Shown here in pieces: positions 1 through 41,992 of a stretch of DNA of 41,992 nt (position 1 is the first letter of the stretch; each line of letters opens with the position of its first letter). The notes under the pieces were generated by a model, which had not been told where the DNA came from, ran no database searches, and worked only from the letters and a program-made list of their open reading frames with translations. This DNA comes from Eubacteriales bacterium (lineage in GTDB: Bacteria; Bacillota; Clostridia; Lachnospirales; Lachnospiraceae): contig JAUNGB010000045.1 in the NCBI GenBank assembly GCA_030524715.1, forward strand, positions 1 to 41,992, written 5' to 3'. Position numbers and translations under genes: made by a program.

Positions 1-6
1 GTGAGG

Positions 7-30
7 GGTATGCCTTGTAAGGGGCATACC
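7..30. repeat. Perfect 8-bp inverted repeat at the left edge
   Basis: GGTATGCC (7-14) and GGCATACC (23-30) form a perfect stem around an 8-nt loop. The sequence up to about position 58 does not read like the upstream part of the following ATPase. The hairpin may therefore be the end of an inserted or rearranged element that cut the ATPase gene. The window edge prevents identification. Confidence 0.5.
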
Positions 31-58
31 TACTCGACGACAATGGGTAGTTCACATT

Positions 59-517
59 GTATGCCTGAATCATATTCAGCAGATTAAGGCGGCGCTCGGA
101 ATAAGCGGAATTGAAACAAGTGAGTTTGCCTGGAGAAGCGGTGAGTCTGAAAAGGGAGCTCAAATCGACCTGATTATCAGAAGAAAAGACGGTGTAATTA
201 ACCTCTGCGAAATGAAGTTTACAAATGAAGCGTATTCATTGGATGCTAATGAGTATGAAAAGATCCAAAACAGGATGGCGCGGTTTCAGAAAGCGACGGA
301 TGCAAAAGAGGCTATTCACATAACCTTAGTCTGCGGAAATGGATATAAGCAGAGTAAATATTCGGGAATCGTTCAGAATGTTATTCTGGGAGATGATTTA
401 TTTATTTCCAAATATTCTGTTAAAATAACCTTAAGCAGTTCATTCACTTTATTCAGTCAGAATGTGATCCGTTATACCCGACCTGTTCAGGGAGACCGAA
501 TATATGAAACTTGTTAA
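59..517 (+). pseudogene. 3' remnant of AAA ATPase with C-terminal DUF234/PD-(D/E)XK-like domain
   Basis: Only the C-terminal domain of an archaeal-type AAA ATPase (DUF234-containing, usually about 450-500 residues) is present. The reading frame is open from about position 5. It becomes family-like only from the segment VCLNHIQQIKAALGISG (about 59), followed by AQIDLII and LCEMKF, which fit the D...E-x-K core of a PD-(D/E)XK-like nuclease fold. The P-loop part is missing, so the gene is cut by the window edge or, more likely, by a rearrangement next to the hairpin at 7-30. The stop at 515-517 overlaps the start of the next gene by 14 nt. The function of the intact family is poorly known; this copy is probably dead. 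Confidence 0.6.
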
Positions 518-1336
518 TACACCTTATGATGATGTTTTCAGAACTCTGTTGAATGACTGTACCGAACTGATTATCCCTGTTGTAAACGAAATCTTCGGCG
601 AGAACTATAATGGAAACGAACCCGTTATCTTTTTCCAGAACGAACATTTCCTGAACCAGCAGGATGGAAATACCAATGAGAAAATCACGGACTCCTGCTT
701 TGAGATCCAGGGGGCTATCCGTAAAAAATACCATATAGAATGTCAGAGCGCGCCAGACGGCAGTCTGGCGATCCGGTTCTTCGAATACGATTCGCAGATT
801 GCACTGGATAACGGCGAATTGATTGAACACTGTCTGTTCCATTGATAATATTTGAGAAAAATATGCTTTTTCTGATTCCCTTCTACATATTCTCTTACGA
901 AAAAAATCTGGGCGAATATGATACAAACACAGAGAAGATGGAAGAGCTTAAGAAACAATACCTTGAGATAAGAAACCGATTGGATACCATATGTGCTGCC
1001 GGGATTATCAACGAGTATACCAAATGTACTATTATTGATATGTCCAGAAAAGTTCTGGAGCATCTCGCAGCTCATTATACCAATGTCAGGAAAGGAGTGA
1101 TTTCTGTTATGGGAGGACACATCCTGGAACACGAAGCAAAAACTATTTTAAACCGCGGCATTCAGGCCGGAAAAAAGGAGGGCATCCAAGCGGGTAAAAA
1201 AGAAGGTATTCGTGAGGGCATCCAGGCAGGTAAAAAGGGTACTCTACTGGAATTGGTCCGCGATGGACTACTTACTGTAGAAGAAGCTGCTAAACGCCTG
1301 CAAATGGATGAACACGAGTTTAAAAAACTTCTTTAA
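504..1336 (+). pseudogene. Rpn-type PD-(D/E)XK nuclease / putative transposase, internally deleted
   Basis: Two consecutive frames encode the two halves of one Rpn-like (recombination-promoting nuclease) protein. The first, 504-845, starts MKLVNTPYDDVFRTLL and contains DSCFEIQ and HIECQS, the D...ExQ nuclease core. The second, 842-1336, contains LFLIPFYIFSYE, a helical region and the QAGKKEGI repeats typical of the C-terminus. Compared with the family, roughly 45 residues between LIEHCLFH and IIFEKNM are missing and the frame changes, so a deletion joins the halves out of frame. Intact Rpn proteins act in DNA cleavage and RecA-independent recombination. This copy should give only a short N-terminal product unless the second half restarts at 842. 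Confidence 0.65.
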
Positions 1337-1390
1337 AATACCTCTTGGATTGCATCTACATTGTTTGAAGTGAAGAACTGCTATGAAAAT

Positions 1391-1421
1391 CTACCGTCCG
1401 GAGCTTTGTTCCTGACGGTAG
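1391..1421 (+). terminator. Possible hairpin terminator after the Rpn pseudogene
   Basis: CTACCGTC (1391-1398) and GACGGTAG (1414-1421) are perfect inverted repeats. The downstream sequence is not strongly T-rich, so termination is uncertain. Confidence 0.3.
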
Positions 1422-1470
1422 TTCTCATCTGGAAGCAGATTTGCTGAAAGAGGGGCTTTTTGTATGGCAA

Positions 1471-1498
1471 TAAAATAAACCACCTGCTCGGCAGGTGG
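1471..1498 (-). terminator. Rho-independent terminator of the two-component operon
   Basis: On the minus strand CCACCTGC, loop CGA and GCAGGTGG form a perfect stem (1480-1498). It is followed by a T-rich run (TTTATTTTATT), about 40 nt beyond the kinase stop codon. Confidence 0.8.
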
Positions 1499-1538
1499 AG
1501 AGAATAGCTTTAGCTTTAAGTAAATAAGCATGATACCC

Positions 1539-2888
1539 CTATTTATCAGTGGGGGGGGGTAACTGAAGCAGTACCTTGACCGTAAAAAGCTGGCTGTCGC
1601 TTTGGATGTCTGCGCAGCCCTGGTATTTTTCCGCAATGACATGCACGGATTTCAGTCCCTGACCGAAGCCGCTGTGTCTGGATGAGAGATATTCGCCGTC
1701 TGTATTTTGTCTGTCTGTACTTTTCAGGCTGCCGGAATAGGGATTTGAAATCTTCACCGCCAGGACATGGGACGAGGTCTGCATGATTTTTAGACGGATA
1801 AAGGGATCTTCAGTTCCCTCACATCCGTAAACAGCGTTTTCCAGAAGATTTCCCAGCATGACGCAAAGATCCTGCTCCGTGACGGAAAGGCTGTCCGGCA
1901 GTTCCACTGTGAAATCCGTCCGGATGTGCCTGTCATGGCAAAGAGATTCATAATAGGAAAGAATTGCGTTCAGGGCAGGCAGACAGGAATACACCTTAAT
2001 CTCGCCGGAGGTGCTTTGGATATAGGAGGATACATAGTCTTCCAGCCGGTCGTATTCCTTATGTTTCAGAAGCTCGGATATGACCACAAGCTGCTGGCGG
2101 AAATCATGCCGGATCCGGCTGTTTTCCTGTACGGACAGCAAGAGCTGCTGATATTGGATGCCCTGGATGGACAGGATTTCGTTGCTGTGCTCCAACCGTT
2201 GTTTCTCTATATAAGCATGAACAAACAGGTAAAACAGTGCATAAAGAATCAGGATCAGAATGATCAGGCAGAGGATCACGGCCAGATACATTTGAAGCGC
2301 CCGTCCGATATACATCCGGCTATAGTTATGGGGAATCAGAACATAGGTGATGAAAATACACAGGGTCGGAAACAGACAGATGCAGCCCCATACCGGTCCG
2401 GAGTGAAAATGTGCAACCAGCCAACCCAGATATCTGGTAAAGGGGATATAAAGAAGGACATCCGCCGCAGCCAGAAAAAGCAGTTGGAAAAGAAAACCTT
2501 CCAGAGAAATATCAAGATACGTATTTTCCGGATGCAGGGCAATATCCACCAAAGCTCCGAAAATTCTGGAAAACGAGCTGACCATAAAAGCCGTAAGGTA
2601 TACGAACAGAAGTTTATGTACGGGAAGCTCGATTTCCCTCTGATAAAAGATAAAAAAATACAGGCCCGCGCAGATTGAAATTACAAACTTCATGGGCAGG
2701 TCTGAAAATACACAGGAAATTACAATGGAAATGCAGACAAACACCAGATAGCGCAGCGCTGTTTTAAAGATCAGGGCGTAGGTTCTGCTTTTCAGGTAAT
2801 CGCGGACAGGAAAAAGGCACAAAAAGATTACCGGAATAATCAGGATACAGGTATAGAGTGCTTTGCAGATATTCAGTCCGTACATCAC
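1539..2888 (-). CDS. Membrane sensor histidine kinase, AgrC/GHKL type
   Basis: Sensor kinase of 449 residues for the response regulator encoded immediately upstream. The first ~225 residues contain about six hydrophobic membrane segments with no large extracellular domain, as in AgrC-type peptide or cell-envelope sensors. A cytoplasmic helical linker follows. The phospho-acceptor His is H261 in RHDFRQQL. The GHKL ATPase domain shows GNLLENAVYG (N box, N351) and GFGQGLKSVH (G box, about 407-414). The gene starts 11 nt after the regulator stop codon, so they form one operon. Near the 3' end a run of nine C on the coding strand (plus positions 1551-1559) encodes the last three prolines before TDK-stop; slippage there would change only the tail. 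The inducing signal cannot be read from sequence. Confidence 0.85.
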   Translation of the reverse strand: MMYGLNICKALYTCILIIPVIFLCLFPVRDYLKSRTYALIFKTALRYLVFVCISIVISCVFSDLPMKFVISICAGLYFFIFYQREIELPVHKLLFVYLTAFMVSSFSRIFGALVDIALHPENTYLDISLEGFLFQLLFLAAADVLLYIPFTRYLGWLVAHFHSGPVWGCICLFPTLCIFITYVLIPHNYSRMYIGRALQMYLAVILCLIILILILYALFYLFVHAYIEKQRLEHSNEILSIQGIQYQQLLLSVQENSRIRHDFRQQLVVISELLKHKEYDRLEDYVSSYIQSTSGEIKVYSCLPALNAILSYYESLCHDRHIRTDFTVELPDSLSVTEQDLCVMLGNLLENAVYGCEGTEDPFIRLKIMQTSSHVLAVKISNPYSGSLKSTDRQNTDGEYLSSRHSGFGQGLKSVHVIAEKYQGCADIQSDSQLFTVKVLLQLPPPTDK

Positions 2889-2899
2889 ATGCGTTCTCC

Positions 2900-3625
2900 T
2901 TATAGTTTGTCAAGCTTTTCAAACTGGTAATTGTGGTAGATATTCTTAATGGAAGGACGGTCAAATCTGCGGATGGGAAATCGCTGTCCGTCCTGCATAA
3001 CATAGATGTCAGCCTCTTCCCTTTGGATATAATCCATGTTCAGCAGAATCCCCCGGTTGCAGTTCAAAAAGCATGCCATGTCTTTAGTCAGTTCACAGAT
3101 GCTCTTAAAGGAAATGCGGCAGCGGTATTCGGTTCCGTCCGTCATGCCGAATACGGTATAATTATTGTCTGAAAGAATATGCTGGATCCGGCTGACCGGA
3201 AGGGAAAAGGTCCGGCTGCCGCTGACAAAATCCAGTGTTTGGGAAATTTCGGGAAGCCGGGCGCGCAGGTCTGTCATCACACGGAAGATCCGTTCTCTTG
3301 TCAGCTCTGCTTTATCGATATAATCAAAGCAATGAAGCCCCGCCGCCTGCCAGATATGCTCCCTGCTGACCGTGAGGAAGATCACCAGACATCGTGCGTC
3401 TGCCTTCCACAGTCTTCTTGCGGTTTCCATGCCGTCCACAGGCTCCATAAAAATGTCCAGAAATACTGCGTCGTAACGAGAACTGTGCAGGGAGGAAAGC
3501 AGCTCTTCCCCGCCGGAATAGCAGGAAACCGTCATAGAACAGGGATACTGCCTGTCATATTCCCGAAGCAACTGAATAAGTAAGTCTGAATCTGTTTTGA
3601 TATCGTCAACAACTGCAATATTCAT
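2900..3625 (-). CDS. LytTR-family response regulator
   Basis: Response regulator of 241 residues. The receiver domain (about 1-120) has the acidic pair D7-D8 and the phospho-acceptor D57 in AVFLDIFM. A LytTR DNA-binding domain (about 140-236) includes SRIQHILSDNNYTVF and FLNCNRGILLNMDYI. It would be phosphorylated by the AgrC-like kinase encoded just downstream. Regulators of this class usually bind direct repeats upstream of exported-peptide or cell-envelope genes. Here the gene lies back to back with an operon of exported proteins (from 3818), which are the likely targets. The start ATG at 3625 has an upstream GGAGAAC-like ribosome site. Confidence 0.85.
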   Translation of the reverse strand: MNIAVVDDIKTDSDLLIQLLREYDRQYPCSMTVSCYSGGEELLSSLHSSRYDAVFLDIFMEPVDGMETARRLWKADARCLVIFLTVSREHIWQAAGLHCFDYIDKAELTRERIFRVMTDLRARLPEISQTLDFVSGSRTFSLPVSRIQHILSDNNYTVFGMTDGTEYRCRISFKSICELTKDMACFLNCNRGILLNMDYIQREEADIYVMQDGQRFPIRRFDRPSIKNIYHNYQFEKLDKL

Positions 3626-3672
3626 AAAGTCTTTTATGTTCTCCTTTTAAAAGTGTATCAAAAATCCGTATC

Positions 3673-3749
3673 ATTATACCACTCATTTGCCCCTAAAATC
3701 TACTGTTTACCACAGAATGGTAGATAATTTTTTTGGCCATTAATATAAT
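3673..3749. promoter_or_regulatory. Divergent promoter region between regulator and exported-protein operon
   Basis: A perfect TATAAT -10 box is present on each strand: minus-strand at 3678-3673 and plus-strand at 3744-3749. Neither has a good -35 box at 17 bp, as expected for activator-dependent promoters. Between them lies an inverted repeat ATCTAC (3698-3703) / GTAGAT (3719-3724) that includes TACTGTTTAC, similar to half-sites bound by LytTR proteins. Binding of the adjacent LytTR regulator is inferred. Confidence 0.45.
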
Positions 3750-3817
3750 AAAAATAGCTTTCAGACCCTTTTTCGGGCGGAAAAGCCCCAGTACATTTCG
3801 GAGGATAAGAGAAAAAC

Positions 3818-4333
3818 GTGAAAAAAAGCAGTAAGAAAAGAATCTATTGGATACTTTTGGGCATCCTGGCGCTTCTGTTTCTTGCGGGAGCTGCATGGCT
3901 GATCTACAGCCGACTGGCGGGAGAAGACCAGAAGCCGGCGAACAGCAATGCTTACGTAGATAAGGACGCTTCCGCCTGGGACGACGGAATCGATTCCGAG
4001 GAGCAGACGGGAGAAATTACCGACAATATCCTGGTGCCGGGATACAGCGGCGCCGAGATGAAGGCGGGAGATAAGACGCTGAACCTGCGTATCGGAAACC
4101 CGGAAGAAAATGCGTGTTACCTTCAGGCGACCCTGCAGTTGGAGGACGGAACGGTGCTTTTTGAATCCGGTCTGCTGGAACCGGGAACCGGGTTTGAAGA
4201 GATCGAGCTAAATCAGACGCTGGAGGCGGGTACCTATGAGGCATGGGTTCATTACCAGGGGTATAGCATGGACGAGGAGCCGGAGCTGCTGAACGGCAGC
4301 GACTCTGCGTTTACTCTGACAGTTACACCATAG
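3818..4333 (+). CDS. Membrane-anchored extracellular protein of unknown function
   Basis: Protein of 171 residues. A short basic N-terminus (MKKSSKKR) and one hydrophobic segment (about 10-30, IYWILLGILALLFLAGAAWL) suggest a single N-terminal membrane anchor. The acidic linker and a beta-rich domain (about 65-171) would be outside the cell. The domain, with DKTLNLRIGNPEENACYLQATL and LEAGTYEAWVHYQG, reads like an Ig-like/beta-sandwich fold, but no family is recognised. The start codon is GTG, with GGAGG about 13 nt upstream. It heads a run of three exported-protein genes facing the LytTR regulator and is probably controlled by it. Confidence 0.7.
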   Translation: MKKSSKKRIYWILLGILALLFLAGAAWLIYSRLAGEDQKPANSNAYVDKDASAWDDGIDSEEQTGEITDNILVPGYSGAEMKAGDKTLNLRIGNPEENACYLQATLQLEDGTVLFESGLLEPGTGFEEIELNQTLEAGTYEAWVHYQGYSMDEEPELLNGSDSAFTLTVTP

Positions 4334-4380
4334 ACGAAAGAAACCAGTACATCATTGCACTTATTACTTCAAGATTAGTG

Positions 4381-4440
4381 TAACGACGTACCAGACGCCT
4401 GTGTACAGGGCATGCTGCCCCGGTACGCTGGCGTTGTGAA
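4381..4440 (+). other. Structured leader before the exported-protein gene at 4470
   Basis: CGTACC (4387-4392) pairs with GGTACG (4422-4427), enclosing a second small stem GGGCA/TGCCC (4408-4420). It could be an mRNA stabiliser or processing site between the first and second gene. No riboswitch class is recognised. Confidence 0.3.
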
Positions 4441-4469
4441 GAATAAAACAGAAAGAGAGGAAAATAATT

Positions 4470-5102
4470 ATGAATATGAAGAAAAAGATGGCTCCGCTTC
4501 TGACGGCAGCCCTTGTAGCAGCCAATGTCGTGCCGGTTCTGGCGGTGGATACAAGCGGTGGTAACGTTAATGATAAACAGGACATTACAGACACCCAGCA
4601 AACGGTAAATACAACAGTGGTCGCAAATGTCTCAAAAATCGATCCGGGAGACGTAACTTATACCGTATCTGTTCCCAGTTATGTGGATTTTGGCGAAGTG
4701 CAGCGCAATGGCGAAGGGGAATATAACAAAGTTTTAAGCGGAGAAGTAAAATTAACAGAGGTTAATGGTCTGGATGCTGAGAATAATCGTATTGCAGTGC
4801 TGGTACAGGATACGAAAAATGGTATGGAGGGATTCCGGATCTACGGTGAGACCGGCAAGGCCTACAGTAATGGGCAATATTTGGGGTATAATATTCTTGC
4901 TAATTCGCAGAATTTGTTGGCAAGTACGAAGTATTCCAACGGTTTTTTGATCGGAGCATTTATGAATGCGGAAGACGCGGTAAATCTGGAGTTTAAGCTG
5001 GATCAGAATCAGATTACCGGGGAGTTGGATAACTGGGAAGGTTCATATAAGGGAACGCTTACGTTCTACAGCAAAGTTGTTGATAAGGCCGAGTATAACT
5101 AA
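4470..5102 (+). CDS. Secreted beta-domain protein, paralog of the next gene
   Basis: Protein of 210 residues with a clear signal peptide (MNMKKKMAPLLTAALVAANVVPVLA, cut near residue 25) and no C-terminal sorting signal. The mature part holds one domain (about 60-205) beginning VTYTVSVPSYVDFGEV and ending WEGSYKGTLTFYSKV. The same pattern recurs in the protein encoded at 5131 (VSYVISIPSTVDLGTL ... WEGGYTGNLRFYTE), so the two are paralogs. The fold looks like a secreted beta-sandwich common in Lachnospiraceae surface proteins; the exact family is not identified. The ribosome site GAGAGGAAAA precedes ATG. An extracellular structural or adhesive role is inferred only from export and context. Confidence 0.75.
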   Translation: MNMKKKMAPLLTAALVAANVVPVLAVDTSGGNVNDKQDITDTQQTVNTTVVANVSKIDPGDVTYTVSVPSYVDFGEVQRNGEGEYNKVLSGEVKLTEVNGLDAENNRIAVLVQDTKNGMEGFRIYGETGKAYSNGQYLGYNILANSQNLLASTKYSNGFLIGAFMNAEDAVNLEFKLDQNQITGELDNWEGSYKGTLTFYSKVVDKAEYN

Positions 5103-5130
5103 GCGGCTGTCGGTGTGAGTGGGTTTCAGG

Positions 5131-6012
5131 ATGAGAAAAAGATGGATGTTTCTGATGGCTGCGGCAGCCGTGATCCTGGGCACGCTGCCAGCACTGGCAA
5201 ATGAAGCAGCCGGTGGAGCAGATCAGGTGGACACGGCGGCAGTCAGGGAAAATACACAAGCGGCGGATGCCGCAGAAATAACCGCTGCTGACGGACTGAC
5301 CGAAACAGCAGGGACAACCGATACAGGGGAAACTGCGCAACCCACAGGAACTGAAAAAACCACAGGAGCGGCTGAACCGACGGGAACGCCCGGAGCAGCC
5401 GAGTCCACAGGGACACCCGAACCGACGGGAACGCCCGGGGTACCAGACAGCACAGGAGTCCTCGAACTGACAGGAACGCCAGAACCGCCAGAACCGTCAG
5501 AAGTCCCAGGGGCAGCCGAGCCGACAGGGACGCCTGAACCGACGGGAACGCCCGAAGGGGAAGTTTCCTATGTCATATCGATACCCTCTACCGTGGATCT
5601 GGGCACGTTGAACCAGTCCGAACCGGCGGGCGGAGCTGTCACAGTGCAGTCTGTCACCGTGGAGGCAAAGACTATTGAAGGACTTTCTGAAGGCGAGAGC
5701 ATAGCGGTATATGTCCGGGACGAGGGGTCAGGCGGCGCTGATTTCCGGCTTTACGGAACAGATGCGTCAAACAGCGGAAAATCATTGTCCTACAGCATCC
5801 TCATAGACGGACAGCCAGCAGGGGAGCGCAGCGATTCCAAAGGAAACGGCTGTCTGGTCGCCGCATTTCATGAAGCGGGCGAAAAGGCAGTGCTGGATCT
5901 GCAGTTTGACCAGTCACAGCTTCCGGCGGAAGATCTTTCCCAATGGGAAGGAGGCTATACGGGAAACCTCCGGTTTTACACGGAACAGATTGGCGGAAAC
6001 GGAAATGATTAG
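5131..6012 (+). CDS. Secreted beta-domain protein with Pro/Thr repeat stalk
   Basis: Protein of about 293 residues. The ATG at 5131 gives a clean signal peptide (MRKRWMFLMAAAAVILGTLPALA); a GTG at 5119 is an alternative that adds four residues. After the signal come about 115 residues rich in Thr, Pro, Gly and Glu, with repeated PTGTPE/ESTGTPE units, looking like an extended wall-spanning stalk. The C-terminal domain (about 145-290) is paralogous to that of the preceding gene. At DNA level the repeat GAACCGACGGGAACGCC occurs three times (around 5382, 5424 and 5535), so the stalk length could vary by recombination. The gene follows its paralog by 28 nt and is probably cotranscribed. Function unknown; probably surface exposed. 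Confidence 0.72.
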   Translation: MRKRWMFLMAAAAVILGTLPALANEAAGGADQVDTAAVRENTQAADAAEITAADGLTETAGTTDTGETAQPTGTEKTTGAAEPTGTPGAAESTGTPEPTGTPGVPDSTGVLELTGTPEPPEPSEVPGAAEPTGTPEPTGTPEGEVSYVISIPSTVDLGTLNQSEPAGGAVTVQSVTVEAKTIEGLSEGESIAVYVRDEGSGGADFRLYGTDASNSGKSLSYSILIDGQPAGERSDSKGNGCLVAAFHEAGEKAVLDLQFDQSQLPAEDLSQWEGGYTGNLRFYTEQIGGNGND

Positions 6013-6090
6013 GTAATGTTTTCCGTCGCCAATTCAGACGATACTGTATTTATAGTACTGCATCAATAGAGTGATTTTGCATATTTACAA

Positions 6091-6141
6091 TTGACAGGAA
6101 TCCGGGCGGCAAATATAATGTCCATATACCCCTTTAAGTAT
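6091..6141 (+). promoter_or_regulatory. csoR promoter with CsoR-type operator
   Basis: TTGACA (6091-6096), a 17-bp spacer and TATAAT (6114-6119) match the consensus exactly. Seven bases downstream is ATACCCCTTTAAGTAT (6126-6141), which shares ATACCCC-5 nt-GTAT with two sites before the metal ATPase. This supports autorepression by the CsoR-like protein. Confidence 0.8.
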
Positions 6142-6160
6142 ATACGTGGAGGTGAAAAAT

Positions 6161-6436
6161 ATGAGACAATGTATGGATTCAGATAATCTGCATCGCAGAC
6201 TGAAAAAAATCATAGGGCAGGTGCAGGCCATTGACAGAATGATCGATGATGATGTTCCCTGCGAAGATGTCCTGTCACAGATCAATGCCGCAAAATCAGC
6301 CTTGCATAGCTGTGGTAAAGTTGTCCTGGAAGGACATATCAAACACTGTGTAAGGGACGGGATCGAACACGGAGACGCCGATAAAACCATTGAAAGTTTT
6401 ACAAAGGCTGTGGAACGGTTTGCAAATATGACTTAA
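6161..6436 (+). CDS. csoR: CsoR-family metal-sensing repressor
   Basis: All-helical repressor of 91 residues from the DUF156 (CsoR/RcnR) family. The start is ATG 6161 because GGAGGTG lies 7 nt upstream; the GTG at 6146 precedes that site. The metal ligands of copper-sensing CsoR are present with the usual spacing: C34 (VPCEDVL), H59 (EGHIKHC) and C63. An extra cysteine sits at 51. In the family Cu(I) binding releases the DNA. Persulfide-sensing CstR proteins lack this His, so copper, or another soft metal, is the likely signal. Three matching operators, one before itself and two before the downstream ATPase, indicate local control of metal efflux. Confidence 0.88.
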   Translation: MRQCMDSDNLHRRLKKIIGQVQAIDRMIDDDVPCEDVLSQINAAKSALHSCGKVVLEGHIKHCVRDGIEHGDADKTIESFTKAVERFANMT

Positions 6437-6470
6437 ATAACCGGAACTATTGGAGTTATCAGAAAAATAA

Positions 6471-6517
6471 AAAGCTCATGTATGGCAGTTTGCCGTACAT
6501 GAGCTTTTATTTTTTTC
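6471..6517 (+). terminator. Strong rho-independent terminator after csoR
   Basis: A 17-bp stem (6471-6487 with 6491-6507, one G-U pair) with a 3-nt loop is followed by a T-rich tail. It separates csoR from the ATPase, which has its own promoter. Confidence 0.92.
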
Positions 6518-6546
6518 GGCATATTTATATCAGATGTGAATTTAGC

Positions 6547-6609
6547 TTGACAAACAAATACCCCCATGGGTATAATGAGCTCAGAAAATACCTATACCCC
6601 ATATGGTAT
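6547..6609 (+). promoter_or_regulatory. Metal-ATPase promoter with two CsoR-type operators
   Basis: TTGACA (6547-6552), an 18-bp spacer and TATAAT (6571-6576). The first operator ATACCCCCATGGGTAT (6558-6573) fills the spacer and enters the -10 box. The second, ATACCCCATATGGTAT (6594-6609), lies in the early transcribed region just before the ribosome site. Both match the site upstream of csoR in ATACCCC and GTAT, so bound repressor would block RNA polymerase directly. Confidence 0.85.
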
Positions 6610-6626
6610 ATGAAAGGAGCGTTTAT

Positions 6627-8501
6627 ATGAAAAGCCTTATTGGAAAATTAGAAGATGTATTGGAGTTTGGAGGCGTTAAAAAAGATATTATCCTGCTGGT
6701 TATTTCCGGGATCGCGTTGATCATCAGCCTGTTTGATTTATTGCCGCTGCCCTTCAATGCGGCATGGGTGGCGATCATACTCTGTGGCATTCCCATTATT
6801 TTAGAGGCTGTGATCGGGCTGATAACTGCCTTTGATATTAAGGCCGACGTACTGGTATCCCTGGCGCTTATCGCTTCCGTTTGCATTGGGGAGGTTTTTG
6901 CAGCCGGGGAAGTGGCGTTTATTATGCAGCTTGGCGCACTTCTGGAAGATTTGACGGTTGCGAAAGCCCGGGCCGGAATTGAAAAACTGGTGCATCTGAC
7001 GCCGCAGACAGCGAGAGTGATAAACGGCGGAGAAGAAAAAATGATCGTTGCCGAACAGGTGCAGGCAGGCGATCGGCTGCGGGTTCTTCCCGGTGAAACA
7101 GTACCGGTGGACGGAACGATCATATCCGGACAAACTTCCGTCAATCAGGCGGTTATGACCGGCGAATCCCTGCCGGTGGATAAAGGCGTCGGCGATACCG
7201 TTTCCTCCGGTACGGTCAATCAGTTTGGTATTTTTGAGATGGAGGCGACAAAGGTTGGAGAGGACAGTTCCATCCAGAGAATGATCCGGCTGGTACAGTC
7301 GGCTGACGCAGGCAAGGCAAAAATCGTGGGACTTGCTGACCGATGGGCTACATGGATCGTCGTGATCGCGCTGGCGTCTGCCGCGCTTACATGGTTGGTT
7401 TCAGGCGAGATCATCCGCGCCGTTACCATTCTCGTTGTATTTTGTCCCTGCGCTCTGGTTCTGGCAACCCCTACGGCAATCATGGCGGCCATTGGAAATG
7501 CGACCAGACATGGCTTCCTTGTACGGGAGGGCGACGCCCTGGAGCGTCTGGCGAAGGTGTCGAAGATCACATTTGACAAAACAGGTACGCTTACTTACGG
7601 AACGCCGAAGGTAATTGCGGCAGAAAGCGTATCTGACTTGGAAAAAGACGATATTTTTGCGTTAACCGCTGCTGCAGAGCAATTTTCGGAACATCCTCTT
7701 GGAAAAGCGATTGTGAAATGCTATGGCAGGAAACCCCAGGCCGCAGAAGAATTTCGTATGGTTCCCGGCGAGGGGGTTACCGCAAGGGTAGCCGGAAAAT
7801 GGGTAAAAGCCGGAAATCTGAAGATGATTGCCGGGGACGGCGCCGCTTTGCTTTCTCCTTCTCTTGCTTCTGGAGCAGGAAGGTATTTGAACGAAGGAAG
7901 CACGGTAATCTATGTGGCAGTGGACGATGAACTTGCGGGATATCTTGTGCTTTCCGATACGGTCAGAGAAGAAAGCGCGGCGATGATCGCAGCATTGGGA
8001 AAAATCGGAGTGGAACCGGTTCTTCTTACCGGAGATAATCAAAATGCCGCTTCAGCCATTGCGCAGCAACTGCACATTGAGAAGGTTCACGCAAACTGTC
8101 TGCCGGAGGATAAGCTGAAATGGATCCGCTCTTATCAGGAAAAGAAAGAAGCGGTCTGCATGATCGGGGACGGCGTAAACGATGCGCCCGCTTTGAAAAC
8201 GGCGGATGTGGGAATCGCCATGGGCGGCGTGGGAAGCGATATTGCTGTGGATGCGGCAGACATTGCGCTGGTAGATGATGAAGTAAAAGAGCTTCCCCAT
8301 CTTCTGGCGCTCTCCAGACGAATGATGGCAACGATCAAATGGAATCTTACCTTTTCCATGATATTGAATTTTCTTGCGATCGCCCTCGCTATTACCGGTA
8401 TCCTGAATCCCGTGATTGGCGCGCTTGTACACAATGCCGGTTCCGTTTTTGTGATTATTAACTCGTCACTGTTGTTGGGGTGGAAAGAAAAACGCGTTTA
8501 G
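6627..8501 (+). CDS. P1B-type heavy-metal-translocating ATPase
   Basis: Inner-membrane metal efflux pump of 624 residues. ATG 6627 is chosen because GAAAGGAG lies 6-12 nt upstream, while the ATG at 6603 falls inside an operator. Visible motifs are the actuator loop MTGESLPV, the membrane metal site C273-P-C275 (CPCALVLATPTAI), the phosphorylation site D317-KTGTLT, the P1B signature SEHPLGKAIV, and GDGVNDAPAL near 514. The cytoplasmic N-terminal HMA metal-binding domain of most CopA/CadA proteins is absent. CPC fits Cu(I) or Zn/Cd. The last membrane segment (HNAGSVFVIINSSLLL) is not the canonical CopA ending, so the metal is best left open although the CsoR control favours copper. Confidence 0.88.
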   Translation: MKSLIGKLEDVLEFGGVKKDIILLVISGIALIISLFDLLPLPFNAAWVAIILCGIPIILEAVIGLITAFDIKADVLVSLALIASVCIGEVFAAGEVAFIMQLGALLEDLTVAKARAGIEKLVHLTPQTARVINGGEEKMIVAEQVQAGDRLRVLPGETVPVDGTIISGQTSVNQAVMTGESLPVDKGVGDTVSSGTVNQFGIFEMEATKVGEDSSIQRMIRLVQSADAGKAKIVGLADRWATWIVVIALASAALTWLVSGEIIRAVTILVVFCPCALVLATPTAIMAAIGNATRHGFLVREGDALERLAKVSKITFDKTGTLTYGTPKVIAAESVSDLEKDDIFALTAAAEQFSEHPLGKAIVKCYGRKPQAAEEFRMVPGEGVTARVAGKWVKAGNLKMIAGDGAALLSPSLASGAGRYLNEGSTVIYVAVDDELAGYLVLSDTVREESAAMIAALGKIGVEPVLLTGDNQNAASAIAQQLHIEKVHANCLPEDKLKWIRSYQEKKEAVCMIGDGVNDAPALKTADVGIAMGGVGSDIAVDAADIALVDDEVKELPHLLALSRRMMATIKWNLTFSMILNFLAIALAITGILNPVIGALVHNAGSVFVIINSSLLLGWKEKRV

Positions 8502-8604
8502 TAAGTATGCGGCAAAGCAAAATGCAATGCTGTAACAATAAACAATAACTCGAGCGTGTTTGAAAATTCATTCCCGCAATCTGCATCCAGACAAAAAGAA
8601 AAGA

Positions 8605-8634
8605 CATCTATCAAAATGATAGGTGCCTTTTTTT
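8605..8634 (+). terminator. Terminator after the metal ATPase
   Basis: CATCTATCA (8605-8613), 3-nt loop and TGATAGGTG (8617-8625, one G-U pair), followed by CC and seven T. The rest of the intergenic stretch 8502-8940 holds the 13-bp repeats and the CGD promoter described separately. Confidence 0.88.
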
Positions 8635-8667
8635 ATGCCGTTCTTAAAGGTCAAATGAAATAGTAAT

Positions 8668-8718
8668 AAGAAACAGCCATAAGAAACAGTCATAAGAGTC
8701 AGCCATAAGAGTCGGTCG
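8668..8718 (+). repeat. Four imperfect 13-bp tandem repeats
   Basis: Units AAGAAACAGCCAT, AAGAAACAGTCAT, AAGAGTCAGCCAT and AAGAGTCGGTCG follow one another without gaps in the spacer between the metal ATPase and the transporter. Function unknown. Confidence 0.75.
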
Positions 8719-8791
8719 TTTTGTAAAAATGCTTATGCAACAAACTATATACATTTGTCCTGCCCGGGAGAGAAAGTTTTTGAGGAAGACG

Positions 8792-8852
8792 CAATAAAAA
8801 TCAACAAACATGAAACCACAGAAAGGCTTAAAATGGTGGAATTGTATAAAAT
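8792..8852 (+). promoter_or_regulatory. CGD operon 1 promoter with shared 36-bp element
   Basis: The 36-bp element 8792-8827 (includes TCAACAAA, TGAAA and GAAAGGC) matches 18937-18972 before the second CGD pair at 29 of 36 positions without gaps. A -10-like TATAAAAT starts 17 bp downstream (8845), and there is no consensus -35. This is the layout of an activator-dependent promoter. The AraC-GH39 protein encoded in the cluster is the likely activator (inference). Confidence 0.7.
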
Positions 8853-8940
8853 AAAGACAGTCAAGAGAAGCTCTTCTTATTATCCAGAATACCGGTCAAT
8901 GTGGAAAGAAAAGTTGAGATGACAAAAAAAGGAGGGTAAC

Positions 8941-10317
8941 ATGGAAGCTAATACTCAAGTAAAAAAAGCGTCTAAATTGGGTGTGATCTGCTACGGTCTT
9001 GGAGATCTTGCATCACAGTTTATCTGGACGTTTGTCGGATCGTATCTGACGATTTTCTATACCGATATTGTGGGTTTTGCGCCTATTGTTGTATCAGGGA
9101 TTATGCTGATCGCGCGAATCTGGGATGCAGTAAATGATCCGATGATGGGAGCGATTGCCGAGAATACACGTTCTAAGTTTGGACGTTTCCGGCCATATAT
9201 TGCATTTGGCTGTCCGTTCCTTGCCATATTTGCAGTTTTGACTTTTGTGAATATGGGAAATGGCGCAGGCGGAGTTATTTTTTCAGCAGTTGTATACATT
9301 ATCGCAGGTATGCTTTATACGGCGGTAAATATCCCTTATTCTTCACTTGCGGCAGTTATGACGGAAGATCCGAAACAACGCAGTTTGATCGGTACATCCC
9401 GAAGCGTTGGTATGAATGTAGGCATGATCATCGTAAATTCATGCTCCGCAGGCCTTGCGCTTCACTTTTCAGGAAGCGGCGCGGAGGTGGCCACCGGACA
9501 TGGGTATATGATGACGGCGATCGTCTATTCCTGTATCGCTATTCCACTTTTCCTGATCGTATTCTTTACTTCAAAAGAAGTTATTGTGCCGGAGTATGAA
9601 GCGCGGAAACTGAAACCGTCAGAAACATTGGGAGGTATGGTGAAAAACAAATACCTGATGGTAATCTTTATTGTGTCAACAATTCAGATGGTTGCGTTTA
9701 TGGGAAGAATTTCCATCACTACATATTACGTGATTTATTGTCTGGGCGCATTTACGTTGATTGCATTGATCATGACGATTCCATCAATAGGCGGTATTAT
9801 CGGTTCGCTGGTAATCGCTCCGCTGGCTAACAAATTTGGTAAGAAGAAAATGCTGGCGCTGACTCTGTTAGGACAGGGAGCGGGACTCTTTATCGTTTAC
9901 TTTGCACCGTTTGACAATATGACGATGATCATGGCGGGCCATTGGGTGTATGGCATTTTCAATTGTGGTTTCCCGATCTGCCTGGCAATGGTTGCCGATT
10001 GTGTGGACTTTTGGGAGGAAAAGACCGGTATTCGTCAGGACGGAAGCTATTATGCAACGTATGGACTGTCTACAAAGCTTGGAAATGCAATTGGTTCTGC
10101 AGTGGGTGTACTCATTATTTCCGGGTTTGGTTATGTTGCAGGAAGTATGGAGCAGACAGAAAGGGCGTTAGCAGGTATAAATTTGACGGTAAATCTTATT
10201 CCGGCAATTCTTCTGGTGGTCGCTGCGGTACTGTTATGGGTTCTTTGGGATAAATCGGACAAGGATTTTGACGATATCCGTATAAGGGTAAAAAAGAGGA
10301 ATTCAGCGGGCAAATAA
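8941..10317 (+). CDS. GPH-family (MelB/UidB-like) glycoside symporter
   Basis: Twelve-segment membrane transporter of 458 residues, full length for the glycoside-pentoside-hexuronide:cation family of the MFS. Family features include YGLGDLASQFIWTFVGSYLTIFYTD at the start, the loop DPMMGAIAENTRSKFGRFRPYI between segments 2 and 3, and GIFNCGFPICLAMVADCVDFWEEKTGIRQDGSYYATY in the second half. These carriers take up glycosides with Na+ or H+. As first gene of the CGD operon it probably imports the glycoside substrate. The start ATG at 8941 follows AAAGGAGGGTAAC. A paralogous 3' half of another GPH gene lies at 39839-40426. Confidence 0.88.
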   Translation: MEANTQVKKASKLGVICYGLGDLASQFIWTFVGSYLTIFYTDIVGFAPIVVSGIMLIARIWDAVNDPMMGAIAENTRSKFGRFRPYIAFGCPFLAIFAVLTFVNMGNGAGGVIFSAVVYIIAGMLYTAVNIPYSSLAAVMTEDPKQRSLIGTSRSVGMNVGMIIVNSCSAGLALHFSGSGAEVATGHGYMMTAIVYSCIAIPLFLIVFFTSKEVIVPEYEARKLKPSETLGGMVKNKYLMVIFIVSTIQMVAFMGRISITTYYVIYCLGAFTLIALIMTIPSIGGIIGSLVIAPLANKFGKKKMLALTLLGQGAGLFIVYFAPFDNMTMIMAGHWVYGIFNCGFPICLAMVADCVDFWEEKTGIRQDGSYYATYGLSTKLGNAIGSAVGVLIISGFGYVAGSMEQTERALAGINLTVNLIPAILLVVAAVLLWVLWDKSDKDFDDIRIRVKKRNSAGK

Positions 10318-10329
10318 TGATTCGGACAA

Positions 10330-10465
10330 TTATTGGAAAAACGAAAATAAAAATCAAAAAAGTAAAAACTCAAAACTTAAAAAGCAGAAACTTAGGAACT
10401 TAAAACTTAGGAACTTAAAATTCAGAAAATTAAAACTCAGAAAGTCAAAAAATCAAAAAGATAAC
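10330..10465 (+). repeat. A-rich degenerate tandem repeats
   Basis: About 130 nt of A-rich degenerate repeats (variants of AACTTAAAA, AACTCAGAAA, AATCAAAAA) fill the spacer between transporter and first oxidoreductase. It includes an exact 15-bp tandem pair ACTTAGGAACTTAAA (10390-10404 and 10405-10419). No hairpin terminator is seen, so the transcript probably continues. Confidence 0.65.
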
Positions 10466-10477
10466 AGGAGGTTATTA

Positions 10478-11593
10478 ATGATGAAAAATGGTAAATTACA
10501 GGTGGCAGTAATCGGATGTGGAGGAATTGCAAATCAGAAACACCTTCCGGCCCTTACGGCGCAGGCAGATCTGTGTGAAATCGCAGCGCTCTGCGACATT
10601 ATTGAAGAGCGCGCTCTCAAAGCACAGAAAGAATTTGCTCCCAGTGCAAAGGTCTATACAGACTACAATGAAGTATTCAAAGATGAAAAGATCGACGTTG
10701 TACATGTCTGCACGCCTAATGTAGCACACTGCCCGATCACTGTTGCTGCTTTTGAGGCCGGGAAAAATGTTCTCTGTGAAAAACCAATGGCGGCAAACAC
10801 AGAAGATGCCCAGAAGATGATGGACGCATGGAAGAAATCCGGCAAGAAGTTTACCATCGGATACCAGAACCGGTTCCGCAGGGACTGCCTGACATTAAAG
10901 AAGTTCTGCGAAGAAGACGGGCTTGGAGACATTTATTTCGCAAAGGCTCATGCAATCCGCCGCCGTGCAGTTCCTACCTGGGGCGTATTCCCGAATAAAG
11001 CCCTTCAGGGCGGCGGTCCGTTGATCGATATCGGAACACATGCGCTTGATATCACACTCTGGATGATGGATAACTATGAGGTGGAGAGCGTAACAGGTTC
11101 AGTGTTTGAGAAACTGGGACATTCAGAGCTGGCCACACAGGGAAATATGTTTGGAGCATGGGATCCGGACACATTTGAAGTAGAAGATTCTGCTTTCGGT
11201 TATATCAAAATGAAAAACGGAGCAACAATCTTCCTTGAGAGCGCATGGGCGATCAATATGAAGGAAAGCCGCGAAGCTGCAACGACTCTTTGCGGTACGA
11301 AAGCAGGCGCTGAGCTGATCGGCGGTATGAGCCACGGAGAGGAATATCAGCTTGCGATCAATGATACTACTTGCGGCCAGTTGACAGAAAAGACCCTTTC
11401 CCCGGGCGGAACGATTGCTTTCTTTGAAGGAAAAGGCTCCGGAGAACCAAAGGATCTGGAGTGCAGGCAGTGGCTGGAGGCAGTTATCAACGATACAGAA
11501 CCGTTGGTTAAGCCGGAGCAGGCATTTGTTGTCACGAAGATTTTGGATAATATTTACAAATCTGCCCGGGAAGGACATGAGATTAAATTCTGA
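10478..11593 (+). CDS. Gfo/Idh/MocA-family NAD(P)-dependent oxidoreductase (putative glycoside 3-oxidase)
   Basis: Protein of 371 residues with an N-terminal Rossmann domain (VAVIGCGGIANQKHLPAL, about 9-26), the catalytic-lysine motif CEKP (K102), and the C-terminal alpha/beta domain with GGPLIDIGTHALDITLW carrying the usual Asp/His. Family members oxidise or reduce sugar hydroxyls with tightly held NAD. In the puerarin (dgp) and flavone C-glucoside (dfg) clusters an enzyme of this family makes the 3-oxo glycoside that the deglycosidase needs. Position next to two CGD pairs supports that role; which of the two oxidoreductases here acts first is not decidable. ATG 10478 follows CAGGAGG. Confidence 0.82.
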   Translation: MMKNGKLQVAVIGCGGIANQKHLPALTAQADLCEIAALCDIIEERALKAQKEFAPSAKVYTDYNEVFKDEKIDVVHVCTPNVAHCPITVAAFEAGKNVLCEKPMAANTEDAQKMMDAWKKSGKKFTIGYQNRFRRDCLTLKKFCEEDGLGDIYFAKAHAIRRRAVPTWGVFPNKALQGGGPLIDIGTHALDITLWMMDNYEVESVTGSVFEKLGHSELATQGNMFGAWDPDTFEVEDSAFGYIKMKNGATIFLESAWAINMKESREAATTLCGTKAGAELIGGMSHGEEYQLAINDTTCGQLTEKTLSPGGTIAFFEGKGSGEPKDLECRQWLEAVINDTEPLVKPEQAFVVTKILDNIYKSAREGHEIKF

Positions 11594-11701
11594 TCGGTGA
11601 ATCAGATATGGGTTTAAAAGGCAGCACTGTTTGTAAGACGAATGGCGTGCCTTTTAAATCCGGAAAAACAGATATGCTTAGACGACTTCAGGAGGTGTGT
11701 T

Positions 11702-12778
11702 ATGGACGCAATAAGAATTGCAATTATCGGACATGGCTTTATGGGCCACGAACATGAAAAAATGCTGACGCACATGGATGGGATTCAGTTGATTGGCTTT
11801 GCGGATATAGATCCGGCGCAATTGGAGGATGTTCAGGAAGGCTTAAAGCGTTATAGTTCAAATGAAGAGCTGATGAGCGATCCGGACGTTGATGTTGTAC
11901 TTATCGCAGCAAATAATAAATACCACCATGATCTGGTGATCCAGGCAGCCAGAGCCGGAAAAGATATTATCTGCGAAAAACCGGTTGCCATGAACGTGGA
12001 AGAGCTGGATGATATGATGAAAGTGGTGGACGAGTGTGGAGTCAGATTTACCGTTCATCATCAGCGGCGTTTTGATCCGGATTTCCGGACTGCAAAGGAA
12101 ATCTATGACAGCGGGACTCTGGGCAATGTTTATACCATCCAAAGTATGCTTTATGGATATAACGGAAATATGCATGACTGGCATGTGTATGTAGAAGAAG
12201 GCGGAGGAATGTTATTTGACTGGGGAGTCCATCTGATTGATCAGATCCTTTGGATGATGCCCGGGAAAAAAGTGACAAGTGTATATGCTGATCTTCGGAA
12301 TGTAATTAATACAGAGGTAGACGACTACTTTAAGATTTTGATGAAATTCGATAACGGCGTTATGGCAGAGATCGAACTGGGGACATATTTCCTGACAGAT
12401 AAAATGGATGATAAATGGTTTGAGAGACATTGGTTTATCGGCGGAAATAAGGGAAGCGCTTATGTAGACGGTTTCCATCCGGAAGGAAAAATTGTCCGTA
12501 CCGCAGGACTTCTCAAAAATGTCGGCGGCAAGCGTACTATGACAGCGGCAGGACCTACCCGTTCTTTCGGACCGCCGCCGGAAGGGAAGATCCTGACAGA
12601 AAAGCTGCCGGAGGTAAATACCTGTCACGAAAATTATTTTGAAAATTATATTCGCGCTTATCGCGGAGAAGAAGATTTTCTTGTTAAGATTCCGGAGACA
12701 CGTCGTGTGCTGGCTTTGATGGAGGCCGTCAGGGAGTCGGCCCGCACAGGGGAAGCTATTCACTTTGAGCGCGGATAA
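11702..12778 (+). CDS. Second Gfo/Idh/MocA-family oxidoreductase
   Basis: Protein of 358 residues starting at ATG 11702, which follows AGGAGGTGTGTT; the longer frame from 11642 lacks such a site. It shows the nucleotide-binding IAIIGHGFMGHEH, the catalytic CEKPVAM and GGGMLFDWGVHLIDQILWMM with the conserved Asp and His. It is clearly divergent from the preceding oxidoreductase, so the two probably act on different substrates or in opposite directions: one oxidising the glycoside at C3, the other re-reducing released 3-oxo-glucose, or both sharing electrons through bound NAD. It is 108 nt downstream of the first, without a terminator between. Confidence 0.82.
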   Translation: MDAIRIAIIGHGFMGHEHEKMLTHMDGIQLIGFADIDPAQLEDVQEGLKRYSSNEELMSDPDVDVVLIAANNKYHHDLVIQAARAGKDIICEKPVAMNVEELDDMMKVVDECGVRFTVHHQRRFDPDFRTAKEIYDSGTLGNVYTIQSMLYGYNGNMHDWHVYVEEGGGMLFDWGVHLIDQILWMMPGKKVTSVYADLRNVINTEVDDYFKILMKFDNGVMAEIELGTYFLTDKMDDKWFERHWFIGGNKGSAYVDGFHPEGKIVRTAGLLKNVGGKRTMTAAGPTRSFGPPPEGKILTEKLPEVNTCHENYFENYIRAYRGEEDFLVKIPETRRVLALMEAVRESARTGEAIHFERG

Positions 12779-12787
12779 GCATGTAGC

Positions 12788-12812
12788 AAAGCGGAATGTG
12801 AATGTCCGCTTT
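12788..12812 (+). other. Intergenic hairpin between oxidoreductase 2 and CGD alpha
   Basis: AAAGCGGA (12788-12795) pairs with TCCGCTTT (12805-12812). There is no T-run after it, so mRNA processing or partial attenuation is more likely than termination. Confidence 0.4.
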
Positions 12813-12913
12813 ACGGATAAATAATAACAAAAACAGCAACAAGATAGGTAATTCTTTACTGGCTGTAAGGGTTATTAACCATAAATATATTGTAGTAGAA
12901 AGGATGAAGTATT

Positions 12914-13927
12914 ATGGCTATTAAATCAGCGGTTAGCCTCTATAGTCTTCAGTATCAGTATCTGACTGGTAAGATGGACCTGGAAGGCATTCTGAAATAT
13001 TTAAAAGAACTGGACGTAGACGGCATTGAAATTCTTCCGGATCAGATGATTCCCGGAGCGCCGGAACCAAGTGAAGAGACGCTTAAGAAATGGGATACAT
13101 TGATGGAGAAGTATCCGATTGGTCTTGCGTGCGACGATTGCTTTTTGAACACAAATATGTTCAAAAACCGTGAATTAACAAAGCGTGAGTGTATTGCATT
13201 GATCAATAAGGAGATTAAGCTTGCACATCGTCTTGGGTTTAAGGTACTTCGCCTTGTTTCCATGGTTCCTGCATGGATTTTGGAGCCATGTCTTCCAACG
13301 GCTGAGAAATATGATGTATGTATGTGTATTGAAATTCATGCGGGGCTGGGCTTTGGAGTCCAGAAAACAGAAGAGTTTCTGGCAGAAATGGTAAGATTAA
13401 ATTCTCCGTATATCGGTATCGTACCGGATTCAGGTCTTTTCTGTAAACGTCCTCCACGTGTAATGAGCAATTACTGCCGGGAAGTTTATGGCACGAATCC
13501 GGAATTGATTGCTCTGGGAGATGAGATTTTTGCAAGCGGTACGGATACATATACGTTGACAATGAAAAACGGGGGAAAAATGGATCCGAGAGTTGCGGCG
13601 CTGGTAAAAGATCCTGCAAAGGATATGTTCTTTGCTACAAATTTGGATGGATATGAAAATAATCCGCTTTCTGTAATGGATCCCTATGTAAAATACATCA
13701 GGCACTTCCATTTCAAATTATTTGAAATGACAGAGGATGGAACGGAGTACAGTATTGATTACAAAGAAATCCTGCAGTATCTTCATGATCATGGATATAA
13801 CGGTTATGTTTCCACAGAGTATGAAGGAAACCGCTGGGTATTACCGGATCATCCCATTCCGGAGGTTGAACAGGTAGCGGCTCATCAGAAAATGATCAAA
13901 CGCTTGATCCGAGAAATTGAAGGCTAA
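12914..13927 (+). CDS. C-glycoside deglycosidase alpha subunit 1 (xylose-isomerase-like TIM barrel)
   Basis: Protein of 337 residues from the sugar phosphate isomerase/epimerase-like TIM-barrel superfamily. Candidate metal ligands lie at the expected strands: E140/H142 (CIEIHAG), D172 (IVPDSG), H264/H266 (RHFHFKLF) and E302 (STEYEG). It is followed 15 nt later by a DUF6379 beta subunit. In the Dorea PUE (DgpBC) and related systems this pair forms the Mn-dependent enzyme that cleaves the C-C bond of 3-oxo C-glycosides by elimination. The alpha/beta pairing, oxidoreductases and glucokinase nearby make the assignment strong. The actual substrate (C- or O-glycoside) is not readable from sequence. 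ATG 12914 follows GAAAGGATG. Confidence 0.82.
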   Translation: MAIKSAVSLYSLQYQYLTGKMDLEGILKYLKELDVDGIEILPDQMIPGAPEPSEETLKKWDTLMEKYPIGLACDDCFLNTNMFKNRELTKRECIALINKEIKLAHRLGFKVLRLVSMVPAWILEPCLPTAEKYDVCMCIEIHAGLGFGVQKTEEFLAEMVRLNSPYIGIVPDSGLFCKRPPRVMSNYCREVYGTNPELIALGDEIFASGTDTYTLTMKNGGKMDPRVAALVKDPAKDMFFATNLDGYENNPLSVMDPYVKYIRHFHFKLFEMTEDGTEYSIDYKEILQYLHDHGYNGYVSTEYEGNRWVLPDHPIPEVEQVAAHQKMIKRLIREIEG

Positions 13928-13942
13928 AGGGGGGTTTTTGAA

Positions 13943-14335
13943 ATGTTTGATAATAATGTATTTATTCCAGGTACCTGTAAAAATGTCGTAGAAGATGGAA
14001 AAGTGATCGGCTATGAGATGCAGACACATATTACTTACTATCGTGGGATTCCGCTGTCTATGATCAACTATCTGAAGGTCGCAGTGGATGGTACGGAGGT
14101 TCCCGAGGAAGATATCCTGTTTACGCCGGATCGCATTGACTGGTTTACACAGAAGGAAATGGAGACCGTCAGCGAAATTAAATGGGAATACGGTGTTCCG
14201 GGAACTGTCCGGGTTCTTAAGGAAGGCGGTCTGGAAAAGGGCGAGCATGAAGTAAAACTGACAGTCTGCACCCGCACTGCCTATATCCCGGTTCCGTTGG
14301 AGGGAACCATGACGCGGACTGTGGTGATCGAATAG
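13943..14335 (+). CDS. C-glycoside deglycosidase beta subunit 1 (DUF6379)
   Basis: Protein of 130 residues, standard length for the small beta subunit of C-glycoside deglycosidases. Recognised by THITYYRGIPLSMINYLKV near the N-terminus, WFTQKEMETVSEIKWEYG in the middle and RTAYIPVPLEGTMTRTVVIE at the end. The beta subunit is a beta-sandwich that packs on the TIM-barrel alpha subunit and shapes the active site; it has no activity alone. It lies 15 nt after alpha 1 with its own ribosome site (AAGGGGGG). A paralog with a longer, unrelated C-terminal tail is encoded at 19958. Confidence 0.85.
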   Translation: MFDNNVFIPGTCKNVVEDGKVIGYEMQTHITYYRGIPLSMINYLKVAVDGTEVPEEDILFTPDRIDWFTQKEMETVSEIKWEYGVPGTVRVLKEGGLEKGEHEVKLTVCTRTAYIPVPLEGTMTRTVVIE

Positions 14336-14357
14336 CTAACAGAAGGAGGACACGATT

Positions 14358-15278
14358 ATGTTATTAGGACTTGTCAGTGCGATCGCTGATACGATGAATT
14401 ACGAAGAAATGATTGATTTTGTTGCTGAGTCAGGGCTGGAATGTGTGGAAGCAGCGTGCTGGCCCGCTGGAAAGGCAGAGCGCCGTTATGCGGGTGTTTC
14501 ACACATTAATGTGGATGATGTTCTTGAGGACGACGTATATGCAGCACATATCCTTGACTATGCGGCAGAGAAAAATGTAACGATCTCTTCTCTTGCTTAT
14601 TATCCGAATACCATGGATGCAGATATTCAAAAACGGGAAGCGGCAGTGGAGCATATTAAAAAATTGATTTGCGCATCTGCAAAGCTTGGCGTTAATATGG
14701 TGACTACTTTTATCGGACGCGACCAGACGAAGACAGTGGAAGAAAATCTGGAGCTGGTAAAAGAGATCTGGCCTCCGATCATTGCACTTGCAGAGGAAAA
14801 AGGCGTAAAGATTGCAATTGAAAATTGTCCGATGTTATTTGGAACCGACCAGTGGCCTGGCGGACAGAACCTGATGACGACGCCGGCAATCTGGAGAAAA
14901 GTATTTGAGATTCTTCCGTCTGATAATCTGGGGCTGAACTACGATCCGTCTCATTTTGTCTGGCAGATGATTGATTATATTAAGCCGATTTATGAATTTA
15001 AGGACAAGATTTTTCATGTTCATTACAAAGATATCAAGCTTTATCCGGATCGCCTTCAGGAAGTCGGTACCATGGGATACCCGTTGGATTATATGTCGCC
15101 AAAGCTTCCCGGACTTGGTGATGTAGACTGGGGGAAATATGTTTCCGCGCTTACAGATATCCGTTATAATGGATGTACCTGCATCGAGATTGAAGATAAG
15201 GCTTTTGAAGGAAGCGTAGAGGATGTGAAAAAGTCTGTAAGGCTCAGTGCAAAATATTTAAGAAACTTTGTGATCTAG
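14358..15278 (+). CDS. Sugar phosphate isomerase/epimerase-family TIM-barrel protein
   Basis: Protein of 306 residues from the AP-endonuclease-2/xylose-isomerase-like family, closest in style to inosose isomerase/dehydratase (IolE/IolI). Likely metal ligands are E155 (IAIENCPM), D196 (NYDPSHF), H222 (HVHYKD) and the Glu in CIEIED near 281. It is more distant from the two CGD alpha subunits than they are from each other and has no beta partner. In this operon a role in processing the elimination product (hydration of the 3-oxo-glucal intermediate, or isomerisation of the 3-oxo sugar) is plausible but inferred. It is 22 nt after beta 1 with ribosome site GAAGGAGG, so it is translated from the same mRNA. 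Confidence 0.75.
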   Translation: MLLGLVSAIADTMNYEEMIDFVAESGLECVEAACWPAGKAERRYAGVSHINVDDVLEDDVYAAHILDYAAEKNVTISSLAYYPNTMDADIQKREAAVEHIKKLICASAKLGVNMVTTFIGRDQTKTVEENLELVKEIWPPIIALAEEKGVKIAIENCPMLFGTDQWPGGQNLMTTPAIWRKVFEILPSDNLGLNYDPSHFVWQMIDYIKPIYEFKDKIFHVHYKDIKLYPDRLQEVGTMGYPLDYMSPKLPGLGDVDWGKYVSALTDIRYNGCTCIEIEDKAFEGSVEDVKKSVRLSAKYLRNFVI

Positions 15279-15299
15279 CCAGTTAGGAGTGTAAAGCCA

Positions 15300-16241
15300 A
15301 TGAAAAAATATGCATTCGGCGCGGATATTGGAGGAACTACCGTTAAGATCGGACTGTTTGAAACTATTGGAAATTTGATTGAAGTATGGGAAATCCCAAC
15401 CAGAACAGAAGAAAACGGAAAATATATTTTAGCGGATATTTCTGACGCAATAGAAAGCAAAATTCGCGAGAAAAATATTTCCAGGTTGGATGTGGAAGGA
15501 ATTGGGATGGGAGTTCCGGGACCGATCAGTCCGGATGGAACTGTATTAAAATGTGTCAATCTTGGATGGGGTATCTTTAATGTTGAGCGGGAAATGACGA
15601 AACTGACAGGATTTAAAGCAAAGGCAGGAAATGATGCAAATGTAGCAGCCCTTGGAGAAATGTGGCAGGGCGGCGGACGCGGATATAACGATATTGTTAT
15701 GGTGACACTTGGAACAGGAGTCGGCGGTGGAGTCATTATCGGAGGTCATATTTTGCCTGGAATCAATGGCGCTGCCGGAGAAATAGGGCACATTCCCATG
15801 AAGGATAATGAGATGGAATGCTGTGGCTGCGGCAAAAAAGGCTGCTTGGAGCAGTATGCATCCGCAAATGGGATTGTCCGGTTGACAAAACGATATTTGG
15901 ATGAGAATCCAGAGGTTGAAAGTTCCTTAAGGATGAGGGAAGGATATACATCCAAAGAAATTTTTGCAGAGGCAGCGCAAGGTGATAAAGCTGCAATGCG
16001 GATGGTGGACGAGGTTGGAATCCTCCTTGGCAAAGCATTTGCTGCTATTGCGTGTGTTGTAAATCCGGAAGCATTTGTTATTGGCGGCGGAATGTCAAAG
16101 GCAGGAAATATTCTGCTTGATGCAATAAAAAAACATTACACGGAATATGCGTTTCATGCATCCGGAGATACTGTATTCAAGCTCGCTGAACTTAGTAATC
16201 GTGCAGGCATCTACGGGGCAGTAAGATTAGTGATTGAATAG
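15300..16241 (+). CDS. glcK: ROK-family glucokinase
   Basis: Cytoplasmic sugar kinase of 313 residues. It has the phosphate-binding DIGGTTVKIG (about 9-18), the sugar-binding GNDANVAALGE, GTGVGGG, GEIGH and the ROK zinc motif CCGCGKKGCLEQYAS. In the family it makes glucose 6-phosphate from glucose and ATP. Its place as last gene of CGD operon 1 suggests that free glucose is the product of glycoside breakdown. That fits known C-glucoside pathways, where 3-oxo-glucose is reduced back to glucose. A strong terminator follows. Other hexoses cannot be excluded because ROK kinases vary in specificity. Confidence 0.85.
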   Translation: MKKYAFGADIGGTTVKIGLFETIGNLIEVWEIPTRTEENGKYILADISDAIESKIREKNISRLDVEGIGMGVPGPISPDGTVLKCVNLGWGIFNVEREMTKLTGFKAKAGNDANVAALGEMWQGGGRGYNDIVMVTLGTGVGGGVIIGGHILPGINGAAGEIGHIPMKDNEMECCGCGKKGCLEQYASANGIVRLTKRYLDENPEVESSLRMREGYTSKEIFAEAAQGDKAAMRMVDEVGILLGKAFAAIACVVNPEAFVIGGGMSKAGNILLDAIKKHYTEYAFHASGDTVFKLAELSNRAGIYGAVRLVIE

Positions 16242-16267
16242 ATACGAAGTAAAAGAAAATCTATCTT

Positions 16268-16320
16268 GACAGAGGTTTGAAAGAAATACAAACTTTCAAA
16301 TCTCTGTCTTTTTGTTTTTT
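16268..16320 (+). terminator. Terminator of CGD operon 1
   Basis: A 16-bp stem (16268-16283 with 16293-16308, one G-U pair) followed by TTTTTGTTTTTTT. The AraC-GH39 gene downstream therefore needs its own promoter. Confidence 0.92.
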
Positions 16321-16406
16321 TACATAACCCAAAATGTCAGTTGTTTTTTTTAAATGTATCATGTAATATTTATTCATATGAAGGATGTCAGGAGGGGGTA
16401 GGGGAT

Positions 16407-18818
16407 ATGAATGACGTAGAAATGGTTTTGGCGAGAAGTCTGAATGATGCAGCCCACTATCATTCAGAAGTAGAAATTTTGTTTGTCGTCAGCGGCTCGG
16501 CAAAGGTTACCGTAAAGAATCAGTCTTATGAACTGGATCAGGAAGATATCATTGCAGTTAATTCAGGTGAGATGCACAGTGTAGAATCGTCAATGAATGC
16601 TGTGATCTGTGACGTGCATTTTTCATGCAGAAGGATATTGGAATTAGTAGAAGAGGATATGTGCGTGTTCGAATGCAATAGCAAAACGGACAGAAATCGT
16701 TCCTATCATACAATTCGTACAGTTATGCGTGAAGCGGTATATCAGTATATTAAGCGGGAACCGGGGAAAACAGATTGCCTGAAAATCAGTGTCCTATATA
16801 AGCTGCTTGACTGCCTGATTGAAAATTACCGGAATCAGTCTCTGACAAGGATATCGGGACGAAAGATGGATGACAGTGAAAGAGTTCAGAAAATATATCA
16901 ATATGTCGAACAAAATTATCAATACGGAATAAGTATGTCGGAATTAGCGGAACAGCTTTTTTTGTCTACATCAACGCTATCGCGGGTGTTTAAGAAGGAA
17001 ACCGGCATTTATTTTGCAGATTATGTTTCGGGGATTCGTATGAGTCATGCAGTGGATGAGCTTCTTCAAACAGAAAAAAGCATTACAACGATTGCGGTGG
17101 ATTGCGGTTTCTCAAATCCATCTGTGTTTAATAGAAGTTTTAAAGATGTTTATGGAGTAACTCCTTCTGTTTTTCGCGCGCAGAGAAAAGAGCAGATGAT
17201 GGAGCAGGAAAAACAGACGCTTTTGGAGCGGGAAAAGCTCAGAAAAGAACTGGCGGAGCAATTAGGAGAGCAAAGTATCAATATCGAAGGGAGGGTAAAG
17301 GTATCTGTTAATGCGGATCAGGGACGTGCTTTTGTGAACTGCTGGAAAGATATGATGAATATTGGCTCCGTGGATATGCTGTGCGGCGCTGCGGCACAGA
17401 AACAGGTATTATTTTTAAAAAGTGAATTGGGATTTCATTATGCCCGTATATGGAGCATCTTTTCGCAGAAAAATATGATCTGTACCGGAAAAGAAGGAAG
17501 CAATTATAATTTTAATCGTTTAGATTACGTTCTGGATTTTTTACTGGAGAATAATATGATTCCATTTCTGGATTTTGGTAATCGGCCGGATGTTGCAAAC
17601 GGCGAGTTAGGGAACAATGTTTTTGAAACACATGACTATATTTTGTTTGAGAGCCGTGCCGCATGGGAGGAAGGTCTGTCAAATTTAACAGAACATATTG
17701 TGCGAAAATACGGGAGAGCGGAAGTAAGCAGATGGAAATTTGAATTCTCAAGTGATCGGAGCAACGTGCCCGTCAGCAATTATTATTCAGATCAGAATTA
17801 CAGTTACGCAGAGGCCTTTTTGTATGCATGGAGAACAATAAAAAAATTGGCTCCGGGAGCAATGGTAGGAGGACCGATGGCGTTAATAGATTTTGATGAG
17901 CAGTTTGTGAAAGAGTTTTTGGTTTTCTGCAGAGAACAACAGTGCATTCCTGATTTTGTTTCCATGGCTGTATTTCCTTACAGGACTCGAAAGGTGGAGG
18001 GACGTGCGGTAAGTGAACTTGCGGTTGCGGATAATGTGGAGATGGAATATATTTACCAGATGCAGCAGGTTTTGTTGGATACAGGGTGTACAAATTGTAA
18101 ACTGTATGTTACCGAATGGAATAATTCTGTTTCCAACCGAAATTATCTGAATGACAGTAACTTTCGCGGAGCCTATTTTATTCAAAAACTTGCAGAACTT
18201 TCGGAATCGGTGGATATGTTAGGCATTTGGATGGCAACGGATATTATCGGCAACTATGTGGATTCGAATCGTATTGCAAATGGCGGCGGCGGGCTGCTGA
18301 CACAGGACGGGATACCCAAACCCGCATTTCATGCCTTACGTTTTATGAATAAATTAGGCGATTGCCTGATCTCTAAAGGAGAAAATTTTATTATTACCAG
18401 TAAAAGTAAAACAAGCTATTATATTATCTGTTACAATCTTAAGGGCTATAACCGTGATTATTTTAAGAAGAGGGAGCGTTTGGACAATCCGGAGGATATT
18501 GAAGAAATTTTTGAGAATAAAGATCCGGTGGAGATATCGATCAGTCTGAACAATCTTCCGGATAATAAGAGTTTCATCATTACGAGACGTCATGTGGCCG
18601 CCAATTACGGAAATCTGCTTGGGGAATGGAAAAATTTTCAGTATGACAAACATCTGTCTGCAGACAGCGAAAAGTATATTCGGGAAGCAAGTTTTCCACG
18701 TATGAGTATGGAAAGGATGAAGACAGAGGAAGGGAGCCTTCATATGTCGGTTACGCTGCAGGCACATGAATTTGTTTTACTTCATATACATGAGGATAAG
18801 CAAGCAGCTAGTACATAA
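16407..18818 (+). CDS. AraC-type transcription regulator fused to a GH39-like domain
   Basis: Fusion protein of 803 residues; ATG 16407 follows GGAGGGGGTAGGGG. Residues about 1-100 form a cupin-like sensor (HYHSEVEILFVVSG, VNSGEMHSVES). About 165-265 is a double helix-turn-helix AraC domain (ISMSELAEQLFLSTSTLSRVFKKE and ITTIAVDCGFSNPSVFNRSFK). About 300-770 resembles glycoside hydrolase family 39. The nucleophile motif VTEWN is present (E570), but the acid/base motif, normally WNEPN, reads WKFEFSSDRSN with D450 where Glu is expected. Catalysis is therefore doubtful and ligand sensing more likely. It sits between the two CGD transcription units, whose promoters share a 36-bp element, so it is the probable activator. 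No signal peptide; cytoplasmic. Confidence 0.85.
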   Translation: MNDVEMVLARSLNDAAHYHSEVEILFVVSGSAKVTVKNQSYELDQEDIIAVNSGEMHSVESSMNAVICDVHFSCRRILELVEEDMCVFECNSKTDRNRSYHTIRTVMREAVYQYIKREPGKTDCLKISVLYKLLDCLIENYRNQSLTRISGRKMDDSERVQKIYQYVEQNYQYGISMSELAEQLFLSTSTLSRVFKKETGIYFADYVSGIRMSHAVDELLQTEKSITTIAVDCGFSNPSVFNRSFKDVYGVTPSVFRAQRKEQMMEQEKQTLLEREKLRKELAEQLGEQSINIEGRVKVSVNADQGRAFVNCWKDMMNIGSVDMLCGAAAQKQVLFLKSELGFHYARIWSIFSQKNMICTGKEGSNYNFNRLDYVLDFLLENNMIPFLDFGNRPDVANGELGNNVFETHDYILFESRAAWEEGLSNLTEHIVRKYGRAEVSRWKFEFSSDRSNVPVSNYYSDQNYSYAEAFLYAWRTIKKLAPGAMVGGPMALIDFDEQFVKEFLVFCREQQCIPDFVSMAVFPYRTRKVEGRAVSELAVADNVEMEYIYQMQQVLLDTGCTNCKLYVTEWNNSVSNRNYLNDSNFRGAYFIQKLAELSESVDMLGIWMATDIIGNYVDSNRIANGGGGLLTQDGIPKPAFHALRFMNKLGDCLISKGENFIITSKSKTSYYIICYNLKGYNRDYFKKRERLDNPEDIEEIFENKDPVEISISLNNLPDNKSFIITRRHVAANYGNLLGEWKNFQYDKHLSADSEKYIREASFPRMSMERMKTEEGSLHMSVTLQAHEFVLLHIHEDKQAAST

Positions 18819-18820
18819 AT

Positions 18821-18870
18821 TTTTTCCACCTGTACTGTTGGATCAGCAACCGCACAGGTGGAAATTTTTT
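18821..18870. terminator. Bidirectional-looking terminator after the AraC-GH39 gene
   Basis: TTTCCACCTGT (18823-18833) pairs with ACAGGTGGAAA (18854-18864). There are T-runs on both outer sides, read on the respective strands. Confidence 0.82.
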
Positions 18871-18936
18871 TAACCTTGAATTGCAATAAACGACAAGTAT
18901 TTATTTCGTCTTTTTAAAAATAATGCTGCTTAAAAT

Positions 18937-18997
18937 CAATAAAAGTCAACAAAAGTGAAATAGCGGAAAGGCAGACGGACAGGTTTTGAGATAAAAT
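18937..18997 (+). promoter_or_regulatory. CGD operon 2 promoter with shared 36-bp element
   Basis: 18937-18972 matches 8792-8827 at 29 of 36 positions. The -10-like GATAAAAT begins 17 bp later (18990), the same distance as in operon 1. There is no consensus -35. It probably binds the same AraC-type activator. Confidence 0.7.
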
Positions 18998-19061
18998 GAT
19001 ATCAAATATATGGAGATGCATTTGTTCTGCGTGATGCATTACGAATATGAGGAGGTATCAT

Positions 19062-19964
19062 ATGTATCAGTATAATCGGAAAGGTCCGAAACGAGGCGTG
19101 GCTCTTTATAGTTATTCCGGGGAATATGGGGTATCTATGGATCTGGAAAATTGTTTTCAGGACATGTATGACATGGGAGCGCACGGTTTAGAGATTTTGG
19201 CAAATACGCACATTCCGGCTTACCCGCAAGTAGACGAAAACTGGTTGGAAGAATGGTTTCATTTATTGGAGAAATATGAGATTGTTCCGGTAGAGTATGG
19301 GCATTGGATCGACAGCCGTTTGTTTGCAGGCCGTGAACTGACTACAGAAGAATCTATAGAAATATTAAAGAGAGACATTAGGATTGCCCATAAGCTGGGC
19401 TTTACGGTCATGCGTACCAAAATGGGTGTAATTGATTCTGTGAATTCCCCGGTGAATAATTGGAGAGAAATCATTCGGGGCGCTTTGGAATGTGCGGAAG
19501 AAAATAATGTGCGTATGTGTCCGGAACTGCATATGCCGACGGCTTTAAAAAGCCGTTATGTGGATGATTATATGGAATTTATTTTAAAAGAGAATACGAA
19601 ATATTTTGGTTTCAATGTGGATTTTGGAACATTCCAGGATGTGTTTGAGAGCGATTACCGTTTGCCGGGAATGCCAGAGGACGGAGGACCGTGTTCCAGA
19701 CCGGAAGATATGATTCCTATTCTTCCTTATGTGTATTGTTGCCATGCAAAATTTAATCATATGAGTGAGGATTTTAAAGAAACAACAATTCCTTATGAAA
19801 AGATTATTCAAATCCTGAAGGATCAGAATTGGGACGGATATATGCTCAGCGAATATGAGGGACCGGATAAGAATAAGGTTGGATTTGTAGGAGATCAGTT
19901 GAGACGCCAGCATATTATGATGCAGCACCTCTTGAATGATCAGGAAGGGAGAATAATATGTTAG
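19062..19964 (+). CDS. C-glycoside deglycosidase alpha subunit 2 (TIM barrel)
   Basis: Protein of 300 residues; ATG 19062 follows GAGGAGGTATC, and the ATG at 19047 overlaps that site. It belongs to the same TIM-barrel group as alpha 1. Candidate metal ligands are E155/H157 (CPELHMP), D187 (FNVDFGTF), H228 (CCHAKFNHM) and E264 (LSEYEG). It is followed by, and overlaps, a DUF6379 beta subunit, so a second alpha/beta deglycosidase is encoded. It differs markedly from alpha 1 (shorter, different loops around the site), which suggests another substrate or the opposite step. Controlled from its own promoter carrying the cluster's shared element. Confidence 0.8.
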   Translation: MYQYNRKGPKRGVALYSYSGEYGVSMDLENCFQDMYDMGAHGLEILANTHIPAYPQVDENWLEEWFHLLEKYEIVPVEYGHWIDSRLFAGRELTTEESIEILKRDIRIAHKLGFTVMRTKMGVIDSVNSPVNNWREIIRGALECAEENNVRMCPELHMPTALKSRYVDDYMEFILKENTKYFGFNVDFGTFQDVFESDYRLPGMPEDGGPCSRPEDMIPILPYVYCCHAKFNHMSEDFKETTIPYEKIIQILKDQNWDGYMLSEYEGPDKNKVGFVGDQLRRQHIMMQHLLNDQEGRIIC

Positions 19965-20404
19965 AAGCAGATATGATTCAGACCAGGGGATTTCATAATA
20001 TTCTGGAAAATGGGAAAATTGTAGGCTTTCAATTTTGTATACGCCTGACTTATTATCGTGGAATATTCTTGTCACAGCTCCGTCCACAGAAGGTTGTAGT
20101 AGATGGAGGAATTTTCCCGAAAGAATTGGTGACATGGAATATAAAAGGAATAGATTTCACAGTTGATGAAATGGTAAATAATGCAGAAATTCAATGGTGT
20201 TCTACAGAAACAGCAACGCTGAAGATTTATAAACCGGGAGGATTAACCCAGGGTTATCATGAGATCAGCACGGGATATAAGTATTCGTCTTCCTATATGC
20301 CGCCGGAACTGCAGAAAAGTATCGACAGCGAGGAAACGGATCCGTTTTTAGAGATGATGTTTGGGCAATTGCACAGCACACGCAAATTATTATTAGTCTG
20401 GTAG
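19958..20404 (+). CDS. C-glycoside deglycosidase beta subunit 2 (DUF6379), extended
   Basis: Protein of 148 residues whose start overlaps the alpha 2 stop by 7 nt, implying translational coupling and complex formation. The family pattern is clear: GFHNILENGKIVGFQF, IRLTYYRGIFLSQLRPQKV, DFTVDEMVNNAEIQW and YKPGGLTQGYHEI. After the usual final strand region (YKYSSSYMPPE) it carries a distinct tail of about 25 residues (SIDSEETDPFLEMMFGQLHSTRKLLLVW) that beta 1 lacks. The tail could alter substrate access or oligomer state. A terminator follows. Confidence 0.82.
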   Translation: MLEADMIQTRGFHNILENGKIVGFQFCIRLTYYRGIFLSQLRPQKVVVDGGIFPKELVTWNIKGIDFTVDEMVNNAEIQWCSTETATLKIYKPGGLTQGYHEISTGYKYSSSYMPPELQKSIDSEETDPFLEMMFGQLHSTRKLLLVW

Positions 20405-20433
20405 AAAAAATTTCATATTAATTTTGGACAATA

Positions 20434-20482
20434 AATGTCACTTTGCCATTGTCGGACGGCGAAGGGGCATTTATTTTTTTAT
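20434..20482 (+). terminator. Terminator after CGD pair 2
   Basis: Imperfect stem built from AAATG...CTTTGCC and GGCGAAG...CATTT around a 10-nt loop, followed by ATTTTTTTATTTT. Only about 40 nt separate its end from the next gene, and no clear promoter is seen there. Partial read-through into the ATP synthase genes is possible. Confidence 0.7.
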
Positions 20483-20521
20483 TTTCAGTAAAGGCAAAAA
20501 AGAGAAACGGAGGAATGAGAA

Positions 20522-21037
20522 ATGCCTAAGACAAAATTTCAATCAGTCATTTTTACAGCGGTTACCGCATGGATCATGGTGTACATCATGACACTGTACA
20601 ATACGGTACTGGCAACGGGGAGCTTCACGAACGCGACCTTTCTGATCGCGCTGAAGGGAATGTGGATCGAGTATATCATCATTTTCCTGTGTGCGTTCTT
20701 TATCTCAAGCCACGTTGCGAAATACTTTGCGTTTCGCGTGGTAAAGCCCGGAGACCGGCAGATTGCTATTATTTTGGCAATTCAGATTTTTACGGTGGTA
20801 TCACAGGTGGCGCTGGCAAGCATTCTGGGAGTATATCACGGATATGGGTTTACCAGCCAGTTTATTCCCAATTATCTTGTTACATACTGCCAGAACTTTA
20901 TTATGGCAATGCCTGTGCAGCTATTCATTGCAGGACCGATTGCAAGGGCGCTGTTCCGGCTGCTGTTCGCCGGAAAAAACGAATCGGAAGAAAAGAAAAT
21001 GGAAAAGGAACTGCTGAAGGAAGGGATTGCAGAGTAG
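20522..21037 (+). CDS. DUF2798 four-helix membrane protein
   Basis: Protein of 171 residues with about four hydrophobic segments (near 10-30, 45-65, 80-105 and 125-150) and a charged, lysine/glutamate-rich C-terminus. It matches the DUF2798 pattern MPKTKFQSVIFTAVTAWIMVYIMTLYN. Function unknown. It occupies the place where atpI normally precedes the ATP synthase genes and is 10 nt from the atpB start, so it is probably cotranscribed and might assist c-ring assembly (speculation). A paralog is encoded on the minus strand at 40503-40961 beside a truncated GPH transporter, so association with glycoside transport genes is an alternative link. Confidence 0.8.
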   Translation: MPKTKFQSVIFTAVTAWIMVYIMTLYNTVLATGSFTNATFLIALKGMWIEYIIIFLCAFFISSHVAKYFAFRVVKPGDRQIAIILAIQIFTVVSQVALASILGVYHGYGFTSQFIPNYLVTYCQNFIMAMPVQLFIAGPIARALFRLLFAGKNESEEKKMEKELLKEGIAE

Positions 21038-21047
21038 GAGGCGGATG

Positions 21048-21884
21048 ATGAGAAAGAAGAAGATTTCCATCGGTGTATGGATATGCGTCATACTGCTTTT
21101 GCTGGTTGGAATTATCCTGACTAACCACACGGATGGAAAGCATGAAACAATCAAGGAAGTCATGCGGGACGCTGTATTGCATGAGTCGGGGAAAATCAAC
21201 TTTTTTGGAATCAAAGAGGTAAACCCGGCTTTTATATCAGCGGTTACGGTCACGGTTGTTCTGTTGATCGTGGCGGCATGCATCCGAATTTTTGTGATTC
21301 CAAAGTTCCAATATGTTCCGGGAAGATTTCAGTTATTGCTGGAGCAGTGGGTAGGATTGTTTGACAATCTGGCAAAGTCCAACAGTCCTCACCGGAACGG
21401 ATTTTTAGGAGCTTATGTTTTCGGGGCAGGTTCTTATATTTTCGTTGGGACATTGTTTGAACTGTTTGGCTTACAGGGAGTTACAACAGAAGGGACTTCA
21501 ATCGCACTTCCGGCTCCACTGTCAGATATTAACGCGGCAATCGCAATGGGCTGCCTGTCGTATGTGATTATTCTTTCCGGCGGTATTGCCGGAAACGGGC
21601 TGCGCGGCGTGGGAAGCACTCTGAAGGATTTCTCGCTGCCGATCTCCATGAGCTTCCGTTTGTTCGGCGCATTGCTCAGCGGCCTTCTGGTGACAGAGTT
21701 GGTTTATTATTATATTCATTTGAGCTTTGTGCTTCCTGTGGTTGTGGGAGTACTGTTCACCCTGTTACATGCATTGATCCAGACTTATGTGCTGACAATG
21801 CTGACAGCGCTGTTCTATGGAGAAGTATCGGAGCCGCACAAAAAAGTAAAAAAAGAGAAAATAAAAAAACAGGCGCTTGCCTGA
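21048..21884 (+). CDS. atpB: F-type ATP synthase subunit a
   Basis: Membrane stator subunit of 278 residues. The start is ATG 21048 (6 nt after AGGAGG); 21045 is an alternative. It has an N-terminal membrane segment and a long periplasm-facing stretch. The conserved channel region contains SMSFRLFGALLSG with the essential arginine at R204, and the family Asn after RLFG is replaced by Ala. LLHALIQTYVLTMLTALF near the end is the usual last helix. Together with the c ring it forms the ion path. It lies between the DUF2798 gene and atpE and overlaps neither. Confidence 0.88.
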   Translation: MRKKKISIGVWICVILLLLVGIILTNHTDGKHETIKEVMRDAVLHESGKINFFGIKEVNPAFISAVTVTVVLLIVAACIRIFVIPKFQYVPGRFQLLLEQWVGLFDNLAKSNSPHRNGFLGAYVFGAGSYIFVGTLFELFGLQGVTTEGTSIALPAPLSDINAAIAMGCLSYVIILSGGIAGNGLRGVGSTLKDFSLPISMSFRLFGALLSGLLVTELVYYYIHLSFVLPVVVGVLFTLLHALIQTYVLTMLTALFYGEVSEPHKKVKKEKIKKQALA

Positions 21885-21903
21885 AAAACGGAGGTTATTG
21901 AAA

Positions 21904-22302
21904 ATGAAAACAATGATGAAAACTATGATGAAGAAAATGCCGGTATTTTTAATGTTGCTGATGATGGTGTTCAGTCTTTCAGCTCCTGCGTATGCTGCGG
22001 GAGAAGCAGATACAGCTACAAATGCAGTTGTGGCAGAGACAGAAGATTCTGATGTCGAGGCTATATCTGACGCTGATCCCACCGGGGATAAGGCGTGGGC
22101 TGCGGCTCTTGCTATCGGTTTGGCAGCCGCGGCAGGCGCAATCGGTATGGGAATTGCTATTGCAAAATCAGTAGAGGGGATTTCACGCCAGCCGGAAGCA
22201 GAAGGGAAAATCCGAACCAGTCTGATGCTTGGACTTGTATTTGTGGAAACGGCTATTATTTATGCGCTGATTGTTGCAATCCTGATTATCTTTGTATTGT
22301 AA
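21904..22302 (+). CDS. atpE: F-type ATP synthase subunit c with signal-like N-terminal extension
   Basis: Predicted product of 132 residues, versus 70-90 for a normal c subunit. The last ~72 residues are the c hairpin: first helix WAAALAIGLAAAAGAIGMGIAIAKS, loop RQP (95-97), second helix with the ion-binding Glu E115 in FVETAIIYAL. The first ~62 residues look like a signal peptide (MMKKMPVFLMLLMMVFSLSAPAYA) plus an acidic segment, so the c subunit may be inserted as a precursor. The Gln of Na+-specific c rings in helix 1 is replaced by Met, although Thr follows the Glu. Ion specificity is therefore unclear, with H+ slightly favoured. ATG 21904 follows GGAGG. Confidence 0.87.
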   Translation: MKTMMKTMMKKMPVFLMLLMMVFSLSAPAYAAGEADTATNAVVAETEDSDVEAISDADPTGDKAWAAALAIGLAAAAGAIGMGIAIAKSVEGISRQPEAEGKIRTSLMLGLVFVETAIIYALIVAILIIFVL

Positions 22303-22317
22303 AGGCAGGTGAGCATA

Positions 22318-22818
22318 GTGAATATTCCTTTAAACATTGACTGGCAGCAGATTTTGCTCCATCTGTTCAACTTTGCTATATTAGCGGCGGGCCTGTACCT
22401 GCTGCTTTATAAGCCTGTAAAGGACTTTATGGATAAGAGGCTTGATTATTATCAGCATATGTCCCAACAGGCGCAGGAAAGCCTTGAAAAAGCGGCTCAG
22501 AAAGAACGGGCATGGGATGTAAGGATGGCTGCGGCTGATGAAGAAATACAGAAAAAAGAAGAAAATGCACGAAAAGAGCTTTCCCGGGAAACAGACCAGA
22601 TGAAAGCGCAGACGCAAACGCAGTGTGAAAGGCTGATCGCGCAGGCAAAGGAAAATGCGGAGCGGGAAAGAGAGAAGATTCTGTCAGAGACAAAGAAAGA
22701 AGCGGCTGAATTTGCCATTCAGGCAGTAGAAAAGCTGCTTGGTTCCACCGCTGAAAAATCTCTGGATAATTTTTTAGAAACAGACGGGGAGTGTGAGCAT
22801 GAGCATGATGGAGCATGA
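22318..22818 (+). CDS. atpF: F-type ATP synthase subunit b
   Basis: Peripheral-stalk subunit of 166 residues with one N-terminal membrane helix ([23 protein letters not shown]) and a long charged coiled coil (about 40-150). GTG 22318 after GCAGGTGAGC is preferred; GTG 22309 would add three residues. The acidic, His-containing C-terminal tail (CEHEHDGA) runs into the overlapping atpA start. With no free delta subunit in the operon, b must contact the delta-like extension of alpha. Confidence 0.85.
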
Positions 22819-24595
22819 ACTGAAAAAAGTAAATATTCAGGCGTTTCTATGTAGCGCGGCTTCGCCGGGAGATGAGCAGCTTAATAAACTGCAGAAGCTC
22901 CTTGAGCATAAATATGGAGAAAGCGTTTCACTGTTATGGAAGGAAACGCCGGAAATCAAGAAAGGGTTCCGGTTGGAAGTGGGGACTTCGGTTTATCACT
23001 GGAATCTGGAAGAAATCTATGATCTGAGCCTGGAAGAATCGAAGCGCCAGTTGGAAAATGCTCTGCGTGAAGCGGTTACAAAGCAGGGAGACGTCATTCC
23101 TCTTATGCAGCAGACGGTAGAGACATGGATGCCAAAATCTGAATTTCAGGAAATCGGGATTGTCCTGTCCGTAGGCGACGGGATTGCCACAGTCAGCGGC
23201 TTACCCAGTGTAAAATATGGGGAAATCGTGCTTTTTGACGGCGGTATCCGGGGAATGGTACAAGAACTGAAAACAGAGTATGTTGGCTGTATTCTTTTTG
23301 GCGACGACCGGGAGATCACGGAAGGAAGCATAGTAAAGCCAACAGGAAAAACAGCGGGAATTCCTGCCGGAAACGAATTTATCGGCAGAGTTATTGATGC
23401 GCTTGGAACTCCAATTGACGGAAAGGGACAGATAAAAGCCGAGGCTTACCTTCCGGTTGAAAATCCGGCGCCCGGTATTATAGACCGTCAGCCGGTAAAT
23501 GCCCCCATGGAAACAGGATTGCTGGCCATCGACGCTATGTTTCCAATCGGCAGAGGACAGAGGGAACTGATCATCGGCGACAGGCAGACAGGAAAAACAG
23601 CGATCGCGCTGGATACCATTCTGAATCAGAGAGGCAAGGATGTGATATGCATTTATGTAGCCATCGGACAGAAGGCAAGCTCTGTGGCTCAGTTGGTGGA
23701 AACACTCCGGAAGCATGGCGCAATGGAGTATTCCATTGTCGTTGCCGCTACTGCCAGTGATACCGCCCCGCTTCAATACATTGCCCCCTACGCAGGCTGT
23801 GCGTTGGGAGAATACTTTATGAATCGGGGGCGTGACGTGCTGATTGTCTATGACGACCTGTCAAAACACGCCATTGCTTACAGGGCGCTTTCCCTTTTGC
23901 TGGAACGTTCGCCGGGGCGTGAGGCTTATCCGGGGGATGTATTTTACCTTCATTCCCGTCTGCTGGAACGTTCGGCTCACCTTTCAGAGGAAAAAGGCGG
24001 AGGAAGTATGACAGCTCTTCCCATTGTGGAGACGCAGGCAGGGGATGTATCGGCATATATTCCGACAAACATTATTTCCATCACGGATGGGCAGATTTTC
24101 CTGGAAAGCGATTTATTCTTCTCGGGGCAGCGCCCGGCAGTAAATGTGGGACTTTCCGTGTCCCGTGTAGGAGGCGACGCCCAGACCAGGGCGATGAAAA
24201 AAGCGGCGGGCGCAATCCGCCTGGAACTGGCTCAGTACCGGGAAATGGAAGTATTTACACAGTTTTCCAGTGATCTTGATGACGCCACAAAGCGGCAGCT
24301 TGTTTATGGACAGGGGCTGATGCAGATGCTCCGTCAGGAACAGTATCATCCGATGAAACAGCATGAACAGGTCATTATCTTAGTGGCAGCGCTGGAGCAT
24401 ATTATGCAGGATATTCCGGCAGGAGAAATCAAAAGATTTCAGCAGGAGCTGATTCAATATGTGGAAAAAGAAGGGGCTTCTCTTTGTCAGGAGATTGAAA
24501 ACACAGGGCAGCTTTCAGATGACCGGAAACAGGAAATCATAGTTTTATCAAAGGCATTTTTGGAACTATGGAATAAAAAGAAAGAAACGCGGTGA
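22799..24595 (+). CDS. atpA: ATP synthase subunit alpha with fused delta-like N-terminal domain
   Basis: Protein of 598 residues, about 90 longer than usual. From about residue 105 it is a normal alpha subunit ([20 protein letters not shown]-loop GDRQTGKT about 93 residues later than in E. coli alpha). The first ~90 residues align with the C-terminal half of subunit delta: [45 protein letters not shown] and a closing amphipathic helix. This matches E. coli delta from VVEVDVISASALSEQQL through MAGVIIRAGD. No separate atpH exists between b and alpha, its normal place. The b-binding half of delta is thus apparently joined covalently to alpha, replacing the alpha-delta contact. The start overlaps atpF. 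Confidence 0.88.
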
Positions 24596-24603
24596 TTGAT
24601 CAG

Positions 24604-27328
<2,725 letters not shown>

Positions 27329-27450
27329 AGTTTAAAACAGATATTTTTAGAGCGAGAGGTGAAATAGTAAATTTATTCCTGAATGGTTAAACAGATAGTT
27401 TCTTCAGTCAAGGATAGGCTGTAGAAACGTTACTATTCACGGGAGGGGTG

Positions 27451-27487
27451 AAAAGCGTTGAAGTCATTAGGACGACAACGCTTTTTT
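27451..27487 (+). terminator. Terminator of the ATP synthase operon
   Basis: AAAAGCGTTG (27451-27460) pairs with CAACGCTTTT (from 27476) and runs into six T. Confidence 0.85.
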
Positions 27488-27515
27488 CGGTGCGCCTGCC
27501 AAGTACACCAAAAGG

Positions 27516-27544
27516 CAGAGCGCAGAATGACTGCCTGCGCTCTG
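27516..27544 (-). terminator. Terminator of hcp
   Basis: CAGAGCGCAG (27516-27525) and CTGCGCTCTG (27535-27544) form a perfect 10-bp stem just after the hcp stop. The minus strand continues CCTTTTGG. Confidence 0.7.
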
Positions 27545-27565
27545 TAATGAAAAGATGTATGATGA

Positions 27566-29164
27566 TCAACGATTCAATAAATCCTTTAAATCTTCCTCCG
27601 GCGTGGTAATCGGAGCAATCCCGTAATTCTCCACAAGAAAGTTCAGAATATTCGGCGAAAGAAAAGCTGGCAGGGACGGGCCGAGGCGGATGTTCTTAAT
27701 GCCGAGATGCAGCAGGGTCAGCAGAATACATACTGCTTTTTGCTCATACCAGGAAAGCACAAAGGAAAGCGGAAGCTCGTTGACACTGCATCCAAAGGCT
27801 TCAGCAAGAGCAGAAGCTACCTGAATAGCGCTGTAGGCGTCATTGCATTGTCCCATGTCAAGGATTCGCGGAATCCCGTTGATTTCACCGAGGTCAAGGT
27901 CGTTAAAACGGTATTTGCCGCAGGCGAGGGTCAGAACAAGGCTGTCGGCTGGAGTCTGCTTTACAAATTCCGTATAATAGTTGCGCCCCGGTTTTGCACC
28001 GTCGCATCCGGCTACAAGGAAAAAGTGACGGATGGCTCCATCCTTCACGGCCTGGACGATTTGACCAGCGGCAGAAAGTATCGCACCGTGCCCGAACCCG
28101 GTGGTAACATTTGTGCCTCCGTTGATGCCGGAAAAGTGCATATCTTCCGGATATCCGCCAAGGGAGAGTGCCTTTTCGATAACCGGGGTGAAATCTTTGC
28201 GGTCATCAATATGCACCGTTCCGGGAAAAGATACCATCTCTGTGGTAAATACACGGTCCGCATAGCTTGCTTTCGGAGGCATCAGACAATTTGTAGTGAA
28301 GAGAACCGGCGCGGGGATATCGGCAAACTCTTTCTGCTGGTTCTGCCATGCGGTGCCGAAATTCCCTTTCAAATGAGGATACTTTTTCAGTTCCGGATAG
28401 GCATGGGCAGGAAGCATTTCTCCATGTGTATAAATGTTGATTCCTTTTCCACGGGTCTGCTCCAGAAGAAGCTGGAGATCCTTTAAGTCATGTCCGGTCA
28501 CAACGATAAACGGACCCTTTTCTACGGTAAGGGGTACACTGGTGGGAACAGGGATACCGTAGGTTTCTGTATTTGCCCGGTCAAGAAGTGCCATGCATTT
28601 CAGGTTGATCTCTCCGACTTTCAGTACAGTGGGAAGTAATGCGTCTGCCGTTTCCTCATATCCGATTTTGAACAGACCTTCGCAGAAGAACCGGTTCACT
28701 TCCGGATCGGAATATCCAAGCATAAGGGCGTGGCATGCGTAGGCAGCCATGCCGCGGAGCCCAAACAGGATCAGGGATTTCAGGGAACGGATATCCTCAT
28801 CTGCACTCCACAGGAGATCCATATCGTAGTCTTCGTTGCGTCCACAAGAAGAGCTGCAGCTATCACACATAGGCACAAGGGCAGTTTTTTCTCTGTGTGT
28901 CTTTTCAATCTGCCGGATGATTGATTCATCATCAAAGTTCACATTTGTGAGTGTGGTAAATAATCCTTCTATGATGGTGCGCCAGGTGTTGTCTGTGGGA
29001 GCGGTATTTCCTTCTGTTGCGCGGGCAAGGCCGATTAAGGCCCCGGTCAGTTGATCCTGCAATTTGGCTGTTTTTGCAGATTTTCCGCAGGCGCCGGAGT
29101 TTCCCACACAACCGGAACATGCTGCGGTCTGTTCGCACTGATAACAAAACATTTTATTTTCCAT
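27566..29164 (-). CDS. hcp: Hybrid cluster protein / hydroxylamine reductase
   Basis: Protein of 532 residues; ATG at 29164 is chosen because GGAGGAATACATTA precedes it. The N-terminal cysteines C7, C10, C19 and C26 (CYQCEQTAACSGC...C) bind the simple Fe-S cluster. Hybrid Fe-S-O cluster ligands lie in VVTGHDLKDL, FTTNCLMPP, VAGCDGAKPG and LACGKYRFND. Family members reduce hydroxylamine and nitric oxide and protect anaerobes from nitrosative stress. It is divergent from a Crp/Fnr regulator, and its promoter has the same box as asrA and the gene at 36152, so it is probably induced under NO, nitrite or sulfite stress. Confidence 0.93.
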   Translation of the reverse strand: MENKMFCYQCEQTAACSGCVGNSGACGKSAKTAKLQDQLTGALIGLARATEGNTAPTDNTWRTIIEGLFTTLTNVNFDDESIIRQIEKTHREKTALVPMCDSCSSSCGRNEDYDMDLLWSADEDIRSLKSLILFGLRGMAAYACHALMLGYSDPEVNRFFCEGLFKIGYEETADALLPTVLKVGEINLKCMALLDRANTETYGIPVPTSVPLTVEKGPFIVVTGHDLKDLQLLLEQTRGKGINIYTHGEMLPAHAYPELKKYPHLKGNFGTAWQNQQKEFADIPAPVLFTTNCLMPPKASYADRVFTTEMVSFPGTVHIDDRKDFTPVIEKALSLGGYPEDMHFSGINGGTNVTTGFGHGAILSAAGQIVQAVKDGAIRHFFLVAGCDGAKPGRNYYTEFVKQTPADSLVLTLACGKYRFNDLDLGEINGIPRILDMGQCNDAYSAIQVASALAEAFGCSVNELPLSFVLSWYEQKAVCILLTLLHLGIKNIRLGPSLPAFLSPNILNFLVENYGIAPITTPEEDLKDLLNR

Positions 29165-29210
29165 TAATGTATTCCTCCAATTTTTGTTTTCTTGTTTTCT
29201 TGGGTAAACT

Positions 29211-29251
29211 ATAGTACAATATCGAAAACAAGTATGTTTGATTTCAAACAA
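29211..29251 (-). promoter_or_regulatory. hcp promoter with Crp/Fnr-type palindrome
   Basis: TGTTTGA-TT-TCAAACA (29235-29250) is a perfect 7+7 palindrome. On the minus strand TGTACTAT supplies a -10 (TACTAT, 29216-29211), and no -35 is seen. Box-to-(-10) spacing is identical to that at asrA (33106) and 36066. The box centre lies about 39 bp before the expected start, a class II activator position. The palindrome also lies just before the regulator's own start, so autoregulation is likely. Confidence 0.75.
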
Positions 29252-29264
29252 ATGGGGTGCTTTT

Positions 29265-29945
29265 TTGAAAAAATATTTGTCCGTATTAAGAAGGTGTACA
29301 TTGTTTCAGGGACTGTCAGACAGCGAGATTTTGTCCTCACTGAACTGCATAGGTGCAGAAACAGAAACCAGGGAGAAGAATGAGTATATTCTGCGTGCAG
29401 GTGAGAAAACGGATTCCGTTGGGCTTTTATTGTCAGGAGGCGCGTTGATTATCCAGGAGGATTTATGGGGAAACCGGAATGTGATCACAAGGCTTGGACC
29501 GGGAGATTTTTTTGCAGAGTCCTTTGCGGCTATTCCGAATACTGTCCTCAGTGTCAGTGTGGTTGCGACAGAAACCAGTGAAACCATGAAAATGGATATC
29601 ACCCGTATGTTGACGGTGTGCTCCTCGGCGTGCAACTGCCATAACCAGCTGATTCATAATCTGGTAACAGCGCTGGCGGGGAAACTTCTGGTGTTCAATG
29701 ACAAGATTACGCATATGAGTAAACGAAAGACGCGGGATAAGCTGCTGTCTTATTTGTCTGCCGAATCCCTCCGGCAAAATTCTCTGTCCTTTGATATCCC
29801 CTTTGACCGGCAGCAACTGGCGGATTTTCTCTGTGTGGAGAGGGCGGCGATGTCCGTGGAATTATCGAAATTGCAAAAAGAGGGATTGTTAAAAACAGAC
29901 CACTCCCATTTTGAGTTAAATATAGAAGCGGTAAGTCAGAAATAG
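29265..29945 (+). CDS. Crp/Fnr-family transcription regulator (HcpR-like)
   Basis: Protein of about 226 residues. TTG 29265 is preferred because GGGGTG lies 5 nt upstream and a longer frame from TTG 29238 would overlap the palindromic operator. It has a cyclic-nucleotide-type sensor beta-barrel (NEYILRAGEKTDSVGLLLSGG, LGPGDFFAESFA), a dimer helix, and a C-terminal winged helix (DRQQLADFLCVERAAMSVELSKLQKEG). The N-terminal FNR four-Cys cluster is absent, but an unusual CSSACNCH cluster precedes the dimer helix. Its position next to hcp fits HcpR regulators that sense NO in other anaerobes. The shared box upstream of hcp, asrA and 36152 suggests its regulon. Confidence 0.82.
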   Translation: MKKYLSVLRRCTLFQGLSDSEILSSLNCIGAETETREKNEYILRAGEKTDSVGLLLSGGALIIQEDLWGNRNVITRLGPGDFFAESFAAIPNTVLSVSVVATETSETMKMDITRMLTVCSSACNCHNQLIHNLVTALAGKLLVFNDKITHMSKRKTRDKLLSYLSAESLRQNSLSFDIPFDRQQLADFLCVERAAMSVELSKLQKEGLLKTDHSHFELNIEAVSQK

Positions 29946-29997
29946 GAGCTTGCCGGGATGGAATACCAATAGAAAAGGATTTGGAGGTGCTGAGAGG

Positions 29998-30162
29998 ATG
30001 AAACGGCCTAAAATTCAGATTATACTGATCGACCAGAAAGGATCGAAAGGATGCCATAGGGGCATAAAATAGGGGACGGCTATGTTTGCCTGCCCGGATG
30101 TGAACACGCTGAATGTTTTCCGGATTGAGAGAATTGATGATGCGGATGAGAACTTAATATAG
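29998..30162 (+). pseudogene. Short frameshifted remnant, possibly TIGR04076-like
   Basis: After GGAGGTGCTGAGAGG an ATG opens MKRPKIQIILIDQKGSKGCH and stops after 24 codons. One base shift later the frame continues GHKIGDGYVCLPGCEHAECFPD and stops. The joined sequence resembles the small Cys-containing TIGR04076 type of protein, but the match is weak. It may be a decayed small gene behind the Crp/Fnr gene. Confidence 0.3.
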
Positions 30163-30174
30163 CACAGAAGATAG

Positions 30175-30208
30175 ATACCCCGTTGCCCGCAGCGGGGTAT
30201 TTGATTTT
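30175..30208. terminator. Convergent terminator
   Basis: ATACCCCG (30175-30182) pairs with CGGGGTAT (30193-30200) and is followed on the plus strand by TTGATTTTA. It lies just beyond the stop of the LysR gene and could serve both directions. Confidence 0.6.
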
Positions 30209-30213
30209 ACGGC

Positions 30214-31080
30214 TTATGGAAGTATATCTATATTCTGGCAGATGAAATCAATAAACCGTTTGCTCGCGATCGGTAGCTCGTTTTTCTCTTTTGCAATTAA
30301 CCCCAGCGCTCTTGTAACAGGCGGCGTAATTGGTCGAATGACAACCGCATAGCTGGTTTTTCTCAAGACCAGTTCCGGCAAAATACTGACGCCCAATTTG
30401 TTTTCAACCATCGACAGAATGGAGTAGTCATCATGGACCCGCAGCCGTACCTTCGGTTTCAGTCCCTGTTCATGAAATGCCACCAATGGCCTGCTCTCAC
30501 TTCCTTCCTCAATGACAAGGAACGGATGCTCCGCAAGCTGTTCCAGCGTGACAGCCTCCCGTTTTGCCAATGGATGATCCTGCGGCAGAACTGCCCGATA
30601 TTCTCCCTCCTTTAAGAAGGTCGCTTTTCCATTATAAACACTCATATTCACAAAACCAAAATCCACCTCCCCTGTCCGTACCCATTCCGGGATGCTGTTA
30701 TTATCCCCCTGATGGAGTACAAACTCTACATTAGGATATTGTTCCTGGAAATCCCGGATCAGCGGAGGCAGCCAGTGGCAGGAGATGCTGGATAAGGTGC
30801 CGATCCGGATCACGCCGGATTCCAGACCGCGTATTTCCTTTATGAGCTCCTGCATAGAGAGATATTGGGATACCGCTTTTTTGAGTGCCGGAAAAACACG
30901 TTCCCCCTCGATGGTCAGACAAATGCGATGACTGGTGCGATACAGGAGTTTCATGTCTAATTCCCGTTCCAGCGACGCGATCATCTGGCTGAGAGCAGGC
31001 TGCGTATAGCCGAGAATCTCTGCGGCTTTTGTGAAACTTCCGACTTCCACGACCTTTTGTAAAGCAATATAACGATTCAT
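30214..31080 (-). CDS. LysR-family transcription regulator
   Basis: Protein of 288 residues. The N-terminal winged helix (VVEVGSFTKAAEILGYTQPALSQMIASLERELDMKLL, about 10-46) is typical, followed by the periplasmic-binding-like effector domain (VIRIGTLSSISCHWLPPLI to ENKLGVSILPELVL). It is transcribed away from the GNAT/racemase/GNAT genes at 31238-33076, the usual arrangement for LysR control of a neighbouring operon. The effector cannot be deduced; an amino-acid-type ligand would fit a racemase target. Confidence 0.88.
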   Translation of the reverse strand: MNRYIALQKVVEVGSFTKAAEILGYTQPALSQMIASLERELDMKLLYRTSHRICLTIEGERVFPALKKAVSQYLSMQELIKEIRGLESGVIRIGTLSSISCHWLPPLIRDFQEQYPNVEFVLHQGDNNSIPEWVRTGEVDFGFVNMSVYNGKATFLKEGEYRAVLPQDHPLAKREAVTLEQLAEHPFLVIEEGSESRPLVAFHEQGLKPKVRLRVHDDYSILSMVENKLGVSILPELVLRKTSYAVVIRPITPPVTRALGLIAKEKNELPIASKRFIDFICQNIDILP

Positions 31081-31082
31081 TT

Positions 31083-31153
31083 ATAGAATAACCTTTCTGC
31101 ATACTAATATCATAAACATCTATTTTACTTATTCTATCGCGTAGTATATACTA
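31083..31153. promoter_or_regulatory. LysR divergent control region
   Basis: Two symmetric elements lie between the LysR gene and the GNAT operon: ATAGAATAA (31083-31091) with TTATTCTAT (31129-31137), a 9-bp inverted repeat, and the perfect palindrome TAGTATATACTA (31142-31153). Either could be the regulator's binding site. Confidence 0.45.
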
Positions 31154-31237
31154 AAATCAGCGAGAATACAAGTTTCAAAGCGAAAACTGGTAAAGGCAGT
31201 GCAAAAATCATAAGGTCATGTGAAGGAGGATTGCGAA

Positions 31238-31777
31238 ATGATACGAAAGGCAACCATAGAGGACATTCCTGCTGTGGCGCAGAGCTATCAGGAATTGTTC
31301 CGCCATGAAGCTGTCCATGGCAGCACGACAAATTGGGCAGAGGGGCTTTACCCGACAAAAGATACCGCAGCACAGGCTTTTGACGCGAATACTCTGTATG
31401 TACTGGAAGAAACAGGCGCAGTTTACGGAAGTGTGATTCTGGATCAAACGCAGCCGCCTGAATATGGGGAGATCGATTGGGCATACCCGGCAGAACCGGC
31501 GAAAGTCGTGGTGATTCACACGCTCTGCATTTGTCCTTCGCAGGCAGGAAAAGGGTACGGTAGACAAATGGTATCCTTTGCATTGGAGAAAGCATTGCAG
31601 CTTGGCTGTAAGGCAGTCCGTCTGGATACATGGGAAGGCAACCATCCGGCAGCTTCTTTGTATGAAAGTATGGGGTTTCGTTTGGCTGGGTCAGCTCCCA
31701 TGTGTCTGCATGGGGTGATTCAGGAACAGCAGATATTTTTAGAACGTGAGGTGAAATGTGATGATCCTGCTGAATAA
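31238..31777 (+). CDS. GNAT-family N-acetyltransferase
   Basis: Protein of 179 residues; ATG 31238 follows AAGGAGG. It shows the GNAT start MIRKATIEDIPAVAQSYQEL, the acetyl-CoA loop in SQAGKGYGRQMVSFALEKA and the late motif NHPAASLYESMGFRLAG. The acceptor substrate is unknown. First gene of a likely three-gene operon with an Asp/Glu racemase and a second GNAT, so amino-acid or related amine modification is a reasonable guess. Confidence 0.82.
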   Translation: MIRKATIEDIPAVAQSYQELFRHEAVHGSTTNWAEGLYPTKDTAAQAFDANTLYVLEETGAVYGSVILDQTQPPEYGEIDWAYPAEPAKVVVIHTLCICPSQAGKGYGRQMVSFALEKALQLGCKAVRLDTWEGNHPAASLYESMGFRLAGSAPMCLHGVIQEQQIFLEREVKCDDPAE

Positions 31778-31831
31778 CGATTATAACCTTTATTTTTGGG
31801 AGTATATTTTATCGCTTGTGGAGGAAAATGT

Positions 31832-32527
31832 ATGAAAAAACTGGGACTGATTGGCGGCGTAGGACCGGAATCCACGATTCCTTATTACAAAGGTATTCTC
31901 TACGGAGTAAAAGCAAGAAAAGAAACCCCGTATTTACCGCCATTGACGATTGAAAGCCTTAGCTGTTACGAAGTAATCCGCATGAGTAACGAAGGCGATA
32001 CAGAGGGACTGACTGCTTACCTGCTGGCAGGTGTTCGTAATCTGGCGGCGGCAGGCGCGGAAGTGGGAGCATTGGCATGCAACACAGGGCACATGGTATT
32101 TGACGTGCTTCAAAAGGCGTCGCCGATTCCACTGGTGAGCATCGTGGATGTCACCTGTGCTGAAGCAGTCCGGGAGGGTTATCAAAAAGTCGGCCTGCTG
32201 GGGACTGCTGTTACTATGGAGACCGATTTCTTCAAAAAGCCGTTCCGGGAAGTCGGCATTGAGGTCGTGAGCCCTGACGCAGAGGAATGCGCCTATATTG
32301 AGGATCATATCGTCAATGAGCTGGAAGTGGGAATCGTAAATGAAGATACCGCGGTACATATTTTGAAGGTCGTGGAACGTATGGTGTCAGAACAGAAAAT
32401 TGAGGCCATTGTTTTGGGATGTACGGAGCTTCCATTGTTATTTGAGGGCAGGAAAGTACCCGTCCCTTTGCTGGATACGATGAAGATTCATATTGATGCG
32501 CTTATAAATACAATACTGGAGGAATAG
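31832..32527 (+). CDS. Aspartate/glutamate racemase-family protein
   Basis: Protein of 231 residues; ATG 31832 follows GGAGGAAAATGT. The cofactor-independent racemase pair of cysteines is present: C83 in ALACNTGHM and C197 in VLGCTELPLL. The N-terminal MKKLGLIGGVGPESTIPYY is characteristic of the Asp/Glu/hydantoin racemase group. It likely interconverts L- and D-aspartate or a related amino acid, for cell wall or amino-acid use. It ends 3 nt before the next GNAT gene. Confidence 0.87.
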   Translation: MKKLGLIGGVGPESTIPYYKGILYGVKARKETPYLPPLTIESLSCYEVIRMSNEGDTEGLTAYLLAGVRNLAAAGAEVGALACNTGHMVFDVLQKASPIPLVSIVDVTCAEAVREGYQKVGLLGTAVTMETDFFKKPFREVGIEVVSPDAEECAYIEDHIVNELEVGIVNEDTAVHILKVVERMVSEQKIEAIVLGCTELPLLFEGRKVPVPLLDTMKIHIDALINTILEE

Positions 32528-32530
32528 AAG

Positions 32531-33076
32531 ATGATAATCACACAGGCAACGATACAGGATATACCGGCTGTGCTGGCTTTATTGAAAGCCAACCATGCCG
32601 ACAACGTGACGGACAAGACCAATGGATTTGTCACAACGAATATGACGGAGCAGCAGATGGCGGCGCTTATTGAACAGGAAAACGGTGTCACAGTTGCAAA
32701 AGACGGAGGCAAAGTGGTTGCTTTTGCATTGGCAGCATCCTGGGAGTTTTGGTCTGAATGGCCGTTCTTTGCTTATATGATTGAGGAACTTCCCAAATTC
32801 AGTTTTGAAGGTCAGCAGCTCACTACGGAGAATTCATACCAATATGGCCCGGTGTGCGTGGATCAGGATTACCGCAACAGCGGCATCTTTGAAAAGGTGT
32901 TTTTTGCATCTCTCGCCAGTATGCGTGATCGCTATCCTATCATGGCGACCTTTATCAACCAGATCAATCCCCGGTCTTACGCTGCCCATACACGGAAAGC
33001 TGGCATGGCAGAAGTTGGACGGTTTGATTACAACAACAATCACTATTATTTGATGGCTTGCTCAACCAATTTTTGA
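32531..33076 (+). CDS. Second GNAT-family N-acetyltransferase
   Basis: Protein of 181 residues beginning MIITQATIQDIPAVLALLKANHAD. The acetyl-CoA region is less canonical (VCVDQDYRNSGIFEKVFFASLASM) and the end reads NPRSYAAHTRKAGMAEVGRFDYNNNHYYLM. It starts 3 nt after the racemase stop with ribosome site GGAGGAATAG and is cotranscribed. The substrate is unknown; it is not a close duplicate of the first GNAT. Confidence 0.8.
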   Translation: MIITQATIQDIPAVLALLKANHADNVTDKTNGFVTTNMTEQQMAALIEQENGVTVAKDGGKVVAFALAASWEFWSEWPFFAYMIEELPKFSFEGQQLTTENSYQYGPVCVDQDYRNSGIFEKVFFASLASMRDRYPIMATFINQINPRSYAAHTRKAGMAEVGRFDYNNNHYYLMACSTNF

Positions 33077-33105
33077 GCCCGAAAGCCAGAAAAAATTTCT
33101 TTTTT

Positions 33106-33146
33106 TTGTTTGAATTACAACAGACTTCTGGGATTTTCTGTAATAA
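33106..33146 (+). promoter_or_regulatory. asrABC promoter with hcp-type box
   Basis: TGTTTGAATTACAACA (33107-33122), within a 21-bp exact repeat of 36066-36086, is followed by the -10 TAATAA at 33141. From box to -10 the sequence is 40/47 identical to the promoter at 36066. At the hcp box 17 of 21 positions match with the same -10 offset. Confidence 0.75.
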
Positions 33147-33254
33147 AATTGTATTGCCATAACAAGAAAGTTCGGGAGTAGCTGTGAGGAACAGTTACGT
33201 TTGGAAGATTATGCTGCCTTAATAAGAACGGCAAATACGAAAAGGAGGATACAT

Positions 33255-34253
33255 ATGGGATACCGGATTTCAAGGGAAACAGCGGATGAAATTTTTGTCA
33301 GGCTGAAACAGGAGTATGATATTTTTGCACCGAGAGTTTTTGAAGGAGAAGGATGCTTTTCCGATACGGACGTCATCCGATATGGGAAGATTGACAGGCT
33401 GGATGAGATTGAATGGAAACGCAGGTCAGACTATTCATTTAAGGAGGCGCTGCTGCCGGTGAATGAAACGCTTTTTTATTTTACGGAGAATGAAACGACG
33501 GTTCCTTCTGTTACAGAAAAGAAGCGGCTGATTTTTCTGCGGAGCTGTGATCTGCACGCGGTAAAGCGGATGGACGCCATTTATCTGCATAACGGACCGG
33601 AGGATTTTTATTACAAGAGGCTCCGGGAAAAAGCAGTTTTTGTGCTGATGGGATGCAGCGAAACCTGCGATACAGGATTTTGCGCAAGTATGGGTACGAA
33701 CCGGACGGAGGAGTATGACCTGTATCTGAAGATGGAAGAAGGAAATGTATGGGCAGACTGCAGATCAGAAGAAATAGCCCATATTTTTGAAGAAACAGGG
33801 GCCAAAGAGCAGGAAGTGTGCCCGGAATTTGTGACGGAAAACAAAGAGACTGTGACACTTCCAAAGAACCTGTCCACAGAGAACTTTTCCAATCCCCTGT
33901 GGGAGGAACACGGAAGGCGCTGTATCGGATGCGGCCGATGCAATTTTGTCTGTCCTACCTGTACCTGCTTTACGATGCAGGACGTCCTCTACCGGGATAA
34001 CGAGAACGTGGGCGAGCGCAGGCGTGTATGGGCTTCCTGTCAGGTGGATGGCTTTACGGATATCGCAGGCGGGAACAGCTTTCGGAAGAGCCAGGGAGAA
34101 CGGCTGCGCTTCAAAGTTATGCACAAAATCTACGATTTTGAAAAGCGGTTCGGGTATCCCATGTGCGTGGGATGCGGGCGCTGCGATTCGGTCTGCCCGG
34201 AATACATATCCTACGCTGATCTTGTAAACCAGCTTGCAAAGGAGGAAGCCTGA
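33255..34253 (+). CDS. asrA: Anaerobic sulfite reductase subunit A (ferredoxin type)
   Basis: Iron-sulfur subunit of 332 residues; ATG 33255 follows AAAGGAGG. Two [4Fe-4S] motifs lie near the C-terminus: CIGCGRCNFVCPTC and CVGCGRCDSVCPEY. The N-terminal region contains LIFLRSCDLHAVKRMD and GCSETCDTGFCASMG, typical of AsrA/hydrogenase beta-type subunits. It passes electrons to the siroheme subunit AsrC for reduction of sulfite to sulfide. The stop is adjacent to the asrB start. Confidence 0.92.
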   Translation: MGYRISRETADEIFVRLKQEYDIFAPRVFEGEGCFSDTDVIRYGKIDRLDEIEWKRRSDYSFKEALLPVNETLFYFTENETTVPSVTEKKRLIFLRSCDLHAVKRMDAIYLHNGPEDFYYKRLREKAVFVLMGCSETCDTGFCASMGTNRTEEYDLYLKMEEGNVWADCRSEEIAHIFEETGAKEQEVCPEFVTENKETVTLPKNLSTENFSNPLWEEHGRRCIGCGRCNFVCPTCTCFTMQDVLYRDNENVGERRRVWASCQVDGFTDIAGGNSFRKSQGERLRFKVMHKIYDFEKRFGYPMCVGCGRCDSVCPEYISYADLVNQLAKEEA

Positions 34254-35045
34254 ATGAAGAATGAATATATCCCTTTCCAGTCGGAAGTAATAAAAATCAT
34301 ACAGCATACGGAAATTGAGTACACATTCCGCATGAGCTTTCACGGCGAAGTGAAACCGGGGCAGTTTTTTGAGGTTTCCATTCCAAAATATGGGGAAGCG
34401 CCGATCTCCGTCAGCGGAAGCGGGGATGGCACGGTGGATCTGACCATTCGGAAGGTAGGAAAAGTAACGGAAAAGATTTTTGAGCATTATGAGGGAAATT
34501 CCCTGCTGATGCGGGGACCTTATGGAAACGGGTTCGATATTGAGAACTATAAAGGAAAAGAACTTGTGGTAATCGCAGGAGGAACCGGCCTGTCGCCCGT
34601 GAAAGGAATTGTGGATTATTTTTCCAGTCACCCGGAAGAAGCTTTGGGCGTCACGCTGATCGCCGGTTTCAAATCTCCGCAGGATGTTCTGTTTAAAGAA
34701 GATTTTGCAAAATGGGAGGAAAATATCCGGGTAATCCAGACTGTTGACACAGCACCAGAAGGATACATGGGATCTGTCGGAATGGTGACGAAGTATATCC
34801 CGGACCTGCCGCTTAAAAACAGTTCGGATACCGTGTTTATCACAGTAGGGCCGCCGGTCATGATTAAATTTACGATCTTGGAGATTTTGAAACGGGGCGT
34901 CCCGGAGAAGAATATCTGGATTTCCCATGAGCGGAAGATGTGCTGCGGCTTGGGAAAATGCGGGCACTGCAAAATGAACGATACCTATATCTGTCTGGAC
35001 GGACCGGTGTTCAACTATGCGGAAGCGAAGAATTTAGTGGATTAG
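34254..35045 (+). CDS. asrB: Anaerobic sulfite reductase subunit B (flavin/NADH)
   Basis: Electron-input subunit of 263 residues, related to dihydroorotate dehydrogenase electron-transfer proteins. FAD region MRGPYGNGFDIEN, NAD region VVIAGGTGLSPVKGIV, and a C-terminal cysteine motif CCGLGKCGHC...C for a [2Fe-2S] cluster. It takes electrons from NADH into the AsrABC complex. The start abuts the asrA stop. Confidence 0.92.
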   Translation: MKNEYIPFQSEVIKIIQHTEIEYTFRMSFHGEVKPGQFFEVSIPKYGEAPISVSGSGDGTVDLTIRKVGKVTEKIFEHYEGNSLLMRGPYGNGFDIENYKGKELVVIAGGTGLSPVKGIVDYFSSHPEEALGVTLIAGFKSPQDVLFKEDFAKWEENIRVIQTVDTAPEGYMGSVGMVTKYIPDLPLKNSSDTVFITVGPPVMIKFTILEILKRGVPEKNIWISHERKMCCGLGKCGHCKMNDTYICLDGPVFNYAEAKNLVD

Positions 35046-35057
35046 GAGGCGGAACCT

Positions 35058-36032
35058 ATGAGTTTGGATGTAAATACGAAAAAAGCAAAGAAAAACGCAT
35101 ACAGAATCAGCAAGGTCAGAGGCGAGACCGCGTCCCGCATCCGCGTGCCGGGAGGACATCTGAAAGCGGAAATTCTGGGTATGGTGCAGGAGATTGCAGA
35201 AAAATATGGGAACGGTATCGTCCATCTGACCACCCGGCAGGGATTTGAGATTGAGGGAATCCGCCTTGAAGATATGGACGCTGTCAATGAGATGCTCCAG
35301 CCGATCATCGAGCTTCTGGATATCAACCAGGAGGAGCCGGGAACCGGATATCCCGCATCGGGGACAAGGAATGTAAGCGCCTGCATCGGAAACAATGTAT
35401 GTCCGTTTGCAAACTATAATACGGCGGATTTTGCCAAAAGGATCGAAAAGGCGATTTTCCCCAACGACCTGCATTTTAAAATCGCCCTCACCGGATGCGC
35501 AAACGACTGCGCCAAGGTACGGATGCACGACTTTGGGATTATCGGGATGACCATGCCTCAGTACGATCCCGGTCGGTGCGTAAGCTGTCAGGCATGCATT
35601 AAGGGCTGCAAAAGTCTTTCGGTAGACGCCCTCCGGATGGAAAATTATAAAATTATCCGGGATGAAGAAAAATGCGTGGGATGCGGCGTCTGTGTGACAA
35701 AGTGCCCGACCAGGGCGCTCACCAGAAGCAAAAAGAAATATTACAAGCTGACGCTTATGGGAAGGACCGGCAAGAAAAATCCGAGACTGGGCGAAGATTT
35801 CCTGATCTGGACGGATGAGGATACCATTGTAAAGATTATTCTGAATACCTATCGCTTTGTAAAAGAATACATCGACCCGAATGCACCGGGCGGTAAGGAA
35901 CATATCGGCTATATTATAGACCGGGTAGGGTTTGCGGAATACAAGAAATGGGCGCTGAAGGGTGTGGAGCTTTTACCGGAAACAAAGATAAAGGAATGTG
36001 TTTACTGGAACGGTATACACTTTGACCGTTAG
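35058..36032 (+). CDS. asrC: Anaerobic sulfite reductase subunit C (siroheme)
   Basis: Catalytic subunit of 324 residues. Siroheme/[4Fe-4S] cysteines appear in SACIGNNVCPFANYNTADFA and LTGCANDCAKVRMHDFGI. A ferredoxin insertion follows with CVSCQACIKGCKSLS and CVGCGVCVTKCPTRA. It reduces sulfite to sulfide in the cytoplasm. It has ribosome site AGGAGGCGGAACCT and lies 12 nt after asrB. Confidence 0.93.
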   Translation: MSLDVNTKKAKKNAYRISKVRGETASRIRVPGGHLKAEILGMVQEIAEKYGNGIVHLTTRQGFEIEGIRLEDMDAVNEMLQPIIELLDINQEEPGTGYPASGTRNVSACIGNNVCPFANYNTADFAKRIEKAIFPNDLHFKIALTGCANDCAKVRMHDFGIIGMTMPQYDPGRCVSCQACIKGCKSLSVDALRMENYKIIRDEEKCVGCGVCVTKCPTRALTRSKKKYYKLTLMGRTGKKNPRLGEDFLIWTDEDTIVKIILNTYRFVKEYIDPNAPGGKEHIGYIIDRVGFAEYKKWALKGVELLPETKIKECVYWNGIHFDR

Positions 36033-36065
36033 GAGCAGAGATCAGCTTTCGGAATATTTTCATCC

Positions 36066-36106
36066 TTGTTTGAATTACAACAGACTGATTGAATTTTTCG
36101 TAATAC
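36066..36106 (+). promoter_or_regulatory. Promoter of the ferredoxin-domain gene, same box as asr and hcp
   Basis: Exact 21-bp copy of the asrA box (36066-36086) with -10 TAATAC at 36101, the same 35-nt offset. Places the gene at 36152 in the same putative Crp/Fnr regulon. Confidence 0.75.
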
Positions 36107-36151
36107 AATTGTGCTGTAACAAAAAACAATGGAAGCTTGGGAGGATAAGAT

Positions 36152-36850
36152 ATGATCCGGAAGATTATACAGATTGATGAAGAAAAATGCAATGGCTGCG
36201 GGGCGTGTGCTGCTGCCTGCCACGAAGGAGCGATCGGCATGGTACATGGAAAAGCCAGACTGATGCGGGATGACTATTGCGATGGTCTGGGAGATTGTCT
36301 GCCGTCATGCCCTACAGGAGCAATCTCTTTTACGGAACGTGAGGCTGCAGCTTACGATGAAGCCGCCGTGAAAGCGGCACAGAGGGAGAAAGCGGCTGTC
36401 CCTCACGGATGTCCCGGTACAAATGTAAGGCAGATACGGCATGAGGATACAGCAGAATCAGTGGAAGCGGCTGTTGCAAAAAGCAGGCTTTCCCAGTGGC
36501 CGGTTCAGATCAAACTGGCGCCGGTCAATGCCCCGTATTTTGACGGCGCAAATTTGCTGATTGCCGCAGATTGTACGGCATATGCTTATGGGAATTTCCA
36601 TGAACGTTTTATTCGGAACAGAATTACGCTGATCGGCTGCCCGAAACTGGACGAGGGAGATTATACGGAAAAGCTGACGGCAATCATCCGGGAAAACAAT
36701 ATTAAAAGTGTAACGATCGTAAGAATGGAAGTGCCCTGCTGCGGGGGACTGGAACGTGCTGCAAAAGCTGCGTTACAGGAAAGCGGGAAATTTATTCCCT
36801 GGCAGGTCGCGGTAGTGACTACGGATGGAACTGTGATAAACGAGCCGTAA
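36152..36850 (+). CDS. 4Fe-4S ferredoxin-domain protein of unknown function
   Basis: Protein of 232 residues; ATG 36152 follows GGGAGGATAAG. The N-terminus is a two-cluster ferredoxin: CNGCGACAAACHEGAIG and CDGLGDCLPSCPTGAIS. The rest (about 85-232) is a separate conserved domain with further cysteines (PHGCPGTN, LIAADCTAYAYGNFHERF, TLIGCPKLDEGDYTEKL, MEVPCCGGLERAAKAAL). Proteins of this type occur beside hcp in anaerobes and may be redox partners of Hcp. Here it shares its promoter box with hcp and asrA, supporting a role in nitrosative or sulfite stress. The exact reaction is unknown. Confidence 0.8.
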   Translation: MIRKIIQIDEEKCNGCGACAAACHEGAIGMVHGKARLMRDDYCDGLGDCLPSCPTGAISFTEREAAAYDEAAVKAAQREKAAVPHGCPGTNVRQIRHEDTAESVEAAVAKSRLSQWPVQIKLAPVNAPYFDGANLLIAADCTAYAYGNFHERFIRNRITLIGCPKLDEGDYTEKLTAIIRENNIKSVTIVRMEVPCCGGLERAAKAALQESGKFIPWQVAVVTTDGTVINEP

Positions 36851-36882
36851 TGAGCGGTCTGTTTATGGTATTTAAGCGAAAA

Positions 36883-36914
36883 CACCTGCATTTTCTGGGT
36901 AGGAAATGCAGGTG
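36883..36914 (+). terminator. Hairpin after the ferredoxin-domain gene
   Basis: CACCTGCATTT (36883-36893) pairs with AAATGCAGGTG (36904-36914). Downstream is only weakly T-rich (GTTTGCG). Confidence 0.5.
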
Positions 36915-36939
36915 GTTTGCGAATTAGGAATAATGTTCC

Positions 36940-37379
36940 GGAACGATACCAATCATTACCATTGGCGGAACACTGGATACGTTGCAGGCAAAGTCAACAG
37001 CCAGTGCATTATCCCCAGCCAGAAGTACCGTCTTGAGGATAATATCGCAAAGCACTATCCCCAGCAGATCGCCATTTTGAGGGAGCGGATCAGCGGCATG
37101 GAAGTCGATATTCAGATGGCGAAAGAGAATTTCCCAGCAGATAAAGAGCAGTTTATCATGAAAGTCGGGGATAAGCTCTATATGGAGAAAAAGGAAGCCG
37201 TAGGACAGGGAATTATTGCCGTTGGCGGGGGCTTTCCAGCGAGAAAGATTGCGGCGGCAATGGCGGATCAGCCTGCCCAGAGGGTGTCGCTGCGGGAGAA
37301 GTTGGAAGCGTTCAAGATACAGGCAGCTGGAGCTGGCAGGTGTGGAAAAAGCAAAGGGAAAGATAACTCGTGGTTCTAA
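36940..37379 (+). pseudogene. Remnant of an ICE-type large helicase/methylase protein
   Basis: From about 37020 the frame reads KYRLEDNIAKHYPQQIAILRERI then ADKEQFIMKVGDKLYMEKKEA. This resembles the C-terminal part of the very large SNF2-helicase/DNA-methylase proteins of integrative conjugative elements in Firmicutes. The open frame beginning at 36906 starts inside a hairpin and is not a real N-terminus. The segment stops at 37379 after unrelated residues, so it is a small internal scrap and marks old element DNA. Confidence 0.5.
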
Positions 37380-37480
37380 TTTATAGTAGTCGAAGTAGTC
37401 CATGTGGGATTTTTTTACATGGACTACACTCAAAACTCGTGGTCTGTAGTCATAGTAGTCGAAGTAGCCGATGTGGGCCA
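37364..37480. repeat. Direct repeats and hairpin between element fragments
   Basis: AACTCGTGGT followed by ATAGTAGTCGAAGTAG occurs twice, starting near 37364 and 37433, about 70 nt apart. The first copy also contains an 11-bp inverted repeat GTAGTCCATGT (37395-37405) / ACATGGACTAC (37417-37427). Origin unknown; it may be the trace of a recombination junction. Confidence 0.6.
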
Positions 37481-37515
37481 TAAGATGGTATATTTTCTCA
37501 TGTTAAGAAAGGAGC

Positions 37516-38025
37516 ATGAGCAATGAAAGTAGTAATGTTGCACAATATCGCTTTATCAGCATACAGGAAACAGAGGGCTGCTATGACTATTCCATTATGG
37601 GCGCAGATTATAAAGTGATTGACGGAGGGGTGTATGATAAGCCGGATGTCAGTATCCGGGAAGCCCTTGACGACATTGTGATGGATTTGAAAGAAAATCC
37701 CTTTGACAATGGGGCAAGGGGGAACATCCGTGACGGCAATGAACTGATACCGATTGATTATGATGGATTGATGGAAAAGTCGGAGGTGGCTGACCGTATG
37801 GGGCAGCAGGAAAATGTAGTAGCGGATTTTAAGGCAAAGACAGTAGAATTGTTCCATGAAATCAGCGAAATGAATCCGGCAGAGGTTGAAGAAACCGTAA
37901 AATGCCATGTGCAGGCAAAATTAGATGAATCCGGTATTGATACAAAGATTGTTGAACGCAGCAGTGAGAGGAATATCTGGAAGAATTGCGAGAGGTGCGG
38001 GAGCGCGAGCAGGCGATGGAAGTGA
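37516..38025 (+). pseudogene. LPD16-like mobile-element protein, C-terminally broken
   Basis: The frame encodes 169 residues. After the start MSNESSNVAQYRF comes YDYSIMGADYKVIDGGVYDKPDVSIREALDDIV, similar to the LPD16-type domain found in large polyvalent proteins of ICEs and phages. A helical segment ending VHVQAKLDESGIDTKIVE-like sequence normally leads into a nucleotidyltransferase-type domain. That is absent: the frame shifts into unrelated residues (RSSERNIWKNCERCG) and ends. Ribosome site AAAGGAG is good. Part of the decayed element at 36940-38286. Confidence 0.5.
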
Positions 38026-38072
38026 TAGCGGAGCTTGTGGCGAAGCTGCCGGAAATGGAAATAGACGGCAAC

Positions 38073-38286
38073 ATGAGCGATGAACTCAGAAATTTCCGAG
38101 ATGATCGGGCAGAGAGATATTGTTCACATGGCAGAGTGGTTTGCCGAAGTGATTGTGGAAGATGCCGATCCGGAAGTCACAAAACGTGCGAAGGAGCTGC
38201 TTGATAGACTGGCGGAATACAAGCCCCTTGCAAAGATCGAGGAAACGGAAGAAAATTCCCAAAATAGACAGAAGGAGAGAGTGTAG
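38073..38286 (+). pseudogene. Frameshifted small ICE-associated gene
   Basis: ATG 38073 opens MSDELRNF. One frame over, the natural-looking continuation SEMIGQRDIVHMAEWFAEVI...AKELLDRLAEYKPLAKIEE runs to 38286, so a single frameshift near 38095 breaks the gene. The frame just upstream (about 37970-38085: LREVREREQAMEVIAELVAKLPEMEID) looks like the C-terminal end of another element protein. No function recognised. Confidence 0.45.
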
Positions 38287-38312
38287 AAATTAATTAAAGA
38301 TCGAAGTTGATT

Positions 38313-38350
38313 AAAGGTCAAAATTGATATGCTAATTTTGACCTTTTTGT
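38313..38350 (+). terminator. Terminator after the element remnant
   Basis: AAAGGTCAAAATT (38313-38325) pairs with AATTTTGACCTTT (38334-38346) and is followed by T-rich sequence, just before the IS left end. Confidence 0.8.
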
Positions 38351-38361
38351 GTATAGAGAAA

Positions 38362-39838
38362 ACACCAGTTTACAACTTTTTGATTTTTTAAAAATAAAAA
38401 TACAAACTCTGTCTCTTTGTGGTATAATTTAAGCGACCAAACAAAAATCCACACGAAAGAGATGAGTTTGTATGCACCGTTTATTATACCTTAAAAGTTC
38501 CGTTTTTAAAAGACTATTTTTGTATTTTGAGGATTATTTTTCCGAAGCCCCCAGACCAACTGCCAGGAATTTGTTCCTTCTGGTCATCTCCATTTTGACT
38601 CTGGACATTTTCCGCTCCGTGCGCTTTGCGCACAGCCATGTAATCACCAGATTGTCGGATACTTCACTTAACGCATTTTACTATACGCTTAAAACAGATT
38701 CCTATGATCACTCTGCCTGGAATGACATCACTGTCTCGAAAGCACTCCGGGCTGTTCCCGGTCCGTTGGAAGACCAGCCGCTTTTTCTTTCCATTGATGA
38801 TACCATGGTTGAAAAATCCGGTACTCATTTTGAACTCTGTTCCAAATTATACGACCATGCTGCCCATAATGGCTCCAATTACCTTAACGGGCACTGTATG
38901 GTGAGCCTTCTCATCTCTTTCCCGGTATACCAGGACGGGAAGATCCTTTATCTTTCTGTCCCGGTTGGGTATAAGCTTTGGGATAAGGAAAGCAGCAAGC
39001 TTGCTTTGGCTGCGGAACTGGTAAAACAGGCTATGAAAGTGATTGACCCGGGCCGCCAAGTGATCCTGTTGTGCGACAGCTGGTATCCAAAAGGGGAAGT
39101 GGCCGCTCTTGTGGAACAGTTTGAAAACCTGGAAATGGTATGTAATGCCAGGGTGGATACAGCCCTTTACGGACTTCCGCCTGCAAAAACCGGGAAAAGG
39201 GGACGTCCCAGAAAGCATGGGGACCGGATCCGGCTGAAGGACATCGTGCTTAGTGAACCCCAAAGTGGTGACTGGCTAATCGGCATAGTACCAGTCATCA
39301 CCAACCTTTGGAAAGGAAAAGTAGTATATGCCCTGGTTACTGCACCCAAAAACGGAAAAGGGAGCCGCCGTCTGTTCTTATGTACGGCTGATCCAGAAAC
39401 GATTTCCTTTGACTGGAAGAACAGTGCTGACAAAACAGCCTGTTCCTACGGAGCCGAAAATGTGCTTTATCTGCCATTGGCCTGGTATTGCCTGAGATGG
39501 AACATTGAGATTTCTTATTATGAAGGAAAAACATTTTGGTCAATGGAAGAATATCGGGTACGCAGCAAGGAAGGGATCGAACGACTGGTGAACCTGATCA
39601 GTCTGTCCTACAGTGCCATGACACTGCTTCCTTATAGTGATGAAAGCTTTTCCGGGTATCAGTCTGCCAGTGCACAGGAGCCCCGGTATGAGATCGGCCA
39701 GCAGATCCAGTCAGAAATCATTTTGTGCAGTTTCGGGAGTTTTCTCGAAACCATTAAAAATTGTTCCGCCCTGATAAAGGTGGTAGAAGACTACATTTTA
39801 TCAGGTTTTAGGAAATTCCAAAAGTTGTAAACTGGTGT
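38362..39838 (+). mobile_element. Intact insertion sequence (about 1.48 kb)
   Basis: Terminal inverted repeats CACCAGTTTACAACTTTT (38363-38380) and its exact complement (39820-39837) bound one complete transposase gene, and the match extends by one base on each side. No clear target-site duplication flanks it (left GAGAAA, right AATGTT). That is consistent with later rearrangement: the right flank is a GPH transporter 3' half and the left flank is unrelated element debris. An extended -10 promoter (TGGTATAAT, 38420-38428) drives the transposase. Confidence 0.88.
38472..39830 (+). CDS. DDE transposase (IS4/IS701-like)
   Basis: Transposase of 452 residues that appears intact. The RNase H-like catalytic residues are visible: first Asp in LFLSIDDTMVEKSG, second in VILLCDSWYPKGE, and the Glu in WNIEISYYEGK (YREK-like region). 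N-terminal helical DNA-binding part (LLYLKSSVFKRLFLYFEDYF). Family assignment between IS4-like and IS701-like is by eye only. The stop codon lies within the right inverted repeat, as is common in compact ISs. Confidence 0.85.
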   Translation: MHRLLYLKSSVFKRLFLYFEDYFSEAPRPTARNLFLLVISILTLDIFRSVRFAHSHVITRLSDTSLNAFYYTLKTDSYDHSAWNDITVSKALRAVPGPLEDQPLFLSIDDTMVEKSGTHFELCSKLYDHAAHNGSNYLNGHCMVSLLISFPVYQDGKILYLSVPVGYKLWDKESSKLALAAELVKQAMKVIDPGRQVILLCDSWYPKGEVAALVEQFENLEMVCNARVDTALYGLPPAKTGKRGRPRKHGDRIRLKDIVLSEPQSGDWLIGIVPVITNLWKGKVVYALVTAPKNGKGSRRLFLCTADPETISFDWKNSADKTACSYGAENVLYLPLAWYCLRWNIEISYYEGKTFWSMEEYRVRSKEGIERLVNLISLSYSAMTLLPYSDESFSGYQSASAQEPRYEIGQQIQSEIILCSFGSFLETIKNCSALIKVVEDYILSGFRKFQKL

Positions 39839-40426
39839 AATGTTAAGAGTTATACGCTAGTTGCAGCGTTTATGTCGCTGCCGTCTCTATTTACGGTAGT
39901 TGGAATCTTTTTGACGAAAAATCATACGCTGAAGATTGGAAAAAAGAAGATGGCGGCTATTGGCTATATTGGCGCGGCAGTTTCACTGATCCTGATTTAT
40001 GCGGTTGGTCAGACAATGGGATATGCCAATATTCCACTTCTTCTTATCCTTCACTGTGTATATGGATTTTTCTGCTTCTCATTTCCGATTCCGATGGCAA
40101 TGATACCAGATGCTATTAATTATCAGGAAGATAGGACGGGAATACGTTCTGATGGGATTTCCTATGCGACCGTTTCATTGTCTACAAAATTCGGATCAGC
40201 ATTCGGTGTATCTGGCGCGTTGCTTATTATGGGAGCAACCGGATATGTGGCAAATGCACAGCAGACAGCTTCGGCTTTGAATGGGATCAATCTTACCGTA
40301 AATTTGATTTTTGGAATTATTTATTTATGCTGTCTCATACCGCTTCATTTCGATCCTCTGAGTGAAGAAAAATGTGCGGAGATTATTTACAGCCTTGACA
40401 GGAAGAGGGACGCGGCAAACCAATAA
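39839..40426 (+). pseudogene. 3' half of a second GPH-family glycoside transporter, truncated by the IS
   Basis: Directly after the IS right end the frame reads SYTLVAAFMSLPSLFTVVGIFL and continues through IGKKKMAAIGYIG, MAMIPDAINYQEDRTGIRSDGISYATVSLSTKFG and LNGINLTVNLIFGII. These match the last six segments of the GPH carrier encoded at 8941. The first ~250 residues are missing and are not found left of the IS. A restart at ATG 39872 would give a half-transporter of 184 residues with no expected activity. Confidence 0.85.
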
Positions 40427-40432
40427 AAATAG

Positions 40433-40471
40433 TGCTAAGTCATGGATTAGAATCCGTGACTTAGCATTTTT
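40433..40471. terminator. Bidirectional terminator between transporter remnant and DUF2798 gene
   Basis: TGCTAAGTCATGGAT (40433-40447) pairs with ATCCGTGACTTAGCA (40452-40466, one G-U) and has T-runs on both outer sides. Confidence 0.88.
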
Positions 40472-40502
40472 AATATTTCTATTATAATCTAAAATCAGAT
40501 AT

Positions 40503-40961
40503 TTATTTCTCAGTATTTCTTCTGAAGATTAAACGGAATATCAGGCGGACTAATGGACCGCAGTAACATATTTGCCAGAGAAGCGCACAAGGCATATTCA
40601 TTCCCCATGTCTGTATCCATGTACCAAAAGAAGGACTCTTGAACAATAAAGTGGCAATGAGACTCATGACAGGGCACATGATACAGCAAATGCAAAAAGA
40701 AATAGCATATGTGATGAACTGTGGTCTGTCATTTGGCTGCATAAATGTAAATGCAAGCTTTGGTGCAAGTTTTCCTACAATGAAGAATTCCAAAATGAAT
40801 GCGATTGGAGCCATGATATAAAGTTCATGAAGTGCGGCGATGAATGTTTCGTTGGATACACCTCCGGTTGCAAGGGCTACATTGTAGATAATCATGCCGT
40901 ATACCATAATAATTGCCATGATGGCTGTGTAGACGACATCTTCCAATTTTGTTTTAGGCAT
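40503..40961 (-). CDS. DUF2798 four-helix membrane protein, paralog of 20522
   Basis: Protein of 152 residues. The start is the ATG at 40961 (MPKTKLEDVVYTAIMAIIMVYG), preceded by AAGGAGG; an upstream ATG at 41009 lacks a ribosome site. It has about four membrane segments and shares the N-terminal pattern and overall layout with the DUF2798 protein in front of the ATP synthase, but lacks its charged C-terminal tail. Function unknown. Both paralogs lie near GPH/CGD genes. Confidence 0.8.
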   Translation of the reverse strand: MPKTKLEDVVYTAIMAIIMVYGMIIYNVALATGGVSNETFIAALHELYIMAPIAFILEFFIVGKLAPKLAFTFMQPNDRPQFITYAISFCICCIMCPVMSLIATLLFKSPSFGTWIQTWGMNMPCALLWQICYCGPLVRLIFRLIFRRNTEK

Positions 40962-41052
40962 AAAAAAACCTCCTTTATAATAATTACGACATGTGTTGTT
41001 CGTTATCATTCGGAGGAATGTTCGTTTCCAATAAAACCATATTCAATTCTAT

Positions 41053-41081
41053 CTTATACCACAAGATTTTTAAAATTGCAA
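41053..41081 (-). promoter_or_regulatory. Promoter of the DUF2798 gene
   Basis: On the minus strand TTGCAA (41081-41076), 17 bp and TATAAG (41058-41053). Downstream, CATTCGGAGGAATG (41007-41020) is an imperfect palindrome flanked by two GTTCGTT copies, a possible operator. Confidence 0.55.
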
Positions 41082-41500
41082 GTTTTTTCGTTCCAGAAGA
41101 GGTCAGGAAATTCTATTAATGGTTTTATGATGAAATTTGGCAGTATGATTAGTAGAAGATACTTTGTGAGTTATGAAAAATAACTATGAAGCTGAGTTTT
41201 TTTGACACATGGATATTGATAAGAATCTATAAAAAGGTTCACTGTTTATATTGTGTAAAATGATGAAAATAGAAAAGTGCTTACGAAACGGAAGAGCCAG
41301 TATTATAATAATACCGTAGCTAAGGATGCAATGGTTATCCAAAGCGGAAATATTGTAGTAAAACGCAGTGAGATGCACACAGGAAGCAGTGGAGTCGCAA
41401 CGAGTTTGAGACTTTACTGCTTTTCTGTTGCAAAAAAGGAGCGGTCTCGGAAACTCAATAGAGAACAGACAGAAAAGGGGCGGTTTTATACGATACCCAT
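41082..41500. other. Intergenic stretch without recognised gene
   Basis: About 420 nt with no convincing coding potential. The 75-codon open frame at 41277-41504 has no ribosome site or recognisable protein character. Possibly old upstream sequence of the truncated antitoxin gene. Confidence 0.5.
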
Positions 41501-41704
41501 ATGACACCTGAAGATGCGAACAGGTTTGCAAGACGCGCCGTTGCTCTGGGATATTATTCACAGAGCGGTGTTTCAATCGGATACTGTGCCCAGATTGCAG
41601 GAATGACAGAAGAGGATTTTATACAGTATTTAGGGGAAAACAACGTTTCTATATTTCATTTTGATGATGAGGCAGAATTTTTAGATGAATTGGATAATGC
41701 GTAG
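41501..41704 (+). CDS. UPF0175-family antitoxin-like protein, probably 5'-truncated
   Basis: Predicted 67 residues. The helical segment MTPEDANRFARRAVALGYYSQSG is followed by SIGYCAQIAGMTEEDFIQYLGENNVSIFHF, the UPF0175 core (helix-turn-helix-like), and an acidic end (DEAEFLDELDNA). Full-length relatives begin some 15 residues earlier; the frame is open upstream to 41462 but contains no start and no good ribosome site. UPF0175 proteins pair with DUF3368 PIN-like toxins, and a broken DUF3368 gene overlaps its end. Residual function is doubtful. Confidence 0.65.
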   Translation: MTPEDANRFARRAVALGYYSQSGVSIGYCAQIAGMTEEDFIQYLGENNVSIFHFDDEAEFLDELDNA

Positions 41705-41992
41705 AGTGATAGTAAATTCAACACCTTTGATTGTGCTGTGTAAAATTGAAGACTGGATATACTGAAAAATTTGTATGGAGAAATTGTTATTCCACAGGCA
41801 GTTTTTTCAGAGGTAACAGCGAAAAAAGATTCTGCGTGCAGACAGATCCGTGAAAAAAGACTGCAAAATATCTTGGACTTACGGTGACGGGAACAATAGG
41901 CATTTTACTTAGGGTAAAGGAAGCAGGTATTATTGAAAATGTGTCTCCGGTAATCATGGAGATGAAACAGAGAGGGTTTTACATCAGCACAG
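41697..41992 (+). pseudogene. DUF3368 PIN-like toxin, frameshifted and internally deleted
   Basis: Pieces of one toxin appear in different frames. RRVIVNSTPLIVLCKI starts at 41697, overlapping the antitoxin end by 8 nt. LYGEIVIPQAVFSEVTAKKDSACRQI comes one frame later. After a deletion, KYLGLTVTGTIGILLRVKEAGIIENV and PVIMEMKQRGFYIST run to the window edge. At least two frameshifts and the missing middle mean no active PIN nuclease. Confidence 0.75.

Follow-up and report, generated by a model that had tools for sequence, protein, structure and literature searches.

An F-type ATP synthase operon of a Lachnospiraceae bacterium encodes an alpha subunit that begins with the C-terminal domain of delta. 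This anatomy is close to certain: profiles and predicted fold together give the fused domain, no delta N-domain, no delta gene in the operon and an otherwise complete set of F-ATPase parts. As to function, we consider the chances about evenly balanced that the enzyme assembles with several peripheral stalks, each with its own a subunit, and would thereby run at a raised ion/ATP ratio.

The operon and its alpha subunit

In the window (the whole 41,992-nt stretch that was analysed), the ORF list and the Pfam/TIGRFAM profiles give the order DUF2798 gene, a, c, b, alpha, gamma, beta, epsilon (Table 1). Alpha and beta are F-type by the curated cut-offs (484.45 bits for TIGR00962 and 462.85 for TIGR01039), and gamma, epsilon, a, b and c are all present, each scoring over its Pfam cut-off. 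The atpB ORF opens at TTG 21027, and AGGAGG precedes the ATG at 21045; the first of its two motifs marks what we take to be the position of the essential Arg. No free delta/OSCP gene was found in the operon, and the ORF list shows none between atpF and atpA, a slot that the sequence-only reading had already described as empty. Counted from ATG 22799 the alpha ORF has 598 residues; TIGR00962 covers residues 98–589 (counted from GTG 22793), and about 90 extra residues therefore lie ahead of the alpha body. The window c subunit (21877–22302) has E-T-x-x-x-Y in helix 2, and Gln is absent from its helix 1.

Table 1. Features of the atp operon, in positions of the window
Feature	Position	Strand	Basis
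DUF2798 membrane protein, first gene of operon	20522..21037	+	Pfam PF11391, 26.7 bits
atpB, subunit a	21045..21884	+	Pfam PF00119 1e-16; motifs SFRLFGALLSG, IQTYVLTML
atpE, subunit c, signal-peptide-like N-terminus and acidic tail ahead of helix 1	21904..22302	+	Pfam PF00137 1.7e-16; ORF from TTG 21877
atpF, subunit b, ordinary length, no delta fusion	22318..22818	+	Pfam PF00430 7e-16; ORF from GTG 22309
Fused delta-CTD-alpha subunit, 598 aa	22799..24595	+	ORF and Pfam/TIGRFAM profiles
Delta/OSCP C-terminal domain (stalk socket)	22835..23086	+	OSCP match 22832–22996, AF2 fold, Foldseek and VIA, delta-CTD profile 35.5 bits
Retained alpha N-terminal helix	23096..23125	+	AF2 helix 100–109 (low confidence there); hydrophobic pattern kept in 5 groups compared
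Canonical alpha body, P-loop GDRQTGKT at 23576–23599	23084..24559	+	TIGR00962 748.8 bits
atpG, gamma	24604..25512	+	Pfam PF00231 4.7e-88; ORF from GTG 24592
atpD, beta, catalytic	25509..26915	+	TIGR01039 796.1 bits
atpC, epsilon	26912..27328	+	Pfam PF02823 1.8e-17, PF00401 2.1e-11

By profile and fold, alpha residues ~13–96 are the delta/OSCP C-terminal domain (CTD). Taken singly, the Pfam OSCP match of the window sequence is borderline: the extra stretch aligns with model positions 102–157 of 172 and scores 24.1 bits alone and 19.5 bits in the full protein, against a cut-off of 22.3. The OSCP profile matches all 34 of 34 aligned members of the fused N-terminus. The AF2 model of the domain folds as beta-alpha-beta-beta-beta-alpha, which Foldseek and VIA match to delta/OSCP; the AF2 model of full-length alpha was poor (mean pLDDT 63.5) and was left out of the evidence. 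Searched against PDB sequences, a profile of the fused N-terminus, which includes the start of alpha, finds as its best match the engineered fusion 9jc1_I (E 9e-18). Together, the delta-CTD profile and the AF2 fold uphold the original claim that the C-terminal half of delta sits on the front of alpha.

Two classes of fusion

We read 89 fused loci, one per genome, of which 73 carry the C-domain only (CTD type, or short fusions) and 16 a complete delta (full fusions). L211 and L222 had counted as long from their length alone and were reclassed as CTD type on reading, and the profile of the delta N-domain (NTD) agrees. That profile has no match in the window or in any of the 73 CTD-type fusions and matches 16 of 16 full fusions, which bears out the proposal that alpha has the b-binding half of delta covalently joined to it and that the alpha-docking half is gone. 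The fused C-domain is under purifying selection (dN/dS 0.05–0.23 in 11 of 15 pairs, the other 4 not being computable) and, judged by the 0.03–0.11 of the alpha core, is less constrained than that core. The NTD of the full fusions is conserved as well (dN/dS 0.07–0.16, two of three pairs computable).

In no operon of the 89 loci does delta have an ORF of its own. The full set a-c-b-alpha-gamma-beta-epsilon stands in this order in them, with few exceptions: L099 is without a at a contig end, a is split over two ORFs in L074, and gamma and beta share one ORF in L225 and L226. The fused operons carry a single a and a single b gene, as usual. Among the full fusions are those of Pseudobutyrivibrio xylanivorans, Pseudobutyrivibrio sp. 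MD2005 and an Agathobacter MAG, and one genome of the window's family (G249) also holds a full fusion. The N-terminal 205 residues of one full fusion match 473 proteins (E <= 1e-3); among the best 120 of these, two Pseudobutyrivibrio UniRef entries begin 'Multifunctional fusio'. Short fusions found with L090 as query include database entries named Lachnospiraceae bacterium.

The gamma-beta ORFs come from related genomes (L225, 6797–9157, and L226, 6815–9199, both on the plus strand) and have 786 and 794 aa, with gamma at 1–300 and beta from 313/335. Such a single ORF is odd, since gamma must rotate inside beta. An AAGGA-like stretch lies upstream of an internal ATG before beta in these loci, so beta may also start separately.

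A second F-ATPase in many genomes

The window's genome (G000) also contains a complete canonical operon, a-c-b-delta-alpha-gamma-beta-epsilon, on contig C173. With this canonical operon and its free delta present, the window enzyme is therefore the second F-ATPase of the organism, and the statement of the sequence-only reading that there is no separate atpH holds for the window operon and fails for the genome. In G019, of the same genus, a canonical delta and a fused alpha lie on one contig, ~37 kb apart. The finding of both on a single contig argues against a sequencing or annotation artefact, an explanation that could draw on the draft state of the window's genome (210 contigs, 5.02% contamination); we rejected it because the architecture recurs in 89 loci, one per genome. 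The catalytic and ion-path subunits are complete, which argues against a decaying operon, and the chance that either artefact or decay explains the fusion is negligible.

A survey for the fusion, proposed when it was first noticed, found a fused alpha in 75 of 392 genomes sampled from the window's order (five-row profile, E <= 1e-5, match lying in an ORF of 570 aa or more), a lower bound, since that profile was made from sequences close to the window. A 34-row profile (E <= 1e-10) found fused alphas without an internal stop in 38 of 393 genomes in a survey of the class and in 16 of 398 in one of the phylum, 11 of these 16 being from outside the window's class; the order, class and phylum samples overlap. 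G099 was counted as fused, since its order-survey match reads through one stop and other searches give an open frame of 589; G899 and G620, with cut frames, were excluded.

The 75 genomes of the order survey and G019 make up 76 fused genomes. A free delta (PF00213, E <= 0.1) is present in 58 of them, namely G000 and 57 of the 75 others, and was not found in 18; G370 and G194, which were among the 78 genomes searched, have a free delta beside alpha. Each of the 18 has exactly one F-type alpha (E <= 1e-60), the fused one, and 16 of the 18 reach a completeness of 90% or more with contamination of no more than 5%. This indicates that the enzyme can do without a free delta. The sequence-only reading had seen the danger to its case in a free delta, encoded elsewhere, that assembles with the fused alpha: such a gene does exist in the genome, and its assembly with the fused alpha is unlikely, since there are fused genomes in which no free delta was found. 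The same counts bear on the idea that the free delta of the canonical operon serves both enzymes and that the fused CTD is vestigial. Free delta does accompany the fusion in most of these genomes, yet the 18 exceptions, the conservation of the fused CTD and the place of the G000 free delta in a complete operon of its own make this very improbable.

Among 20 genomes tested for a V-type A subunit (E <= 1e-100), 16 gave a match, at 929–957 bits, just below the curated cut-off of the archaeal model, and none was found in G000, G019, G358 and G112. In G112 (short fusion) and G358 (full fusion) the fused F-ATPase is thus the sole rotary ATPase found. RnfC, part of an ion-pumping redox complex that would help to build an ion gradient, is present in 18 of the 20 genomes, including G000 and 16 of the 18 sole-fused ones. 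An operon of a third kind occurs on contig 51 of G391 (L149) and at L150 and L152–L165; its delta is free and has 167–181 aa, and its alpha and beta are closer to the fused type than to the canonical. G391 has three F-type operons, one canonical, one fused and one of this third kind.

Evolutionary history

Trees were built on alpha-core and beta columns, with the fused domain left out. The 79-row tree contains 63 fused rows, with three free-delta rows as the outgroup; left out of it were 7 near-copies, the canonical rows, the rows of family f17 (L074–L077), L228–L234, L235 and rows from outside the class, and 13 of the 76 fused genomes were left out of the row set. The 58-row tree is a hand-picked part of a 144-row set. 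In the 79-row tree all fused rows form one clade (100/96; 997 of 1000 bootstraps), within which short and full fusions are interleaved: a single short-type clade is rejected (AU p 1.1e-4), as is a single long-type clade (p 6e-82). When no regain is allowed, the best tree has 8 losses of the N-domain (7–11 over 1000 bootstraps). Three well-supported groups mix the types, L096/L100 with L108/L125 (100/100), L117 with L083 (100/99) and L101 with L097/L098/L080 (100/99). There were therefore at least three N-domain losses, or else separate short fusions, and the figure of eight depends on the tree.

The 79-row tree suggests one fusion with later losses of the NTD. We do not maintain that reading, nor a full fusion in the ancestor of the window, because wider sampling (144 and 58 rows) puts free-delta rows inside the group; in both wider trees the window's clade branches outside free-delta rows. 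The number of fusions in the window's wider group thus depends on sampling, being one in the 79-row tree. Across the phylum, a tree that unites all fused rows is rejected (AU p 7e-47), which implies repeated fusion, or fission; the 58-row tree has five fused/free changes. In the 144- and 58-row trees, fused rows of genomes beyond the window's class branch apart from the window's group. The window's own clade has 25 rows, all short (SH-aLRT 100 in the 144-row tree).

The c subunits of these 25 rows are a second feature common to the clade: they have 106–148 aa (one ORF 194), with N-termini that by eye look like signal peptides and, also by eye, an acidic tail ahead of helix 1. Elsewhere c has 70–102 aa in other fused operons (one 128) and 68–98 aa in free-delta operons (one 165).

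One stalk or several

The H+/ATP ratio of an ATP synthase is set by its c-ring. In the F-ATPases studied to date there is a single peripheral stalk and a single a subunit (PMC12229609). According to the available part of the same paper, the delta N-domain of the normal enzyme sits on the alpha3beta3 axis, contacts two alpha N-termini and holds the complex to one stalk, while the delta C-domain contacts the third alpha and b2 binds delta. In Bacillus PS3, Ueno et al. 2025 deleted the N-domain of delta and joined its C-domain to alpha (PMC12229609; PDB 9jc1); the engineered enzyme bears as many as three stalks with an a subunit on each, has an H+/ATP ratio of 5.8 versus 3.0, and makes ATP at lower pmf. 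The delta-CTD-alpha design itself is thus already in print. The same authors noted a natural delta-deltaN-alpha fusion in Acidaminococcus fermentans and UniProt G4Q3K6 and A0A1I2C5T3, which by their account awaits verification (PMC12229609, available part). The arrangement accordingly has both an engineered and a natural precedent.

Like the engineered PS3 FoF1, the window enzyme is without the N-domain, has the C-domain fused in frame to the alpha N-terminus and has no free delta in the operon. Unlike it, the window enzyme is natural, its epsilon C-terminal helix is present (PF00401) and its domain has an 8-residue insert. The Acidaminococcus fermentans fusion has the domain order and the missing N-domain in common with the window, a likeness drawn from the published description only. 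We propose that each of the three alphas would bear its own socket for a b2 peripheral stalk; the early remark on unusual stoichiometry is apt here, as three alphas mean three sockets. More than one stalk would then assemble, each bringing an ion-conducting a subunit. With the delta N-domain gone from the pseudo-threefold axis the one-stalk limit would be lifted, so that, by extension from PS3, two or three b2-a units could dock and ion/ATP would rise in proportion (PMC12229609, available part). Its probable use would be to make ATP, as a low-gear isoenzyme, when the proton- or sodium-motive force is too weak for the ordinary ATP synthase of the cell.

Three sockets per complex presuppose that all alphas carry the domain. 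An internal start or proteolysis could instead give one long and two short alphas, and hence one stalk. Of the 89 fused genes, 68 do have in-frame ATGs close to where alpha begins. Inner ATG/GTG codons with a Shine-Dalgarno match of at least 4 nt were found in 17 of 89 fused genes, however, against 2–29 of 89 when six stretches of the alpha core were taken as controls, and 9 of the 89 genes have no ATG, GTG or TTG in the stretch at all. Shine-Dalgarno matches precede 21 of 167 junction ATG/GTG codons (12.6%); over all codons of that stretch the figure is 648 of 4183 (15.5%). Junction start codons are thus no richer in them than chance, and an internal start as the general mechanism was rejected. 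Since inner starts that would yield alphas without delta show no enrichment, the socket is expected on every alpha, which would give three per complex. The test is insensitive, recognising 48 of the 89 N-terminal starts and, among unfused alphas, the starts of 36 of 55, and in the window AGGGAG lies 14 nt upstream of an ATG at 23105, outside the scored spacing of 4–12 nt, so a weak inner start is possible there. Overall, mixed alphas are improbable.

The main rival to several stalks is a single b2 stalk on one of the three CTDs, the other two being empty: a peptide bond replaces alpha-delta docking, and the N-domain becomes superfluous. The a and b genes are single and ordinary, covalent docking accounts for loss of the NTD without any gain of function, and the alpha N-helix is retained, all of which suit one stalk. 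Data on the engineered enzyme point both ways. On the cryo-EM grid, 0, 1, 2 and 3 stalks were seen on 15, 51, 26 and 8% of particles, low counts for which the authors suspect dissociation; SDS-PAGE and pmf titration, by contrast, gave about two stalks on average (PMC12229609, available part). As most particles thus had no stalk or one, the fusion permits, and may not force, multiple stalks. Against one stalk also stands the purifying selection on the NTD in the full fusions (two pairs), which suggests that the NTD is not simply idle once fused. These relatives would have three complete deltas per F1, with a conserved NTD, so fusion alone is no signature of several stalks; moreover, an NTD that had simply become redundant once fused would be lost as well. 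The literature searched gave no stalk count for a natural fusion. We regard the single stalk as plausible, with clearly less than an even chance. A multi-stalk, low-gear enzyme is the likeliest function, at about even chances, and one stalk with two idle sockets fits the sequence data nearly as well.

A broader proposal we make tentatively, with confidence a little short of even: ATP synthases that naturally carry several stalks and two or three a subunits may be widespread in Lachnospiraceae and other Firmicutes, may have evolved repeatedly by shedding of the NTD from alpha fusions, and may often be kept beside the normal enzyme as a switchable low gear for weak ion gradients. Should natural fusions indeed hold several stalks, changes in stalk number would be a way for gear ratio to evolve; and as 58 of the 76 fused genomes also have free delta, many genomes would possess two ATP synthases that differ in gear. 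The natural series of free delta, full delta-alpha and delta-CTD-alpha makes the role of the N-domain in setting stalk number testable outside engineered enzymes, and full fusions occur in named bacteria (P. xylanivorans).

Relation to other delta arrangements

The full delta-alpha fusion of Pseudobutyrivibrio and its relatives resembles the window in that delta fronts alpha and the operon has no delta gene, and differs in keeping the delta N-domain. In the mycobacterial b-delta fusion the full delta sits on b, with one copy per enzyme. There too delta is covalently joined to a partner (PDB 7jg5), whereas the window's delta domain is on alpha, with three copies expected; a b-delta fusion of that type was rejected for the window, where the b ORF ends at 22818 without a delta domain.

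N-ATPases are described as having no delta subunit (PMC5706428, available part) and the gene order beta-epsilon-a-c-b-alpha-gamma (PMC5709465, available part). They share with the window an operon without delta, and their b tail weakly resembles the window CTD: positions 168–238 of TIGR03321 (N-ATPase b) match window residues 6–76 with E 0.0018, a likeness that would place the socket on b instead of alpha in N-ATPases. Membership of the window enzyme in that family was rejected, as its alpha scores 622.1 bits with TIGR03324 (cut-off 750.5), its b 38.6 with TIGR03321 (cut-off 224.7), and b has at most 169 aa.

A survey of rumen butyrivibrios reports complete ATP synthases in all 62 genomes, and the fusion goes unmentioned in its available part (PMC4478896). 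Among the matches listed in our literature search (titles and abstract openings, with subscription papers, preprints and supplements lying beyond it) there were no other reports of the fusion. Relative to the literature searched, as far as its text was available, the full-fusion class, the repeated loss of the N-domain, the pairing of canonical and fused operons and the spread in Lachnospiraceae are new.

Neighbouring genes

Upstream of the atp operon, at 19047–20404 of the window, a xylose-isomerase-like TIM barrel adjoins a C-glycoside deglycosidase beta subunit (PF19906), and the two are probably a C-glycoside deglycosidase pair. An AraC/GH39 protein is encoded beside this putative pair at 16341–18818. 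Directly 3' of the operon, at 27566–29945, a Prismane-family protein is encoded on the minus strand, probably a hydroxylamine reductase, and next to its gene, at 29238–29945, lies a divergent Crp/Fnr-like regulator.
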